From positions 1 through 55,923 of IMG/VR virus record IMGVR_UViG_3300032053_000094: 55,923 nt of DNA. One strand, written 5' to 3'. Below the pieces are notes generated by a model. The model saw only the letters and a list, made by a program, of their open reading frames with translations. It was not told the origin of the DNA and did not search any database. A program made the translations under genes and the position numbers. Positions 1 through 55,923 of the stretch are shown here, piece after piece (the stretch's first letter is position 1; every line of letters begins with the position of its first letter). The DNA is from a virus.

Positions 1-251
1 ATTATTTTACCGAAGATAATGTTTTTAAACTAAACGGAAATATCTACTCAATAGATGATACATGTAAAGTAAATAGAAACGATATATCTGATGGAATTAA
101 CAATGGTGATGATGTTATAATTAAAATAGATAGTTCTTTCTTGGTTGCAGTTATAATACCAAGAAGTTTAGAAACCAAACTAAAAAACGCAATTGATAAT
201 GAAGATTATGAATTAGCAAAAACAATAAATGATAAAATTAAAAATAAGTAA
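1..251 (+). CDS. 3' end of a CDS with a UVR-like C-terminal helix pair
   Basis: An open frame enters from the left edge (first complete codon at position 3) and ends at TAA 249-251, leaving 82 residues. The last part, with the string EDYELAKTINDKI, resembles the UVR motif found in UvrB and ClpC/McsA-type proteins, a short helical hairpin used for protein-protein contact. No intein N-fragment is visible in these residues. It is the first gene of a run of three closely spaced plus-strand genes ending with the ClpC-like half. The main domain lies outside the window, so no function is given. Confidence 0.7.
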   Translation, partial: YFTEDNVFKLNGNIYSIDDTCKVNRNDISDGINNGDDVIIKIDSSFLVAVIIPRSLETKLKNAIDNEDYELAKTINDKIKNK

Positions 252-252
252 A

Positions 253-417
253 ATGGAAAATTTAACGATTAAAATCACTATTAGTGATAATGAAAAAGAA
301 ATAAAAGTTTCAAACATTAATGTGAACGATTATCAAAAAACTAAAGACTTACATGGTATCTCTTTAGTTGATGAAATGGTTGGTGAATTACTATCTAGAA
401 TCGAAGCGGAAAAATAA
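253..417 (+). CDS. 54-aa hypothetical protein
   Basis: The ATG at 253 follows the upstream stop by one base. An in-frame ATG at 229 would overlap the upstream gene and is less likely. The product is an acidic 54-residue protein beginning MENLTIKITISDNEKEIKV, with alternating charged and aliphatic residues suggesting two beta strands and a C-terminal helix (LVDEMVGELLSRIEAEK). No family was recognised. It lies between a UVR-containing gene and the ClpC-like half and is probably co-transcribed with both. Confidence 0.65.
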   Translation: MENLTIKITISDNEKEIKVSNINVNDYQKTKDLHGISLVDEMVGELLSRIEAEK

Positions 418-441
418 TAACTTTACAAAAAATAAAATAAA

Positions 442-1704
442 ATGAGTAGAATAGAAGAAATTAAAAAAAGAGTTGATAAATCAGATAATGTTTTATTATT
501 TGATAAACATGAATTAGATTCTTTAAAAAAGATTACTAAAACAACCAAAATTAGCGAGTATGAAGTTTTAACGGATGATGGTTTTATTGATATAGAAGCA
601 TTGCATGAGACAATACCATATGAAGTATATCATCTTAAATTAAGTGATGGAAAAGAGCTTAAATGTGCTGATAACCATATTGTATTTGTTTCTGAATATC
701 ATGAAACTACTTCTGAACCAATTGGTTTAATCGAAGTATTTGTTAAAGATTTACAAATGGGTTCGTTTGTTATGGTATCAGATAATAATGGTAACCTAAC
801 AGAATCAGAAGTTATTGAAGTAACCAATTTAGGTTATGAAGAGATAATGTATGACCTTGAATTAAAAGAAGGTTCTAATAGACGATATTATACTAATGGA
901 ATTTTAAGTCATAACACATACCTTGCAAAACAACTGGCAAAAGAAATTTTTGGTAGTGAGGAAGCATTAATACGTATGGATATGTCAGAATATCAAGAAA
1001 AACATACGGTATCCCGTTTAGTTGGTGCTCCTCCAGGATATGTCGGATATGATGAGGGTGGACAATTAACTGAACAAGTTAAGAATAAACCATACTCAGT
1101 AATATTGTTTGATGAGATTGAAAAGGCAAATAAAGATATATTTTCAGCTCTACTTCAAATGTTAGATGATGGTCATATGACAGATGGTTTAGGTCGTAAA
1201 ATTAATTTTAAAAATTGCATCATTATTATGACATCTAATCTTGGTATTAAAAAAATGCAAGATTTTGGAAATGGTGTTGGATTTACAAATGCAAATAACG
1301 TATTTGCAAATGAAGAATTAAGAAAAGACACACTTCAAAAAGAACTTAAAAAATTCTTTTCTCCTGAATTCTTAAACCGTATTGATGATATTGTTGTTTT
1401 CAATTCTTTGAAACAAAATGATGTTGATAAAATTGTGAAAATTGAAATAGAAAAACTAAAAACAAGATTAGACGGTATCAACTATTTCATAACATTTGAT
1501 AAGTCAATTCAAGAAATGATATCAAAAGTAGGTTTCGATGAAATGTATGGTGCAAGACCATTAAAAAGAGCAATCCAGGATAAGGTTGAAGATTTTATAT
1601 CTGAAGAAGTTCTTAAAGGTAATATTAAAGAGTACACAAAATATACCTTAAAAACTACTGATGGTGAAACATTGCAAGTGTCTAAAAATAAAAAAGGGAG
1701 TTAA
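442..1704 (+). CDS. ClpC-like AAA+ C-terminal half preceded by the C-part of a split intein
   Basis: 420 residues. Residues ~36-158 look like an intein C-part: a block-B-like segment KCADNHIVF with His79 and a C-terminal block YYTNGILSHN ending in His157-Asn158, followed by Thr159 as the +1 residue. Thr159 is the Thr of a D2 Walker A (GVGK|T), after which the sequence is a Clp D2 domain: pore loop GYVGY 199-203, Walker B DE 224-225, VGF 279-281, arginine finger SPEFLNR (Arg313) and sensor-2 GARPLKR. No Cys1 block and no N-extein GVGK precede it, so the missing half must come from a separate gene. Layout and motifs resemble atypically split (AceL/VidaL-type) inteins, where a short N-intein is encoded elsewhere. 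The VGF loop matches the ClpP-docking loop position of ClpC and argues against ClpB. A decayed intein is the alternative. Confidence 0.85.
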   Translation: MSRIEEIKKRVDKSDNVLLFDKHELDSLKKITKTTKISEYEVLTDDGFIDIEALHETIPYEVYHLKLSDGKELKCADNHIVFVSEYHETTSEPIGLIEVFVKDLQMGSFVMVSDNNGNLTESEVIEVTNLGYEEIMYDLELKEGSNRRYYTNGILSHNTYLAKQLAKEIFGSEEALIRMDMSEYQEKHTVSRLVGAPPGYVGYDEGGQLTEQVKNKPYSVILFDEIEKANKDIFSALLQMLDDGHMTDGLGRKINFKNCIIIMTSNLGIKKMQDFGNGVGFTNANNVFANEELRKDTLQKELKKFFSPEFLNRIDDIVVFNSLKQNDVDKIVKIEIEKLKTRLDGINYFITFDKSIQEMISKVGFDEMYGARPLKRAIQDKVEDFISEEVLKGNIKEYTKYTLKTTDGETLQVSKNKKGS

Positions 1705-1717
1705 TCTCCCTTTTTTA
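1690..1717. terminator. Bidirectional intrinsic terminator
   Basis: A/T-flanked hairpin: AAAAAGGGAG, TTAAT, CTCCCTTTTTT. It overlaps the last codons of the ClpC-like gene and serves this gene and the convergent minus-strand gene ending at 1719. Confidence 0.8.
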
Positions 1718-1718
1718 T

Positions 1719-2981
1719 TTATTGATACCCATGTATATTTCTTAAAAACATGTCCAAATCTTTAAAATACTGATTATCTCTAGTTATCGCTACATTTTGT
1801 TCGGTTTTAATGAACCAAGTATCTGATATTAATGTTCCATTTTCATATAACTTACCAAAACCAGGTATTACAAACCACTCTCCATTTTTTTTACCTGTTG
1901 TTTCTGTATTTGAACCGCTTGATTCATAACATAATATTTTTTCTCCTTTTGGTAATTTAATTTCAAAAACATTTCTTCCTGTAATATATTGTTTACCTAT
2001 GATTTTTATTTTTGTTTGGTCAAATGGTTCACCTTTATATCTATCACACATATTGGTCAATTGTCTAAGGAATACGTATTGTCTATTCATTAAATCATCA
2101 GGAAGTTCATTAGGTATTGTGTCTACTCTCCAATTTTCTCTTAAATCTATTGGTGGTATTTCCTCCAAATGAATCTCAGGAATATCTTTTTCAATAATAT
2201 TTAGAATTTTTTTTCTAAACTCTGTTCCGTCCGACAATTTTCTTGGGAGTTTATTCAAATTATCATTTAGTCCTGTTTCATGTCCACTAACATGACCTTT
2301 TATAAACCAATCTAAATATGTTACTGGTGTCTCATAACCTGTTTCTGAAACAAAATACATTATTTGTTTATTGGTTTTTGGGTCCCATTTAAACGTGTAG
2401 TTTTCTGTGTTAAAAGTAGAACTTAAAAAAGTCTCTAATTCATCTTTTACTTTTTTATCTTTTATTGTACTTTCAACTCTATTAGATAGAACATCTTTTA
2501 ATGTTATCTTAAGATTATTTTTTGGAGTTACTTTTATATTAGGTTTAATTTTTTTTAACGTCTCAAATTCATTTCTTATATTTTTTCCAAAAAGTCTTTC
2601 AATGGAATTAAGACCTTCCTCATTTGTTGATTTTAAATTGTAAATTTCCTCAATCTTTTTTTCCCAAGTTTTTGTAAACTCTTTAGCAAAATTTCTATTT
2701 ATATTTGAAATATTTAAAATTAAATTTAATAATTTACGACTACCCCCAACTCCTTCTGACCCACATTGAGTTATGTATTTTTCTAAGTTTTTTTCAATTG
2801 TTTGTTCATTTTTTGGTAAAAGATTTCTAATAAAATTTCCAACTTTTGAATCTTCCAAATATTTTAATATTCGTTCTGATGCTAATTCAAAATTTTGTTC
2901 AACTAATACTATATTTTTAGTTACTGAATAGTTTTGATATTGAGATAAGATTTCTTTTTTTTCTTGTTCTGATATTATCAT
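1719..2981 (-). CDS. Tagged phage protein paralogous to the N-terminal region of the 670-aa protein at 19116-21128
   Basis: 420 residues, start MIISEQEKKEILSQYQ, an N-terminal peptide of the kind shared by many genes here. Residues ~60-160 align by eye with ~45-145 of the protein at 19116-21128: both have GG-R-LL, N..FA..F...WE.K.E, then (E)EGL..IE..FG.NI..EFE. The C-terminal part (KLPKGEKILCYES, WFVIPGFGKLYENGTLI) looks beta-rich. No enzyme motif was found. An ATAAATAT element (coding strand ATATTTAT) lies 16 nt upstream at 2997-3004. Probably a virion-associated protein, by inference from the tag, promoter and paralog. Confidence 0.75.
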   Translation of the reverse strand: MIISEQEKKEILSQYQNYSVTKNIVLVEQNFELASERILKYLEDSKVGNFIRNLLPKNEQTIEKNLEKYITQCGSEGVGGSRKLLNLILNISNINRNFAKEFTKTWEKKIEEIYNLKSTNEEGLNSIERLFGKNIRNEFETLKKIKPNIKVTPKNNLKITLKDVLSNRVESTIKDKKVKDELETFLSSTFNTENYTFKWDPKTNKQIMYFVSETGYETPVTYLDWFIKGHVSGHETGLNDNLNKLPRKLSDGTEFRKKILNIIEKDIPEIHLEEIPPIDLRENWRVDTIPNELPDDLMNRQYVFLRQLTNMCDRYKGEPFDQTKIKIIGKQYITGRNVFEIKLPKGEKILCYESSGSNTETTGKKNGEWFVIPGFGKLYENGTLISDTWFIKTEQNVAITRDNQYFKDLDMFLRNIHGYQ

Positions 2982-2996
2982 TAGAGACTTTTAATC

Positions 2997-3004
2997 ATAA
3001 ATAT
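2997..3004 (-). promoter_or_regulatory. TATTTAT-type (putative late) element
   Basis: Coding-strand ATATTTAT 16 nt upstream of the start at 2981. Confidence 0.5.
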
Positions 3005-3834
3005 TACCAATTTGTAAATGAGTCTGATTTTTCTAATGTCTTATGATACTTTTGATACCCCAATAACTCAATCATTTTCTTACCCATTTCAATTCCGTTA
3101 AAAGTATCCTCAACAACAACGTATTCATTTTTTGTATGATAGTCATAATAACCTATTGAAAAATTAATACATGAAAAATCAAACTTAGCTTTTAGTGCAT
3201 ATACATCAGTATAAGGATGTCTCATGTATTGACGTTTTTCATTCATATTCTCATTTAAAATTTTATCACATTTTTGAAAAAATTCGCTATCTCTATCAAA
3301 TAATTTTGTACCAAAACAAGTTTCAGTAATCATCCAGTTTTCAGGTGCGTCGAATTGAATTGCATACCCCACATTTGTAAAAAAACTTGGTTCGGCTTTC
3401 TTAGAACCATGACAACCTGTTTCCTCAGAAACAAAAAAAGCGGCTTTAAGATTCGGTAGTTCCTTTAACAATTCCAAACAAGCGAATACACCACATTTGT
3501 CATCACCACCAATTCCTGTGGGTTTTCCTTCGTCATTATAAGCTTTCAGGGATAATTTGAGTTCACCATGTGCATTAGGTTTCATCTCCTCAACAACATT
3601 AATTGTATCTATTCTATGGACTGTATCCGTGTGAGCAATTACGCAAGGGAAGATAAAATCATCAGGTAAATCACCAGTTTGTTTGATGGCATACACATTA
3701 AGATATTCATCAACATAATGTTCAATTTTATTCTCATGTAACCAATCTGAAATAAATTGAACCATTCTGTCTTCTTCGTATGTAACGGTGGGGACTGATA
3801 AAATTTCTTTTAATAACTCTAAATTTCTTGACAT
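3004..3834 (-). CDS. M20-like zinc peptidase
   Basis: 276 residues with the di-zinc peptidase signature in order: AHTDTVH (His68, Asp70), GGDDKCG (Asp111), SEETGCHGS (Glu137-Glu138), FDAPE (Asp162) and a late His in YYDYHTKNEY (His233). This matches the metal-ligand and catalytic pattern of M20/M28/M42 exopeptidases (tripeptidase or carboxypeptidase types). It is shorter than cellular PepT (about 400 residues) and appears to lack most of the dimerisation domain. All predicted ligands are present, so it is probably active and cytoplasmic. It might finish the degradation of peptides from the phage ClpP. The upstream sequence TTACCTTTA is close to the host-type TAnnTTTG box. Confidence 0.85.
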   Translation of the reverse strand: MSRNLELLKEILSVPTVTYEEDRMVQFISDWLHENKIEHYVDEYLNVYAIKQTGDLPDDFIFPCVIAHTDTVHRIDTINVVEEMKPNAHGELKLSLKAYNDEGKPTGIGGDDKCGVFACLELLKELPNLKAAFFVSEETGCHGSKKAEPSFFTNVGYAIQFDAPENWMITETCFGTKLFDRDSEFFQKCDKILNENMNEKRQYMRHPYTDVYALKAKFDFSCINFSIGYYDYHTKNEYVVVEDTFNGIEMGKKMIELLGYQKYHKTLEKSDSFTNW

Positions 3835-3875
3835 TTTATATATTTTTTATAAAGGTAAGAAATTAATTTGACATA

Positions 3876-4904
3876 TTAAAATAATTCTGGGTGGTATAAG
3901 AATAAATTAAACCTTTCCAACGATAAACTACCTTTTTTGAAATCTTGAGTCATTTTTTTCTTATATTCAAAAATAATTTCATTTGTTTCTGGATTAACAC
4001 CATTAATTTTAAACATAATATTTTTATCTTTGGGTAAATCATACCAAACATTTGATTTGTACTTATACTTCTCTAAAGTTTCTCTAATTTTTTTATAATC
4101 CTCAATGTTTTTAAATCTGTCGGACTCTAATAACTCATCTTTAATTTTTTCTAAATTCCATGTTACGGTTCTGTTAAAACTGGCATCATCAAACTTGTCT
4201 TGGTAATTATACTCATAATAATCACTGTAGGTATTGTCCTCAATCCCTTTATCTTTACCTAACTTTTTTAGTATTTCATAAATGTCAGATGATTTATCAT
4301 CAAACCTATCATATATTTTTATTAACGTATCTACAGTAGTGTAATATTTGTAAAAACAACTATCACCTGCCTGATAAATCCCATCCCCCATAAAAATATC
4401 ACATAAGTCCTTTCTAACCGCTTCCTTCATGGTGTTCTCAATAGCGTTATCCATCTCACCTGTATAATCACCAACAATTATGTCAATTCTATTATGAAAT
4501 GTTTCATCCATAAATCTACAAAACTGAATCAATTGATTATAGTCCTCTAAATCTAATTCAGGTAAGAGATATTGTTTAATTTCCTCAAATATTTCTTTGT
4601 TCTCATCATTAAAATAGTTATACAAATAACCTTCTCTCCAATCATCTGCTGCAGTATAACTATCATACCACTCCATACCACCATAGTATGAAAAAATTCT
4701 AGATAAATCAGTGACTTTATATTCATCAAAACCAAATAACTTAAAATATTCTGAATCATCCTCAAATTTTAACACCATAATACCATTATCCCTAAGGTCA
4801 AAAATCATATCGTCTTTAATATGAACCGCACTAAGTGCTCCCTGATTAAACATATGAAGTTGCATATACAACCAATCTTCTTTCGCTTCTCGGATAATTC
4901 TCAT
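3876..4904 (-). CDS. Hypothetical acidic 342-aa phage protein
   Basis: 342 residues, acidic and rich in Tyr, Asp and Glu, start MRIIREAKEDWLYMQ. No known domain recognised. The DLSRIF segment followed by an aromatic-rich D/W/Y stretch and an ENKEIFEEIK helix recalls DLSSIF and PENVKKLKEII in the 325-aa protein at 52462-53439, so the two may be distant paralogs. A coding-strand GGTATTTATATT lies about 25 nt upstream of the ATG, consistent with late transcription. Divergent from the tmRNA. Confidence 0.7.
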   Translation of the reverse strand: MRIIREAKEDWLYMQLHMFNQGALSAVHIKDDMIFDLRDNGIMVLKFEDDSEYFKLFGFDEYKVTDLSRIFSYYGGMEWYDSYTAADDWREGYLYNYFNDENKEIFEEIKQYLLPELDLEDYNQLIQFCRFMDETFHNRIDIIVGDYTGEMDNAIENTMKEAVRKDLCDIFMGDGIYQAGDSCFYKYYTTVDTLIKIYDRFDDKSSDIYEILKKLGKDKGIEDNTYSDYYEYNYQDKFDDASFNRTVTWNLEKIKDELLESDRFKNIEDYKKIRETLEKYKYKSNVWYDLPKDKNIMFKINGVNPETNEIIFEYKKKMTQDFKKGSLSLERFNLFLYHPELF

Positions 4905-4935
4905 AAACTGCTTTTTAATATAAATACCATTTTTG

Positions 4936-4966
4936 TTTGGAAACTAAATATTTATTCGTATCTTTG
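4936..4966 (+). promoter_or_regulatory. Bacteroidetes-type promoter of the tmRNA
   Basis: TTTG at 4936-4939, 19 nt spacer, TATCTTTG at 4959-4966: a perfect match to the Bacteroidetes vegetative promoter (TTTG - N19-21 - TAnnTTTG). The mature tmRNA 5' end is at 4988. Confidence 0.8.
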
Positions 4967-4987
4967 TTTAAGTTATTTGAAATTAAT

Positions 4988-5412
4988 GGGGTAGGTATAG
5001 GCATTTGATTTCAGATATCAGGGATAAATGGCACGTAGTCGGATGTCATCTACGACTTGAATCCACGGTGGTAAAATTTAAACGGCAACGTTTTGAACAA
5101 AATGTCTCTTGCTGGTCTTATTAGACAAGACGAGACAGTATCTGTAGCTTAATTGTTATGATACCTTCGGGTCGGGAAGCATACAACCTAGGAACAGCAG
5201 CTTCGTAAGGTTTGACATATACCAGTAAAATGTGTCGGGAGTGACGGGTCAGAGCTCTTTAAAATAATTCTGAGACCAAGTTGTTTGCAGGTGGGTTTCT
5301 CACATATATCAAACCTGATATTTCGGAACATTGAGAACTAATGTTGTACTAAACGTGTAGTCATTTATTGTTGAATCGGAAAGACCGCGGTTCGAATCCG
5401 CGCTACTCCACC
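4988..5412 (+). ncRNA. ssrA: tmRNA (trans-translation RNA), phage-encoded
   Basis: The 5' GGGGTAG (4988-4994) pairs over 7 bp with 3' CTACTCC (5403-5409). The 3' end has a canonical T-arm (GACCGCGGTTCGAATCCGCG) and A-CC, so the final A of CCA is not encoded. The interior contains an open frame ending at TAA 5150-5152, preceded from GCT 5111 by codons for AGLIRQDETVSVA, then many hairpin-forming segments as expected for pseudoknots. About 425 nt is longer than E. coli tmRNA (363 nt). The resume codon is inferred; the tag could start one or two codons earlier. The tag ends SVA rather than the common LAA. The RNA would rescue stalled ribosomes and tag nascent proteins for proteolysis; a phage ClpP and a ClpC-like protein lie nearby. 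Own host-type promoter upstream and hairpin terminator downstream. Confidence 0.88.
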
Positions 5413-5421
5413 TCCACAATC

Positions 5422-5460
5422 AAATCCCGTCATCTCCATTAAATTTGACGGGATTTTTTA
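5422..5460. terminator. tmRNA terminator overlapping the end of the HNH gene
   Basis: 11-bp stem AAATCCCGTCA (5422-5432) / TGACGGGATTT (5446-5456) followed by TTTTA. The HNH reading frame on the other strand ends inside this hairpin (stop at 5439), so the last six HNH codons are part of the stem. Confidence 0.8.
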
Positions 5461-5996
5461 TTCATATTTTCACATATAATTTTACATAATTCCCAAACCT
5501 CTTCATCAGTCATAGTGTTTTTCATATAGTTGATTGATTTGGAAACCCATCTTATATTACCTTTTTCATATCCTTTATTACTATCTATTCTATCTAATGA
5601 TGCGGAGTATATTTGACTTGGTTTGTCTTTACTATAAGACATAAGTTCTAATTTAACACCCGAATAATAACATACACCACTTTGTATATTCCACAACTCT
5701 TTCAAGTCCTCTATGGTTATGTTATAATTTTTGTCTCTTTTTTTTATGGTTCTAAAATGATAATTAAATCCTGTATTTTCGCTTCTTCTATTGTTTGAAT
5801 GTTGAGTAATATCGTATTTGTTTTCTATATTTAGTAAGTGTTTACAATTATTTATACCAACACAAACTCTAGAACAAAAATTATTTCTACCCAATTTTTC
5901 ATTCCTTTTAATTTCCGATAATGGTTTTTCAAATTCAACACCGCAATTATTACAGGTACATTTACCCATTTTTCTATCGTAATTTCTTATTCTCAT
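5439..5996 (-). CDS. HNH homing-type endonuclease with N-terminal zinc finger
   Basis: 185 residues. N-terminal CTCNNCGVEF and FCSRVCVG give a four-Cys zinc knuckle (~13-45). The C-terminal half has CYYSGV, then SLDRIDSNKGYEKGNIRWV, the HNH/ICE-like endonuclease signature of free-standing phage homing enzymes. Expected to cut dsDNA and promote its own spread. It sits immediately 3' of the tmRNA on the opposite strand and its end overlaps the tmRNA terminator, so the tmRNA locus may be its insertion site. Coding-strand CATATTTATATA is about 20 nt upstream of the ATG. Confidence 0.85.
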   Translation of the reverse strand: MRIRNYDRKMGKCTCNNCGVEFEKPLSEIKRNEKLGRNNFCSRVCVGINNCKHLLNIENKYDITQHSNNRRSENTGFNYHFRTIKKRDKNYNITIEDLKELWNIQSGVCYYSGVKLELMSYSKDKPSQIYSASLDRIDSNKGYEKGNIRWVSKSINYMKNTMTDEEVWELCKIICENMNKKSRQI

Positions 5997-6093
5997 ATCT
6001 TTTATATATAAATATGTGGATGTTAGGGAAAAGATTGTGGAGACGGGAAAATTTCTTTTTTTTAACTATTTGACATTTTTGTTAGATTAAACT

Positions 6094-6101
6094 ATATTTA
6101 T
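6094..6101 (+). promoter_or_regulatory. TATTTAT-type element
   Basis: ATATTTAT, 43 nt upstream of the lipoprotein start at 6145. Confidence 0.45.
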
Positions 6102-6144
6102 AATCTGAAACAATAAATAAATACCATTAAAAAAAACAGACAAA

Positions 6145-6327
6145 ATGAAAAAAGTATTTTTGGCTTTAACAGTAGCAACTGTGTTAGCATCTTGCGGAGG
6201 TAGTACAACTGGAACAGAATCAACTTGCGACACATGTGTAGTAAAAACAGATTCAACTGTTGTTGTTATTGACACCACTAAAGTGGTAGATACTACTAAA
6301 ACAGTAGAAGTGAAAGAAGTTAAGTAA
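6145..6327 (+). CDS. Small Thr/Val-rich lipoprotein
   Basis: 60 residues: signal peptide MKKVFLALTVATVLASC with lipobox LASC (lipidated Cys17), then CGGS and a Thr/Val/Asp-rich repetitive tail (DTTKVVDTTKTVEVKEVK). Predicted outer- or inner-membrane lipoprotein. Possible roles are lysis (o-spanin-like) or superinfection exclusion; the sequence does not decide between them. The nearby minus-strand M23-like gene fits envelope attack. A terminator follows directly. Confidence 0.75.
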   Translation: MKKVFLALTVATVLASCGGSTTGTESTCDTCVVKTDSTVVVIDTTKVVDTTKTVEVKEVK

Positions 6328-6353
6328 TTTTTATTACGGACTTTAAAATTCTT

Positions 6354-6379
6354 AAAAACCCTCAATGAGGGTTTTTTTT
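6354..6379. terminator. Bidirectional terminator
   Basis: AAAAACCCTC - AAT - GAGGGTTTTTTTTT between the convergent lipoprotein and M23-like genes. Confidence 0.85.
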
Positions 6380-7071
6380 TATCTAATTCTTTTCATCATA
6401 TCTGATAAAGCGGTCATAAAACCAACAAACTTATCTTCGGCAACATCTATTAGGTCTTTAATTTTTTTACCTCCAAACTCCGAATTTAATATTTTATCTA
6501 ATAATGATTCTTCTTTTTCTTGGGACCCTGAAGTACTACCAAAAGAACTTAATGGAGAACCTGGAGTTATTGTCACACCATTACATTTTATTTTACCGTC
6601 ATTTGTTAAAAATTCTTTAATATCGTGACCATCTTCAATACCTATGTGTACGTGGTCATAACTACTATTTGGAAAATCCATAACATATCCTAAAAGTTGT
6701 CCGCACTTTACATGGTCACCTTCTTTAACAGTTGTATCTTTTAAATGGGTATAATAAACATCGGGAAGTCCGTTATCGCTATCTACAGTAAATCCAGCAC
6801 CGAATAATGTTTTACCTTGAGTATGAACAGGAATTGGTCCGTAATTTTTAAAAGTTACTAATTTACCATCGGCAATTGCATAAACAGGTGTACCAATTTG
6901 TGTTGGTATATCCCAAGCATTTCCGCTTTGCCATCCTTTTTGTCCATTGTGACCACCACTTCTTGGTATTGACACTTTAGGTCCACCAAAAAGAGTATCA
7001 CTAGATGAAAGAATTTGTTCTGACATTAATTCTTTAACCCTTAAAATTTCTTGTTGTACTTTTTGTTCCAT
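6379..7071 (-). CDS. M23 (LytM/DD-endopeptidase)-like protein with N-terminal tag
   Basis: 230 residues. N-terminal leader EILRVKELMSEQ matches the shared tag class. The M23 fold runs from ~45 to 155: GNAWDIPTQIGTPVYA, ADGKLV, YYTHL, GDHVKCGQLLGYV and HVHIGIE. The His-x-His of the second metal motif is intact, but the first motif, normally HxxxD, reads GNAWD with Gly where the His ligand belongs. Either another residue supplies the ligand or the protein is a non-catalytic cell-wall binder or LytM-type regulator. Tag plus upstream coding-strand ATATTTAT (7078-7085) suggest a virion-associated wall-degrading or wall-binding protein. Confidence 0.8.
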   Translation of the reverse strand: MEQKVQQEILRVKELMSEQILSSSDTLFGGPKVSIPRSGGHNGQKGWQSGNAWDIPTQIGTPVYAIADGKLVTFKNYGPIPVHTQGKTLFGAGFTVDSDNGLPDVYYTHLKDTTVKEGDHVKCGQLLGYVMDFPNSSYDHVHIGIEDGHDIKEFLTNDGKIKCNGVTITPGSPLSSFGSTSGSQEKEESLLDKILNSEFGGKKIKDLIDVAEDKFVGFMTALSDMMKRIR

Positions 7072-7077
7072 AATTTA

Positions 7078-7085
7078 ATAAATAT
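7078..7085 (-). promoter_or_regulatory. TATTTAT-type element
   Basis: Coding-strand ATATTTAT, 6 nt upstream of the start at 7071. Confidence 0.45.
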
Positions 7086-7109
7086 CTCGGTCTCATTTAA
7101 TGTGTTACA

Positions 7110-7117
7110 GTATTTAT
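7110..7117 (+). promoter_or_regulatory. TATTTAT-type element
   Basis: GTATTTAT, 13 nt upstream of the start at 7131; it also overlaps a literal TATAAATA. Confidence 0.45.
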
Positions 7118-7130
7118 AAATAAAAAACAA

Positions 7131-8000
7131 ATGGAATTACTTAGAATTTATCCAATTGCAAAAACTATACAACCTTTTATTAAAGGTGATGGTGATATAA
7201 CACCTGAAGGAATTTATAAGATAATAACTACAAATCAATATTTGTCATTTATAAATGAATTAATATCTCCTGATAATTTACCTGTATTAGTATTCACTGC
7301 TTACCAACTTTCTATCGGTAATTATGATGAAAAAATTGTTGGTAAAATTAAAAATAATTTATTTGGTTTTAACACTTATGAATTTGGTGACACTGAAAAT
7401 AATGTCGACTGTCCTAAGTGCGATGGTGGTGGTGAAGTAAGTTGTTCTGAATGTGATGGTAATGGTTCAGTAGAGTGTAGGACTTGTGATGGAACTGGTG
7501 AAGAGGATTGTGATGAATGTAACGGTACAGGTGAAGACAATGAAGGTGATAGTTGTAGTGATTGTCATGGTGGAGGTAAGTTTGCTTGTTCTAATTGTGC
7601 TGGGGATGCTAGTGAAGATTGTTCTGAGTGTGGTGGTGGTGGAAATGTTAGTTGTTGGGAATGTGAGGGTACGGGTGAACATCTAATTGACGATAAAGTA
7701 CCATATTCATTGTCAATATACGTATCATACGATACTCAACTAAAAAATGAAATTGAATCCATCATAACTCAAAATAAAGACATTGAAGGAAATTCATTAT
7801 TAAATGAAAAAACATTAACTATTTTTATTGCAGATTATGAAGCGGATACTGAAGAGGTCGAAGAAGTAGATTTAAAATTTGCAAATAAAAATTACTTTGG
7901 TAAAATTGTTGATTTTGAAGAATTAATAATAACTAAAAATCGTAATAATAAATTAACAATTAATAATTTGGATAATCTTGAAGAAAGATTTTATAAATAA
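7131..8000 (+). CDS. DnaJ-type zinc-finger (CxxCxGxG) protein
   Basis: 289 residues. The central segment (~88-185) carries eight CxxC knuckles, most of the form CxxCxGxG (CPKCDGGG, CSECDGNG, CRTCDGTG, CDECNGTG, CSDCHGGG, CSNCAGDA, CSECGGGG, CWECEGTG), twice the four of DnaJ. No J-domain HPD is present. Flanking regions are acidic and unrelated to DnaJ. It could be a DnaJ-like zinc hairpin acting as a disulfide or chaperone scaffold, or an assembly factor. The sixth knuckle (CSNCAGDA) lacks the usual glycines. Its own TATTTAT-type element suggests late expression. Confidence 0.8.
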   Translation: MELLRIYPIAKTIQPFIKGDGDITPEGIYKIITTNQYLSFINELISPDNLPVLVFTAYQLSIGNYDEKIVGKIKNNLFGFNTYEFGDTENNVDCPKCDGGGEVSCSECDGNGSVECRTCDGTGEEDCDECNGTGEDNEGDSCSDCHGGGKFACSNCAGDASEDCSECGGGGNVSCWECEGTGEHLIDDKVPYSLSIYVSYDTQLKNEIESIITQNKDIEGNSLLNEKTLTIFIADYEADTEEVEEVDLKFANKNYFGKIVDFEELIITKNRNNKLTINNLDNLEERFYK

Positions 8001-8597
8001 TTATTTACCCATTAAAACTCCACCTAAACTTGCAGATATATTAGATAAATGAGAAATATCGTTATCTTCTAACTTAGTTTTTCTTTTTGCAAAATCAATA
8101 CCTAAAATTCCTATGAATTTATCATCTATTGATTTAATTGCAAATAAATAACCTGATTTACATCCAGTATCTTCTGCAATATATTTTAAACCATAGGTGG
8201 CAATTGTTTCATCTTTAAAATCGGGTATCTGAATAGTATCATTTTCTAATAATTGATTAATTGACCTACTAAATAAATTTACTGGAATGCTTTGAAAATT
8301 TGATTGTATTGATGATACATTAGTATTAACTACTTCATAGATAATACTAAATTTTGCCATTGATTTTCCTGTTGGATAATAATTACCACCATTATGAAAT
8401 TGAGCAACCCATACTCTATCGGCTTTGAATTCGTCTCTTATAATTTCAATCTTTGTTTGGATTAATTCACCTTCTTTTAAAGTATCTTCAATAATATCGG
8501 GCTTTTTCTTTCTTTTGTCAAAAAATTGTTTAATTAGTAATAGGGATATAGGTCCTAAAATACCTGTGATAAATGCGACAATTACTTCAGAACTCAT
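8001..8597 (-). CDS. Membrane-anchored GAF-like protein
   Basis: 198 residues: one N-terminal transmembrane helix (~4-24, VIVAFITGILGPISLLLIKQ), a charged KRKKK stop, then a globular domain with VWVAQFHNGG, a SGYLFAIKSI strand and ILGIDF, resembling a GAF-type ligand-binding fold. No catalytic motif. Topology predicts the domain on the cytoplasmic side. Convergent with the zinc-finger gene with no gap. A TATTTAT-type element is at 8627-8634. The fold assignment is by pattern only. Confidence 0.65.
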   Translation of the reverse strand: MSSEVIVAFITGILGPISLLLIKQFFDKRKKKPDIIEDTLKEGELIQTKIEIIRDEFKADRVWVAQFHNGGNYYPTGKSMAKFSIIYEVVNTNVSSIQSNFQSIPVNLFSRSINQLLENDTIQIPDFKDETIATYGLKYIAEDTGCKSGYLFAIKSIDDKFIGILGIDFAKRKTKLEDNDISHLSNISASLGGVLMGK

Positions 8598-8626
8598 AGG
8601 GTTAGCGATTTTAAACTTTATAACTA

Positions 8627-8634
8627 ATAAATAT
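8627..8634 (-). promoter_or_regulatory. TATTTAT-type element
   Basis: Coding-strand ATATTTAT, 29 nt upstream of the start at 8597. Confidence 0.4.
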
Positions 8635-8661
8635 GATTATAAGTATAAAAAACTAAATATA

Positions 8662-9150
8662 TTATTCAAACACCTTATTTTTTTTAAACCAACTTGGGAT
8701 ATTTCTATTTTTCCAATTGGCAATTTCCGATTTTTCACCAATATAATAATTTCTATACGATTGTATAACATCTTCAACTTTGTAGTCGTTTGGCATTGCA
8801 AGTGCAGGTTTTGTAAGTCCTTTGTCACAAATTTGTGCTTTATTTGTGACACACCATTCAATCACATCCTGAGATTTATGTCTTTTACCATACCTGTAGG
8901 TGTACTCTTTAGATAATTCTAATCCAAGTTCACATAGGTACATATAATTAGTTAATGACTCTCTCGCCCATATGGAACAAGGATGGTTTTTGTGTGATAA
9001 TTTATAAGGTACTTGGTCGGTTACTTTATTAGTGATATGATGAACTCCACATAATAACTGAGCGGTTTCCAATATCATCTTAACAACGTGTTTGTCACAA
9101 TGATACTCAGCACATTTTTTAACATCCCAATCTAATAAAAATATATTCAT
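8662..9150 (-). CDS. Conserved phage protein with HCDKHVVKMILE motif
   Basis: 162 residues, strongly patterned: YHCDKHVVKMILETAQLL, HKNHPCSIWARES, YTYRYGKRHKSQ, ALAMPNDYK and YRNYYIGEKS..ANWKNR.IPSWF. These blocks are characteristic of a family seen in many tailed phages whose function I cannot name with confidence. The density of His, Asp, Lys and Arg suggests a small nucleic-acid enzyme. It follows the SPFH gene by one base and is probably translated from the same message. Confidence 0.75.
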   Translation of the reverse strand: MNIFLLDWDVKKCAEYHCDKHVVKMILETAQLLCGVHHITNKVTDQVPYKLSHKNHPCSIWARESLTNYMYLCELGLELSKEYTYRYGKRHKSQDVIEWCVTNKAQICDKGLTKPALAMPNDYKVEDVIQSYRNYYIGEKSEIANWKNRNIPSWFKKNKVFE

Positions 9151-9151
9151 A

Positions 9152-9694
9152 CTATATAATTTCTAAATTTGTGTTTGCTTGTTGTTTGTTAGAATCAGAC
9201 ATAATACGATAAGTTCTGACAACACCTAAATCAGTCAATGTAATACGTTCGATAGTAATACCCCAATCACTAACAATCTCTTGTACTTGGTCTTGTAAAT
9301 AAGGACTTATTTCATACAAATCAACCCAATTATATCCTTCTACGGTATCTCTAATAACACCCTGAGTAGTGTCCACAAGTACATCAGACGCATGCATCAC
9401 ATTCAGTAGGAATTTCTTAACATCGTTAACATGATACCTAACAATAGATTTAAGTACAATACTTTTTTCATCAAGGGTTGTCAACGTTTGAGGTTGAAGA
9501 TGAACGGTTTGTGTTATAACTTCATGAGTCCAAACTTTGTCTATAAATGGTATTTTAAATATTAAACCAGCATTAACAACTTTAATGAATTTACCAAACC
9601 TTAAAAAAACTCCTTTCTCCCATTGATTTACTATTGAAAAAGGAAGTACGTCACTAATTATGTGAATTAAAAAATCAATTAATTTGTCAAACAT
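9152..9694 (-). CDS. SPFH/Band-7 (stomatin-like) membrane protein
   Basis: 180 residues. A hydrophobic N-terminus (LIDFLIHIISDVLPF) precedes a typical SPFH core: WEKGVFLRFGKFIKVVNAGL, KIPFIDKV, LDEKSIVLKSIVRYHVND and WGITIERITLTDLG. It is shorter than cellular stomatins (250-300 residues) because the coiled-coil C-terminus is missing. SPFH proteins form membrane microdomain scaffolds and often regulate membrane proteases; a role in protecting or reshaping the host membrane is possible. Host-type promoter TATATTTG at 9715-9722. Confidence 0.85.
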   Translation of the reverse strand: MFDKLIDFLIHIISDVLPFSIVNQWEKGVFLRFGKFIKVVNAGLIFKIPFIDKVWTHEVITQTVHLQPQTLTTLDEKSIVLKSIVRYHVNDVKKFLLNVMHASDVLVDTTQGVIRDTVEGYNWVDLYEISPYLQDQVQEIVSDWGITIERITLTDLGVVRTYRIMSDSNKQQANTNLEII

Positions 9695-9714
9695 ATATTT
9701 TATTTTTATTTATA

Positions 9715-9722
9715 CAAATATA
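9715..9722 (-). promoter_or_regulatory. Host-type TAnnTTTG box
   Basis: Coding-strand TATATTTG, 20 nt upstream of the SPFH gene start. Confidence 0.55.
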
Positions 9723-9733
9723 CGACATTTACT

Positions 9734-9982
9734 TTACTTTACAAAATTTTTTATTTTGTAATAACACATTATAGATACCACTAATAAATTAAAAGTATAA
9801 TTTATCATTAACGGAACCTCTTTTAAATCAAACCCATAAAACAAACAAAATATCTCCCCAAATAACCACATTAAGAGAAACCCTAATCCTAGATGGCATC
9901 GTCCGTCCTTGATGGTTCTAAATAGCTCAGGGACTCCACAAAATGTAAGTAGTAAACTTCCTATTAATCCTGTATAGTTCAT
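9734..9982 (-). CDS. PQ-loop-like small membrane protein
   Basis: 82 residues from the ATG at 9982; upstream in-frame starts would overlap the previous gene, whose stop lies one base before this ATG. The sequence LIGSLLLTFCGVPELFRTI, then GRCHLGLGFLLMWLFGEIFC, is a single PQ-loop/SemiSWEET-like triple-helix unit (three TM segments). Such units dimerise into small-solute transporters. A phage example might affect host metabolite flux or membrane state; the substrate is unknown. Confidence 0.65.
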   Translation of the reverse strand: MNYTGLIGSLLLTFCGVPELFRTIKDGRCHLGLGFLLMWLFGEIFCLFYGFDLKEVPLMINYTFNLLVVSIMCYYKIKNFVK

Positions 9983-9983
9983 A

Positions 9984-10445
9984 TTAAATAATTTGAAATG
10001 CGTCGTGAACAATTTTTCTAATTGATTTTGAATCTTGTGTGTTTCCAATCACCGCACCATTTTTTAATGTAAATGCATGTCTCTTAACAATCAGGATATA
10101 ACTGCCTGTTGGATGCTTTTTAATAAACTGATTTAGAGTTGTTCTTTTCATTCCACCCTTCGCAATATCTAAGGTTCTCAACTTCTCAATTGGTTTAATT
10201 GACTTGTTATTAAAAGTTTCTCCCTTGGTTGACATAGTCGCCATTTTACAAGACACCGACATTGTTCCTTTTCTATTTTGTCTACCAAATTTTTCCTTAA
10301 CCCAAGTGTGGGCTTTATCATATGGAGCTTCATAAGCGGATGCAACGGCTCTAACAAAACAGTCATTAGTTTCACTTTTAGCTATTGCAGATTCTGAGTA
10401 CCCAATGATGGCGGTTGATGTTTGTATGTATGGTAATTGTTTCAT
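9984..10445 (-). CDS. Papain-like cysteine protease fold protein
   Basis: 153 residues from the ATG at 10445 (a start six codons earlier is possible). Motif NDCFVRAVASAYEAPYDKA resembles the catalytic-Cys helix of phage papain/C39-like enzymes, and KRHAFTLKNGAVIGNT supplies the His strand; an Asp/Asn follows in NTQDS. It may process phage or host proteins, or be a deubiquitinase-like remnant with no known substrate. Upstream is TACTTTTA, close to the host-type promoter box. Confidence 0.65.
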   Translation of the reverse strand: MKQLPYIQTSTAIIGYSESAIAKSETNDCFVRAVASAYEAPYDKAHTWVKEKFGRQNRKGTMSVSCKMATMSTKGETFNNKSIKPIEKLRTLDIAKGGMKRTTLNQFIKKHPTGSYILIVKRHAFTLKNGAVIGNTQDSKSIRKIVHDAFQII

Positions 10446-10480
10446 AATGTAAAAGTAATACATTATTTTGAGACGGCAAA

Positions 10481-11851
10481 TTATAATACCTTAATTTCTA
10501 CTCTACGATTTAATTGTCTGTTACCATCATTATTATTTGGAACTATAGGTTTTCTATTACCATATCCGACAGTAATTAAATTATCGGGTTTTAAACCTTT
10601 ACCAATAAGATATGACTTAACAGATACGGCTCTTTCTTCTGACTGTAAATCATTTCTTTTATTTAAACCGATAGCATCACTATGACCACCAATTTCAATT
10701 TTCATATCAGGACTATTACGCAATAATCTTATAATGATATCAAGTTGACGATAAGATTCTGGTCTCAATACAGAACTACCAAAATCAAAAAGTATTCTTC
10801 CTTTACTAAATTCAGTAAGTAACTTTTCATTACTCATAGTGTCTAAAGAATCACAAGGTATTGTTTTGGTAATATATAGAGTATCAACAATTGTTATCGT
10901 ATCTATTATGGGTTCAATTATTGTTTTTATCCTTGTTTTAGGACGAAAATTTTCAGGTATAATAGTTGTCGCAATATCTGCACCTCCCTTTTCCCCTGGT
11001 ACTTTATATTTAAAATTGGTTGAAACATATCCAATACTATCATTTTCTCCTATAGAAAAATACGCATCCCATCTTTTAGTGTTAATTGGTTTACCCACAT
11101 TAATTGGTTCTGACCAATGTAACCATGAACTATCTAATCTACGAGTCATCCAAATATCAAAGTTTCCAAGACCTCCTTTACTATCTGTTGAATAATAAAG
11201 AGTTTCATTGTCGGGAGCAATATAAGGACTCATCTCATCATAATCCTCAGTACTTAATTCGTCTAATTTAATCGGCATCGAATACTCATTAGTTGTATCA
11301 TTTAAATAACTAATCCAAAGGTCATTCCATTCACCATTTCTCTCATCATCAAAATAAAATATCATTACTTTTTCATCATGAGATAATGTAACCCCTGTAA
11401 ATTTACCTTTTGATAACCATTCATATCCACGAATTTTAATTGGTTGTGGTACACCCCAAACATCATTAAATTTACTTACAATAGAATAACCTCTACGAAT
11501 AATTCCGTTAGTACTACCATCTCTAGAACCTCTAATGACAATACGATTACCGTCAGGTGATGCCCAAAAAACACCATTATATCTCTCACAATTTATGTAA
11601 TCAGGTAATCTAACAGATTTAGACCAATCTCCATTTTGGTCACGTTCAGAAACCCAAATGTCTTGACCATCTTTATATTTATTTATGGGATTTCCCTCAA
11701 CAGTAAAAAATAGATAATGGCCATTGGCAGATACTACAGGTCTAATTTCCTGATATTTTGAATTAACGTTTTCATTTAAAAATTTAAGTTGTGCGTTAAC
11801 CCCTACTGTCATAAAAACAGATAAAATCAATAAGTTTAATAAATATTTCAT
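10481..11851 (-). CDS. Outer-membrane PD40 beta-propeller / OmpA-domain protein
   Basis: 456 residues. Signal peptide MKYLLNLLILSVFMTVGVNAQ. Residues ~35-280 contain WD40/PD40-like blades (RPVVSANGHYLFFT, WASPDGNRIVI, SPYIAPDNETLYYSTDS). Residues ~345-456 form an OmpA peptidoglycan-binding domain (ILFDFGSSVLRPES, GGHSDAIGLNKRNDLQSEER, VGYGNRKPIVPN, NRRVEIKVL). This architecture is common in Bacteroidetes (T9SS PorE-like and OmpA lipoproteins) and unusual in a phage. It would bridge the outer membrane and wall. Probably host-derived; roles could be envelope stabilisation, superinfection exclusion or receptor masking. Confidence 0.88.
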   Translation of the reverse strand: MKYLLNLLILSVFMTVGVNAQLKFLNENVNSKYQEIRPVVSANGHYLFFTVEGNPINKYKDGQDIWVSERDQNGDWSKSVRLPDYINCERYNGVFWASPDGNRIVIRGSRDGSTNGIIRRGYSIVSKFNDVWGVPQPIKIRGYEWLSKGKFTGVTLSHDEKVMIFYFDDERNGEWNDLWISYLNDTTNEYSMPIKLDELSTEDYDEMSPYIAPDNETLYYSTDSKGGLGNFDIWMTRRLDSSWLHWSEPINVGKPINTKRWDAYFSIGENDSIGYVSTNFKYKVPGEKGGADIATTIIPENFRPKTRIKTIIEPIIDTITIVDTLYITKTIPCDSLDTMSNEKLLTEFSKGRILFDFGSSVLRPESYRQLDIIIRLLRNSPDMKIEIGGHSDAIGLNKRNDLQSEERAVSVKSYLIGKGLKPDNLITVGYGNRKPIVPNNNDGNRQLNRRVEIKVL

Positions 11852-11887
11852 ATAATTAATATTTTGTATATTAATAAGTATTACACT

Positions 11888-12097
11888 TTTAAAAAAAATA
11901 ACACCCTAATTTATCCAACTTACAGGTGTATTGGCTGTCCCCCAATACGGGGTTAGGAATAATCATTCGTCTTCACGAAGTCGAGCTGACTTGCTCAGGA
12001 GTTATCCCCTTCACTCCAAAGTAGGTCCCCATACGGACATCACTCCGTTTCTCATCATGTAGGGTACATTATCCGTTGTCATGTTTCGGAACGTGTA
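11888..12097 (-). ncRNA. Structured untranslated segment at the 3' end of the tRNA unit
   Basis: About 200 nt without a gene. On the minus strand it contains successive hairpins: ATGTA-CCC-TACAT, ACGGA-GTGATG-TCCGT, GAGC-AAGTCA-GCTC, TTCGT-GAAG-ACGAA and GTATTGG-GGGACAG-CCAATAC, ending with ACACC...GGTGT and a run of eight T. None gives a canonical tRNA. It resembles in position the stable non-tRNA RNAs of the T4 tRNA cluster. Likely a co-transcribed stable RNA; family not recognised. Confidence 0.5.
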
Positions 12098-12166
12098 GTC
12101 TCATCAAGAATCGAACTTGAATCTACTGCTTAGAAGGCAGTCGTTCTATCCGTTGAACTATGAAAC
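12097..12166 (-). tRNA. tRNA-Arg (TCT)
   Basis: Acceptor GTTTCAT/ATGAGAC; anticodon stem ACTGC/GCAGT with loop CTTCTAA (anticodon TCT, reads AGA). T-arm CAAGTTCGATTCTTG. AGA is a common codon in this AT-rich genome. Confidence 0.88.
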
Positions 12167-12174
12167 CTAATAGT

Positions 12175-12278
12175 ACAAGAGGAAGGACTTGCACCTTCAT
12201 GCTGTTACCAGCGAGGGCATGTTACCCTTGTGTCTTTCTACTGATGATGGTACCACCATCTACTTCCACCACTCTTGT
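12175..12278 (-). tRNA. Aberrant type-II tRNA-like element (Leu/Ser-like)
   Basis: Acceptor ACAAGAG/CTCTTGT, T-arm GAAGG-TGCAAGT-CCTTC, and a long variable arm GCTG-GTAA-CAGC as in Leu/Ser tRNAs. The D-stem GTG/CAC encloses about 34 nt containing an extra hairpin (GATGGTG/CATCATC). The anticodon arm AGGG-TAACATG-CCCT lacks U33, so no anticodon can be assigned safely. Either a pseudo-tRNA or a tRNA-shaped stable RNA. Confidence 0.5.
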
Positions 12279-12287
12279 AAAAAACTG

Positions 12288-12359
12288 CGGTCTCAGCGGG
12301 AATCGAACCCGCCACATTCCCGTGACAGGGGAATATTATAACCAATTAACTATAAGACC
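12288..12359 (-). tRNA. tRNA-Asp (GTC)
   Basis: Acceptor GGTCTTA/TGAGACC, anticodon stem TTCCC/GGGAA with loop CTGTCAC (GTC), T-arm GCGGGTTCGATTCCCGC. Confidence 0.92.
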
Positions 12360-12365
12360 TTGAAA

Positions 12366-12504
12366 AAAGGAAAACAGAAGATGGGTCAGTGGACATCTGT
12401 TTTTATGATTGGCGTTACTCCGTATTTGAAGGATTGTCTCCTATTACCCCTCCGATTAATAACTGTTTCTAATGTTACCACCATTATCTATCTTTCCCCA
12501 ATCA
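12366..12504 (-). ncRNA. Second tRNA-like structured element with adjoining hairpin
   Basis: GATTGG/CCAATC ends (12407-12503) enclose a sequence with a GGTGGTAACATTAGAAACAG stretch like that in the element at 12175-12278, a TATTA/TAATA stem with a 10-nt G-rich loop, and a TTCAAAT T-loop-like string. It does not fold into a standard cloverleaf. A further hairpin AAAACAG..CATC..TGTTTT lies at 12371-12405. Family unknown. Confidence 0.35.
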
Positions 12505-12512
12505 ACCTTTTT

Positions 12513-13151
12513 TTATTTTATAATTCTACCCTTACTCCAACCTTCAGGTATTAAACTATCTTTTTTTATTTTTTTGTTTTCATCACCATTTGTTATCCAA
12601 CAAGTACCGTATTGTGAATTTTTTTCACCATTTTGTTTTATTTTATTTTTATCTCCTATTTTTCTTTTATGTTCCTCACTAATATTTTTATTTTTAGTGG
12701 TACTATAATTTATGACACCTTTTTTATGGTTTTTTATAGTATTTTCTATTAAAATCTTGATAATTTTTTTTCTAAAATCATTGTTTTTCCATTTCTCTAT
12801 CATATAGTCAGATGCTCCTTTACGAATCTTATCTAAAGTTTTTTTTGGTAACCCAATTAATCCTCCAGTTCCACCCTCTTTTAGATTCATACATAATCCA
12901 TCATTAACTAAATCAATATTCACTATTTTTTTTTCATGTTCAAGTAACGATTCTCTTGAATCAAAAAAATTTAAAATTTCTTTAGAATGATTCTCAATAC
13001 CATATTTTCTGATACTATATCTTAATCTTTTCCCACTACCTAAATAACCATCATCAATATTTGTTGTCGAATGAATTCCAATATAAAATCTATTGGTTAT
13101 TTTACAGGTTGTTTTATACATATAATGTATTTTCTTTTTTTGTCTTGGCAT
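12513..13151 (-). CDS. GIY-YIG homing endonuclease
   Basis: 212 residues. The N-terminal GIY-YIG domain reads MYKTTCKITNRFYIGIHST..DGYLGSG (Y-Y pair as MYK/FYIG), followed by IRKYG and a middle helix. C-terminal DNA-binding modules include ISEEHKRKIGDKN (NUMOD3-like) and WITNGDENKKIKKDS..PEGWSKGR. It lies inside the tRNA array between tRNA-Glu and the tRNA-like element, the classic location for such mobile genes. Nearly the same first 50 residues recur in the enzyme at 28075-28683. Coding-strand CATATTTATTAT is upstream of the ATG. Confidence 0.92.
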   Translation of the reverse strand: MPRQKKKIHYMYKTTCKITNRFYIGIHSTTNIDDGYLGSGKRLRYSIRKYGIENHSKEILNFFDSRESLLEHEKKIVNIDLVNDGLCMNLKEGGTGGLIGLPKKTLDKIRKGASDYMIEKWKNNDFRKKIIKILIENTIKNHKKGVINYSTTKNKNISEEHKRKIGDKNKIKQNGEKNSQYGTCWITNGDENKKIKKDSLIPEGWSKGRIIK

Positions 13152-13198
13152 AATTATCTTTTATAATAAATATGCTCAAGGTACAAAAAAGTTCAGGG

Positions 13199-13270
13199 TA
13201 CCACGGACGGGAATCGAACCCGTGACTCTTCCGTGAAAGGGAAGCGTCTTAACCCCTTGACCACCGCGGC
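13199..13270 (-). tRNA. tRNA-Glu (TTC)
   Basis: Acceptor GCCGCGG/CCGTGGT (two G-U pairs), anticodon stem CTTCC/GGAAG with loop CTTTCAC, T-arm ACGGGTTCGATTCCCGT. Confidence 0.92.
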
Positions 13271-13272
13271 AT

Positions 13273-13401
13273 TTAATTTTTTTTATTATCTAAAATTTCA
13301 TTAATAACATTTTTTGCGTTTTTAATTTCATCTTCAGGTAAAGCCCAAATAAACAAAGAAATTAAAATAAAAACTGTTACAAAATAGAGTATTGTTACCA
13401 T
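13273..13401 (-). CDS. 42-aa single-pass membrane peptide
   Basis: Start ATG at 13401, stop 13273-13275. MVTILYFVTVFILISLFIWAL forms one TM helix (split here: 20 residues then L), followed by an acidic/basic tail (PEDEIKNAKNVINEILDNKKN). It lies between tRNA-Glu and the next small gene. No family recognised; supported by the clean frame and Asn/Lys-rich codon use like neighbours. Confidence 0.5.
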   Translation of the reverse strand: MVTILYFVTVFILISLFIWALPEDEIKNAKNVINEILDNKKN

Positions 13402-13417
13402 ATTATTTTTATTTTAT

Positions 13418-13759
13418 TTATAATCCTTTTGTTATCCAATTACACATTGCATTTGACATTGAGATATCTTCCTTTGACATATTAAACATTTCTTCCTCGG
13501 TCATTACCGTTACACCGCCATAACTTGATATAGTATGGTTAGGATTGTTGGTATAAACATCTACAATCCCGTTATCGCCACTATATTCATCACAGATGTC
13601 CTGAACCGAAAACTCATTTTTATGATTACTCCAACGTATGGAACCATAACACCTTAATTCGGTTAAATATATAAACCCATCAGAGGTGTCTAATATCTCC
13701 TGATAAAGTTTGTTGGCTTTGTTTTTAGCCCTCACATAATTTTTAATTAATTGTTCCAT
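13418..13759 (-). CDS. 113-aa hypothetical protein, probably leaderless
   Basis: The start at 13759 (MEQLIKNYVRAKNKANKLYQ) is chosen because a perfect host-type promoter (TATCTTTG) ends 4 nt before this ATG; the longer frame would begin upstream of the transcript start. Residues ~25-100 include RCYGSIRWSNHKNEF, VQDICDEYSGDNGIVDVYTN and SSYGGVTVM: a mixed alpha/beta domain with no known match. Located inside the tRNA cluster but with its own promoter. Confidence 0.7.
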   Translation of the reverse strand: MEQLIKNYVRAKNKANKLYQEILDTSDGFIYLTELRCYGSIRWSNHKNEFSVQDICDEYSGDNGIVDVYTNNPNHTISSYGGVTVMTEEEMFNMSKEDISMSNAMCNWITKGL

Positions 13760-13763
13760 AACA

Positions 13764-13795
13764 CAAAGATATAAAACCTTTTTCAAACAAACAAA
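13764..13795 (-). promoter_or_regulatory. Host-type promoter, leaderless start
   Basis: Coding strand TTTG, 20 nt, TATCTTTG; the G is 4 nt from the ATG at 13759. Confidence 0.75.
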
Positions 13796-13805
13796 ACTTT
13801 TTTTG

Positions 13806-13878
13806 AGCCCAAGATAGGAATCGAACCTACAACCTTCACTTTACAAAAGTGCTGCTCTGCCAATTGAGCTACTCGGGC
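13806..13878 (-). tRNA. tRNA-Thr (TGT)
   Basis: Acceptor GCCCGAG/CTTGGGC, anticodon stem CACT/AGTG with loop TTTGTAA (TGT), T-arm GTAGGTTCGATTCCTAT. Confidence 0.92.
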
Positions 13879-13885
13879 ATGTTAG

Positions 13886-13957
13886 TGTGACAGCGGGATT
13901 CGAACCCTGATTAACTGAACCACAATCAGTCGTGTTAACCTTTACACTACAGTCACC
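13886..13957 (-). tRNA. tRNA-His (GTG)
   Basis: Anticodon stem ACTGA/TCAGT with loop TTGTGGT (GTG); acceptor GTGACTG/CTGTCAC with one T-T mismatch; the extra G-1 expected for His is present at 13957; T-arm CAGGGTTCGAATCCCGC. Confidence 0.9.
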
Positions 13958-13962
13958 ATATG

Positions 13963-14034
13963 CACGCATGTAAGGACTCGAACCTTCATCTTCGGTTTTG
14001 GAGACCGACATTCTACCAATTGAACTACACACGC
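13963..14034 (-). tRNA. tRNA-Trp (CCA)
   Basis: Acceptor GCGTGTG/CATGCGT (several G-U pairs), anticodon stem CGGT/ACCG with loop CTCCAAA (CCA), T-arm GAAGGTTCGAGTCCTTA. Confidence 0.9.
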
Positions 14035-14043
14035 ATTTTATTG

Positions 14044-14115
14044 AGGTCAGAATCAGATTCGAACTGATGTAAAAGGTTTTGCAGACCTTCGCCTAAACCA
14101 CTCGGCCATCCGACC
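14044..14115 (-). tRNA. tRNA-Cys (GCA)
   Basis: Acceptor GGTCGGA/TCTGACC, anticodon stem AGGT/ACCT with loop CTGCAAA (GCA), T-arm ATCAGTTCGAATCTGAT. Confidence 0.92.
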
Positions 14116-14121
14116 ATAAAA

Positions 14122-14154
14122 CAAAAAACCCCGAGATTTTGTCCCGAGGTTTTC
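14122..14154 (-). terminator. Hairpin terminator/attenuator ahead of the tRNAs
   Basis: Minus-strand AAAACCTCGGGA-CAAAA-TCTCGGGGTTTTTTG. It lies between the upstream promoter (14300-14331) and tRNA-Cys, so tRNA transcription from that promoter would need read-through. Confidence 0.75.
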
Positions 14155-14174
14155 TGAAATGTTATTTATAATTT

Positions 14175-14276
14175 TTATTTATAAAACAAATTGGAACTTC
14201 GGTACATAATAACATCACACTCTTGATGCCAAGTTGTGCAAACCGTAGATGACGTTGTATGTTTTTGAGTTCTCAT
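14175..14276 (-). CDS. Possible 33-aa leader peptide upstream of the tRNA array
   Basis: ATG 14274-14276 to TAA 14175-14177, about 24 nt downstream of a perfect host-type promoter and directly before a terminator hairpin. Peptide MRTQKHTTSSTVCTTWHQEC.. contains two Cys, two His, one Trp and many Thr. Those residues are exactly decoded by the Cys, Trp, His and Thr tRNAs encoded downstream. The match could be chance in so short a peptide, but the layout is that of an attenuator leader. Confidence 0.45.
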   Translation of the reverse strand: MRTQKHTTSSTVCTTWHQECDVIMYRSSNLFYK

Positions 14277-14299
14277 TGTTTTAATTTTTAATTGTTTCA

Positions 14300-14331
14300 C
14301 AAATATACTAATAAGTATTCTAATAATCAAA
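14300..14331 (-). promoter_or_regulatory. Host-type promoter of the tRNA-cluster unit
   Basis: Coding strand TTTG (14328-14331), 20 nt, TATATTTG (14300-14307). Confidence 0.75.
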
Positions 14332-14354
14332 AAAATCTTTTTTAGTAAAATCAA

Positions 14355-14362
14355 ATATTTAT
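14355..14362 (+). promoter_or_regulatory. TATTTAT-type element of the holin-like gene
   Basis: ATATTTAT, 35 nt upstream of the ATG at 14398. Confidence 0.5.
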
Positions 14363-14397
14363 AGATAACAAATAAATTCTTTTAAAACAAAAAACAA

Positions 14398-14568
14398 ATG
14401 ACAAAAGAACAAATTTTAGGTCTTGTAAGACACGTATTAACTTTCGTAGGTGGTATTTTAATCACCAAAGGTCTTCTTGACGAAGCATCATCAACAGAAG
14501 TGATTGGTGGTATTTTAGGTTTGGCTGGTACTATCTGGTCAATAATCGACAAAAAGAAAGTGGCTTAA
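14398..14568 (+). CDS. Small holin-like membrane protein (Pam3-gp28 type)
   Basis: 56 residues with two hydrophobic segments: ILGLVRHVLTFVGGILITKG and VIGGILGLAGTIWSIIDKKK. The pattern I-x-x-x-V/I-R-H-x-L-T-x-x-G-G-I-L-x-x-K-G, acidic turn, then V-x-G-x-I..G-x-x-W is that of the Pam3-gp28 holin family. It would form lesions in the inner membrane at lysis. Its own TATTTAT-type element and strong terminator make it a monocistronic late gene. The lysis partner is likely the GH19 endolysin at 29774-30586. Confidence 0.72.
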   Translation: MTKEQILGLVRHVLTFVGGILITKGLLDEASSTEVIGGILGLAGTIWSIIDKKKVA

Positions 14569-14587
14569 TTGTAACACTTATTAATTA

Positions 14588-14620
14588 CTAAGAGTCAGAT
14601 TTTTCTGACTCTTTTTTTTA
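14588..14620. terminator. Bidirectional terminator
   Basis: AAGAGTCAGA-TTTT-TCTGACTCTTTTTTTT after the holin-like gene; the minus-strand neighbour ends in its T-run. Confidence 0.85.
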
Positions 14621-14788
14621 TAATGTATCTTCGGTATGTACTTTATCATCATCCCAATCTAACCATCCTTCACTTTCGTTATGGTCGGGATTTTCTTTTT
14701 TGTATTTCATTTGTTTATCAATACCTCTAGCCCACAACCAAGATATTAGTACGGTTACTAAAAACATTAATAGGTAAACTTTCCACAT
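14618..14788 (-). CDS. Small MWKVYL-type membrane protein, copy 1
   Basis: 56 residues: MWKVYLLMFLVTVLISWLWA, then RGIDKQMKYKKENPDHNESEGWLDWDDDKVHTEDTL. One TM helix followed by a RGIDK turn and an acidic cytoplasmic tail. The 49-residue protein at 27916-28065 begins MWKVYLTMFVITGIISYLWV-RGIDK and is clearly a paralog. Function unknown; conservation of Trp-Ala/Val-Arg-Gly-Ile-Asp suggests an interfacial motif. Confidence 0.7.
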   Translation of the reverse strand: MWKVYLLMFLVTVLISWLWARGIDKQMKYKKENPDHNESEGWLDWDDDKVHTEDTL

Positions 14789-14791
14789 AGC

Positions 14792-14980
14792 TTAAATGTT
14801 ATTACAATATTCTTTTATTAAATCTATTAAAATATTATTATCATGTTTCCATTCTTTCCAAGTTTCAAAATCTTTTAATTTTTCCAAAACTTCTTCAGGT
14901 ACTAACATAAAACCTTCAGGTGCAATTCCTTTAAATTTGTAATAATGTGAGTTTTTAATTCTTTCTTCGATAACATTCAT
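14792..14980 (-). CDS. 62-aa hypothetical protein
   Basis: 62 residues, start MNVIEERIKNSHYYKFKG. A central PEGFMLVPEEVLEKLKDF segment resembles a short beta strand with helix found in small regulator-like proteins, then a helical tail. No motif recognised. Four-gene minus-strand run with small spacers, probably one operon with 14986-15635. Confidence 0.6.
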   Translation of the reverse strand: MNVIEERIKNSHYYKFKGIAPEGFMLVPEEVLEKLKDFETWKEWKHDNNILIDLIKEYCNNI

Positions 14981-14985
14981 ATTAA

Positions 14986-15141
14986 TTAAATTTTTTTAAC
15001 AATATAATTATATCCTGAATCAGAATTTTTTTGAAATAATGAACAGATTTTATCTGCTTCTTCAACAGTATCAAATTCCAAAACTTCGTCATCGTCATCT
15101 AAAACAATAACAGGTAAGGTAACCCCATTGTTATTCTTCAT
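14986..15141 (-). CDS. 51-aa hypothetical protein
   Basis: ATG 15139-15141, stop 14986-14988. Sequence MKNNNGVTLPVIVLDDDDEV.. followed by LEFDTVEEADKICSLFQKNS: a beta strand with an acidic turn and an amphipathic helix, like half of a small ferredoxin-like domain. Supported by even spacing between neighbours and codon use; function unknown. Confidence 0.55.
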   Translation of the reverse strand: MKNNNGVTLPVIVLDDDDEVLEFDTVEEADKICSLFQKNSDSGYNYIVKKI

Positions 15142-15163
15142 TTTTTTAATTATGCAGTACATA

Positions 15164-15505
15164 TTATTTCATAAATATTTGTATAAGAATTATAATAAAA
15201 GCTAAAAATAAACAAAGTATTGTTTTAGATGTTATTGGTTCTTTAAATAAAAAATGACTCATTAACGCAAAAACAATAACACCAACACCAAATCCTAAAA
15301 TTCTTGTTGGCCATAATTCTCCATTAAAAGCAATAACCATATTTTTTGTCGATTTAAGATACAACCAAGTTAATGGTATTCCTGATAATAATAAGATTAT
15401 TGGAAATTTTGAATACCAATCATACTTGGCATTACCTTGTAACTGTACAAATGTTCCAGCCTGAGCAAAAAACATATACAAAAGACCTAAAAAAAAACTA
15501 TTCAT
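15164..15505 (-). CDS. Four-helix membrane protein (SMR/DMT-like)
   Basis: 113 residues with four TM segments (~1-20, 33-51, 66-86, 92-112) and a GEL-W loop; size and topology resemble small multidrug-resistance/DMT proteins, but the SMR catalytic Glu14 position is not occupied by Glu. The start overlaps the upstream gene by 8 nt (ATGAATAG). A transporter role is a guess. Confidence 0.65.
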   Translation of the reverse strand: MNSFFLGLLYMFFAQAGTFVQLQGNAKYDWYSKFPIILLLSGIPLTWLYLKSTKNMVIAFNGELWPTRILGFGVGVIVFALMSHFLFKEPITSKTILCLFLAFIIILIQIFMK

Positions 15506-15635
15506 TAATTAAACTTTTTACAAAATTATATAGTGATAAAATAGCAATCATTATTGCTATTCCCGCAATAGAATAAATAACCATTTTTTCACTAAACTCT
15601 ACTTGGTCTTTTCTTTTTCCTTGGTAATTGTTCAT
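15498..15635 (-). CDS. 45-aa single-TM protein
   Basis: MNNYQGKRKDQVEFSEKMVI.. with a TM helix VIYSIAGIAIMIAILSLYNF and a short tail ending SLINE. The start is supported by a host-type promoter (TACTTTTG) 14 nt upstream. First gene of the leftward small-membrane-protein operon. Confidence 0.65.
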   Translation of the reverse strand: MNNYQGKRKDQVEFSEKMVIYSIAGIAIMIAILSLYNFVKSLINE

Positions 15636-15649
15636 ATATTATTTTTAAA

Positions 15650-15681
15650 CAAAAGTAAAATAAAAAAAATTAATAAACAAA
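15650..15681 (-). promoter_or_regulatory. Host-type promoter of the small-membrane-protein operon
   Basis: Coding strand TTTG (15678-15681), 20 nt, TACTTTTG (15650-15657). Back to back with the ClpP promoter. Confidence 0.75.
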
Positions 15682-15691
15682 TGTATTTTGA

Positions 15692-15723
15692 TTTGTTTGT
15701 AAAATATATTCTTCATATCTTTG
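15692..15723 (+). promoter_or_regulatory. Host-type promoter of the ClpP gene
   Basis: TTTG 15692-15695, 20 nt, TATCTTTG 15716-15723; ATG at 15747. Confidence 0.8.
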
Positions 15724-15746
15724 TCAAACAACCAAAAAATTTAAAT

Positions 15747-16427
15747 ATGGATTACGGAAAAGAATTTAAATCGTATTACACGAAACACCTATATAAACCA
15801 TCAAGTAATTTGGACAATTATTCGTCTCAAATTCAAGGTTCACTAACTCCTTATATCTTAGAAGAAAGAGAAATGAGGGTAACTCAAATGGATATATTTT
15901 CAAGATTAATGAGAGAACGAATTTTGTGGGTTGCGGGCGAAGTTAATGATAATATGTCAACAATAGTTCAGGCTCAACTAATGTTCTTAGATTCTGTTGA
16001 AAATAACGACATAACAATGCATATTGATAGTCCTGGAGGTTCAGTTAAGTCAGGGTTGAGTATGGTTGACGTTATGCAGTTCATTAAGTCCGATATAAGG
16101 ACGATTAACACAGGTATGGCAGCTTCTATGGGGTCAGTACTACTTGGGGCAGGAACGAAAGGAAAACGGTCCTCATTACGTTTCTCACGTACTATGTTAC
16201 ACCAATCATCAGGTGGGTTCAGAGGTAATATTCAAGATGCTGAAATTGACATGAAAGAATGGGTTAAAATTAATGACACATTATTTCAGTTACTTGGGGA
16301 TTTTTGTGGTAAGACTATGGAACAAGTTAAGGTTGACGCTCAACGAGATTTGTGGTTAAGTAGTTCTGAATCACTTGAGTATGGTATTATTGATGAAATT
16401 GTTAAAACAAAAAAAGGAGGTGTTTAA
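15747..16427 (+). CDS. clpP: ClpP-like serine protease
   Basis: 226 residues from the ATG at 15747, chosen because the promoter lies between it and the longer upstream frame. ClpP fold with intact triad: nucleophile Ser127 in GMAASMGS, His152 in TMLHQSSGG, Asp201 in QRDLWLSS; oxyanion SPGGSV (95-100) and YGIID near the end. It has a ~40-residue N-terminal extension compared with mature E. coli ClpP. ClpP forms tetradecameric chambers fed by AAA+ unfoldases; the ClpC-like half at 442-1704 has a VGF docking-type loop. T4-like and other phages use ClpP relatives as prohead proteases, but this sequence is closer to cellular ClpP. Early or middle expression is suggested by the host-type promoter. 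Confidence 0.9.
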   Translation: MDYGKEFKSYYTKHLYKPSSNLDNYSSQIQGSLTPYILEEREMRVTQMDIFSRLMRERILWVAGEVNDNMSTIVQAQLMFLDSVENNDITMHIDSPGGSVKSGLSMVDVMQFIKSDIRTINTGMAASMGSVLLGAGTKGKRSSLRFSRTMLHQSSGGFRGNIQDAEIDMKEWVKINDTLFQLLGDFCGKTMEQVKVDAQRDLWLSSSESLEYGIIDEIVKTKKGGV

Positions 16428-16438
16428 GCCTCCTTTTT
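16412..16438. terminator. Bidirectional terminator
   Basis: AAAAAAGGAGG-TGTTTAAG-CCTCCTTTTTT overlapping the ClpP stop codon. Confidence 0.85.
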
Positions 16439-16487
16439 TCTTCGAAATTACCCCCTTTCTTTTATTTCAATTTATAATAAACAACTA

Positions 16488-17177
16488 TTACAGTTGAGTA
16501 CTCATTGGTTGTGTGATAAGTGATGACTTCATATTGTCTAGTTTTTCACCAAACTTAGAACCCATCCTTTCAACTAAAGGACAAACAATACCTTGTATTT
16601 TACCTTCCAATCTTTCACTGAAATCACTATCTCTAATAACACTATGAAGTGTTTTTCTTACTATATTTAAAAATTCCCCACCAAATCCTTCTTCAATCTC
16701 TAATTGTTTTAAATAAGATTCAGGAATTGAGTCAGATATTTTTTTTGTTAAAAATTCACAATCAGAAAATAATTTAGGAACATCTTTTAATTCAGTATTC
16801 TCTAAAGCGGTCGTCATATAACTTTTTAATGCAAAATTATCATCAATACCTAATTGTTCTAAAATGTATCTAACCCCTCTATCTCTAAACATTTCAATAA
16901 CAGTATTAGTTGTTCCACCAAAAAGATTTCCAATTACATTAAAAACACTACTTGCATTTTCTGCAATAAGATTACTTTCAAACCCTTGTTTGTGTAAGTA
17001 AATCATCTCAGATAGAATGTTAACTAAGACATCATCCAAATCTTTTTTAGATTTAGGTTTTGAAGATTCTAAAATAAATCTAAATCTTGTGTTAACAATT
17101 TTAGACTCTTGAATCATTCTTTTTTTGTTTTCTTTAGTCTCAACTAAAGTTTTTCTTATTGTTTTATTTAAACTCAT
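16488..17177 (-). CDS. 229-aa probable virion protein
   Basis: Predominantly helical. The N-terminus carries (L/I)xE-type strings (TLVETKE, MIQESK, FILES). Central NVIGNLFGGTTNTVIEMFRDRGVR includes a Gly-rich turn between helices; the C-terminus contains a short Cys-bearing segment (GIVCPLVERMGSKFGEKL). No catalytic signature. Last gene of a seven-gene minus-strand run (24081 to 16488) of large tagged proteins, likely structural. Confidence 0.65.
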   Translation of the reverse strand: MSLNKTIRKTLVETKENKKRMIQESKIVNTRFRFILESSKPKSKKDLDDVLVNILSEMIYLHKQGFESNLIAENASSVFNVIGNLFGGTTNTVIEMFRDRGVRYILEQLGIDDNFALKSYMTTALENTELKDVPKLFSDCEFLTKKISDSIPESYLKQLEIEEGFGGEFLNIVRKTLHSVIRDSDFSERLEGKIQGIVCPLVERMGSKFGEKLDNMKSSLITQPMSTQL

Positions 17178-17189
17178 ATTATAACTATT

Positions 17190-19088
<1,899 letters not shown>

Positions 19089-19093
19089 AATAA

Positions 19094-19101
19094 ATAAATA
19101 T
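19094..19101 (-). promoter_or_regulatory. TATTTAT-type element
   Basis: Coding-strand ATATTTAT, 5 nt upstream of the start at 19088. Confidence 0.45.
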
Positions 19102-19115
19102 CTTTAATTTGTGAA

Positions 19116-21128
19116 TTAATAGGATAACCAATTAGTTCCGTCCCAATAAAAAGTTCTTGAATTACTTAACTCAATAGATGTTGGTTGACCTGAACCAACA
19201 TTTTTAGTAGAATCATTAAAACTAACAATATCAGTTGCGGGGTTAAACTCACCATTTAATTTATCTTTATTTTGACTTGCCCAAATAATAAATCCAGGTT
19301 GAGTTGGACCTATTGATTTTTTCAACTCATCTTCTTTTTTTTGAAGTTCACTTTTAAGACTATCAATTTTATCATTTCCTTTTGCTCTTAAACTATCTAA
19401 CTCCACTTTTTTAGTATTTAATATACTATCAGCTTGAGCTTTAAGTTTTTTGGCGTCTTCATCTAATTTTCTTTGCCATTCTTCGGCTTTTAATTTATTT
19501 TGAGCAACTTTATCACCCTTATCAAAAACAGTATTAATCCAGTCATCCCAATAAAAATGTATTGGAGAAAAACCTTCAAGTAATGTATACCAATAAACGT
19601 TACCATCAGAAGATGTAAAAATACCTTTTAAATTTTCTAAATATTTGTCTTCAAAAATGGATAACATACTTTTATCGTCAGGTAGGTCTTTACTCGAATA
19701 GTGTTTCCATAATGTTGCAATTGTTTGCCAAAACGCCAAAAATAAAGGCATACCCACAAATTTTGCAAAATATAAATGTTTTCCTAATACCTTCCACCAA
19801 TCACTACCATATTTAACATAATATTCTTCAAAATTTGATATTTTTTTCACACTACCAGTTAAACCAAAACCAACCCCTCTATGTACAAAATTTAAAATTC
19901 TCGCTCCTAGTCCTATTTTTTTGTCAAAAATACCTTTTATTATTGTTGACCAAGTTGTTTCATCAATAAACTTAACAAGCCAACTACCTCTGTAGTCCAA
20001 ATTAGGATTAAATGGGTCATTATCTTTCATTAATTTAATAACTTCGGCAACTTTTCTTTTTTGGGAATCAGGTACATTATTATACAATATTTTTTCAATT
20101 TCATCAACCATTGTTATGTAATCAGTACCGTCTTTTTGTAAAGATTTGATATCACCCATTATATCTCTAAACATAGTTAAATCTGCCGTTTCCCCCTTTT
20201 TTAATTTTTTAGCCGCTTCATCCATTGAGGTTTTTAATTTTGAAAAAATATTTTCAATTACTTGTTCGTCCCCATCAGATTTTAACTTTGCAGATTTAAT
20301 CCACTGTCCAATATATTTTCTAACTAAATTAGTTATTGTATAACGAGATGAAAAAAATCTATTAATTGTAGTTAATTCAGCAGGACTTAATTTTTTATAG
20401 TCAATATTTTTTAATTTTTCACCAATCGCTAATTGTTTTTTATAGGCACTCTGATGTGTTTCCCAAGCTTCATTTGTTTTATTACCATAAGTACCATAAC
20501 CTTTTTTTGGGTCACCGTTTAATGGAGTATCAATCCAATCAGGATGGTTTTTATCTAACCAAGTTTGAAAATCTTTAACTTTTTCACTATTATTTAATTC
20601 TGTAGGGGGTGTTAATGAAGGTATACTTGGTAATGGGTTAACAGGTGGATTTCGAACATTACTAAACCAATTGGGTTTTTGCTTCTCAAATTCTTTAGTA
20701 ATATTACCTCCAAAATATTTTTCAATAACCGCCAATCCTTCTTGTTCTGTTTTTTTTGTTTTTGCTAATCTTTCTAATTTTAATTCCCAACTTGTTACAA
20801 AATCTTCTGCAAATTTTGGATTTTTATCTGCAACAAATTTACATAACGCGAGTAAAGAATCACGACCTCCTTTAGGATTTCCAATGGCTGTATAAATAAA
20901 ATTATTAAGTCTATCACGTACCTCTCCTCTACCTGGAAGGTAAACATCTAACTCTTGTTCAAGTTTAGGTTCCAAAAAATCTAAAATTCTTTCTGCCGCT
21001 TCTGTCCAACCCTGTTCTACTAACAACTTAGTCTCAATTATAATTTCACTTTCAATAGTTTTAACTCCATTATATTCGAAAATCTCTTTAATTCTTTGTA
21101 GTTCCTCACTTATTAAATTATTATTCAT
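19116..21128 (-). CDS. 670-aa tagged virion-type protein with membrane-active segment and coiled coil
   Basis: Tag LISEELQRIKEIFEYNG. Residues ~45-150 are homologous to the protein at 1719-2981. At ~180-230 a module with FQTWLDKNHPDWI, GYGTYGNKTNEAWETHQ.. resembles one in the protein at 37572-38495. Then a helical region, hydrophobic segments (ILNFVHRGVGFGLTG; VGMPLFLAFWQTIATLW) and a Lys/Glu coiled coil (~545-605). The C-terminus ends in SRTFYWDGTNWLSY. Long, multidomain and containing hydrophobic stretches: a candidate ejected internal or tail protein. TATTTAT-type element at 21141-21148. Confidence 0.72.
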   Translation of the reverse strand: MNNNLISEELQRIKEIFEYNGVKTIESEIIIETKLLVEQGWTEAAERILDFLEPKLEQELDVYLPGRGEVRDRLNNFIYTAIGNPKGGRDSLLALCKFVADKNPKFAEDFVTSWELKLERLAKTKKTEQEGLAVIEKYFGGNITKEFEKQKPNWFSNVRNPPVNPLPSIPSLTPPTELNNSEKVKDFQTWLDKNHPDWIDTPLNGDPKKGYGTYGNKTNEAWETHQSAYKKQLAIGEKLKNIDYKKLSPAELTTINRFFSSRYTITNLVRKYIGQWIKSAKLKSDGDEQVIENIFSKLKTSMDEAAKKLKKGETADLTMFRDIMGDIKSLQKDGTDYITMVDEIEKILYNNVPDSQKRKVAEVIKLMKDNDPFNPNLDYRGSWLVKFIDETTWSTIIKGIFDKKIGLGARILNFVHRGVGFGLTGSVKKISNFEEYYVKYGSDWWKVLGKHLYFAKFVGMPLFLAFWQTIATLWKHYSSKDLPDDKSMLSIFEDKYLENLKGIFTSSDGNVYWYTLLEGFSPIHFYWDDWINTVFDKGDKVAQNKLKAEEWQRKLDEDAKKLKAQADSILNTKKVELDSLRAKGNDKIDSLKSELQKKEDELKKSIGPTQPGFIIWASQNKDKLNGEFNPATDIVSFNDSTKNVGSGQPTSIELSNSRTFYWDGTNWLSY

Positions 21129-21140
21129 TTGTCTTTTTTT

Positions 21141-21148
21141 ATAAATAT
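21141..21148 (-). promoter_or_regulatory. TATTTAT-type element
   Basis: Coding-strand ATATTTAT, 12 nt upstream of the start at 21128. Confidence 0.45.
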
Positions 21149-21150
21149 CT

Positions 21151-22830
21151 TTATTTTGTTTGTTGTTCTTGTTGTTCAGTTGCTATTATAGAATCAAAAA
21201 AATCAGCCATTTCAGGACTGCTAAGTAATGACTTAACTTGTTCAGACGGGTTTTTTCCCATTTCTTCGTTTGCCATATTAACCGCTTTATTTAAAATAGT
21301 GTTTAACTCCGAATCAGGATTTTCCTTAATTAAGGTTGCAATTTTCACTGTCAACATTAATTTATATCCTGGGTCTTCTTTTGATTTAAGTAAATTGTCA
21401 AAATATTTTACTAATTCTTTCTTTTTATCATCCTTCATTGTTAATCCTAAGCTACTAACCATATCAGTAACTAAATGAATTGCCGTTAAATCGGCTGCCA
21501 ATCTTCCCACAAATTTACCCCCTTGAATCAACATACTTGGCTTAATAGTTTTTAAACCATATTTGATTATTAAGTTATTAATATTTGATAACTCCATATT
21601 TGACATCGCTGGTATATTTTTTATCGCCCACTTAGAACCATTTTCTATTGTATTTTTATCAAATAATGCCACTCTTCTAAATAAAGATTTTTCAGATTGA
21701 CTAAAACTACTCACCAATAATTTTAATTCTTTTGGGTTATTTAAATTATATTTCGCCATTTTGGTTATTATTGAGTCAACTAATTTCAAGGTTGGGGCTT
21801 TTGTTAACCCAAAAGCAGCATGAGCATATGGTAAAACTGCAAATACAAAATACATTACTGATTCACTAGTTAAACCTTTATTTTCAAGTGTTATTGCCGC
21901 TCCGATTGAAAAAGGAAGACCGAATTTAATTCCCAATCTTATTACTTTTGCCAATACATATGCTTGTCTAGCTTCAGCAGCAAGAGCGAAACCATCAGAA
22001 AGAAAGTCAGCGGCTAGCCACGCAACTATTTCAATAAGAGGTTGCCAAGTATCCCAGAATTTTTGAAGTCCTGATTTACTTACTTCAGCAAGAGCATTTG
22101 GGTCATATTGAAATATCACATTCAAATAATCTTCCATTGTTTGATATTTTTTTGAAATATCTGCTAGTTTATTCTTGTATATTTTATCTCTTTGATTACT
22201 ACTAACGGTGGCAAAATAATCAGACCCAGGTACTATTGGCCTTATGTCTCCTTGATAAAACTTTTTATCATCTGCAAATTCTTTTTGTTTTTCTTTTAAC
22301 TTTAATTTTTGCCAATCTGTAAATAATTTATAATCTTCTTTTGAAATACCATACGGAAAATCAAAATGATAATATTCTTTTTTTAAGTCGTCTAATTCTC
22401 TTTGTTTCTGTCCTACGGTTACGGTATCAAATCCTTTTTGTCTTTGAATCGTATTACCCATAGGGGCGTCAGTAGGGTTTTGTTGAAATTGTTGAAACTT
22501 ATATTTATCTTGTTTATCGTATCTTTGATTTATCTCTTGAACTTTCTTCAAATATTCAGGATATTCATCAGGTTCAAATCCCCAAGGAACTCCTCTTTTT
22601 TTAATTACTTCTTCATAAGTTGGTGGAGGTGTTGTTGTTGTTGTTGTTGTTGTTTCAGATTTTTTATTATACTGTCTTAATAATTCTTTATTATATCGAG
22701 TGTCCAATTTTTCGTCTGGTTGTTCTGATAATAATTTATTTTCCGTCAAAGTTTTTGACATATCATAACCCATTAATAGTTTAATCCTATTAAGTGAATC
22801 CAATCCTTCTTGTAATTTTACATTATCCAT
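21151..22830 (-). CDS. 559-aa tagged virion-type protein with hydrophobic helices
   Basis: Leader with QEGLDSLNRIKLLMGYD and LTENKLLSEQ (two tag-like LxE sites). A Thr8-Pro3 linker (~60-72, encoded by a GTT microsatellite on the plus strand at 22630-22654) precedes a Tyr/Lys/Gln-rich domain. Residues ~240-330 hold several hydrophobic helices (IEIVAWLAADFLSDGFALAA; VMYFVFAVLPYAHAAFGL), and a further one at ~440-470. The C-terminus is acidic and Gln-rich. Membrane-active internal or ejection protein is the likeliest role, from architecture alone. Confidence 0.7.
   Translation of the reverse strand: MDNVKLQEGLDSLNRIKLLMGYDMSKTLTENKLLSEQPDEKLDTRYNKELLRQYNKKSETTTTTTTTPPPTYEEVIKKRGVPWGFEPDEYPEYLKKVQEINQRYDKQDKYKFQQFQQNPTDAPMGNTIQRQKGFDTVTVGQKQRELDDLKKEYYHFDFPYGISKEDYKLFTDWQKLKLKEKQKEFADDKKFYQGDIRPIVPGSDYFATVSSNQRDKIYKNKLADISKKYQTMEDYLNVIFQYDPNALAEVSKSGLQKFWDTWQPLIEIVAWLAADFLSDGFALAAEARQAYVLAKVIRLGIKFGLPFSIGAAITLENKGLTSESVMYFVFAVLPYAHAAFGLTKAPTLKLVDSIITKMAKYNLNNPKELKLLVSSFSQSEKSLFRRVALFDKNTIENGSKWAIKNIPAMSNMELSNINNLIIKYGLKTIKPSMLIQGGKFVGRLAADLTAIHLVTDMVSSLGLTMKDDKKKELVKYFDNLLKSKEDPGYKLMLTVKIATLIKENPDSELNTILNKAVNMANEEMGKNPSEQVKSLLSSPEMADFFDSIIATEQQEQQTK
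22630..22654. repeat. GTT microsatellite coding for poly-Thr
   Basis: Eight consecutive Thr codons (ACA/ACN on the minus strand) followed by Pro in the 559-aa protein. Confidence 0.85.
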
Positions 22831-22831
22831 T

Positions 22832-23077
22832 TTAAGTTAATTGATTTGCGGGACCTCTAGTTAATCCTGATTCCCATTTAGTATTACCTAACGGATTTGC
22901 ATGGCCTCTCTTTAACCCAGCACCAACGGTTGCTGACCAAGTAGTTACATTATTTTTTCCTCCTGTAGAACCTGCAGTAGAAGATGCAGTTGCATCTTGT
23001 TCACCCAACTCTTCTGATGAGGAATTTTTGGTATATTTAGACATTAAATTGATTAAAAAATCTATGTTAGTTTTCAT
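22832..23077 (-). CDS. 81-aa protein with W-x-G-L-x-RG-x-ANP repeats
   Basis: A Ser/Gly/Thr-rich linker follows SSSEELGEQ. The C-terminal half has two related strings, VGAGLKRGHANPLGNTKW and ESGLTRGPANQLT, each containing G-L-x-RG-x-AN. Looks like a short assembly peptide with a repeated docking motif. One nucleotide separates its stop from the next gene start, so it is translationally coupled to the 559-aa protein. Confidence 0.65.
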   Translation of the reverse strand: MKTNIDFLINLMSKYTKNSSSEELGEQDATASSTAGSTGGKNNVTTWSATVGAGLKRGHANPLGNTKWESGLTRGPANQLT

Positions 23078-23078
23078 T

Positions 23079-23369
23079 TTATTCTTTTTCTGGTATCCTA
23101 TCTGAATATATCATATAATATTCATTTAAAAATGACATTAATTCTATTTCATCAATATCGTTAAAATTCAATAACTCGTCCCCATCTTCATAATCATCAT
23201 AAAACCCAAAATCTTCATTAATTAAAACATAACCAAAATCATCGGCTTCTTTTAATTCCACGTCATCAATTCTAATTTCAGAATCAGAATCTTCATTCAT
23301 TCTAAATTTAACTTCAACTGTATCTGAAGTTTTATTTAATTTGTACGATATAATTTCAACAATTTCCAT
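23079..23369 (-). CDS. 96-aa acidic protein
   Basis: Very acidic: MEIVEIISYKLNKTSDTVEV, then DEDSDSEIRIDDVELKEADD and DDYEDGDELLNFNDIDEIEL. Beta-rich N-terminus and helical C-terminus ending MIYSDRIPEKE. No family recognised. Separated from the next gene by 1 nt. Similar in size and composition to the small acidic proteins at 52-56 kb. Confidence 0.65.
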   Translation of the reverse strand: MEIVEIISYKLNKTSDTVEVKFRMNEDSDSEIRIDDVELKEADDFGYVLINEDFGFYDDYEDGDELLNFNDIDEIELMSFLNEYYMIYSDRIPEKE

Positions 23370-23415
23370 AACTATATTTTACTATAAAATATCTGAAAAT
23401 TTAGTAAAAGATAAA

Positions 23416-24081
23416 TTAATTATATTGTTTGAATTTATTAAACCATTTTAAAGAGTCTTGAATTGACTCTTTAATGTCATCACTCTCATCACCAAATTCA
23501 ATTTCACTTTGTATTTCGTTCATAACCTCATCAATATTTATATCATCTTCGTCATACTCATCATCTTCATTAATTCCAAATTCATCGGCAACTATTGATA
23601 ATGCAATGTCTTCATCTTCATCTTCGTCCATAGCCAACGCAGTATTTGAATCCCCCTTAGCACCAATAGCCAAAGCTAAATCTTCGTCCTCATCTTCGGT
23701 ATAATCAAATTTATTTTTATCCATATTTTTTGCAACTTTATACCCACACTCATTACATTCACCCTCCATAATTTGTCCACCACATTCGTTACACATGTCT
23801 TCACTCATTCCTCCATTACCACATTCACACACATCTTCGTATAAACCACACTCAGAGCAAATATCCTTCGATTCCTTCATGTATATCTTATTATTGTATG
23901 TTGATACCTCTCCTTTAGAATTAACCGTAATTCCCCCCTTATCGTTTGCATAATCCTGAGTATATAACGGTTGCATATTTGATTGATTCTGTCTAACAGC
24001 ATATCCATCATAAACTGTTTTATGTTTATCAAGAATATTTTCTTTTTCTTCTCTTGTTAAATTCATGTAATAGTTATTCAT
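23416..24081 (-). CDS. Tagged protein with zinc ribbons and acidic C-terminus
   Basis: 221 residues. Leader MNLTREEKENILDKHK (tag class with xEKxxIL). Central Cys clusters: CSECGLYEDVCEC, MCNECGGQIMEGECNECG, two likely zinc ribbons (~76-118). The C-terminal half is a stretch of Asp/Glu (DEDEDLALAIGAKGD repeated as DEDEDIALSIVADEF). Acidic tails plus zinc ribbons suggest a nucleic-acid mimic or scaffolding partner. TATTTAT-type element at 24099-24106. Confidence 0.72.
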   Translation of the reverse strand: MNNYYMNLTREEKENILDKHKTVYDGYAVRQNQSNMQPLYTQDYANDKGGITVNSKGEVSTYNNKIYMKESKDICSECGLYEDVCECGNGGMSEDMCNECGGQIMEGECNECGYKVAKNMDKNKFDYTEDEDEDLALAIGAKGDSNTALAMDEDEDEDIALSIVADEFGINEDDEYDEDDINIDEVMNEIQSEIEFGDESDDIKESIQDSLKWFNKFKQYN

Positions 24082-24098
24082 AACTTATAAGTTTTAAT

Positions 24099-24106
24099 AT
24101 AAATAT
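24099..24106 (-). promoter_or_regulatory. TATTTAT-type element
   Basis: Coding-strand ATATTTAT, 17 nt upstream of the start at 24081. Confidence 0.45.
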
Positions 24107-24696
24107 CAAGAAAGAACATTAATATAGTGCATTAATATTTTCTCCGAATACTTTCGTAAATACCTGTTTATATTTTCAACGCTTAATTCTTTATTTTCTT
24201 TTTCTAATATTTTTATAACACCATTTATCATGGCAGACTGAGATTGATTTGCCATATCTAACATCTCATCAAATTTTTCTTGTTTTTCATCATCAAAATC
24301 ATTATAATGAAATTGATGTTCAATTCTTTCTTTACCTTGCCATAGATATGGTGACGCACCAAACATATTGGTAATTCCCGAATCTTTTACTTTAATTAAA
24401 AACTCAACTAAAGTATTCGTATCAAAATTGGCAATATCCAAATTTTTTGATAACCAATCATCTTGATACGCTTCATCTATTTTTTTAGGCACATCTAACG
24501 TCCAAGCGTCATCTGTTGATATCAATGATAATTTACTACCATTTTCCCAATCGGCATAAATCAAATTTCCGTCTCCACCAAATGGGTCTTTCTGTACTCT
24601 AGTAACAATCCCCTTTAATCCTGGTGACATTGTTTCTCCTTTCATATATAATAATATGATTTTATCTCCTTCTTTTACCGCAGGGTTAATTTCCAT
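24106..24696 (-). CDS. 196-aa protein with SH3/KOW-like N-terminal barrel
   Basis: The first ~65 residues (EGDKIILLYMKGETMSPGLK, GIVTRVQKDPFGG, LIYADWENGSKLSLI) form the small beta-barrel repeated in phage and Bacteroidetes proteins of the KOW/SH3 type. The rest is helical and acidic (WLSKNLDIANFDTNTLVEFL; EKFDEMLDMANQSQ). No enzyme motif. Not tagged. Function unknown. Confidence 0.65.
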   Translation of the reverse strand: MEINPAVKEGDKIILLYMKGETMSPGLKGIVTRVQKDPFGGDGNLIYADWENGSKLSLISTDDAWTLDVPKKIDEAYQDDWLSKNLDIANFDTNTLVEFLIKVKDSGITNMFGASPYLWQGKERIEHQFHYNDFDDEKQEKFDEMLDMANQSQSAMINGVIKILEKENKELSVENINRYLRKYSEKILMHYINVLS

Positions 24697-24733
24697 TTTT
24701 TTAATTTTATGTTTAACAATAAATATATTGGAA

Positions 24734-24741
24734 GTATTTAT
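24734..24741 (+). promoter_or_regulatory. TATTTAT-type element
   Basis: GTATTTAT, 10 nt upstream of the ATG at 24752. Confidence 0.45.
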
Positions 24742-24751
24742 TGTTACTATT

Positions 24752-25369
24752 ATGAAAGTATTAATAACTGAAAGTCAATATAAATCAATTATATTAGAAT
24801 CTTCTGGAAAAAAAATAAATGCAAACTTAGAAACATTAAAAAGATTTGCAGAAGAAGTTGTTGGTAAATTCCAAGAAGATACAGGTATTCAATTTAAATT
24901 ACTCTTCACTTGGGGTGCAGCTGTTGGTGGAATGTTATTACCACTTAATGATTATATAGAAAATAATGACTTTAATATAACACCATTTCAGATAAGTTCT
25001 ATTTTAGTGGCAACCGCAGCAGTATTATTTGGAGAAAATTCAAGACTAATTAAAAAAATCATATCTAAAATAAAAGAAGACGGAATTGAAGAAATATTTA
25101 ATAATGTTTTAGATAAAGGGACTCAATTAAAACAAGCGTTTTTAGATTTTACAGATAGTTTAAATATTACCATATACACTATGACTAATATTATGAGTTA
25201 CGCATTTTTAATTCCAATATTACCCGTATTATGGGAAATCTCAAATGATGGTGCAGATTCTAATGATATAAAAGAAATAATTACCAGATTATTAGCCTTC
25301 GGATTAACATCGGTGACAGGGTCATTCTTAAAAACTTTAATTTCTAAAATAATTAAAAGATTCCGATAA
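24752..25369 (+). CDS. Tagged 205-aa protein with hydrophobic helices
   Basis: Start at 24752 (MKVLITESQYKSIILES), chosen because this leader matches the tag of four other genes; the longer frame would overlap the divergent neighbour. Two hydrophobic helices (~45-66 and ~90-108) and a third at ~150-170 (MSYAFLIPILPVLWEIS) flank a helical loop. Predicted membrane-active virion protein. Convergent with, and one base from, the metallopeptidase-like gene. Confidence 0.7.
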   Translation: MKVLITESQYKSIILESSGKKINANLETLKRFAEEVVGKFQEDTGIQFKLLFTWGAAVGGMLLPLNDYIENNDFNITPFQISSILVATAAVLFGENSRLIKKIISKIKEDGIEEIFNNVLDKGTQLKQAFLDFTDSLNITIYTMTNIMSYAFLIPILPVLWEISNDGADSNDIKEIITRLLAFGLTSVTGSFLKTLISKIIKRFR

Positions 25370-25370
25370 C

Positions 25371-26321
25371 TTATTTTTTTGTGTTTAGTATCACATTGAT
25401 GATTCTTTCTTTCGAATCATCGGTTAACACTATATTTTTATTAAAAAAGTCCCTAACAATTTTTTCAAATGGTTGATTTCTAATTTTGGATAATCTTTTA
25501 AATCCCGCAATTTGGGCATCCAATTCATGTGGTTGTAAATAATATTTTTCAGGGTCAGTTTCATCCGTAGGTCTATCAATACCTCTTTCTGATTGAATTA
25601 AATGTTGTAGTTCGTGTCTTATCAATTCATTTAGTTCACCAATTAAATCGTAATAAGTGTGTGGAAAAAATTTAGGGTTATATATTATTTCAACCTCAAA
25701 AGTGTCGTCCTCATCATAATAACCACCATCTAATTCAAATCCTTCCACAGTATCACTTTTAATAATTTGAACTTCAACTGTAAAATCAGTATTCAAACTA
25801 GGAAAATCATATGTCATTTTATCTGTAATATCTTCGGGTAAAGTATATTCCCCTTCCTCTCTATTAAAAACTTTAATAATATCTTGAACAACTTTTCTAA
25901 CAATACCTTTTTTTTCTGATTTACCTTCTGTAATATTTTCAGTGTCATATCTCTTACCAACAAATCTTATAGATGTTAATACAGGTGTATCCGAAACACT
26001 GAAATATTTTAAGACACTCCATATATAGTTTTCAAGTTTTGTTGCGGTAAAATACATTCTATCTTTAATCTCAAATGCACTATCCTGAATGTCTGGAATA
26101 AATCCATCAAAAGTCGGAGGAGTAATATTTAAAACTGTCACATCAATCCCTACGTGATTCTTTGGTTCACCCATATGTCGTAATTCTACATCACCTACTA
26201 ATTTAATTTTGAAATCCATTACTACTTCCAACGAAACTCCTCCCATAACTGGACCAGTATACTGGAAAACTTTATCACCAATAACACGATTTACCATGTC
26301 ATAAAAATCTTTTTTATCCAT
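25371..26321 (-). CDS. Protein with C-terminal HExxH metallopeptidase-like domain
   Basis: 316 residues. The N-terminal half (VVMDFKIKLVGDVELRHM, HVGIDVTVLNI) is beta-rich and resembles the small acidic proteins at the right end. The C-terminal domain has HELQHLIQ (His-Glu-x-x-His) and downstream PHELDAQIAGF, giving a third ligand Glu/Asp as in gluzincin-like minimal metallopeptidases. Zinc peptidase activity is plausible but the substrate is unknown. TATTTAT-type element at 26329-26336. Confidence 0.75.
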   Translation of the reverse strand: MDKKDFYDMVNRVIGDKVFQYTGPVMGGVSLEVVMDFKIKLVGDVELRHMGEPKNHVGIDVTVLNITPPTFDGFIPDIQDSAFEIKDRMYFTATKLENYIWSVLKYFSVSDTPVLTSIRFVGKRYDTENITEGKSEKKGIVRKVVQDIIKVFNREEGEYTLPEDITDKMTYDFPSLNTDFTVEVQIIKSDTVEGFELDGGYYDEDDTFEVEIIYNPKFFPHTYYDLIGELNELIRHELQHLIQSERGIDRPTDETDPEKYYLQPHELDAQIAGFKRLSKIRNQPFEKIVRDFFNKNIVLTDDSKERIINVILNTKK

Positions 26322-26328
26322 ATTAACT

Positions 26329-26336
26329 ATAAATAT
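26329..26336 (-). promoter_or_regulatory. TATTTAT-type element
   Basis: Coding-strand ATATTTAT, 7 nt upstream of the start at 26321. Confidence 0.45.
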
Positions 26337-26360
26337 GCTAACATACTAATTAAAAAATAT

Positions 26361-26391
26361 TTTTTTAATTCAAATGAAATACATATCTTTG
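26361..26391 (+). promoter_or_regulatory. Host-type promoter, leaderless start
   Basis: TTTT (weak -33), then TATCTTTG at 26384-26391; ATG 26397 begins 6 nt after the box. Confidence 0.7.
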
Positions 26392-26396
26392 TATAT

Positions 26397-26627
26397 ATGG
26401 CAGTAATAGTAAACTCAAAACAGGAATTAAAACCGACTAAATTTGAAAGAATTTATGAGGATGATGATTGTATTTCTATTTGGAAATATGATTTAAATAA
26501 ATTCAAAAATGGACCTATTGAGGTGGAATATAAATATAAAAGGGGATATAAGCACCCTGCTTTAAATCAGAAAAAGTTTTTAAAAGATGTTATAATAGAT
26601 GAAAAAAAGAAATTAGGGGGTAAGTAA
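26397..26627 (+). CDS. 76-aa basic protein
   Basis: MAVIVNSKQELKPTKFERIY, then DDDCISIWKYDLNKFKNGPI and EVEYKYKRGYKHP. Short, Lys/Tyr-rich, mixed beta/alpha. No family recognised. Has its own host-type promoter with a probably leaderless message, unlike the flanking late-type genes. Confidence 0.65.
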   Translation: MAVIVNSKQELKPTKFERIYEDDDCISIWKYDLNKFKNGPIEVEYKYKRGYKHPALNQKKFLKDVIIDEKKKLGGK

Positions 26628-27206
26628 TTCAATTCTTTGCTCGATAATCATTTTAAGTTTTTGCAATTCTTTTAACTCGTTTTGTCTTTCTTTTCTATTT
26701 TCTAATAGTACGTTATTATTTTTTTTACTTTCCTTAACCACATCACCAACATATTCAATACTAGTCATATCCCAATCATCAGTTTCATTATCAGTATTCT
26801 CCTCATCAATTAAATCACCATCATAATAACTTAAATCACCATTATTAAACATATCATTTACAAAATTTTTATTGTAAGCATTATAATCTAATACCCACCT
26901 TTCAGTGTAATACTTTCTACCAGTAACTCTGAAATATAATTTGAATTTTTTAAGTTTTGGGATTATTAATCTCCCATCAATATTATCCTCATTCAACATA
27001 AAAAGTTCGGCAAAAAAACCAATATCTTCATAATCAACATCTGTAAATCCGAATTTTTTTAATATAGTTTTAATATCATCAAAAGTACCTGTATCTTCAT
27101 ATACTACCTCCATATCATCAAAACTGATACCGTCTTTAATAAACTCCTGTAGTATCATTTTTATTATACTCTCAGGTAAGGTCTTATATGGTTGACTCAA
27201 TGTCAT
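26613..27206 (-). CDS. 197-aa acidic hypothetical protein
   Basis: No recognised domain. N-terminal PESIIKMILQEFIKDGISFD, then beta-rich Asp/Tyr segments (LKKFKLYFRVTGRKYY, NGDLSYYDGDLID) and a C-terminal coiled coil (NRKERQNELKELQKLKMIIE). Overlaps the convergent 76-aa gene by 15 nt. TATTTAT-type element at 27211-27218, only 4 nt from the ATG. Confidence 0.65.
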   Translation of the reverse strand: MTLSQPYKTLPESIIKMILQEFIKDGISFDDMEVVYEDTGTFDDIKTILKKFGFTDVDYEDIGFFAELFMLNEDNIDGRLIIPKLKKFKLYFRVTGRKYYTERWVLDYNAYNKNFVNDMFNNGDLSYYDGDLIDEENTDNETDDWDMTSIEYVGDVVKESKKNNNVLLENRKERQNELKELQKLKMIIEQRIELLTP

Positions 27207-27210
27207 AATA

Positions 27211-27218
27211 ATAAATAT
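27211..27218 (-). promoter_or_regulatory. TATTTAT-type element
   Basis: Coding-strand ATATTTAT, 4 nt upstream of the start at 27206. Confidence 0.45.
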
Positions 27219-27238
27219 ACCTTAAATAAGAAAACCAC

Positions 27239-27898
27239 CTAAAGAGGTGGTATTTCTTCATCATAATTTAATACAATGGGTTTGTTGTCATATTTGTAAC
27301 TCTCACCAAGATTGGCAGCATTTACAAATGTAGTTTCATTTAAATCACGGACACCATAACCATAATGTATATGACCACAAGCATGAATTTTAGGCTTAAT
27401 ATCCATAACCCTATTTAATAAGTCCTCACAACCAACTCTAAGTCCTTGGATTGTATCATCTAATACTCCAAACACAGGTCCATGTGTTACTAAAATATCT
27501 ACATTACCTGGTATTTTGTCCCATTTCTCAGCGATTTTTTCTCCTCTTGGGACATTAAAAGCCCAATTATAGAATTCAGGTTGCCAAGGAGTACCATAAA
27601 TTTTAATTCCGTCAATCTCAACCATTTCATCTTGAAGATAGATAACACCATGTGGTATTGCAACACCAACCTCATTACTTTTTCTAATCTTCTCAAATCC
27701 AAAGTCGTGATTACCCGCAATAAAGATTTTATATGTATACGGTAAATTACTAAACCATTCTGTAAATTGGTTAATCTCGTAAATCAAACCACGATTACTA
27801 ACATCACCACAATGGATAATCATAAATCCACCAGGTAAATCCTTAGTTAACTCATTGTGTTTTCCGTGAGTGTCGGAAATGAACGTAATGTCTCTCAT
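27239..27898 (-). CDS. Calcineurin-like metallophosphoesterase
   Basis: 219 residues, all family motifs present: SDTHG (D-x-H), HCGDVSNRG (GD-x-x), AGNHD (GNHD), VTHGPVFG (H) and CGHIHYGYG (GH-x-H). This is the binuclear metallophosphoesterase fold that cleaves phosphodiesters or monoesters (nucleic acid ends, cyclic nucleotides, ApnA). Compact single domain of usual length. Possible roles are end processing or hydrolysis of host defence signal nucleotides; the substrate cannot be read from the sequence. A small hairpin (27235-27250) closes its 3' end. Confidence 0.92.
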   Translation of the reverse strand: MRDITFISDTHGKHNELTKDLPGGFMIIHCGDVSNRGLIYEINQFTEWFSNLPYTYKIFIAGNHDFGFEKIRKSNEVGVAIPHGVIYLQDEMVEIDGIKIYGTPWQPEFYNWAFNVPRGEKIAEKWDKIPGNVDILVTHGPVFGVLDDTIQGLRVGCEDLLNRVMDIKPKIHACGHIHYGYGVRDLNETTFVNAANLGESYKYDNKPIVLNYDEEIPPL

Positions 27899-27915
27899 AT
27901 TATTTTAATTTACAA

Positions 27916-28065
27916 TTATCCAAAATCTTTTTCATCATCTTCTAATTTTAAGAAGTCATCTCCCTTATAATTGGGGTTATTTTTTTTCATCTTATCAATC
28001 CCTCTGACCCAAAGGTAAGAAATAATTCCCGTAATTACAAACATTGTTAAATATACTTTCCACAT
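27916..28065 (-). CDS. Small MWKVYL-type membrane protein, copy 2
   Basis: 49 residues: MWKVYLTMFVITGIISYLWV-RGIDK, then KNNPNYKGDDFLKLEDDEKD. Paralog of 14618-14788: same 20-residue helix pattern, same RGIDK, same KxNPx. Single TM, acidic tail. Function unknown. Confidence 0.68.
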   Translation of the reverse strand: MWKVYLTMFVITGIISYLWVRGIDKMKKNNPNYKGDDFLKLEDDEKDFG

Positions 28066-28074
28066 ATTATAAAT

Positions 28075-28683
28075 TTATTTAATTTTTAATTTACATTTAT
28101 CAAAATGCCATCTAAACATAGTATTACCCCCTATCATATTACAATGAGGACATTTATATTTTTTTTGTAATTTTGCTTCAGGGTTTTTATTAAAATATTC
28201 TTTTAAAGTATTTGATATTTTATTACTTAAAATTTTTTTTGAATCATCATCTATATTTTTCCATTGATTCAACGCACCTAATTTTCTTTTTTCTTTTTCC
28301 AATTCAGCATTGGTTATTCCGTGAATTTCCTCATATGTTTTATTTGATAGTGCTTTAGATATTTTTATTTTAGTTTTTTCATTATGATTCATTTTGAATC
28401 CTTTACCTCCGCTTGTTAAGTTCATACAAAACTTATCATCTATGCTTTCACTAATTAATAAAGTTTCGGTTATTTCAGTTTCCTCTCTATTAGGGAAAAA
28501 ACCAAGTATCTCTTTAATGTGTTTATCTTTCCCATATTTTCTAATTGACCTTCTCAATATTCTCCCACTACCTAAATACCCATCGTCAATTTTTGACGTG
28601 GAATGTATCCCAATATAATATCGTTTAGTTATTAAACAGGTTGTTTTATAAACATAATGAATGTCATGTTTTTTTCTTGGCAT
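28075..28683 (-). CDS. GIY-YIG homing endonuclease with C-terminal zinc finger
   Basis: 202 residues. N-terminal GIY-YIG domain YVYKTTCLITKRYYIGIHST, DGYLGSG, IRKYGKDKHIKEIL. The middle is a Lys-rich linker with a NUMOD-like KTKIKISKALSNKTYEEIHG. The C-terminus holds CPHCNMIGGNTMFRWHFDKC, a C2HC-type finger. Shares about the first 55 residues with 12513-13151. It lies between a small membrane gene and the 28730 gene; no intron or RNA is visible beside it. Confidence 0.9.
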   Translation of the reverse strand: MPRKKHDIHYVYKTTCLITKRYYIGIHSTSKIDDGYLGSGRILRRSIRKYGKDKHIKEILGFFPNREETEITETLLISESIDDKFCMNLTSGGKGFKMNHNEKTKIKISKALSNKTYEEIHGITNAELEKEKRKLGALNQWKNIDDDSKKILSNKISNTLKEYFNKNPEAKLQKKYKCPHCNMIGGNTMFRWHFDKCKLKIK

Positions 28684-28699
28684 ATTTATATATTTCTAT

Positions 28700-28707
28700 A
28701 TAAATAT
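28700..28707 (-). promoter_or_regulatory. TATTTAT-type element
   Basis: Coding-strand ATATTTAT, 16 nt upstream of the GIY-YIG gene start at 28683. Confidence 0.4.
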
Positions 28708-28729
28708 CTAAAAAGAACAAAAAAGTCCA

Positions 28730-29242
28730 TCAATCCCACCATCCACGCATTCCTGTCCCATCAAACCACTCATCCCATTCCCCAATAAAAGGACTGTATT
28801 TAGAATTATCCTGTCCCTTGAATATCTCCCAAAGTTCTCTCCATTCTTGTTCCTCAATTTCACGGGCTCTATCATACACCTTACCATTATGTTCTTTTTC
28901 TTCAGGTGTTAAATTATCCACTAATTCATACGACCCAATATGTGATTCCGAATCTTTAAATTGTATTGGTCTGATATGTAAATCACCTAATTCTTTTTCA
29001 GCCATTTCAATATGTTCAACCCCTTTCACATTGTTCATAATCTCAATTGCTCTTCTCATCTTTGCAACTTTTTTGAGACGAGGTTCATCAACTTCAAGAC
29101 CTTTTGTTTCGAGATTATCTGACATCTCTTTTAGAGATACTTTTAGAATATCCAAAGTGAAAGTATAATCCCACCATCTGAAATTCCAAATCACTTTTCT
29201 AAAAGTCCAAAAATTCTTTAAAGATTTTATAAATTTTTTCAT
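28730..29242 (-). CDS. 170-aa hypothetical protein
   Basis: Start at 29242 (MKKFIKSLKNFWTFRKVIWN), placed downstream of the host-type box TATCTTTG at 29256-29263; the longer frame would begin before the promoter. Trp-rich N-terminus, helical middle with MRRAIEIMNNVKGVEHIEM and EREIEEQEWRELWEIF, and a Gly/Trp C-terminus. This arrangement is typical of an uncharacterised family widespread in T4-like phages; no function is inferred. Confidence 0.68.
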   Translation of the reverse strand: MKKFIKSLKNFWTFRKVIWNFRWWDYTFTLDILKVSLKEMSDNLETKGLEVDEPRLKKVAKMRRAIEIMNNVKGVEHIEMAEKELGDLHIRPIQFKDSESHIGSYELVDNLTPEEKEHNGKVYDRAREIEEQEWRELWEIFKGQDNSKYSPFIGEWDEWFDGTGMRGWWD

Positions 29243-29255
29243 TATTTGTTTTTTA

Positions 29256-29263
29256 CAAAGATA
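29256..29263 (-). promoter_or_regulatory. Host-type TAnnTTTG box
   Basis: Coding-strand TATCTTTG, 13 nt upstream of the ATG at 29242. Confidence 0.6.
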
Positions 29264-29283
29264 GTAATTTTTAAACAAAAAAA

Positions 29284-29322
29284 AAAGATTCAGAAAAAAT
29301 CTGAATCCTTTTTTTTATATAG
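29284..29322. terminator. Hairpin terminator
   Basis: AAAAGATTCAGA-AAAAA-TCTGAATCCTTTTTTT, between the 29352 gene end and the 28730 gene promoter. Confidence 0.8.
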
Positions 29323-29351
29323 ACACCATTAAGGTGGATTAGTAAGCTTGG

Positions 29352-29774
29352 TTACATCATACCAATTTTTTTTCTTATATCAAACAAAAGTGATTCATCA
29401 AATTTAACGCCATGTCTTTCTTTAAAATGGTTTAATAAATATTTTAACGATTCTCTATGCCCTTTGTCTTTCAACAATAAGTAAGCTCCTAAATCCGCCT
29501 CTAATTCTTCTTTTTCATCCCTTGGTCCATTATGTTTTAACAAAACATGTGAAATTTCATGGGCCTCAATAAACTTCAATACATCAATATCCAAATCATC
29601 CAAGAAGTTTTCTCCATCAATTATAACTAAATTTTTTTCAGGAACCAAGAATCCAAATCCATATTCTCTAAAAAATTTCTTAATTAATGGGTATTTTTCA
29701 TTCTCTTTAAATATAACTAAAATTGTTATACTTGGTAAAAACTCGCTTTGATATTGAACTTGACTTTCTTCCAT
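29352..29774 (-). CDS. Small HExxH metalloprotease-like protein
   Basis: 140 residues. EAHEISHVLLKH gives the His-Glu-x-x-His zinc site (~70-81), followed by EELEADLGAYLLL, the ExxxD pattern of minimal ImmA/IrrE-like (M78) metallopeptidases. ImmA-type proteases cleave transcriptional repressors; here a DNA-binding domain is absent. Its ATG overlaps the stop of the upstream GH19 endolysin gene by one nucleotide, so the two are translationally coupled. Confidence 0.78.
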   Translation of the reverse strand: MEESQVQYQSEFLPSITILVIFKENEKYPLIKKFFREYGFGFLVPEKNLVIIDGENFLDDLDIDVLKFIEAHEISHVLLKHNGPRDEKEELEADLGAYLLLKDKGHRESLKYLLNHFKERHGVKFDESLLFDIRKKIGMM

Positions 29775-30586
29775 TACGACAATAAATTATAATATACTTT
29801 AAAATGTTTTAATCTTTCATCTAATCCAATAGTCCCGCCATTCACACATTTAGTAACTGAAGTTACAGTTGCGTCGCTAGCATCCACACATTTTTTAAGA
29901 CAGTTTTTACTGAAGAACCATGCTGCTGATAATAATGGATATTTTGTTGCAACTAATTCGGGATTTGCGGTTAAATCTTCATTTATTGATTTTGAAAATG
30001 ATACATAGTTATCCCTTCCAGTTAACTGAATAAATCCACGGCCACAAAATTTATAACCATCATGAGTCTCTTCAGGACCATTACCCATTCTACCACCATA
30101 TACTCTTGACGCAATTTTTTCAGGTTGTTTTGCATATGATTCTGCAAGATTACCTGGAAAGTATTTACCAAATATTTTTTTTAACCCATCAGACGAATAA
30201 TTCAAGTTTTCCTTAGTTACTTTAAATCCACCACTCTCATGACTACACTGTGCCAAAAAATGCGAAAGTTTTAACGGTGTATCAATACCAAATTTTGATG
30301 CGGTGTCAGGTATCATAGCAATAACTGAATCAGGAATGTGACCTTTCAATTTTTCTAATTTCAAAGTACCTACTGAACTTATAACTACATCTTCACTAAT
30401 AACACCACCAAACATTTTAGCCCAACTTTTATCACCTATAATACCGTCAACAGTTAATTTATTATCTGATTGCCATTTTTTAACTGCAATTTCTGTTCCA
30501 GGTCCAAAAGAACCGTCAGAAATAAGCCCTAATTTTTCTTGGAGTTTTTTTACATCATCTCCTTTAGAACCGTTTTTTAATAACAT
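29774..30586 (-). CDS. Endolysin: peptidoglycan-binding domain plus GH19 lysozyme/chitinase
   Basis: 270 residues. Residues ~1-62 are a PG_binding_1 domain (GSKGDDVKKLQEKLGL, DGSFGPGTEIAVKKWQ, DGIIGDKSWAKMFG). Residues ~85-270 are a GH19 catalytic domain: LSHFLAQCSHESGGF with the catalytic Glu in HESGGF, NYSSDGLKKIFGKYFP, GNGPEETHDGYKFCGRG, FIQLTGRDNY and AAWFFSKN. It hydrolyses the glycan backbone of peptidoglycan. No signal peptide, so it needs the holin. Full length, intact. TATTTAT-type element (GTATTTAT) about 25 nt upstream. Confidence 0.94.
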   Translation of the reverse strand: MLLKNGSKGDDVKKLQEKLGLISDGSFGPGTEIAVKKWQSDNKLTVDGIIGDKSWAKMFGGVISEDVVISSVGTLKLEKLKGHIPDSVIAMIPDTASKFGIDTPLKLSHFLAQCSHESGGFKVTKENLNYSSDGLKKIFGKYFPGNLAESYAKQPEKIASRVYGGRMGNGPEETHDGYKFCGRGFIQLTGRDNYVSFSKSINEDLTANPELVATKYPLLSAAWFFSKNCLKKCVDASDATVTSVTKCVNGGTIGLDERLKHFKVYYNLLS

Positions 30587-30630
30587 AATTTTAAAATTTT
30601 AATAGTTTATACATTATAAATACTTTAAAA

Positions 30631-31041
30631 TTACTTAATTGATTTCCAACATTTTTTATAATATTTTTTCTCATTTTTAAACGCCTCAATCTCAAACGGA
30701 TTTTCATCATATTTAAATATTTTTGAATACTTATAGTAATAAGTTGCAACTGGTTGTAAATAATGGGTATATTCATGAATAGTAGTTTGGACTAAATCTC
30801 TAACAGTGTCATTATTATCATGAAAAACAGTTAATGTGTTGGTCTTACAATTAAATGACCCCATAGCTTTACATCCAATGGATTTAAAGTCTTCCCTCGA
30901 TTGAATTTTAATCGAATATTTAAATTTATTTTTTCTACGGTTATATAACCCAAAATTTGTTTGACACCATTTAATGGTATTCTTTACTATCTCTCTTTTT
31001 TGTTGTAATGATAATGTATCTGTATTAGTCTTTAACTTCAT
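30631..31041 (-). CDS. SprT-like zinc metalloprotease
   Basis: 136 residues. TTIHEYTHYLQ supplies HExxH (~88-94) and NPFEIEAFKNEKKYYK supplies the downstream Glu ligand, as in SprT/Wss1-like proteases that act on DNA-bound or other proteins. The upstream region is basic (KWCQTNFGLYNRRKNKFKY). A perfect host-type promoter ends 4 nt from the ATG, so the message is probably leaderless and early. Confidence 0.78.
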   Translation of the reverse strand: MKLKTNTDTLSLQQKREIVKNTIKWCQTNFGLYNRRKNKFKYSIKIQSREDFKSIGCKAMGSFNCKTNTLTVFHDNNDTVRDLVQTTIHEYTHYLQPVATYYYKYSKIFKYDENPFEIEAFKNEKKYYKKCWKSIK

Positions 31042-31045
31042 ACTA

Positions 31046-31077
31046 CAAAGGTATGTGATATTTATTAAACAAACAAA
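31046..31077 (-). promoter_or_regulatory. Host-type promoter, leaderless start
   Basis: Coding strand TTTG (31074-31077), 20 nt, TACCTTTG (31046-31053), 4 nt before the ATG. Confidence 0.75.
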
Positions 31078-31107
31078 ACTATTTAATTTTTCAAAATAAT
31101 TATATAC

Positions 31108-32199
31108 ATGAACAAATTACTAAAGGAAGTGTCTAAAATAAAAAACATTATAAATAATGTTAATGAAAGTGTTAGTGAAAATCACATTAAAAAAATTAAA
31201 GATTTATTAAATTTTAATAATATGATGACTCTTTCAATTCAGAATGATTTAGATGAAATTGTTAATATTAGTAGTGAACAAATTATTGATTTTGATTTGA
31301 TGGAAAGAAGTTTAAAAAAAGTATTGCTTAAAAAGGGAAATAAAAAAAAGAATGTTGAATCTTATCTTAGTAAAATTGTAAACTCATTACTAACAAGAGA
31401 CCGAGGAGTATATAATGTAGAACCTGAAAGTGATGACTATGAGTTTGAACCTCAAGAACCATCAATTGTTCCTAAAAAGGTTTATAGAAAAGAATTATAT
31501 GGTCTACAAGTAGAACTGTTAAAGCTAGAAGAATGGTTAATGAAGACAAACAGAACTGTAATCATAGTTTTTGAAGGTCGAGATTCTGCAGGTAAAGGGT
31601 CAACAATTAAAAAATTTACAGAGAATATGAATCCTAGAGGTTATAAAGTAATTGCTATGGGTATTCCAACACCTGAGGAAAGAAAAAATTGGTGGCAACG
31701 ATATGAATCTCAAATTGAAAAAGGAAAAATGAATTTATTTGATAGAAGTTGGTATAACAGAGGTTTAGTTGAACCTGTAATGGGTTATGGTAGTGACGAA
31801 GAATATAAAGATTTTATGGATAATGTTGAGGATTTTGAAAATGCTTTAGTTAAAGACGGTGATTTTTTATTTAAATTATGGTTTTCAATTGACAAAGAAA
31901 CTCAGTCTAAAAGATTTGAAATGAGACAAAAATCACCATTAAAATACTGGAAATACTCTCCAAACGATTCAAGAATGCAAGATTTATGGGATAGATTTAC
32001 AGAATTTAAAGAAAAGTTATTTGATAAAACATCAACATTAAACAATCCTTGGGTTATTGTTGACTCTGTTGATAAAAAAGTGTCAGGTCTTAACGCTATA
32101 AGATATGTATTAAAAAATATTCCTTATGAAAATAAGAATGAAGAATTTTTAAATAAAGAATACCCCGAAGCTTTAACTATTTTAAATCCAGAAAATTAA
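31108..32199 (+). CDS. ppk2: Polyphosphate kinase 2 family enzyme with N-terminal tag extension
   Basis: 363 residues. Residues ~128-355 are a PPK2 domain: Walker A EGRDSAGKGS (156-165), NPRGYKVIAMGIPTPEE, lid WWQRYE, Walker B-like NLFDRSWYNRG (209-219), FKLWFSIDKE and KYWKYSPND. PPK2 transfers phosphate between polyphosphate and nucleoside mono/diphosphates. The first ~120 residues are extra: a leader (LLKEVSKIKNIINNVNESVSEN) of the shared tag type, helices and an acidic linker (VEPESDDYEFEPQEP). A virion-packaged NTP/NDP-regenerating enzyme is possible. Class (ADP- or AMP-phosphorylating) cannot be told by eye. Confidence 0.9.
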   Translation: MNKLLKEVSKIKNIINNVNESVSENHIKKIKDLLNFNNMMTLSIQNDLDEIVNISSEQIIDFDLMERSLKKVLLKKGNKKKNVESYLSKIVNSLLTRDRGVYNVEPESDDYEFEPQEPSIVPKKVYRKELYGLQVELLKLEEWLMKTNRTVIIVFEGRDSAGKGSTIKKFTENMNPRGYKVIAMGIPTPEERKNWWQRYESQIEKGKMNLFDRSWYNRGLVEPVMGYGSDEEYKDFMDNVEDFENALVKDGDFLFKLWFSIDKETQSKRFEMRQKSPLKYWKYSPNDSRMQDLWDRFTEFKEKLFDKTSTLNNPWVIVDSVDKKVSGLNAIRYVLKNIPYENKNEEFLNKEYPEALTILNPEN

Positions 32200-32894
32200 A
32201 CCATATCATGGTCACTATTAATTTCTGGTGGTGTTTTAACTCCATTTTTTTCCCAGCCTGACAATACTTTAGTTATTAAATCAGTTGTTGCGTGTGTACC
32301 CCAAGTCACTAAATCACTATCACATTTTTCAGATATTTTTTTAGCACCAATATTATTTTTCAAACCATCAACAATACAATCATAATGACCATTCTTTAAT
32401 GTTGCGATTGTTGCGTCAATTCCATTTTCTCTTGTTGGATAATTTTTTACACCTGCAGTTGATGTTCCAATACTCTTACCACCAAACCCACTCTTAGTAG
32501 TTCCAAACGGATTATTCTTAGCTTCAGTATGTTCTGATTGTCTCCATCCATATAAAAATAACATATTTTCATCTGTTATTGGGGCTTCAATACCGTTTAA
32601 GATTTCTTTATAAAAATCATCATCAGAACTTTCTAAAGACATTGGTTTATGTTCTGATTTATCTTCAATCTCACGCTCAATATCATCTTCGTTGTTAATA
32701 TCACCACCAAGACCTGGTATAATATCTTTAAAATAGCTTTTTAATTTTTTAACAACATCAGATTGTAAAATATCGTCAGATGCGATTTCAAAAAAATGAA
32801 TAATGTCAGTAATTACACCTTCATTCAATTGGTTTTCATTAACGTTTGTTAATTTTTTTATTTTAGTTATCTCCTGAATCAGTTTTTTGTCCAT
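32196..32894 (-). CDS. Tagged lysozyme/glucosaminidase-like virion protein
   Basis: 232 residues. Leader LIQEITKIKKLTNVNENQLNE belongs to the tag class of PPK2. The C-terminal half has LFLYGWRQSEHTEAKNNPFG, then GVKNYPTRENGIDATIATLK and WGTHATTDLI, resembling the lysozyme-like hydrolases found in phage tail or internal proteins (Trp-Arg-Gln-x-Glu core). Catalytic Glu is likely the E in SEHTEA. The start lies inside the upstream gene's 3' end, which also contains the late element. Probably virion-associated wall-degrading enzyme. Confidence 0.7.
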   Translation of the reverse strand: MDKKLIQEITKIKKLTNVNENQLNEGVITDIIHFFEIASDDILQSDVVKKLKSYFKDIIPGLGGDINNEDDIEREIEDKSEHKPMSLESSDDDFYKEILNGIEAPITDENMLFLYGWRQSEHTEAKNNPFGTTKSGFGGKSIGTSTAGVKNYPTRENGIDATIATLKNGHYDCIVDGLKNNIGAKKISEKCDSDLVTWGTHATTDLITKVLSGWEKNGVKTPPEINSDHDMV

Positions 32895-33108
32895 TGTTTT
32901 TTTTTATATAAATATCAGAAGATAAATGATTTTCTAAATTCATTAAATACAAATCCAATAAAAGTGCACATATGTACCATTGTAAATCATTAAATAAGTT
33001 TGATTGAGTATGGAAATTATCATACAAACTGAATGTAATTTTAAATATAATATAAAATCTTGATAATAAAATTAAGATTCCAAACACTAATTTTAATATA
33101 TTAACCAT
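32863..33108 (-). CDS. 81-aa two-TM membrane protein
   Basis: MVNILKLVFGILILLSRFYI is one TM helix, LQWYICALLLDLYLMNLENH a second; polar tail KKNNGQKTDSGDN. Overlaps the next gene by 32 nt; the overlapping DNA contains an ATATTTAT element used as promoter by the downstream gene. Function unknown. Confidence 0.6.
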   Translation of the reverse strand: MVNILKLVFGILILLSRFYIIFKITFSLYDNFHTQSNLFNDLQWYICALLLDLYLMNLENHLSSDIYIKKNNGQKTDSGDN

Positions 33109-33136
33109 GTCATATTTAATAAATTTTTAATAATAA

Positions 33137-34072
33137 TTAACCTCTCATTAGTACTACAGGGACTTCTTCATCAATCGCTTGTAACTCATTTTCATTCATT
33201 AAGTCTGTATTTATACGTATTTCATCATCTTCTTCTCTTGAATGTACTCTAGGTAATACATACCCGTTCATTTCTAACCAGTATTTTTGTTTTTCTTGCT
33301 CCTCAAAACTTAATAAATCCCAATTAGTTGATATATTTTTTTCGAATAACTTTTCTCTGAATACCGACATAATTTCATTTGGTAAATTGGCTTGAATTGA
33401 ATCAATTCTTCTATCTAATACATCCCAAAAAGAAAGTTCTTTTTCATAATCAATTGTTGTCATATACCCCGCAATCTTATTTCCTGTTTTTTTATCGATA
33501 GCATATATTAAAATTCCCCTTCTAGCATACTTGTAAAAATATTCAGGTTCGAACTCAGATGATGTACACCATTTAGTATTTGAACCATATTTTCTAGATG
33601 ACGCCCATGACAATGGTTTTAATACTATCCATTCAGGTGTTTCATATAATTTAATAATTTGTTTTTCGATGTCTTTATCAATATCTTTTAATTCAGATAA
33701 TGAAATCTGTAGTCTTAAATCATCAAATGATGTATACGTGCTTAAATTATTATTTTCAATCATGTTACGTTCATTAAGGTCTTGAAATTTCTTAAGAGTA
33801 TGTATATCTTCAGAACCCAAACAACTATCAACTATTCTAAAAAAAATAAGTAATTCTAAATACCCCATTTCAGGATAAGAAATAAAATCAATACCATAGG
33901 ATTCCAATCTTTTAATAATATCCGCTCTCTCTGAATTATCGTTATTTTTACGTTTAATTAAATTAACAACCATCTCAGTATACTTTGGTTTAGAAACCAT
34001 GTTATTAATAAATTCAACCAAATTAAAATTTAGACCAGGGTTTTGTTTTTTTAATTCTTCTATTCTTGACAT
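33137..34072 (-). CDS. WCT-motif protein, small version
   Basis: 311 residues. Central LKPLSWASSRKYGSNTKWCT (WCT at 168-170), then a hydrophobic strand RRGILIYAIDKKTGNKIAGY and SFWDVLDRRIDSIQANLP. The G-[ST]-x-WCT...LYY(V/A)IDK pattern recurs in the 603-aa protein at 38829-40640 and in many T4-like phage proteins; function is not established to my knowledge. The Trp-Cys-Thr suggests a conserved thiol. Operon with IMPDH (4 bp apart). Confidence 0.75.
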   Translation of the reverse strand: MSRIEELKKQNPGLNFNLVEFINNMVSKPKYTEMVVNLIKRKNNDNSERADIIKRLESYGIDFISYPEMGYLELLIFFRIVDSCLGSEDIHTLKKFQDLNERNMIENNNLSTYTSFDDLRLQISLSELKDIDKDIEKQIIKLYETPEWIVLKPLSWASSRKYGSNTKWCTSSEFEPEYFYKYARRGILIYAIDKKTGNKIAGYMTTIDYEKELSFWDVLDRRIDSIQANLPNEIMSVFREKLFEKNISTNWDLLSFEEQEKQKYWLEMNGYVLPRVHSREEDDEIRINTDLMNENELQAIDEEVPVVLMRG

Positions 34073-34076
34073 ATAA

Positions 34077-35114
34077 TTATTTTTTAAATCTTTTTGATGC
34101 GTTTTCTGTTATAAAAATATAGGTACTTTCCTTGAACTCATCAAGCGTTTTAGAATTAGTATATGACATTGCTGATTTTAAATAATCTGTAAAGTTTTCA
34201 ACCCAAGTCTCAACCTTATATTCAACAGGGTTATATTTTGTAATTCCTTCCGCGGTTTTTATAACACCTCTATTCCATTTTTTTTGTACTTCTTTGGTAC
34301 TCATTCCTCTAAATGATTTGTACATATATTTTCTTAAAAATGGAAATCTATCCCAAATATATTTTTCTTTTCCTTTTGGTAACTTAATAAATTTAAATAA
34401 TTTAATATCTGAACAAGATTCCAAGGTTTTATTCAAAATACCACCAATCATAACATAGTCAGCACCTAACGCTAATGCTTTAATTATTTCATCATAATTT
34501 CTAAACCCACCATCAGCTACTATCTTAGTTTTAAATCCACCATTAAGATTTATCGTATAACATTCATTTATTAAAGATGCCATAGGGTAATGAATACCAA
34601 TGTTTGCGGAAGTTAGACAAGCACTACCTCCACCGATACCAACTCTAACGTAATCAACACCAATCTCCGCATATTTTTTAAATGTTAAAGGATTTGCAAT
34701 ATTACCAATCATTATTTCATGATTTTCACTGTACCTAATTTCACAAAATTCTTTACACATTCTATATAATCTATCCATATGTCCATTAGCAACATCAACA
34801 AGAATTCTTTTTCTTCTATTTTTATCATAGTATTTTACTTTATAAGCAACAATAAAATGTTCAAAATCATCTAATGAAAGTGACTCAAAACAATCATTAT
34901 CCCAAACAGGTTCATTTCTAGGAGTACAAACATTTATCCCCGCACTTTTAAAAATAGAATGATTGTATCTATCTATAACCGTATCCATAGGTGCTGCAAA
35001 AAGTGGTAACATCCCACTTTCCATTATATATGGTAACACTTCTTTTCTACTATTAATTTTACTTAATGTTTCTGGAACTAAAGTAATGTCGTTAAAATCA
35101 AATTTTGTTTTCAT
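34077..35114 (-). CDS. IMP dehydrogenase / GMP reductase family enzyme
   Basis: 345 residues, single TIM-barrel domain without CBS inserts. Motifs: PLFAAPMDTV, VDVANGHMD, GGGSACLTSANIG with catalytic Cys166, IVADGGFRNYDEIIKALALG and ADYVMIGGILN. The flap and active site favour GMP reductase or IMPDH; overall length (~345) is that of GuaC. It interconverts IMP with GMP or XMP and so tunes guanine nucleotide supply. No CBS regulation is expected. Part of a host-promoter operon: thioesterase, 48-aa membrane protein, this gene, WCT protein. Confidence 0.9.
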   Translation of the reverse strand: MKTKFDFNDITLVPETLSKINSRKEVLPYIMESGMLPLFAAPMDTVIDRYNHSIFKSAGINVCTPRNEPVWDNDCFESLSLDDFEHFIVAYKVKYYDKNRRKRILVDVANGHMDRLYRMCKEFCEIRYSENHEIMIGNIANPLTFKKYAEIGVDYVRVGIGGGSACLTSANIGIHYPMASLINECYTINLNGGFKTKIVADGGFRNYDEIIKALALGADYVMIGGILNKTLESCSDIKLFKFIKLPKGKEKYIWDRFPFLRKYMYKSFRGMSTKEVQKKWNRGVIKTAEGITKYNPVEYKVETWVENFTDYLKSAMSYTNSKTLDEFKESTYIFITENASKRFKK

Positions 35115-35123
35115 TTAATTAAT

Positions 35124-35270
35124 TTAAAAAATTATACTAAAAATTTTTGAAATAATAAACTTAGAGACATAAAATCCTCCCATAATAATCATTAAAGATA
35201 ATCCCGCAATTAATCCAACAATACTGGTTACAAACATTGTTGCACCAATATTCATTAATGTTGTTTTCAT
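35124..35270 (-). CDS. 48-aa membrane peptide
   Basis: ATG 35268-35270 overlaps the stop of the thioesterase gene (ATGA). MKTTLMNIGATMFVTSIVGL, then IAGLSLMIIMGGFYVSKFII: two hydrophobic stretches or one long helix. Translationally coupled within the nucleotide-enzyme operon. Function unknown. Confidence 0.6.
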   Translation of the reverse strand: MKTTLMNIGATMFVTSIVGLIAGLSLMIIMGGFYVSKFIISKIFSIIF

Positions 35271-35680
35271 ATTTCAATATTAAAATTTTCAATTAAACCT
35301 TGAATTTTGTTTTTACACTTCTCTGAAATAGGTATTGGATTACCTTCTTCATCAATTTTAACAAATTTTATATTTGTTTTTAAAATAATAACTTGATTTC
35401 CTGTATAAACATTATGAGCTCTAGCTTCCATATATAAAGTTATTGAAGTTGTACCTAATTTACCTGGATGTCCATAGATTTTTAATAATTGACCTTCTTT
35501 GGCTGGCTTTTCAAAAAAACATTTATCTATAGAAACTGTAACCATTCTTGGTGAATCACATAATTGCATTGAGTATCCTGCAGCTGCTTCATCAATCCAT
35601 GCTAATAATTTACCACCAAACAAATTTCCGTGAAAACCCAAATCAGATTTTTTAATTGGGTGAGTATTTAAAAGTTCCAT
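35267..35680 (-). CDS. Hotdog-fold acyl-CoA thioesterase
   Basis: 137 residues from the ATG at 35680 (MELLNTHPIKKSDLG), chosen because a host-type TATTTTTG box lies just upstream. Motif FHGNLFGGKLLAWIDEAAAG is the hotdog signature with catalytic Asp, followed by VTVSIDKCFFEKPAKEGQLL and GTTSITLYMEARA. Close to YciA/acyl-CoA thioester hydrolase. It could modify lipid metabolism or a signal acyl group; phage examples are rare. First gene of the IMPDH operon. Confidence 0.88.
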   Translation of the reverse strand: MELLNTHPIKKSDLGFHGNLFGGKLLAWIDEAAAGYSMQLCDSPRMVTVSIDKCFFEKPAKEGQLLKIYGHPGKLGTTSITLYMEARAHNVYTGNQVIILKTNIKFVKIDEEGNPIPISEKCKNKIQGLIENFNIEI

Positions 35681-35696
35681 ATTAAATTTCTTTACA

Positions 35697-35704
35697 CAAA
35701 AATA
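35697..35704 (-). promoter_or_regulatory. Host-type promoter box of thioesterase operon
   Basis: Coding-strand TATTTTTG, 16 nt upstream of the ATG at 35680. Confidence 0.6.
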
Positions 35705-35723
35705 AGAAAAATAATCCAATAAA

Positions 35724-35748
35724 AAAACCCCAATAATGGGGTTTTAAA
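35724..35748. terminator. Hairpin terminator
   Basis: AAAAACCCCAATAATGGGGTTTTA between the 40-aa basic gene and the thioesterase promoter. Confidence 0.75.
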
Positions 35749-35752
35749 TAAA

Positions 35753-35875
35753 TTATCTTCCTTGACCTATATATTTCTTTGGTCTTGAATTGTGTTTGTT
35801 GTACGCTTTTTTGGCGTTTCCTTTCTTTCTTTTACCAAAAGTTAATTTTCTTGCGTCATGTATCCCCTTAGCCAT
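35753..35875 (-). CDS. 40-aa highly basic protein
   Basis: ATG 35873-35875, stop 35753-35755. MAKGIHDARKLTFGKRKKGN then AKKAYNKHNSRPKKYIGQGR: 15 Lys/Arg in 40 residues. Starts 3 nt after the upstream tagged gene. Likely a DNA- or RNA-binding or head-assembly peptide; a similar basic tail with a KKxxRGQGR ending occurs in other phages by memory only. Confidence 0.6.
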   Translation of the reverse strand: MAKGIHDARKLTFGKRKKGNAKKAYNKHNSRPKKYIGQGR

Positions 35876-35878
35876 TAT

Positions 35879-36895
35879 TTATTCAAATTTAATGTGTACA
35901 AATTCTCCGATAGGTCCTGAAGCCTTAAGTACATAAGGAGCACTTGCTAATTCAGGTATTGCACCTTTAAGAGCGTTGTATGTGTTTATTGCTTTGTGCT
36001 TACATAGTTGTAAATTACCAGTACCGTCATCATTGTTCCCTATAACTGTGTCGTTATATTCGTTTAACTCTTTCCAATGATTTTTAGTTGGGTTATTATC
36101 CATACGTCCAGCTGGCATTTTTGATGTTGAAGAATCAATTGTAATTTTATTTATTTTACCTCCACCTTTTAAATGAGATTTAATTCCATCTAAAAAAGAT
36201 GCGTTATGTAAATTTTTAGGATTACCAGAATTCTCTTCAAAAAAATCACCAACATTATATATCTTAGGTAACTTTAACATGTTAGGTGATATACCAAAAT
36301 CTTCCATATTAATTGGTTGACCATGCATTGAAACCTCTAAACTAATTCCATATTCTTTTCCTGATTTAAATGTTGACTGTTGGAAATATATTCTATCTCC
36401 AGGTTTTGGGTCTTCGATTGTCATTAGTCTACCTTCAACCACTTCAGGAAAATCAGTACCAATAACAAACCCACCTAAAGTTGGTGACTCAAATTTTTGA
36501 GAATAGAATATGATTGGTGTCATACTTCCAAAATTAACAATAGATTCATTCTTACTATAAACTTCTTTACCATATTTGATGGCATTTTTCATTTCAACAT
36601 CAAATTCTAAACCTTGTAATTCCTTACCTTTAATTTCAGGTATGTCAATTTCTTTAGTTTGTTTTGTCCAAACTGCTGATATTTCTTTTGTTGTCGGAAA
36701 TTCAACCATTAGATTAGGACTTAATTCACCTTTAGATTTATCTGCTAAGTACATTTTACCATCATTAACATAAAAATAAAAACCACCAAGAGTATAATAT
36801 TTTCCAGGTGTACCCATTTGTTCATCGTGTTCTTTTATAACTCGATTAACAATTCTCATTAAATCACTTTCATTTAATTTTATAACTTTTTTCAT
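35879..36895 (-). CDS. Tagged 338-aa virion-type protein
   Basis: Leader MKKVIKLNESDLMRIVNR-VIKEHDE is the second tag type. The next region (YYTLGGFYFYVNDGKMYLA, LEGLEFDVEMKNAIKYGKE) is beta-rich, with a Gly/Thr-rich middle and FVIGTDFPEVVEGRL. The C-terminus ends PIGEFVHIKFE. No catalytic signature. TATTTAT-type element at 36912-36919. Probably an internal or structural protein. Confidence 0.72.
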   Translation of the reverse strand: MKKVIKLNESDLMRIVNRVIKEHDEQMGTPGKYYTLGGFYFYVNDGKMYLADKSKGELSPNLMVEFPTTKEISAVWTKQTKEIDIPEIKGKELQGLEFDVEMKNAIKYGKEVYSKNESIVNFGSMTPIIFYSQKFESPTLGGFVIGTDFPEVVEGRLMTIEDPKPGDRIYFQQSTFKSGKEYGISLEVSMHGQPINMEDFGISPNMLKLPKIYNVGDFFEENSGNPKNLHNASFLDGIKSHLKGGGKINKITIDSSTSKMPAGRMDNNPTKNHWKELNEYNDTVIGNNDDGTGNLQLCKHKAINTYNALKGAIPELASAPYVLKASGPIGEFVHIKFE

Positions 36896-36911
36896 ATGCT
36901 GTTTTCATTCT

Positions 36912-36919
36912 ATAAATAT
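36912..36919 (-). promoter_or_regulatory. TATTTAT-type element
   Basis: Coding-strand ATATTTAT, 16 nt upstream of the start at 36895. Confidence 0.45.
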
Positions 36920-36941
36920 ATCGGATATACAGAATGTATGT

Positions 36942-37238
36942 TTATTCGTTATTAGTAAAAATATAATAAAAATGAACATCTCTATCTGTAACAAACAATT
37001 TATCAAAATCAGTAAATTTATATACCCTATCAACAATTTGGTGGATATCATTGGATTTACTAATATAATTATATTTTATAAAAATATAAAAAGTAATATA
37101 ATCACCATAATCACCTTCTTTTATTGTAAAATTTTTTAATTTTATGAATTCAATGTTTTTTGAATACTTTTCTTTTACAAATTCTAAATAACTTTTAAAG
37201 GAATTAATAATAATTTCAAATTGTTGTGTTTTTTCCAT
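36942..37238 (-). CDS. 98-aa hypothetical protein
   Basis: N-terminal helix MEKTQQFEIIINSFKSYLEF, then beta-rich Tyr/Ile segments (DYITFYIFIKYNYI) and an FDKLFVTDRDVHFYYIFT end. Resembles the small alpha-beta proteins with an N-terminal helix at 38563, 53893 and 54464. GATATATTTATAAT lies upstream. No function known. Confidence 0.62.
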   Translation of the reverse strand: MEKTQQFEIIINSFKSYLEFVKEKYSKNIEFIKLKNFTIKEGDYGDYITFYIFIKYNYISKSNDIHQIVDRVYKFTDFDKLFVTDRDVHFYYIFTNNE

Positions 37239-37278
37239 TACTTGATTTAAACTATAATTATAAATATATCTTTTATTA

Positions 37279-37305
37279 AAAACCCCCTATTTAGGGGGAT
37301 TTTTA
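37279..37305. terminator. Hairpin terminator
   Basis: AAAAACCCCCTATTTAGGGGGATTTTT between 37307 and 36942 genes. Confidence 0.75.
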
Positions 37306-37306
37306 A

Positions 37307-37522
37307 TTATTTTCTAGGTATATTTTTGAATAAGTTATTAATCATCTTTAATGATTCCATCATTTCTTTTGGAGCCGTTGGGTTATTTGGATTACCTAAA
37401 AATGGATTATTATCCTTAAACTTAATAAGTTTTTTACCATATTTTTTCCAAAAAAACAAACCACAAAGTAAAAAAGACAATAAAATAAGACAAAGTACTG
37501 TTAAAATGAAATTAAGATACAT
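37307..37522 (-). CDS. 71-aa single-TM protein
   Basis: MYLNFILTVLCLILLSFLLC and GLFFWKKYGKKLI give an N-terminal TM helix followed by a Lys-rich region and a Pro/Asn loop (NPFLGNPNNPTAPKEM). No signal-peptidase site. Membrane-anchored, unknown. Confidence 0.6.
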   Translation of the reverse strand: MYLNFILTVLCLILLSFLLCGLFFWKKYGKKLIKFKDNNPFLGNPNNPTAPKEMMESLKMINNLFKNIPRK

Positions 37523-37571
37523 AATTATTTTTATTTAAATGTAAGATAAATAAAAATAATTGTCAAATTAA

Positions 37572-38495
37572 TTATTGTGATTTTGATTTTACTATTGTTG
37601 TTTTTCCTGGTGTCGCACTACTTGGTAGATTCCAATCAGATAATACTTGATTATAAGTAAATTTCATTTGCTTATCTCCAACAGTAATTGTTGCGGTTTT
37701 AGTCGTTTCATCAATAGTCGGAATTGCTGGTGGTTGTCCTCCATAAATTGAAGAATACCAACTACTAAATCCTGTAGTAGTAAACTCATTAGTTCCTCCA
37801 GCACCTGTTGCAAATGGGTCAATCTTATTATCAGGTCTTTGTATTGTTCCACCAACACCAAATGTTTGGTCTGCCGATGATACTGTTGTTGGTTTTTCAG
37901 TTCCTCCTACAGGGTTTAATGATGTTATAGTACTACCATTAGCAGCAGGTTGATTAGGTATTTTAAGTTCCGTATCAGGAGGTAATCCTGGTCCAAAATC
38001 AAACCCTTGAGAATCTTTAGCCTTGGCATATTGACCCCATTTACCACCAACAGGTCTAGTTGTTACCCAAGTATCGTCAGTTATTGTTCCTGCAGATACT
38101 AAAGCATCGATTTCCGCCTTAGTTTTAGGTCCAACAAATTTATTAGCCGTCTTATCAAAATAACCATATTGATTATCGATTGTTGCCGCTGATGGTACTG
38201 CACCTCCCCCTTTTCCTATTTTATCTAAATATTCTTGACCATGTTTTTCCCAAGCTTTAGTATAACTATAGCTGTCGGGATTACCCATTCTTCCTGAATT
38301 TTTAGCACTTCCTTTTCTACCTGTTTTTTTATTATAAGTCATCCAATTACCATATGTATTATCCATATACTCTTCGAATTTAGTAACTTCCGCCTTATCT
38401 GTTGGTTTTGGTGGTGTGACTTGTTCTAATATTGGTTGATAGATACCTCTAATTCTATTTTTTTCAGATTCTGTTAATACAAATCCTCTTTTCAT
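37572..38495 (-). CDS. Tagged virion-type protein with GYF_2 domain
   Basis: 307 residues from the ATG at 38495 (MKRGFVLTESEKNRIRGIYQ), after an ATATTTAT element at 38523-38530; the longer frame has no support. A module with EEYMDNTYGNWMTYNKKTG..GNPDSYSYTKAWEKHG resembles one in the 670-aa protein. Then YGYFDKTANKFVGPKTKAE, IDALVSAGTITDDTWVTTR and GGKWGQ: a GYF_2/DUF4339-type fold that binds short peptides. A Gly/Pro/Thr-rich linker follows. Tail assembly or ejection component suspected. Confidence 0.72.
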   Translation of the reverse strand: MKRGFVLTESEKNRIRGIYQPILEQVTPPKPTDKAEVTKFEEYMDNTYGNWMTYNKKTGRKGSAKNSGRMGNPDSYSYTKAWEKHGQEYLDKIGKGGGAVPSAATIDNQYGYFDKTANKFVGPKTKAEIDALVSAGTITDDTWVTTRPVGGKWGQYAKAKDSQGFDFGPGLPPDTELKIPNQPAANGSTITSLNPVGGTEKPTTVSSADQTFGVGGTIQRPDNKIDPFATGAGGTNEFTTTGFSSWYSSIYGGQPPAIPTIDETTKTATITVGDKQMKFTYNQVLSDWNLPSSATPGKTTIVKSKSQ

Positions 38496-38522
38496 AATTT
38501 TATATTTTAATTGTGTTATACT

Positions 38523-38530
38523 ATAAATAT
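38523..38530 (-). promoter_or_regulatory. TATTTAT-type element
   Basis: Coding-strand ATATTTAT, 27 nt upstream of the start at 38495. Confidence 0.45.
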
Positions 38531-38550
38531 ACTTTGTTTGTAAAAAAATT

Positions 38551-38558
38551 ATATTTAT
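38551..38558 (+). promoter_or_regulatory. TATTTAT-type element, near-leaderless start
   Basis: ATATTTAT ends 4 nt before the ATG at 38563. Confidence 0.45.
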
Positions 38559-38562
38559 TGAT

Positions 38563-38832
38563 ATGAAAGAAATGTTGGAACATTTACTAAATAATATTCG
38601 AAAAGAAGAATTGAATTTACTTTTTGGTGAAGGAAGTAAGATTAATGTTGATTCCATATCCTATTCAACAAATAATAAAACGTATGTAATTCATTCTACG
38701 GTATTTGTTACTGACATTGAAGAATCAATTCAATCTTTTCCAGATGGTCTTGATTTTTTAATTACTGAAAGTTGGAAATACACAGGATTTAATAATGAGT
38801 TAACAATCATCAACAGTATTGATATTATTTAA
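38563..38832 (+). CDS. 89-aa small alpha-beta protein
   Basis: N-terminal helix MKEMLEHLLNNIRKEELNLL, then strands KTYVIHSTVFVTDIEESIQS and a final INSIDII. The pattern helix, polar loop, strand, helix, strand matches the family of small proteins in 52-56 kb. TATTTAT-type element only 4 nt before the ATG. Overlaps the convergent LRR/WCT gene by 4 nt. Confidence 0.65.
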   Translation: MKEMLEHLLNNIRKEELNLLFGEGSKINVDSISYSTNNKTYVIHSTVFVTDIEESIQSFPDGLDFLITESWKYTGFNNELTIINSIDII

Positions 38833-40640
38833 ACCCCTGGTTTTCTAGCATAAAAACCTGACCCTGGTATTTCTTCTTTATAGAAATTCTCAAAACCTTC
38901 AGGAAATTCAGGATTAGTACTTTGTAAATTAATAAACTTAACGTTCTTTAATAGTAAAATAGATTTTGGTAGTTTTTTTAAATTTGGATTATTCGGTAAG
39001 GCTAAAAATGTTAAATTTTGTAATGAACCAATTTCTTCAGGTAGTTCTGAAACACACTTCATTAATAACAATGCCTCCAAATTTTTAAACCTACTAATAC
39101 TACTAGGTACTGACAAATTAATATTATCGTCCGATTTATTATTAAATAGGAAATTGGTAATATTATTTGGTAAACTCTCAAATAAATTTCCAAACCCGTA
39201 CAATGCCGCAAATTTTGCTGAAGGCCCATTAGGGTATTCAATTTCTATTTTATTACCTGACGTACCTGAACCCATTTCACCAGCAAATTTTGATTTTAAC
39301 TCTTCTTTTAATTTTTTAAGTATTGGAGTATTCAATAAAGCAATTTCAGTAGAAGTTAAATTTTTAATATTGGTAGTTTTAATTGAATCTATTTTTTTAC
39401 TAACATAATACTTAATAACTTCAGGTTCGGAATTTTGTATCATACTACTGGTTAAATCCATACCTAAGGCAATATATTTCTTTTTTAAATTAATATCTAA
39501 ATTGGAAAACTGTATGTCCGTTAGTCTAGGACTATTGTATTCTAACCACATTTCGACCTCTTGTGGGGACTTAAAACTTTCCATAGGATTATCACCTACT
39601 CTAGCATTTTTTACCACGTTAATCAACTCCTTTTCTTGTACTGTTAATGGTTCTGGCTTAAAGATGGATTTTAAATTTGCTAATTTTGGTAATTTTTTAA
39701 CTATGTCATTCCAAGGAACATTACTATGTCCACTATATGTACCTGAATTAGAACCATCCGCTAAAGACATTCCTCCGTTAGGGTCAACAAGTACAACACA
39801 TGCAAAGTTTAAATCGTCAAAACCTTTATCTTCATCTATAACATAATATAGAGTTCTTTCATTTCCTAAACGATAATTGTAATACATATTACCACCACCC
39901 TCTCTACTTGTACACCAGCTTCTACCATTTCTTAATTTAATACATTGGTCTTTTGTTTTTGGTGCAAATATTTTAAGATTATTCTCGTCATATTTCATTG
40001 CAATATCAGACAAATCTTTACTTTTATTTTGAGTACTTTTCTTTTCCCCACTTATCCCATCAATTAAGTGTTCAAACTCAACAAACGTCATATCATCAAC
40101 TCTTTTACTATCAGAAGGAATTTCATCCAAAATTTCAAAATAAGAACCAATATAAAATAAAACTTGGTCTTGTGTTAATTCAGGATTTTCCTTCATGAAT
40201 TTTTCAGATAGTTTTTTACTAATTAATTTTGGATAAACATCATCAACCATTTTAACCAACTCTAAAAATTTATAGTTGGTTATATTTTTTTTAGATGCTG
40301 GTAAAAGAGATTCAATCTCTAAAAATCTTTTAATATAATTTTTAAGTGCGGTGTTTTCTATCTTAGATTCTTTTTTCTTAAATTCAGTAAAAATATTGCT
40401 CATTATTTTTGATGATAATCTAGATTTAATAATATTTTTTAAATCATCGTAAGAATATTTCATAATATCCCTTTTATCAGCTGGTAGTCCTGATTTAATG
40501 GTTTCAAATGAATCTATATAAGATATCATAGTCTCAGGTGTATCTTCAGTACTAGTACCCCATTTAGAAACTAATTGTTTTTTAACTTTTTCTGACACCT
40601 CATTAAGAAGTGTGGTTTTCAATACGCTAAGTAATTTCAC
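38829..40640 (-). CDS. WCT-motif protein with triple N-terminal repeat and C-terminal leucine-rich repeats
   Basis: 603 residues, GTG start at 40640 (GTGAAATTACTT; no ATG nearby). Leader MKLLSVLKTTLLNEVSE (LLNE tag-like). Residues ~20-195 are three repeats of ~61 aa, each with an YI..[YF]..I..xLPx[SD]xK[RK] core (~41-60, 102-121, 163-182). Then GRSWCTSREGGGNMYYNYRL and LYYVIDEDKG (WCT domain, ~238-330), and at the C-terminus LRR units (LPEEIGSLQNLTFLALPNNP, LKKLPKSILLLKNVKFINLQ). Acts presumably as a recognition or assembly protein. TATTTAT-type element 40656-40663. Confidence 0.75.
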   Translation of the reverse strand: MKLLSVLKTTLLNEVSEKVKKQLVSKWGTSTEDTPETMISYIDSFETIKSGLPADKRDIMKYSYDDLKNIIKSRLSSKIMSNIFTEFKKKESKIENTALKNYIKRFLEIESLLPASKKNITNYKFLELVKMVDDVYPKLISKKLSEKFMKENPELTQDQVLFYIGSYFEILDEIPSDSKRVDDMTFVEFEHLIDGISGEKKSTQNKSKDLSDIAMKYDENNLKIFAPKTKDQCIKLRNGRSWCTSREGGGNMYYNYRLGNERTLYYVIDEDKGFDDLNFACVVLVDPNGGMSLADGSNSGTYSGHSNVPWNDIVKKLPKLANLKSIFKPEPLTVQEKELINVVKNARVGDNPMESFKSPQEVEMWLEYNSPRLTDIQFSNLDINLKKKYIALGMDLTSSMIQNSEPEVIKYYVSKKIDSIKTTNIKNLTSTEIALLNTPILKKLKEELKSKFAGEMGSGTSGNKIEIEYPNGPSAKFAALYGFGNLFESLPNNITNFLFNNKSDDNINLSVPSSISRFKNLEALLLMKCVSELPEEIGSLQNLTFLALPNNPNLKKLPKSILLLKNVKFINLQSTNPEFPEGFENFYKEEIPGSGFYARKPGV

Positions 40641-40655
40641 AGTATTATTTTATTA

Positions 40656-40663
40656 ATAAATAT
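40656..40663 (-). promoter_or_regulatory. TATTTAT-type element
   Basis: Coding-strand ATATTTAT, 15 nt upstream of the GTG at 40640. Confidence 0.45.
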
Positions 40664-40680
40664 ATGATAGTTAATAAACA

Positions 40681-40917
40681 TTACGTTCTATATACATTAA
40701 ATTCATATCCAGTATATAATGAAATGGTTTCACTGATATCACTAGAACGACTTGGGAAATCAGTCATTTTAATACCGACAAAATAAGCGTCAGTATCCTT
40801 AACCCACTCCTTAGATTCATTTAATTGTTGTCTGGGTAATATTTCAACCTCATTTACCACAATATTAAGTTCAGGGTATAAAATATTTAATATTTTTTGT
40901 ATTTGTTCTTTATCCAT
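40681..40917 (-). CDS. 78-aa small alpha-beta protein
   Basis: MDKEQIQKILNILYPELNIV, NEVEILPRQQLNESKEWVKD and DAYFVGIKMTDFPSRSSD: helix, strand, polar loop, strand, helix, strand. Same layout as the small proteins at 38563 and 54776. Function unknown. Confidence 0.6.
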   Translation of the reverse strand: MDKEQIQKILNILYPELNIVVNEVEILPRQQLNESKEWVKDTDAYFVGIKMTDFPSRSSDISETISLYTGYEFNVYRT

Positions 40918-40962
40918 TATAAAATAAAAATATAAACAAAAAAATAATAAATGAAATTATTT

Positions 40963-40994
40963 TTTGATAGTTAATAATTATTTTTTTATCTTTG
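40963..40994 (+). promoter_or_regulatory. Host-type promoter, near-leaderless start
   Basis: TTTG 40963-40966, 20 nt, TATCTTTG 40987-40994; ATG 41002. Confidence 0.8.
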
Positions 40995-41001
40995 TTTAAT
41001 T

Positions 41002-41418
41002 ATGGAACACCAAAATTCAAATAAAGGAAAATCAAATAACGGTAATACGTTTGAAAAAGAATTTACACAATTAACAGGTATTAAAAAAATGATGAAAAAA
41101 CAAAAACCTACTTTTGTTAATTCACATGGGTTAACACAAGTTGTTGATTTTGATTTTAAAACTGAAATAAATAATGTGCCAGTTTTTATTGACGTAACCA
41201 CAACTTATAGAAGTGATAGATTAAAACAAAAATCATATAATGCCTTAATGATGAAGACTAAAGTTGGGACACCATGTAAGTTTTATATGGTTGTTAAAAC
41301 TATGGTTGAGAATGGGAAAAAGAAAAACCCCATCTTAATTGAAGGTATAGATGGGGTTTTAAGTATTTCTGATTTTATGTTATTAATTGGTGTTAACAGT
41401 GTACCCGTTACCAATTAA
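41002..41418 (+). CDS. Possible PD-(D/E)xK nuclease-like protein
   Basis: 138 residues. NTFEKEFTQLTG, then VVDFDFKTEINNVPVFIDVT and TTYRSDRLKQKSYNALMMKT: acidic strands (DFDF, FIDVT) followed by a basic helix recall the PD-(D/E)xK core, with the Glu/Asp-x-x after a hydrophobic strand; the usual Lys could be Lys in the RLKQK helix. Not certain. A hairpin (41323-41360) lies inside the 3' coding part. The tail overlaps the LRR/PKD gene by 36 nt. Confidence 0.5.
   Translation: MEHQNSNKGKSNNGNTFEKEFTQLTGIKKMMKKQKPTFVNSHGLTQVVDFDFKTEINNVPVFIDVTTTYRSDRLKQKSYNALMMKTKVGTPCKFYMVVKTMVENGKKKNPILIEGIDGVLSISDFMLLIGVNSVPVTN
41323..41360 (+). terminator. Hairpin within a coding 3' end
   Basis: AAAAACCCCATC, 15-nt loop, GATGGGGTTTT. 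It overlaps codons of the 41002-41418 gene; almost the same stem occurs at 53461-53500. Confidence 0.4.
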
Positions 41419-43071
41419 AGTTGTTATAGCTGCTAAACCATCTGGAGGTCCTACTGTTGGTCCAGCATTTCCTGTTCCGTCTAGATATAAATTACCACCA
41501 GCACTTGTCAATATATTACTTAGGTAATATAATGTGTTGTTTGTTCCTGCGGTAGTAAATAAATTATCCTGTAAAGATAAATAAGTTATAGTTGTTGGTA
41601 TGTTAGGTGTTGGATTAAAGATGATTAAACTATTGTTACTTAAATCTAAATTAAGTAGACCATTAGGTAATGCGATAGTTGGGTCAAATGTTGTTAAACC
41701 ACTTTGACCAAATGTTCCCATATTACTACCAACACCACCATAAGGTTTATTATCACTAAAATCTAAATTTACTAATGATGATGGTAATGCGACAGATGGG
41801 TTATAAGTTGTTAATTCTGTATCGTACGCTTCAATATTATATATTTTAGTCGTAGTTAAAATACTAGATGCTGACCATACTGGTGTAGTTCCTGTTGCGA
41901 TAAAAACACATCCATCGGTATTAATAGTACCACTTTGTATATTTGCAACACTACTAAAACTATCACTAGCATTATATTTTTGAATTGTATATTCTCTACC
42001 AATAGTCAAAGTTCCACTTGTTTGGTTTTGAGTAAACACAGGATTAAATGAGGTTAAAGGATTTGTATATACATATAAATCCTGTAAACTATCTGGTAAA
42101 TTAATATCGAATGATGTTAAGCTATTATCAAAAATACTTAGATTATTTAATTCTGAATTTATAATATCAAATGTTGGATTAAATTCAGATATTTTGTTAC
42201 TACTTAAATACAAGCTATTAAGACTGTTTGGTATTGCATAATTAAATGGAGATGTAATACCTCCATTTTCACCTGGAACTCCATATCCATAATAAGATGA
42301 TGGATAATTACCTCCACAACTACCGATACTAAAATAATTTAAATTAGATGGTAATGGTTCTAATAATGTGAGTGTTTTCAAGTAGTAGTTATCACTAATA
42401 TCAAAATCGATTAAAGAATTAGGTAATAAATAAGATGGTGTAAATGATGTTAACCAGTTATCATCCAAATACAATTCTTCTAATATTGGTGACAATGGTG
42501 CCGAAAGAGTATCAAAACTAGTTAATATACATTTTTCGATATATAAAAACTCTAATGATGTTAAAAATTCACATCCATTAACTTGAGTTACTGGCATATT
42601 ATATATGTTTAATTCGTTAACTTCATTAAAATTATCAAAAGTAACTATAATAATGAAAGTACCGTTACTTAAATATGTGTGAGTAGGATTCATATAAGTT
42701 CCAGTATACGTATCGGTATTACCATCACCCCAATCAACAGTACAATTTGTACTATTATTCAAATAGATATCAAAATCCATTTCATTTCCTGGATTACCAC
42801 TCTTATAGAAATTATTCGAAGTATCGGAACTGAATTGAATTTCAATTGCTGGTATTCTTTGACATGCGGTTGGTGACGGGAACGGAGAAATTGAATTAAC
42901 AATTTCAATGTCACCATCTTTTGAGAAGGTTCCATCAACAAACCAAATATTTTTATATGACCCTTGGTCTATTCCGATATTATTGAATTCCATATTATCA
43001 GAACATCTTCTGTAGCTAAATTTAGCTAAAGAACTTCCATTATTTGTTAAAGTGTATTTACTACAAGACAT
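41383..43071 (-). CDS. PKD-domain plus BspA-like LRR protein (putative tail fibre / adhesin)
   Basis: 562 residues. N-terminal ~70 residues (MSCSKYTLTNNGSSLAKFSY, GIDQGSYKNIWFVDGTF) look like a fibre-attachment cap. Residues ~95-155 carry a PKD-like fold (WGDGNTDTYTGTYMNPTHTY). From ~155 to the end there are irregular leucine-rich repeats of the type LxLSxNxLxxFNPxxxLPxSLxxL, as in BspA-like surface proteins. Strong candidate for a receptor-binding or fibre protein. An upstream ATTTATTATAAAAT lies near the start. Confidence 0.75.
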   Translation of the reverse strand: MSCSKYTLTNNGSSLAKFSYRRCSDNMEFNNIGIDQGSYKNIWFVDGTFSKDGDIEIVNSISPFPSPTACQRIPAIEIQFSSDTSNNFYKSGNPGNEMDFDIYLNNSTNCTVDWGDGNTDTYTGTYMNPTHTYLSNGTFIIIVTFDNFNEVNELNIYNMPVTQVNGCEFLTSLEFLYIEKCILTSFDTLSAPLSPILEELYLDDNWLTSFTPSYLLPNSLIDFDISDNYYLKTLTLLEPLPSNLNYFSIGSCGGNYPSSYYGYGVPGENGGITSPFNYAIPNSLNSLYLSSNKISEFNPTFDIINSELNNLSIFDNSLTSFDINLPDSLQDLYVYTNPLTSFNPVFTQNQTSGTLTIGREYTIQKYNASDSFSSVANIQSGTINTDGCVFIATGTTPVWSASSILTTTKIYNIEAYDTELTTYNPSVALPSSLVNLDFSDNKPYGGVGSNMGTFGQSGLTTFDPTIALPNGLLNLDLSNNSLIIFNPTPNIPTTITYLSLQDNLFTTAGTNNTLYYLSNILTSAGGNLYLDGTGNAGPTVGPPDGLAAITTLIGNGYTVNTN

Positions 43072-43181
43072 AATTTTATATTATTTTATAATAAATAGTT
43101 CAAAATTCTAAAATATTGCATTTAAATTTTGAAAAATTAGGTTTATTTGTTTACCACTATAAATATGTAATAAAATAAAAA

Positions 43182-43207
43182 ACCCCTCGATAATTGAGGG
43201 GTTTATA
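43182..43207. terminator. Hairpin terminator
   Basis: AAAAAACCCCTC-GATAATT-GAGGGGTTTATAATT after the 55-aa lipoprotein gene. Confidence 0.75.
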
Positions 43208-43208
43208 A

Positions 43209-43376
43209 TTAATAATGTTTACAGTGTCTCCTAATGTGACCTACAGGATACCCATAATAATATTTACCATAATAATGAGGTCTTTGTGGTTTAATTTGAG
43301 TATAATAAGGTTTTCGGTTAACAAAACAAGAAGTTAATAATATTGATACCAAACAAAATAATATTAATTTTTTCAT
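43209..43376 (-). CDS. 55-aa lipoprotein
   Basis: MKKLILFCLVSILLTSC ends in lipobox LTSC; mature part is Tyr/His-rich (RPHYYGKYYYGYPVGHIRRH). ATG at 43374-43376. A host-type TACTTTTG box lies upstream. Candidate lysis or envelope lipoprotein. Confidence 0.7.
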   Translation of the reverse strand: MKKLILFCLVSILLTSCFVNRKPYYTQIKPQRPHYYGKYYYGYPVGHIRRHCKHY

Positions 43377-43393
43377 AATGAATTAATTTTCAA

Positions 43394-43401
43394 CAAAAGT
43401 A
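43394..43401 (-). promoter_or_regulatory. Host-type TAnnTTTG box
   Basis: Coding-strand TACTTTTG, 17 nt upstream of the ATG at 43376. Confidence 0.55.
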
Positions 43402-43458
43402 ATAAAAAAACCCTTAATTAATGTTAAGGGTTTATTAATATTTTATTTTTATAAATTA

Positions 43459-43809
43459 TTATCTTAATTCAGATAATGTAGGTAATACAACATCTGTAAT
43501 ACTTTTAGATGTTAATTCTCCACTAATCTGACTAATAACAGAATCAAACACTGTTTGTAGTACAGGTCCTTCTAATTTTTTTTCAGATATTAAAGTTCCT
43601 TTATCTCCTACCTTTTCATATACTGCAATTTCTACAATATGGGTTTGACCTTTTTTAGTTTTAGTACCACCAACCATGTATTTAGAAACACTTTCTTGTT
43701 GTGTTTGGACAGGAGTACCGCTACGTATAGCTTCTTTGGCTGCACTTCTTTCAGCACTACGACTTATTTGTTTTGTTATCGCTCTTAATTTTGGGAATCT
43801 TATTGCCAT
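43459..43809 (-). CDS. 116-aa hypothetical protein
   Basis: Basic N-terminus MAIRFPKLRAITKQISRSAE, middle GGTKTKKGQTHIVEIAVYEK, and LPTLSELR end. A single alpha/beta domain. TATTTAT-type element at 43827-43834 points to late expression. No family recognised. Confidence 0.62.
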   Translation of the reverse strand: MAIRFPKLRAITKQISRSAERSAAKEAIRSGTPVQTQQESVSKYMVGGTKTKKGQTHIVEIAVYEKVGDKGTLISEKKLEGPVLQTVFDSVISQISGELTSKSITDVVLPTLSELR

Positions 43810-43826
43810 AATATTATTGTTTACAT

Positions 43827-43834
43827 ATAAATAT
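43827..43834 (-). promoter_or_regulatory. TATTTAT-type element
   Basis: Coding-strand ATATTTAT, 17 nt upstream of the start at 43809. Confidence 0.45.
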
Positions 43835-43882
43835 ATCTTTCTAGTAAAAAAAATTATTTAATATTTAAAGTATCTTAATAAA

Positions 43883-44068
43883 TTAACTGAATAATTTATT
43901 AAGTTCTGACATAATTTGAACCTGTCGATTTTGTAGTTCCTGTATTTTTTTTAACTGTTGAGGATTCATTTCAATATCTTCACCTTTAATTTCAGATATT
44001 CTATTGCCAGTTCTGGTGTGTTCATTTAATAATTCACCATACTTTTGAGCTTTTTGTTCTTGATTCAT
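43883..44068 (-). CDS. 61-aa coiled-coil protein
   Basis: MNQEQKAQKYGELLNEHTRT, then PQQLKKIQELQNRQVQIMSE: an amphipathic helix pair with heptad Leu/Ile. Probably an oligomerising small protein. Confidence 0.6.
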   Translation of the reverse strand: MNQEQKAQKYGELLNEHTRTGNRISEIKGEDIEMNPQQLKKIQELQNRQVQIMSELNKLFS

Positions 44069-44085
44069 AATTGTTATTTTTTATT

Positions 44086-44265
44086 TTATTTATTTTCAAC
44101 ACTTGAAACTAATTGATAATTAATTCCTTTATAACTTAAATATCCTTTAGAAGGCTTAGTTTCAATTAATTCCCAAGTCATGGTGTATCCTTTTTCCCCA
44201 TCAATTGGTCTTGTAACCACTTTTTTATCTTTGACCTTTATATACCCCATTATTTTATTTTCCAT
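44086..44265 (-). CDS. 59-aa hypothetical protein
   Basis: ATG 44263-44265, stop 44086-44088. MENKIMGYIKVKDKKVVTRP, GEKGYTMTWELIETKPSKGY, LSYKGINYQLV: beta-rich, Lys/Tyr-rich. Directly upstream of the coiled-coil gene in the same direction. No family known. Confidence 0.55.
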   Translation of the reverse strand: MENKIMGYIKVKDKKVVTRPIDGEKGYTMTWELIETKPSKGYLSYKGINYQLVSSVENK

Positions 44266-44341
44266 ATTTCATAGTTTAATAAAAATATAGAATTTATTAA
44301 GTATTAATAAATAGAAAACTAACTTAATACCAATATTATAA

Positions 44342-44349
44342 ATATTTAT
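44342..44349 (+). promoter_or_regulatory. TATTTAT-type element
   Basis: ATATTTAT, 10 nt upstream of the ATG at 44360. Confidence 0.45.
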
Positions 44350-44359
44350 AATAACACCT

Positions 44360-45319
44360 ATGAAATATTTTTTATATATAATCACCCTGTTTATTACCAT
44401 AAATTGTAAATCCCAATGTCTTGACGTTTTTGGTAGAAATTCGGATTGCCCAACTGAAGAAGACTCTCTTGTTGTTTATAATAACGCTTTAAAAGTATAC
44501 GAATTTTATGAAAAAAATCCTGATTACACTAAGATTAAATCAGTAAGACTAAGAACAAAACAAGATGTTTTAAATTGTTTTTATCAATTAGAAGATGCTG
44601 TTGATACATTTAATATTCGTTGGCAATTAAGAGAAAGAGTTTTAAAAGGTGAAAATATCCCAAACGTTTTATTACCAAGAGATGGTAAAAATATACCATA
44701 TAGTGAGTATTATCTTTACATTGATAATTATCGATTTTACCAAAGAGAATTAGAAAGCGGGATTTTAAACACCTCTTCCCCATTTCCTCTTTATGATATC
44801 AGAATATCACCACTTATTATTAATTCATATGAAAATAAACTATCTTTTAATAATTTTAATGGAGATTATGTTAATATTGCGTTATATATTCCAGTTACAG
44901 TAAAACCATTTAGATTACTTTCAGACTCAGAAAAAGTTGTTAGAAATAATATTCTTAAAGGTGTTTACAAGACTATTCCAAAAACAAGTAAACCAGTTAA
45001 ATCAATCATACCTAAAATAAAATCAACAGTACCTGATACGACATTATTGTCTAGTGTTAATATTGAAATAATATTACCAACATATCGTCAAATAAATAAT
45101 TTAATTCCACCTAATGCTTATGCGATTTATTTTAGAGATTCTTATGGTGGAGGATGTTTAATAGGATATATGATTGGTAGAAAATTTAGAAAATTTTTAC
45201 CTACGAATGAATATTATTGGTCATTACCAAGTAATATTAAAAACTTTTTAAAAAATGATGTAGAAGTTGAAAAATATTTAAGGATTAAATTTGGTGGTTA
45301 TTATGACGGATTTTATTAA
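44360..45319 (+). CDS. Exported 319-aa protein
   Basis: Signal peptide MKYFLYIITLFITINCKSQC with typical flavobacterial ending (NCKSQ); Cys16 could be a lipidation site but the lipobox is weak. Mature protein has two further Cys, beta-rich segments (SPLIINSYENKLSFNNFNGD) and a Tyr-rich tail. No motif. Envelope or secreted protein; the phage would modify the cell surface. Confidence 0.68.
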   Translation: MKYFLYIITLFITINCKSQCLDVFGRNSDCPTEEDSLVVYNNALKVYEFYEKNPDYTKIKSVRLRTKQDVLNCFYQLEDAVDTFNIRWQLRERVLKGENIPNVLLPRDGKNIPYSEYYLYIDNYRFYQRELESGILNTSSPFPLYDIRISPLIINSYENKLSFNNFNGDYVNIALYIPVTVKPFRLLSDSEKVVRNNILKGVYKTIPKTSKPVKSIIPKIKSTVPDTTLLSSVNIEIILPTYRQINNLIPPNAYAIYFRDSYGGGCLIGYMIGRKFRKFLPTNEYYWSLPSNIKNFLKNDVEVEKYLRIKFGGYYDGFY

Positions 45320-45603
45320 CCTTTAAATTTTTTAAGTCTATTTTTAAATTCTTGGTCAATCATTTGAGATTGTTTTTTTTCTAATCTAACAACCAATTCT
45401 TTCAAATCATGTTTTGAATATTTAGAAAAATGCTTACAATAAATTTCGGAATAATTATTTAACGGAGGTAGTTCACAATCAATTCTATCAAAATTTTCTA
45501 TAATTTGATTAATAACCATAACTTGTCTTTTAGCCTTTTCATATTCAAAATAGGTCTCCTGTATGATTCTATTAAATTCTGATTCAGACAACATTATTTT
45601 CAT
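45316..45603 (-). CDS. Tagged 95-aa protein
   Basis: MKIMLSESEFNRIIQETYFE: LSE|S-type leader. The rest is helical and charged (HDLKELVVRLEKKQSQMIDQ, EFKNRLKKFKG) with Cys-bearing loop. Overlaps the convergent exported gene by 4 nt. Coding-strand TATTTATT lies 10 nt upstream. Confidence 0.65.
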   Translation of the reverse strand: MKIMLSESEFNRIIQETYFEYEKAKRQVMVINQIIENFDRIDCELPPLNNYSEIYCKHFSKYSKHDLKELVVRLEKKQSQMIDQEFKNRLKKFKG

Positions 45604-45620
45604 ATTTTAATAAATACATT

Positions 45621-45700
45621 AAAAAAGGGATAAGAGTAGCGAATTCTTATCCCAAACCGAACGTAACCATTCGTGTCCTAAGCTGGGTCTTTAAACCCAG
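45621..45700 (-). ncRNA. Structured 3' segment downstream of a Vsr-like endonuclease gene
   Basis: On the minus strand: CTGGGT-TTAAAG-ACCCAG, CGAA..TTCG, then GGGATAAGAATTCG..CTTATCCC followed by TTTTTT (45621-45653 hairpin with T-run). The last hairpin is an intrinsic terminator. The first two are unexplained; they could be an RNA remnant (riboswitch, ribozyme piece) or a 3'UTR element. Confidence 0.4.
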
Positions 45701-45707
45701 GGTATCT

Positions 45708-46559
45708 TTATTGATTATATCCATCACCTAATAATGTAATTCCCTTATTATTTAGAGAATTAATTAATTGTGATTCTAATGTGTTATATTTTATTTTATA
45801 CGATACTCTAATCAAATTTATATTGTTTTTTAAACAATACTCATTTTTAAATTTATCAAACTGCTGACCAGTTATAAATTTATCCATACCAAACTTATTT
45901 GAAGGTTTAAAATGTTGTTCTCCGTCAAATTCAATTATGGTATTCAAACTAGGTATATAAAAGTCAAAAGGTAATTTTCTACAGGATTTTCCTTCTCTAG
46001 TATTTGTACAATCATTAAATTTTTTTTCTCTAACAAATTTAATATTATTATTTTCCAAAATTTTAGAGATTTCTTCAGCACCATAATATTTTTTTATGCC
46101 TGTAAAATGTTTTGTGATTTCCTCATAAAAATTAGGTAATGATTTATTTCTTTGTCTTGCAGAATAATATTCGTTAGGAAATTTACTTTCAAATTCGGTT
46201 TTACTACTTACTTTTGAGGCTGCGGATTTCATATCCTCATTTGAATACTTTCTCTCTTTTCTTTTGTTTTCAAAAGGACATACTCCCTTACCTTGCATAT
46301 GAGTATTAGGAAATACTTCAAAATAATTAACACCATATTCACCCATCATTTCATCTTTATGTTTTGGGCAAATTACTTTAACTTTTGTATTAGTATCTTT
46401 AAAATCAACTAATGAATAGTCATATTTTGGTGTACCATCAGGATTTTTATGTACCTCTTGAGCGCTAGAAATAAATTCATCTTGAGTTAACCTATTATGG
46501 CCCCCTCGACCTGATTCTAATAAATAATTATAATGAGATTCTTTTATTATTATTTTCAT
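45708..46559 (-). CDS. Tagged Vsr/PD-(D/E)xK-type homing endonuclease
   Basis: 283 residues. Leader MKIIIKESHYNYLLESGRGG, as in the tag class. Residues ~22-95 carry a zinc-binding repeat (YDYSLVDFKDTNTKVKVICP-KH, PNTHMQGKGVCPF), typical of free-standing phage homing enzymes. The C-terminal nuclease domain reads KLPFDFYIPSLNTIIEFDGE, then QHF, FDKFKNEYCLKNNINLIRVS: Vsr-like EDxHD/PD-(D/E)xK core (Asp in DFYIP, Glu-Phe-Asp-Gly-Glu-Gln-His). Unusual as tag plus nuclease: either the tag routes it into the virion or the nuclease invaded a tagged gene. Confidence 0.82.
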   Translation of the reverse strand: MKIIIKESHYNYLLESGRGGHNRLTQDEFISSAQEVHKNPDGTPKYDYSLVDFKDTNTKVKVICPKHKDEMMGEYGVNYFEVFPNTHMQGKGVCPFENKRKERKYSNEDMKSAASKVSSKTEFESKFPNEYYSARQRNKSLPNFYEEITKHFTGIKKYYGAEEISKILENNNIKFVREKKFNDCTNTREGKSCRKLPFDFYIPSLNTIIEFDGEQHFKPSNKFGMDKFITGQQFDKFKNEYCLKNNINLIRVSYKIKYNTLESQLINSLNNKGITLLGDGYNQ

Positions 46560-46561
46560 AA

Positions 46562-47107
46562 TTAAAAATCAATTCCATCGACAAATACGGGAATTCCAAG
46601 AAGTCCTTCCCACATTTCTTTTATGTACTCCATAACTTCCATCTTATACCCATTATTAACCTCTTCATCCCCCTCAACCATCAGTTCATTACCATCGACA
46701 TGGGTTATTAATTTTATCGAGCCACCCTCATCAAAATACTTAAAAAGATTACCATCGTCATCACTCAATATATTAACTTGATATGTGTTATCATCTAATA
46801 TCATAATATCATAAGGATTAAGAAACCCCGAATCTATTAACATAGATAATATAGGATTATTTGCTATCTGTTCTTTAACCTTTAATCCCATCGTTGTTTG
46901 TTTTGTTTGTACTGGTTCTATTTTTTCGTCAGGATTATTTAAGATATGTTTTTCCTCATCTGTTAACGAATCATAACCTAATTCGTTTATTTTATCTAAA
47001 ATATCATCAACAAGTTCTTGATTTTGAAATCTACGAGTTTCTTTAATAACACGTTTAAATAATTTTGAAATTTGAGTTTCAGTTAGTATTATATTTTTTT
47101 TGCCCAT
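46562..47107 (-). CDS. Tagged 181-aa acidic protein
   Basis: MGKKNIILTETQISKLFKRV-IKE is the second tag type. Then DDILDKINELGYDSLTDEEK, an interaction helix pair, and a C-terminal acidic beta-domain (YDIMILDDNTYQVNILSDDD). 181 residues, no enzyme motif. Coding-strand GTATTTAT lies upstream; stop-start spacing of 2 nt with the nuclease gene. Confidence 0.68.
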   Translation of the reverse strand: MGKKNIILTETQISKLFKRVIKETRRFQNQELVDDILDKINELGYDSLTDEEKHILNNPDEKIEPVQTKQTTMGLKVKEQIANNPILSMLIDSGFLNPYDIMILDDNTYQVNILSDDDGNLFKYFDEGGSIKLITHVDGNELMVEGDEEVNNGYKMEVMEYIKEMWEGLLGIPVFVDGIDF

Positions 47108-47140
47108 TTTATTGTTTTAATATAAATACAAAGATAAATA

Positions 47141-47166
47141 AAAAACCCCACGATAATGTGGGGTAA
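47141..47166. terminator. Hairpin terminator
   Basis: AAAACCCCAC-GATAAT-GTGGGGTAAGTATTTTT after the 47173 gene. Confidence 0.7.
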
Positions 47167-47172
47167 GTATTT

Positions 47173-47955
47173 TTAATAAACAAAAGAACCAGGACAGGCC
47201 TTTTTTAGTGCCTCATCACTACATTCTTTTGGTAATTGTCTTGTTGTTGTTGGCATACAATTAATAGAACTTTTTGGTGGACAATCACTCTTAACAGGAG
47301 ATTGACCTTCACCTTCAAAACATTTAATAAATGCATCATAACTAAATGTTGTTCCTTTTTCTAATGCAACTGACAAACAATACTTAATTGTTGCACAATC
47401 ATCATATTGCCATCCATCTTTATTTATTTTTTCATACCACTTAGTTCCTTTTTTAATTCTTGTTCTTCTTTCATCTCTTTTCTTAATAACTTCATCGCAC
47501 TTACACTGAGGCTCTTTTATTAGACCCTTGTCAATCATTGCCTTTAATGTGTTATACCCAATAATTCCATCAGGAGACAAACCTGGTATTGTTTTTTGAA
47601 ACTCTATTGTTGCTTGTTCAGTTTCATTTCTAAATTTTCCATCACACTTGGTGTAATCCTCTTTACATCCTTCAATCATTCCTCCTCCTTGCTTATCAGG
47701 ATTAAATCCTCCATTAATTAAACCATGTTGTAATTGTTTAACAACATCACTATTTGGACAACCATTTTTTGCAACTTTTGCTTTACATAAAATTGCACAT
47801 AAATCATCACTTGGTAATACACATTCTGCCGTTTGTTCAGTTAAAATAGATTTAAATAATTCACCAAGATTTTTTTGTTCAGATATGACAACACCTCTTT
47901 CATGTTTTAAAAGAGATTTCATTCTTTCTATTTCGTTTGATATATTGTTTTTCAT
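47173..47955 (-). CDS. Tagged peptidoglycan-binding protein with Cys-rich tail
   Basis: 260 residues from the ATG at 47955 (MKNNISNEIERMKSLLKHER, then GVVISEQ), directly after the stop of the upstream gene. SPDGIIGYNTLKAM and VVKQLQHGLINGGF are PG_binding_1-like; about 12 Cys are distributed in pairs (DDLCAILCKA, EPQCKCDEV), so disulfides are likely. Probably a virion protein that binds cell wall. Coupled to the 133-aa gene. Confidence 0.72.
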   Translation of the reverse strand: MKNNISNEIERMKSLLKHERGVVISEQKNLGELFKSILTEQTAECVLPSDDLCAILCKAKVAKNGCPNSDVVKQLQHGLINGGFNPDKQGGGMIEGCKEDYTKCDGKFRNETEQATIEFQKTIPGLSPDGIIGYNTLKAMIDKGLIKEPQCKCDEVIKKRDERRTRIKKGTKWYEKINKDGWQYDDCATIKYCLSVALEKGTTFSYDAFIKCFEGEGQSPVKSDCPPKSSINCMPTTTRQLPKECSDEALKKACPGSFVY

Positions 47956-47959
47956 TTTA

Positions 47960-48361
47960 TTAAAAATTTGGTAACTTTTCACTCCATACTGAATTGCTTC
48001 CGCCAAATGTGTTTTTTAAAGCTTCAATACCTTTATCTAACATATTTTTTATGTCAACAGAATTAATGTCAACTCCTGACTTATTTTTAACACATGTGAT
48101 AAAATTAGGATTGGCAACAGCCTTTAAACCTTTTAAACAATTAAGTAATGCGTTAGGATTTGTATCACCACCCATATTTGGATTTTTTAAAGATGAACAA
48201 GCACTTGGTACTTGTATGTTGTTTTCAGTTGCACATGAAGTAATTGACTCAACTATTTTTGAGAAATCAAAACTTTCACGTATTACTGATTTTTTAGTTC
48301 CGTGCATTTCTAAAATTCTATCTTTTTCAGATTTAGAAATATCATTAAATAAATGTTTCAT
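47960..48361 (-). CDS. Tagged 133-aa Cys-containing protein
   Basis: MKHLFNDISKSEKDRILEMH leader (tag class EKxxIL). Then several Cys (SCATENNIQVPSACSSLKNP, LLNCLKGL, FITCVKNK) spaced as in a small disulfide-rich fold. TATTTAT-type element at 48382-48389. Unknown virion protein, translated just before the PG-binding protein. Confidence 0.65.
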   Translation of the reverse strand: MKHLFNDISKSEKDRILEMHGTKKSVIRESFDFSKIVESITSCATENNIQVPSACSSLKNPNMGGDTNPNALLNCLKGLKAVANPNFITCVKNKSGVDINSVDIKNMLDKGIEALKNTFGGSNSVWSEKLPNF

Positions 48362-48381
48362 AATTAGTTATTTTTATTATT

Positions 48382-48389
48382 ATAAATAT
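48382..48389 (-). promoter_or_regulatory. TATTTAT-type element
   Basis: Coding-strand ATATTTAT, 20 nt upstream of the start at 48361. Confidence 0.45.
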
Positions 48390-48397
48390 AACGAATT

Positions 48398-48427
48398 AAA
48401 AAAAACCCCTCGTATGAAGGGTTTTAA
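48398..48427. terminator. Hairpin terminator
   Basis: AAAACCCCTCGTATGAAGGGTTTTAAAT between the lipoprotein and tagged gene. Confidence 0.7.
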
Positions 48428-48432
48428 ATAAA

Positions 48433-49017
48433 TTATTGTATTAATGGTACTCCCACAAAGAATGGATTATCAATCCAACCATTTGTAGCTTTTGAATGTA
48501 TTCCTGGACTGATACCATTCCAGCTGTAATTAGTTTCTGATGGAAAATATCCATTATAATATCCATTTCTAATAATAGTAACAGTATCTATAAAATCATA
48601 ATCTCCCATTACACCACCATTAGGTATTAGTATATGTGGTGTTTCTATACCATTAATGTAGAAATATCTGTAATCAATTACATCAGCTTTAAGTTGTGCA
48701 TTAAAGTTTCTAAGCCCAACATGTAAATGCCATTTAACCACTACAATGGTATCAAAAACAATCACTTTATTATCGGCGTCATATGGACCATAAACTCCTG
48801 GAGCAAATCCTACAGGTACAAACCCTCCCCATATAGGAGATTTCAATATAGGGCTAGTCACTTGTGTCCAAGTGGGATTGGGGTTTGTATAGTCTACAGT
48901 TCTTCTTGAAGTTAATGATGTCGAAACATCTTGTGTTGTTTGTGTCTTTAATTTTTCTTTTGTACATCCTAGTATCAATAAACTTATTACTGTGACTAGT
49001 GTTAAAATTTTCTTCAT
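48433..49017 (-). CDS. 194-aa lipoprotein
   Basis: Signal MKKILTLVTVISLLILGC with lipobox LILGC, then a Thr/Ser-rich linker and a beta-rich domain with Gly-Pro-Tyr (VYGPYDADNKVIVFDTIVVV) and Trp/Tyr strings. Looks like a surface beta-sandwich. Outer-membrane lipoprotein by sequence; a possible superinfection-exclusion or host-modifying factor. Confidence 0.72.
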   Translation of the reverse strand: MKKILTLVTVISLLILGCTKEKLKTQTTQDVSTSLTSRRTVDYTNPNPTWTQVTSPILKSPIWGGFVPVGFAPGVYGPYDADNKVIVFDTIVVVKWHLHVGLRNFNAQLKADVIDYRYFYINGIETPHILIPNGGVMGDYDFIDTVTIIRNGYYNGYFPSETNYSWNGISPGIHSKATNGWIDNPFFVGVPLIQ

Positions 49018-49066
49018 CTTGTTTCTTTGGTTTTTTTATATGTTTATTTTTTATTATAAGTAAATA

Positions 49067-49093
49067 AAAAACCCTTCATTTAGAAGGGTTATT
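49067..49093. terminator. Hairpin terminator
   Basis: AAAAACCCTTCATTTAGAAGGGTTATTATT after the 49096 gene. Confidence 0.7.
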
Positions 49094-49095
49094 AT

Positions 49096-49488
49096 TTAAA
49101 TTAGTTCTGTTGTTGTTGTCGTTGTCGGTGGTGGTTCTTCCGTTGTAGTGGTGGTAGTAGTTGTAGTTGTTTCCCATGGAAATGGTAAATTAATTATTGG
49201 TGGATTTATTATATCATTTATTTTTTGGTCTATAATTGAATCAATTACAACTAAATTTGTATAATTATCCAGCCAACTTATAACGTCAATTTCGGTAATT
49301 GCACTATATTCAATAAATCCATCAGGACCAATATCAGTAAAATCAATATACCCAACCAAACTCGCCGAGATATCGGTTTCATTTATTCCAATTCTTTTCC
49401 AATAAATTCTTGTCACAAAATTTGTAAATCCACTAAAATCAGGAATAGTGTCCATTTGTTCTATGTTCCAACTATAATTGTTTGCCAT
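49096..49488 (-). CDS. 130-aa protein with poly-Thr/Pro C-terminus
   Basis: Folded part ~1-105 (NYSWNIEQMDTIPDFSGFTN, VTRIYWKRIGINETDISASL, GYIDFTDIGPDGFIEYSAIT) is a beta domain common in phage fibres (chaperone or baseplate type); then a Thr-rich/Pro stalk of about 25 residues made of three Thr blocks. Possible fibre tip or structural spike. Thr codons form a repeat on the plus strand. Confidence 0.68.
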   Translation of the reverse strand: MANNYSWNIEQMDTIPDFSGFTNFVTRIYWKRIGINETDISASLVGYIDFTDIGPDGFIEYSAITEIDVISWLDNYTNLVVIDSIIDQKINDIINPPIINLPFPWETTTTTTTTTTEEPPPTTTTTTELI

Positions 49489-49491
49489 ATA

Positions 49492-49710
49492 TTATATACT
49501 TTTTTTAATTTTATATTTTAAATCAGAAATAACTTCTCTGACAATAATCCAATCTCTTCTCATATAAGCATCTTCCAATCTTTCTATTGTTTTAATCATA
49601 GACCTATCTTCACTTTTTTTACTTGGTGATGGTTCAAATGCATCCTCTTTAATTATTCTTCTTATTAAATTGGTCATATCTTTTTCAGATAATCTAACTA
49701 TTTTTTTCAT
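49492..49710 (-). CDS. Tagged 72-aa protein
   Basis: MKKIVRLSEKDMTNLIRR-IIKEDAFEP is the second tag type. The rest is helical and basic (EDAYMRRDWIIVREVISDLK). The tag makes up a third of the protein, suggesting that processing leaves a ~50-residue peptide. Spacing of 3 nt to the poly-Thr gene. Confidence 0.66.
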   Translation of the reverse strand: MKKIVRLSEKDMTNLIRRIIKEDAFEPSPSKKSEDRSMIKTIERLEDAYMRRDWIIVREVISDLKYKIKKSI

Positions 49711-50085
49711 TTAAATTTTAATTAATCTTTTTTTAGTTTCCCCACCCAATTCTATTTCAGATGGTGGTGGTTTTTGATTTAGTGCAATTTTTATTTTATT
49801 CACAGAATCTAACGGTACTACTTCTGTTTGAGTGAAGGGACCAAATTTTCCTGTTATTTCAAATGAATTATTTTTTGGTACAATGTGTGTAACATTAACT
49901 TCCTTCCAACCAAAAAGTTTATAAATTTCTAATCTATATTTAATATTATTTAGTAATAATTTACCATCATTAGTTCTTGAAACTTTAATATTAGTAGGAG
50001 TGTCTTCTTCTTCTTTTAATAATCTTTTTTCTAAGTTTAAATTAGAATCTTTTATATGTTTAATCTTACTTTGACTTCTATTCAT
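49711..50085 (-). CDS. 124-aa protein with internal LLKE-type leader
   Basis: MNRSQSKIKHIKDSNLNLEK-RLLKEEED is a long leader ending in LLKE|E. Remainder beta-rich (DGKLLLNNIKYRLEIYKLFG, WKEVNVTHIVPKNNSFEITG) with a GPFTQTEVVPLDSV end. TATTTAT-type element 50090-50097. Immediately upstream of and coupled to the 72-aa tagged gene. Confidence 0.62.
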   Translation of the reverse strand: MNRSQSKIKHIKDSNLNLEKRLLKEEEDTPTNIKVSRTNDGKLLLNNIKYRLEIYKLFGWKEVNVTHIVPKNNSFEITGKFGPFTQTEVVPLDSVNKIKIALNQKPPPSEIELGGETKKRLIKI

Positions 50086-50089
50086 AACA

Positions 50090-50097
50090 ATAAATAT
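50090..50097 (-). promoter_or_regulatory. TATTTAT-type element
   Basis: Coding-strand ATATTTAT, 4 nt upstream of the start at 50085. Confidence 0.45.
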
Positions 50098-50107
50098 TCA
50101 ATAAAAC

Positions 50108-50140
50108 AAAAAACCCACTATTAATATTCGGTGGGTTTAG
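50108..50140. terminator. Hairpin terminator
   Basis: AAAAAACCCAC-TATTAATATTCG-GTGGGTTTAG after the 50121 gene. Confidence 0.65.
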
Positions 50141-50441
50141 CCCAAACATAGGAGTTAGGGTGTTTTTTTTTATATATTAATTCAATATATTCATATAATT
50201 CCATAGGTTTTATGGGAATAAACTTAAAAAAGTCAGGAAATTTACCAAAAACATCAACAAGACCCTGATGTGAGTGGTCATATATACCAATATACTGATG
50301 GTCCCAATCAAAAAAGATATTATTTTTTGTAGGATATAACTGAACCTTACCATACATATTCCCAATAGAATATGACACTGTATGGTCCATTTGTTTAATT
50401 TCACCAACAATAAAAAATTTATTGAACAATTCTTCAGTCAT
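50121..50441 (-). CDS. 106-aa hypothetical protein, leaderless
   Basis: MTEELFNKFFIVGEIKQMDH, TVSYSIGNMYGKVQLYPTKN, FFDWDHQYIGIYDHSHQGLV: beta-rich with two His-Asp strings. Host-type TATATTTG at 50446-50453 ends 4 nt before the ATG. No family recognised; expression pattern suggests early. Confidence 0.65.
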   Translation of the reverse strand: MTEELFNKFFIVGEIKQMDHTVSYSIGNMYGKVQLYPTKNNIFFDWDHQYIGIYDHSHQGLVDVFGKFPDFFKFIPIKPMELYEYIELIYKKKHPNSYVWAKPTEY

Positions 50442-50445
50442 TAAT

Positions 50446-50453
50446 CAAATATA
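50446..50453 (-). promoter_or_regulatory. Host-type box, leaderless start
   Basis: Coding-strand TATATTTG, 4 nt before the ATG at 50441. Confidence 0.6.
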
Positions 50454-50469
50454 TGAAATAAAATACAAA

Positions 50470-51471
50470 TTACCAAGTACGACATGCCCAATATCTTGGT
50501 TTCCATCTAGGTCCTGGTGTGTCACACTTCATACGGGCTCTAAAAGATTTTCTTCTTGCTGGATTATTCTTCTTAATAACCATTCTTTTTCCATGTGCAG
50601 ATTTACCACCAAATCCAAAATTAACTTTTACTACTTTACCCTTATCATTTTTAACATACACTTTTGATTTTTTAACATCACCTTGCATGATTTTACCAAG
50701 TTGAACTTTTCTACCTTGATATTCTGCTTCATTTAATAAATTGTCAGGAATTAAACTAGTTTCTTCAACAGAACCATATTCGTCTTCATAAATAATTTTA
50801 TTAAATTTAGCTAATTCTTTTAAAATTAAAATATTTAATTTATTTTCGTTAAAGTGTGTCATTTTTGGTTCGTTTCCAGTACCTGATTTATTGTGTGTTT
50901 TTTCCGCTCTTCTTTTTTGTGAGGTCATTGACTTCTTTTCTTCTTTAGAATATGACCCTGCGATTTTTGGGGTTTCTTTTGATACTTTTTTGGAGGGTCT
51001 ACATTTTGGGTAACTACCATCTTCAGCTTCCTTTCGTCCACAAGGAGGATGTTTACCTTTAACTTTTTTACCAACATTAACCCATTTCTCTTTAAACCAT
51101 CTATTAAGGTCTTCTGTTAAAGCCTCATCATCGTCATCGCAAGCCTTTTCATCCCATTCATTCTTAAATGCCCATTTATAATTGTCTAATATGTATTTTG
51201 TTATAAATTTCTCAATTTCATCTGTATCACCAATCTTTTTACCATGTAACTCATCATATGAATTAATTAATGTTATTGCACAACTACGAATCAAATATCC
51301 AAGGTACGATTCATAATCATCATAATCACAAGGATTATAAAAATCAAAACCTTCGTAAACAATACTACTAAGATGTTTATCTAATTCGATAATATTTCGT
51401 CTAAAATACATTAATTTGTCATTAATAGACGATATTTCTTCTTTCAATATATTTTTGATAAAAACCCTCAT
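50470..51471 (-). CDS. DUF5872-like phage protein with tag
   Basis: 333 residues. Leader MRVFIKNILKEEIS. Middle WVNVGKKVKGKHPPCGRKEA-EDGSYPKCRPSKKV, then KSMTSQKRRAEKTHNKSGTG (DUF5872 pattern). C-terminus KSKVYVKNDKGKVVKVNFGF, then NPARRKSFRARMKCDTPGPR and KPRYWACRTW: a basic Cys-rich domain common in T4-like phages. Function unknown; composition suggests nucleic-acid binding or virion assembly. Confidence 0.75.
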   Translation of the reverse strand: MRVFIKNILKEEISSINDKLMYFRRNIIELDKHLSSIVYEGFDFYNPCDYDDYESYLGYLIRSCAITLINSYDELHGKKIGDTDEIEKFITKYILDNYKWAFKNEWDEKACDDDDEALTEDLNRWFKEKWVNVGKKVKGKHPPCGRKEAEDGSYPKCRPSKKVSKETPKIAGSYSKEEKKSMTSQKRRAEKTHNKSGTGNEPKMTHFNENKLNILILKELAKFNKIIYEDEYGSVEETSLIPDNLLNEAEYQGRKVQLGKIMQGDVKKSKVYVKNDKGKVVKVNFGFGGKSAHGKRMVIKKNNPARRKSFRARMKCDTPGPRWKPRYWACRTW

Positions 51472-51484
51472 ATCTGAAATTTAT

Positions 51485-51742
51485 TTACAAATCGTAGATA
51501 CCCAAATCTTTCTCAACTCTTACAATCTCACTATGAGTCAAACCATTTAAATCTTTCTCAATTAGGTTAATTGTTACTTTCTTATAGTCGGACATGGATT
51601 CTTTTTTTATCGCAGCATATATTTTTGCTTTCTTGGCTGGACCGCCACTTTTATAATGGTCAAGAATATTTTGATAATGTAAATCACCAGGTCCCATTTC
51701 ACTAAGTATTTTATATTGCCTTTCCGATATTAATATTTTCAT
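51485..51742 (-). CDS. Tagged 85-aa protein
   Basis: MKILISERQYKILSEMGPGD leader (ISE|R type). The rest has YQNILDHYKSGGPAKKAKIY and DYKKVTINLIEKDLNGLTHS, helical and basic. TATTTAT-type element 51749-51756. Unknown. Confidence 0.66.
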   Translation of the reverse strand: MKILISERQYKILSEMGPGDLHYQNILDHYKSGGPAKKAKIYAAIKKESMSDYKKVTINLIEKDLNGLTHSEIVRVEKDLGIYDL

Positions 51743-51748
51743 AATACA

Positions 51749-51756
51749 ATAAATAT
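51749..51756 (-). promoter_or_regulatory. TATTTAT-type element
   Basis: Coding-strand ATATTTAT, 6 nt upstream of the start at 51742. Confidence 0.45.
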
Positions 51757-51769
51757 CTCAATATTTAGT

Positions 51770-52051
51770 TTAATGATGATAACCACTCCAAAACCAAACA
51801 GATATTGAGGCAAATACAACACCTGTGACAATTGAAAATATTTTATTATTTTTTCTAATTCTTTTATTTCTATCAATTAAACATTGATTGTACAAAAGGT
51901 TATCATACTTAATAGGTTCGGTATGTTTAATTGTCATATACATACTATTACCTTTAACAAACATTGTTGTGTCTTTTTTAACACAATCAATATTTTGACC
52001 AACACAATTAATACTGAATAAAACTGATACGAGTACGATTAATTTTTTCAT
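51770..52051 (-). CDS. 93-aa exported/membrane protein
   Basis: Signal peptide MKKLIVLVSVLFSINCVGQN (Bacteroidetes-type end NCVGQ), then a Cys/Thr/Met-rich ectodomain, a basic KNRKRIRKNNK-like turn and a second TM helix (FSIVTGVVFASISVWFWSGY). Could be a spanin- or Imm-like protein. Host-type TATATTTG at 52074-52081. Confidence 0.66.
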   Translation of the reverse strand: MKKLIVLVSVLFSINCVGQNIDCVKKDTTMFVKGNSMYMTIKHTEPIKYDNLLYNQCLIDRNKRIRKNNKIFSIVTGVVFASISVWFWSGYHH

Positions 52052-52073
52052 TTTTTATAGGTTTAATGAAATA

Positions 52074-52081
52074 CAAATATA
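52074..52081 (-). promoter_or_regulatory. Host-type TAnnTTTG box
   Basis: Coding-strand TATATTTG, 22 nt upstream of the ATG at 52051. Confidence 0.6.
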
Positions 52082-52124
52082 ATCATTTCCATAATATAAA
52101 AATGTTTTTTAAAAAAAAATATTA

Positions 52125-52454
52125 TTACTCATTAGGAATTATTTCATTTAAAAATAATTTAACATTAGGAATCCATTGTTCCAATCTATATTGAATTTCA
52201 GCCCTAATATTATTAAAATCTTCCCTATCTGTATTACTATGTATATCAATAAACACATTTGTTCCTGTATATGGTACGATTCTATCTATTGTTATTCTAT
52301 CAATAGATTCAATTTCATCTAATTCATCCATCTCACCCAACCCCCATTCTTCCGAATCCTCACGAATAGAATTAAGAGAACTATCAATTAATGATTGAAT
52401 ATGATTACCTAAAACCTGAAGTTGATTATCTTTTATAATATATTTTGTTGCCAT
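52125..52454 (-). CDS. 109-aa small acidic alpha-beta protein
   Basis: MATKYIIKDNQLQVLGNHIQ, LIDSSLNSIREDSEEWGLGE, GTNVFIDIHSNTDREDFNNI, then EQWIPNVKLFLNEIIPNE. Acidic helix, strand, helix, strand layout as in the other small proteins downstream. Coupled to the 325-aa gene (7 nt). Confidence 0.62.
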   Translation of the reverse strand: MATKYIIKDNQLQVLGNHIQSLIDSSLNSIREDSEEWGLGEMDELDEIESIDRITIDRIVPYTGTNVFIDIHSNTDREDFNNIRAEIQYRLEQWIPNVKLFLNEIIPNE

Positions 52455-52461
52455 TTTATTT

Positions 52462-53439
52462 TTAATGTATATATTCAGAAAACATTTCGTTTATATATTG
52501 TTGAACTTTTCTAGAATCAGAATAATCAGGAAAACGAGCTCTAAGACAATCATAATCTTCACCTATTATCTTAATAAGACTTCCTTGAAACTCTAATGTT
52601 CCTGAATTACCATATTTACTGTTATTACCAAGATAATCTAAAACTATTGTATCAAAATCACTAATAGGCATTCTAATCATTTCCTCATATTTATCTTTTC
52701 TATTTCCTTCCTTATCCCAAGTGGAACCTCTTCTAACTGACACCCATTTACGGTCTTTAATATCAAAATATTTATCAAGTGAGGACCAAGCATCTTCATA
52801 GTACTCATCTTGTAATGCTGTATTGTCTGAACTATAATACAAGCTCTTTAGTTCTTGTTTTAATTCAGAAAGTTCGTCATCAAGAATTGATTTCATAATA
52901 TCTTCATCCTTAAATATTTCATCAATATTTTGTTGAGTTACGGTTATGTCACCATCATCAGTTACTACTTCTTTTCCATTTAATTCTCGTATAATAATTT
53001 CTTTAAGTTTTTTTACATTTTCAGGAGTTAAGTCATCAATAACATTATCAAATATGTCTATATCATACCCACCATACCAATCCCACTCTAAGTCACCTGT
53101 CAAAGCTTGTTTGATTGTTTCTCTACTATAATCTCTACCATCACAGAATATTGAAGATAAATCCTCGGCATCAGAAACACAATAAATTATATTGTCAACA
53201 ATATCAATATCTGATAATATTTCATTACACCATCTATAAAATTCAGGTTTATTTTCCTTATAAAGATATATCAAATATTCATTTTGCCAATCTTCGGAAC
53301 CATGTCCTCTTGGGTCTATTTCTTGAAATCTTCCAACACTTTTTAAATAATTAAAAAAAAGTTGAATATCATCATTAAAATATATTAATGACTTGGCATT
53401 ACCCGAATTAAATTCTTCTATAACATCATCTAGTATCAT
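52462..53439 (-). CDS. 325-aa acidic hypothetical protein
   Basis: Start MILDDVIEEFNSGNAKSLIY at 53439, after a coding-strand GTATTTATGTAAT; the frame extends 5 codons upstream. Aromatic/acidic: DLSSIFCDGRDYSRETIKQA, LEWDWYGGYDIDIFDNVIDD. Resembles the 342-aa protein at 3876-4904 (DLSRIF, PENVKKLKEII-like helix). Function unknown. Confidence 0.66.
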   Translation of the reverse strand: MILDDVIEEFNSGNAKSLIYFNDDIQLFFNYLKSVGRFQEIDPRGHGSEDWQNEYLIYLYKENKPEFYRWCNEILSDIDIVDNIIYCVSDAEDLSSIFCDGRDYSRETIKQALTGDLEWDWYGGYDIDIFDNVIDDLTPENVKKLKEIIIRELNGKEVVTDDGDITVTQQNIDEIFKDEDIMKSILDDELSELKQELKSLYYSSDNTALQDEYYEDAWSSLDKYFDIKDRKWVSVRRGSTWDKEGNRKDKYEEMIRMPISDFDTIVLDYLGNNSKYGNSGTLEFQGSLIKIIGEDYDCLRARFPDYSDSRKVQQYINEMFSEYIH

Positions 53440-53460
53440 ATTACATAAATACAACTAAAA

Positions 53461-53500
53461 ATAAAAAACCCCATCTTAATTGGATGGGGAATTTTTTATT
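53461..53500. terminator. Hairpin terminator
   Basis: AAAAAACCCCATC-TTAATTG-GATGGGG, then ATTTTTT: same stem sequence as 41323-41360. Confidence 0.75.
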
Positions 53501-53861
53501 TAAATTTATTGTATTTAGATTTCAAAAATTTATCTAACGGTAAATCATCAGGTTTAATTGGATTATATTCTTTTTCACTATCTTTATCCCATCTTGTTCC
53601 TCCACCAATGTTTAAACCACTTGGTCTGTTTTTACTAAAACTTTCTTTAGATTTCATTTTATTTTGGAATTCGTCATCAATTCCCATATCATCATCAACA
53701 TCAAAACCTAAATCTTCAATATTGTCTTCATCTTCCTCGTCATCAAAAGATGGTTCATCTTCAATAGGAGTATCATCAAAATCTACTTCTTGTTCTTTAA
53801 CTATTCTTCTTACTAATGCAATTAGGTCGGATTCAGTCAATCTTATTATTTTCTTTGCCAT
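53496..53861 (-). CDS. Tagged 121-aa acidic protein
   Basis: MKKIIRLTESDLIALVRR-IVKEQEVDF: the clearest member of the second tag class. Next, an acidic stretch (DDTPIEDEPSFDDEEDEDNI, EDLGFDVDDDMGIDDEF) and a basic C-terminus (KSKYNKFK). After cleavage at the tag the remainder would be an acidic internal peptide. TATTTAT-type element 53877-53884. Confidence 0.7.
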   Translation of the reverse strand: MAKKIIRLTESDLIALVRRIVKEQEVDFDDTPIEDEPSFDDEEDEDNIEDLGFDVDDDMGIDDEFQNKMKSKESFSKNRPSGLNIGGGTRWDKDSEKEYNPIKPDDLPLDKFLKSKYNKFK

Positions 53862-53876
53862 AATATTTTTTTATTT

Positions 53877-53884
53877 ATAAATAT
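53877..53884 (-). promoter_or_regulatory. TATTTAT-type element
   Basis: Coding-strand ATATTTAT, 15 nt upstream of the start at 53861. Confidence 0.5.
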
Positions 53885-53892
53885 CATTAAAT

Positions 53893-54207
53893 TTAAGAAT
53901 ATTCGGTGTTAATTGTGTAATATGCTCTGGTGATGATATGGGTACCTTTATCATCGGGAGGAAATAATATTTTATGTGTATCACCAATTATTTCATATAA
54001 TTCTTCTAGTCGGTCATTGTAATTATGAACATACACAATATATTCATAAAAAGGACTTTCATAGGTATTTGTCCATTTAGCTCTTTTTGTTGTACCTTCA
54101 ATAACTTCAATACGGTCCACAAAACTAAACTGAGGTTTTTTAATGATACGATTAAAGTATTCATCAAGTATGTTCTTAAACTGTGATTCTGTAATTAATA
54201 TTTTCAT
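53893..54207 (-). CDS. Tagged 104-aa small protein
   Basis: MKILITESQFKNILDEYFNR leader (ITE|S type, same as 24752). The rest (FSFVDRIEVIEGTTKRAKWT, YEYIVYVHNYNDRLEELYEI) is the small alpha-beta layout. Links the tag family and the small-protein family in one molecule. Confidence 0.68.
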   Translation of the reverse strand: MKILITESQFKNILDEYFNRIIKKPQFSFVDRIEVIEGTTKRAKWTNTYESPFYEYIVYVHNYNDRLEELYEIIGDTHKILFPPDDKGTHIITRAYYTINTEYS

Positions 54208-54213
54208 AACATT

Positions 54214-54462
54214 TTAATTCCAATAAAAGGCAAGTCTATTTCTTATACCCATAGATTTTATTGTATTCTCTATTAAAAGAACAACGTCCAATCTTTTATC
54301 ATATTCATCCATATCAAGGAATATATTATACGCATAATTTTTATCATCATCAATATAGTTACTACTCATATCTCTTTCTCTTGTAACCTCCACATTTTTA
54401 ACAACACCTGAAAATTTTTTATCCAATGCATATTCGACCATATTTCTTATAATTTCTTCCAT
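54214..54462 (-). CDS. 82-aa small alpha-beta protein
   Basis: MEEIIRNMVEYALDKKFSGV, VKNVEVTRERDMSSNYIDDD, NIFLDMDEYDKRLDVVLLIE, NTIKSMGIRNRLAFYWN. Helix, strand, loop, strand, helix, strand; likely paralogous to neighbours. One nt from the next gene's stop. Confidence 0.62.
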   Translation of the reverse strand: MEEIIRNMVEYALDKKFSGVVKNVEVTRERDMSSNYIDDDKNYAYNIFLDMDEYDKRLDVVLLIENTIKSMGIRNRLAFYWN

Positions 54463-54463
54463 A

Positions 54464-54769
54464 TTACCAAATCTTTTTTATTTTTAATTGGGGGTATAGT
54501 TCATTAAGATATCTCATAAGTATCAAAACATAATCTTTAAATATCATACTAAACAATAAAGAACCCTCAACTAATTCTTGTCCATTTGAAAACCATTCTT
54601 GTCTATCAGATTTACCAGGTAAACCTATTAATAAAATATTATTTTTAACTATCCCAAACCAGTCGTCTCCATCTATTTTAATATATTCTAACTCACTACC
54701 TTCAAACTTCATATCAAAATAAGGTTTGATTAATTCATATGCTTGTTCTTCTGATAATATGTAATCCAT
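54464..54769 (-). CDS. 101-aa small alpha-beta protein
   Basis: MDYILSEEQAYELIKPYFDM (ILSEE, tag-like) then LEYIKIDGDDWFGIVKNNIL, LLFSMIFKDYVLILMRYLNE and LYPQLKIKKIW. Same layout and run as the neighbouring genes. No function known. Confidence 0.62.
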   Translation of the reverse strand: MDYILSEEQAYELIKPYFDMKFEGSELEYIKIDGDDWFGIVKNNILLIGLPGKSDRQEWFSNGQELVEGSLLFSMIFKDYVLILMRYLNELYPQLKIKKIW

Positions 54770-54775
54770 ATATTT

Positions 54776-55072
54776 TTAATCTTTATAATATGTTGTATCC
54801 GATTCCAACCAATGGAAATTTACTCCTTTAAATACACCAAACATCTTAAGGATATTTTTAATATCCTTTTCAACCTCATCGTAGTAATCATCATATGATG
54901 ATTTGGTACCATAGAATCCAACTGGTGCCGAAATCCAAATATTATACTTTGGAAACAATTCATCTTCTCCAACATTGGCGTCATACATCTGAGACTCATA
55001 ACTAAGTTCAGGATACTTCCCCTTAAGAAGGGTAGTTAAAGTATTATCAACAATTTCAGAAGATATTTTCAT
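54776..55072 (-). CDS. 98-aa small alpha-beta protein
   Basis: Start MKISSEIVDNTLTTLLKGKY at 55072, preceded by two ATATTTAT copies; the frame extends 13 codons upstream. Then PKYNIWISAPVGFYGTKSSY, DDYYDEVEKDIKNILKMFGV, FKGVNFHWLESD. Same family layout. Confidence 0.62.
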   Translation of the reverse strand: MKISSEIVDNTLTTLLKGKYPELSYESQMYDANVGEDELFPKYNIWISAPVGFYGTKSSYDDYYDEVEKDIKNILKMFGVFKGVNFHWLESDTTYYKD

Positions 55073-55168
55073 ATATGATAAATATAAAGATAAATATAAT
55101 CCAACTGTCAAGGATTACTTGACAACTGAACTAAGAGGAAAAACAGGATAGTTTAAATAATAAGAACT

Positions 55169-55444
55169 TTAACAATCGGCATCATAATACCTGTCAAACA
55201 AATATTCACCAAATTTTTCTTTAAGATAGTCAATTAATTCATCCTCAAATGATTCATATTCGTCATAATCAAATGAAGATTCCATAACCCAATTTATGAT
55301 GTTACTCGCATATTCAAATTCATCACCAAACTGACATGGGTCTTCTTCACTACACAATGTTTTTAGTACTTCAACAAATTCTTCACTTCTTCTAAGAAAC
55401 CATCTGTTAATATTGTTTTCTTCTTCAATAATTAATTTACTCAT
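55169..55444 (-). CDS. 91-aa acidic helical protein
   Basis: Start MSKLIIEEENNINRWFLRRS at 55444, chosen because an ATATTTAT element is just upstream and the 45-codon extension is Phe/Pro-rich and implausible. Acidic helices (DYDEYESFEDELIDYLKEKF), ends DRYYDADC. Unknown. Confidence 0.62.
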   Translation of the reverse strand: MSKLIIEEENNINRWFLRRSEEFVEVLKTLCSEEDPCQFGDEFEYASNIINWVMESSFDYDEYESFEDELIDYLKEKFGEYLFDRYYDADC

Positions 55445-55564
55445 AATGATAAATATATTGTCATCTAAAAAAAAAGGGTAGGGGAAAAAAACCACAAAAT
55501 CACCCGAAGGGGTCGGTTTCGGTTGCCGATATATAATAAAAAAGAAGAAAATAATCTTACAATA

Positions 55565-55600
55565 ATAAAAAACCCCCACTTATTAGGAGGGGGGGGAAGT
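55565..55600. terminator. Hairpin terminator
   Basis: AAAAAACCCCC-ACTTATTAGGA-GGGGGGG after the 55604 gene. Confidence 0.6.
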
Positions 55601-55603
55601 TAA

Positions 55604-55882
55604 TTAAAATTTCTTTGCGTGGGGATTATAAAATCTAACGCTTGTAACACGTTCCTTATGACCAACCACAAACTGTGATAATGTTTTGGCGGTCTCCCTT
55701 ATATTCTCAAGTTCATTACTTTTCATTATGCCAGGAGAAATACCAATATTTATAATAAATTCTCTTTCATCATTTGGTTCCAAAAAATCCTCATTAACGG
55801 TCTCCACATTTATTTCTTCTATATCAGGAAACTCTTTAATTAACATCAGACTTAATATTTTTTTTACTCCTATCTTACTCAT
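55604..55882 (-). CDS. 92-aa small alpha-beta protein
   Basis: MSKIGVKKILSLMLIKEFPD, IEEINVETVNEDFLEPNDER, EFIINIGISPGIMKSNELEN, IRETAKTLSQFVVGHKERVT, SVRFYNPHAKKF: helix-strand-strand-helix-strand. Clear member of the small-protein run. TATTTAT-type element at 55887-55894, 4 nt from the ATG. Last gene of the window. Confidence 0.64.
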   Translation of the reverse strand: MSKIGVKKILSLMLIKEFPDIEEINVETVNEDFLEPNDEREFIINIGISPGIMKSNELENIRETAKTLSQFVVGHKERVTSVRFYNPHAKKF

Positions 55883-55886
55883 AACA

Positions 55887-55894
55887 ATAAATAT
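55887..55894 (-). promoter_or_regulatory. TATTTAT-type element
   Basis: Coding-strand ATATTTAT, 4 nt upstream of the start at 55882. Confidence 0.45.
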
Positions 55895-55923
55895 AATAAT
55901 AAATAAAAAACCACATCATAAAG

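What the first reader, a model, noticed from the sequence alone, without database searches (positions are those of the whole stretch)
442..1704. Atypically split intein at the D2 Walker A of a ClpC-like phage unfoldase
The gene encodes only the intein C-part (block-B-like CADNHIVF, C-terminal YYTNGILSHN) and then starts the extein exactly at the Walker A Thr (GVGK|T) of a Clp D2 domain. It has no Cys1 block and no N-extein, and a 35-residue leader precedes the intein part. The long C-part with a missing short N-part is the layout of AceL/VidaL-type split inteins, so active Clp would require trans-splicing of two phage proteins. The insertion point is the catalytic P-loop, as is common for inteins.
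Basis: partly seen in the sequence, partly recalled or inferred. Interest (0 to 1): 0.85.

Follow-up and report, generated by a model that had tools for sequence, protein, structure and literature searches.

The report
Phage Clp unfoldase stitched from pieces
A phage gene makes only the back half of a protein-unfolding machine, capped by half of a self-splicing "intein", and related viruses show that a neighbouring gene makes the matching front half, so the machine's ATP pocket exists only after the pieces (two here, three in some relatives) are joined protein to protein.

Summary
Window 442-1704 encodes an intein C-part (leader aa 1-27, core 28-158, ending YYTNGILSHN) followed directly by the ClpC D2 domain, starting at the Walker A Thr. 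The window is a virus contig cut at base 1 and holds no N-half. In related IMG/VR contigs that cover the upstream side, a same-strand N-half lies 0-2 kb upstream. It ends GVGK|C plus about 28-40 intein residues and a stop. The gap usually holds an EDxHD/Vsr-like homing endonuclease gene: the known "fractured gene" layout with an atypically split intein.

One relative (L093) carries the same intein uninterrupted. This shows that the "leader" is the old internal linker. An AlphaFold model of it matches inteins (VidaL first). IntC is under strong purifying selection. It is 91% identical to a relative whose extein is only 50% identical, while the nearest extein (92%) has no intein, so the element is mobile.

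New here are the host protein (ClpC, with a ClpP gene in the same window) and the same intein family at both P-loops (D1 and D2). Some phages therefore encode ClpC in three pieces. Splicing is inferred, not shown.

The parts
442..1704 (+). C-half gene of a split ClpC: IntC + D2 domain (420 aa)
442..522 (+). Leader (aa 1-27), remnant of the intein's internal linker
   Evidence: aligns with the linker of contiguous L093
523..915 (+). Intein C-part core (aa 28-158), from LKKITK to SHN
   Evidence: alignment A1; intein profile hits
664..678 (+). Block-B-like CADNH
   Evidence: invariant in A1
886..915 (+). C-terminal splicing block YYTNGILSHN; the catalytic Asn codon is 913-915
916..918 (+). Thr+1 codon = Walker A Thr, first C-extein residue
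916..1701 (+). C-extein: ClpC D2 AAA module after GVGK, plus D2-small domain
   Evidence: PF07724 and PF10431; PDB ClpC match
1276..1284 (+). VGF tripeptide at the ClpP-docking loop position
   Evidence: sequence, and alignment to S. aureus ClpC; function inferred
15603..16427 (+). Phage ClpP, probable partner of spliced ClpC; the true start is probably internal to this ORF
   Evidence: PF00574 2e-58; catalytic residues aligned; partnership inferred

Best explanation
The gene is the C-half of a 'fractured' phage clpC. Its product is IntC (leader plus about 131 aa) followed by the ClpC D2 domain. A second protein, encoded just upstream and off this contig, carries the rest of ClpC up to GVGK and then a Cys1 IntN of about 28-40 aa. 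IntN docks on IntC to complete the Hint fold. Cys1 makes the N-S shift, the chain moves to Thr+1, the terminal Asn cyclises, and GVGK is joined to T, which creates the D2 Walker A P-loop. Spliced ClpC then probably works with the phage's own ClpP. The element spreads between phages by an EDxHD homing endonuclease that sits between the halves in most relatives. Shown by sequence: the layout, conserved residues, homology, selection and mobility. Inferred: the splicing reaction, the N-half of this particular phage, endonuclease activity, and the ClpP partnership.
For: C-part and exact Thr boundary; intein-less orthologues continuous through GVGKT. N-halves with GVGK|C...(D/E)T-type IntN and stop found upstream, same strand, in the split relatives. 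Endonuclease ORF in the gap: DUF559/MTES_1575 matches, I-Bth0305I profile hit 4e-4, fold match with TM 0.69 to that structure. Contiguous version L093, one 1019-aa ORF. AF2 model of the intein, pLDDT 76, matches VidaL at 4e-8, with Z about 11-14 to inteins. Purifying selection on IntC: dN 0.05, dS 0.82, window vs L079. Mobility: IntC 91% vs extein 50% identical to L079, while L011 has a 92% identical extein and no intein. ClpP in the window.
Against: No N-half is visible for this phage, and no overlapping contig was found. No splicing data exist. The block-B position three before the His is Ala, not the usual Thr. The AF2 alignment held only 61 partial rows, and the linker is of low confidence.
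Confidence: 0.88

Rival explanations
1. Degenerate intein: an inactivating split left two dead fragments and the C-half is a pseudogene, with the host's or another Clp taking over.
For: No N-half in the window. Some relatives have a decayed endonuclease (L003, L009).
Against: IntC is under strong purifying selection and keeps every terminal splice residue; the C-extein is also constrained. Both halves remain open in phages with divergent exteins.
Confidence: 0.05
2. The C-half acts alone without splicing, for example as a regulatory ATPase-dead D2 subunit, and the intein part is a folding cap.
For: The C-half is a free ORF with its own start codon.
Against: Without GVGK it has no P-loop. N-halves with complementary IntN are linked wherever the upstream side is visible. 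Cys1, SHN and Thr+1 are retained.
Confidence: 0.04
3. Assembly or metagenome artefact: chimeric contigs joined at a repeated intein.
For: Inteins are mobile and could confuse assembly; all the data are uncultured contigs.
Against: The same order recurs in 20+ contigs with different IMG/VR accessions, with different gap sizes and diverged coding sequence.
Confidence: 0.02

Closest known systems
Atypically split inteins AceL-TerL, GOS-TerL, Cat, VidaL, PolB16 OarG
   Same: Short IntN and long IntC, with a Hint fold. GOS-TerL is 37+115 aa and Cat is 30+104 (PMC11766414). IntC profile hits CatC at 6e-7, and the model's best Foldseek match is VidaL. A related IntC is in a terminase (L114).
   Different: Host protein is ClpC. 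+1 is Thr, where the TerL inteins have Cys (PMC11766414). IntC carries a leader and, in some members including the window, an insert of about 10 aa.
Fractured genes (Dassa et al. 2009, doi 10.1093/nar/gkp095; recalled, paper not held)
   Same: A gene broken by a split intein, with a free-standing Vsr-like/EDxHD endonuclease between the halves, in phages.
   Different: As I recall, those hosts were DNA synthesis and repair enzymes. Here the host is a protein unfoldase, and some genes are fractured twice.
P-loop inteins of phage terminases (TerL1-a, PMC5050341)
   Same: Insertion between the invariant Lys and the Thr of Walker A.
   Different: That paper does not discuss split inteins; here the element is split and lies in ClpC D1 and/or D2.
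I-Bth0305I (EDxHD homing endonuclease, 3r3p)
   Same: Nuclease domain homologous to that of the gap ORF.
   Different: I-Bth0305I is an intron endonuclease; here the gene is free-standing between intein halves, with long helical stretches before the nuclease domain.

Membership tests
Intein (Hint splicing domain) | Sequence and fold homology to known inteins | tested here: met
   PDB profile hits; fold hits dominated by inteins, VIA Z up to 14.4
Intein (Hint splicing domain) | Terminal Asn preceded by His, and Ser/Thr/Cys at +1 | tested here: met
   SHN|T invariant in A1
Intein (Hint splicing domain) | Cys/Ser/Ala at position 1 with block A | tested here: inconclusive
   Met in relatives' N-halves; off-contig for the window's phage
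Intein (Hint splicing domain) | Protein splicing activity | not testable with these tools
   Needs expression and mass spectrometry
Atypically split intein | Break near the N-end: short IntN, long IntC, on separate genes | tested here: met
   In relatives IntN about 28-42 aa and IntC about 115-138 aa plus leader. Published range 15-25 aa (PMC12707363), but GOS-TerL is 37 (PMC11766414)
Fractured gene | Free-standing homing endonuclease gene between the two halves | tested here: inconclusive
   Met in most relatives; decayed or absent in L003, L009, L092, L109; not visible for the window
EDxHD homing endonuclease (gap ORF of relatives) | Homology to I-Bth0305I or Vsr, with conserved acidic and His residues | tested here: met
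   Profile hit 3r3p 4e-4; Foldseek rank 2, prob 1.00, TM 0.69 on the target, though E 0.09; invariant E410, D423, E434, H441. DNA cleavage not tested
ClpC/ClpB class I Clp ATPase | D2 AAA+ module with D2-small domain | tested here: met
ClpC/ClpB class I Clp ATPase | D1 module and intact D2 Walker A in one chain | tested here: inconclusive
   Only after ligation to the unseen N-half; intact in intein-less relatives

The most novel reading that the evidence does not exclude
In three-piece relatives (L009, L090, L108) the two split inteins are paralogues (IntN 32-44%, IntC 55-67% identical within one genome). Cross-pairing could therefore yield protein-level alternative splicing: the N-domain joined directly to D2 (skipping D1, with a chimeric P-loop GVGK|T still intact), or a circularised D1 fragment. 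The phage would then make several Clp machines from one locus.
Probability: 0.08. Interest if true: 0.88.

Novelty: new variant of a known kind. Interest (0 to 1): 0.55.

Why it matters
It extends fractured genes and atypically split inteins to the Clp unfoldase. In some phages the same intein family breaks both ATP pockets of one protein, so a hexameric motor must be built from two or three separately translated pieces. It supplies more than 20 natural IntN/IntC pairs (Cys1/Thr+1), including pairs that must coexist in one cell, which is useful for orthogonality studies. It also provides a series of empty site, contiguous intein, split intein with endonuclease and split intein without endonuclease, for testing how split inteins arise.

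Tried and rejected
An exact 22-mer from the window's 5' end found no other viral contig, so the N-half of this phage could not be fetched. tblastn of all N-halves and endonucleases against the window gave no N-half or endonuclease near the gene. Window ORFs 3-251 (UVR motif) and 253-417 have no clear counterpart in the relatives' gaps and are not intein parts. Named phages: 441 records match the D2 part; none of the 40 best listed covers the intein. The bacterial and archaeal genome scan for the IntC family gave none. No paper in the held library was found that discusses a split intein in ClpC. Dassa 2009 is not held and is cited from memory. The query was an approximate, hand-typed ClpC D1 sequence, so I rely, which uses the real L019 protein. 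A first attempt at the structure alignment used wrong frames. Frameshift and intron readings were rejected because intein-less orthologues read straight through the exact GVGK|T junction and the inserted letters are an intein. Whether the D1 or the D2 site was invaded first could not be decided, because the terminase root is a long branch.

Full report
Observation. The ORF at 442-1704 is real and as described. Residues 158-408 match ClpC D2 (6em8, 1e-76), but the AAA_2 match begins at profile position 16, that is, after the P-loop Lys. The residues before it end YYTNGILSHN and match the Pfam intein model weakly (9e-6, below its cut-off). A profile from relatives hits solved inteins clearly: CatC 6e-7, gp41-1 1e-6, VidaL 0.005. 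The window is a linear virus contig that begins 441 bp before the gene, and the N-half is not in it.

Relatives supply the missing half. A scan of IMG/VR gave 60 related loci. Many are intein-less ClpC genes of about 675 codons that read GSTGVGK-T without a break. Others have the same split. In each split locus whose contig covers the upstream side, an ORF on the same strand encodes the rest of ClpC. It ends GVGK, then an intein N-part that starts with Cys and runs about 28-40 aa to a stop. A second scan with the IntC alignment brought the set to 30 representative loci, the window included.

What lies between the halves. In most loci it is one ORF of about 390-510 aa with a C-terminal nuclease domain carrying invariant E, D, E and H residues. 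Its profile hits I-Bth0305I (4e-4) and more weakly Vsr. An AlphaFold model, confident in parts only (pTM 0.30), ranks I-Bth0305I second (prob 1.00, TM 0.69 on the target, E 0.09). This is the EDxHD homing endonuclease family (PMC3943268). In L003 the ORF has decayed to 91 codons. In L009 a cytosine methyltransferase gene and a remnant are there instead. L092 and L109 have no endonuclease.

Contiguous form. L093 carries the same intein in one 1019-aa ORF. Aligned with 60 halves, its N-part matches the IntN tails, its C-part matches IntC, and the stretch between them matches the 'leader' of the window protein. The leader is therefore the former internal linker. An AlphaFold model of this intein (pLDDT 76) matches VidaL first (4e-8), with VIA Z of about 11-14 to several inteins. 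Whether L093 is the ancestral form or a re-fusion is open.

Selection and mobility. Window IntC against L079 has dN 0.05 and dS 0.82, so it is under strong purifying constraint. It is 91% identical to L079, whose C-extein is only 50% identical; the closest split exteins (L003, L092) are 71%. The closest extein of all (L011, 92%) has no intein. Across 253 pairs, IntC identity exceeds extein identity in 231. IntN plus endonuclease show dS of about 0.1-0.7 between phages whose exteins show dS of about 1 or more. The cassette is moving between phages.

Both P-loops are targets. Nine loci have the same family at the D1 Walker A. The D1 inteins form one side of a branch in the IntC tree (92/79 support, 94% of bootstrap trees), which suggests one transfer between the two paralogous P-loops. 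Direction is unresolved. L009, L057, L059, L090 and L108 carry splits at both sites and so encode ClpC in three pieces. L108 has an endonuclease in each gap. In L057 and L059 the last piece is off-contig, and the L057 D2 IntN may be part of a contiguous form. L005 and L098 are three-piece with a different split intein in D1 at GEPG|CGKT, with an IntN of 24 aa. L094 has a contiguous intein starting with Ala and with a LAGLIDADG-like insert at the D1 site, plus the D2 split. Lys|Thr of the P-loop is the 'classic' intein site (PMC5050341).

Function. The window also encodes ClpP with its catalytic residues kept, and the D2 half keeps a VGF tripeptide at the ClpP-loop position. A phage ClpCP protease assembled by trans-splicing is the likely product (inferred). 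The phage's target is unknown.

Novelty. The mechanism class is known: atypically split inteins (PMC11766414, PMC12707363, PMC10189870) and fractured genes (Dassa 2009, from memory). I found no paper in the held library describing one in ClpC. Twofold fracture of one protein by one intein family appears new to me, but the literature searched was partial (one search found no natural case). Splicing itself was not tested.

Noticed in passing
window 15603-16427 (+): Phage-encoded ClpP with conserved catalytic Ser, His and Asp, about 14 kb from the split clpC half.
   Followed up: yes
window 31108-32199 (+): Polyphosphate kinase 2 (PPK2, 6.6e-72), which seems unusual in a phage.
   Followed up: no
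L009, L090, L108: Three-piece clpC: same split-intein family at both P-loops; L108 has a separate endonuclease gene in each gap.
   Followed up: partly
L005 6822-8760; L098 1605-4651: A second, distinct atypically split intein in ClpC D1 at GEPG|CGKT (Cys1, Cys+1; IntN 24 aa), coexisting with the D2 split intein.
   Followed up: partly
L094 1303-4212: Contiguous intein starting with Ala, with a LAGLIDADG-like insert, at the D1 GVGK|T site of a clpC that is also split at D2.
   Followed up: no
L009 8694-9635: A C5-type cytosine DNA methyltransferase gene occupies the gap between the clpC halves next to an endonuclease remnant (by sequence inspection).
   Followed up: no
L114 484-2334: Related IntC in front of a terminase large subunit, with an EDxHD-like endonuclease C-terminus upstream; links this family to AceL/GOS-TerL inteins.
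   Followed up: partly
window 12095-14115 (-): Cluster of seven tRNA genes: Arg, Asp, Glu, Thr, His, Trp, Cys.
   Followed up: no
window 38829-40640 and 41383-43071 (-): Two large leucine-rich-repeat proteins, function unknown.
   Followed up: no
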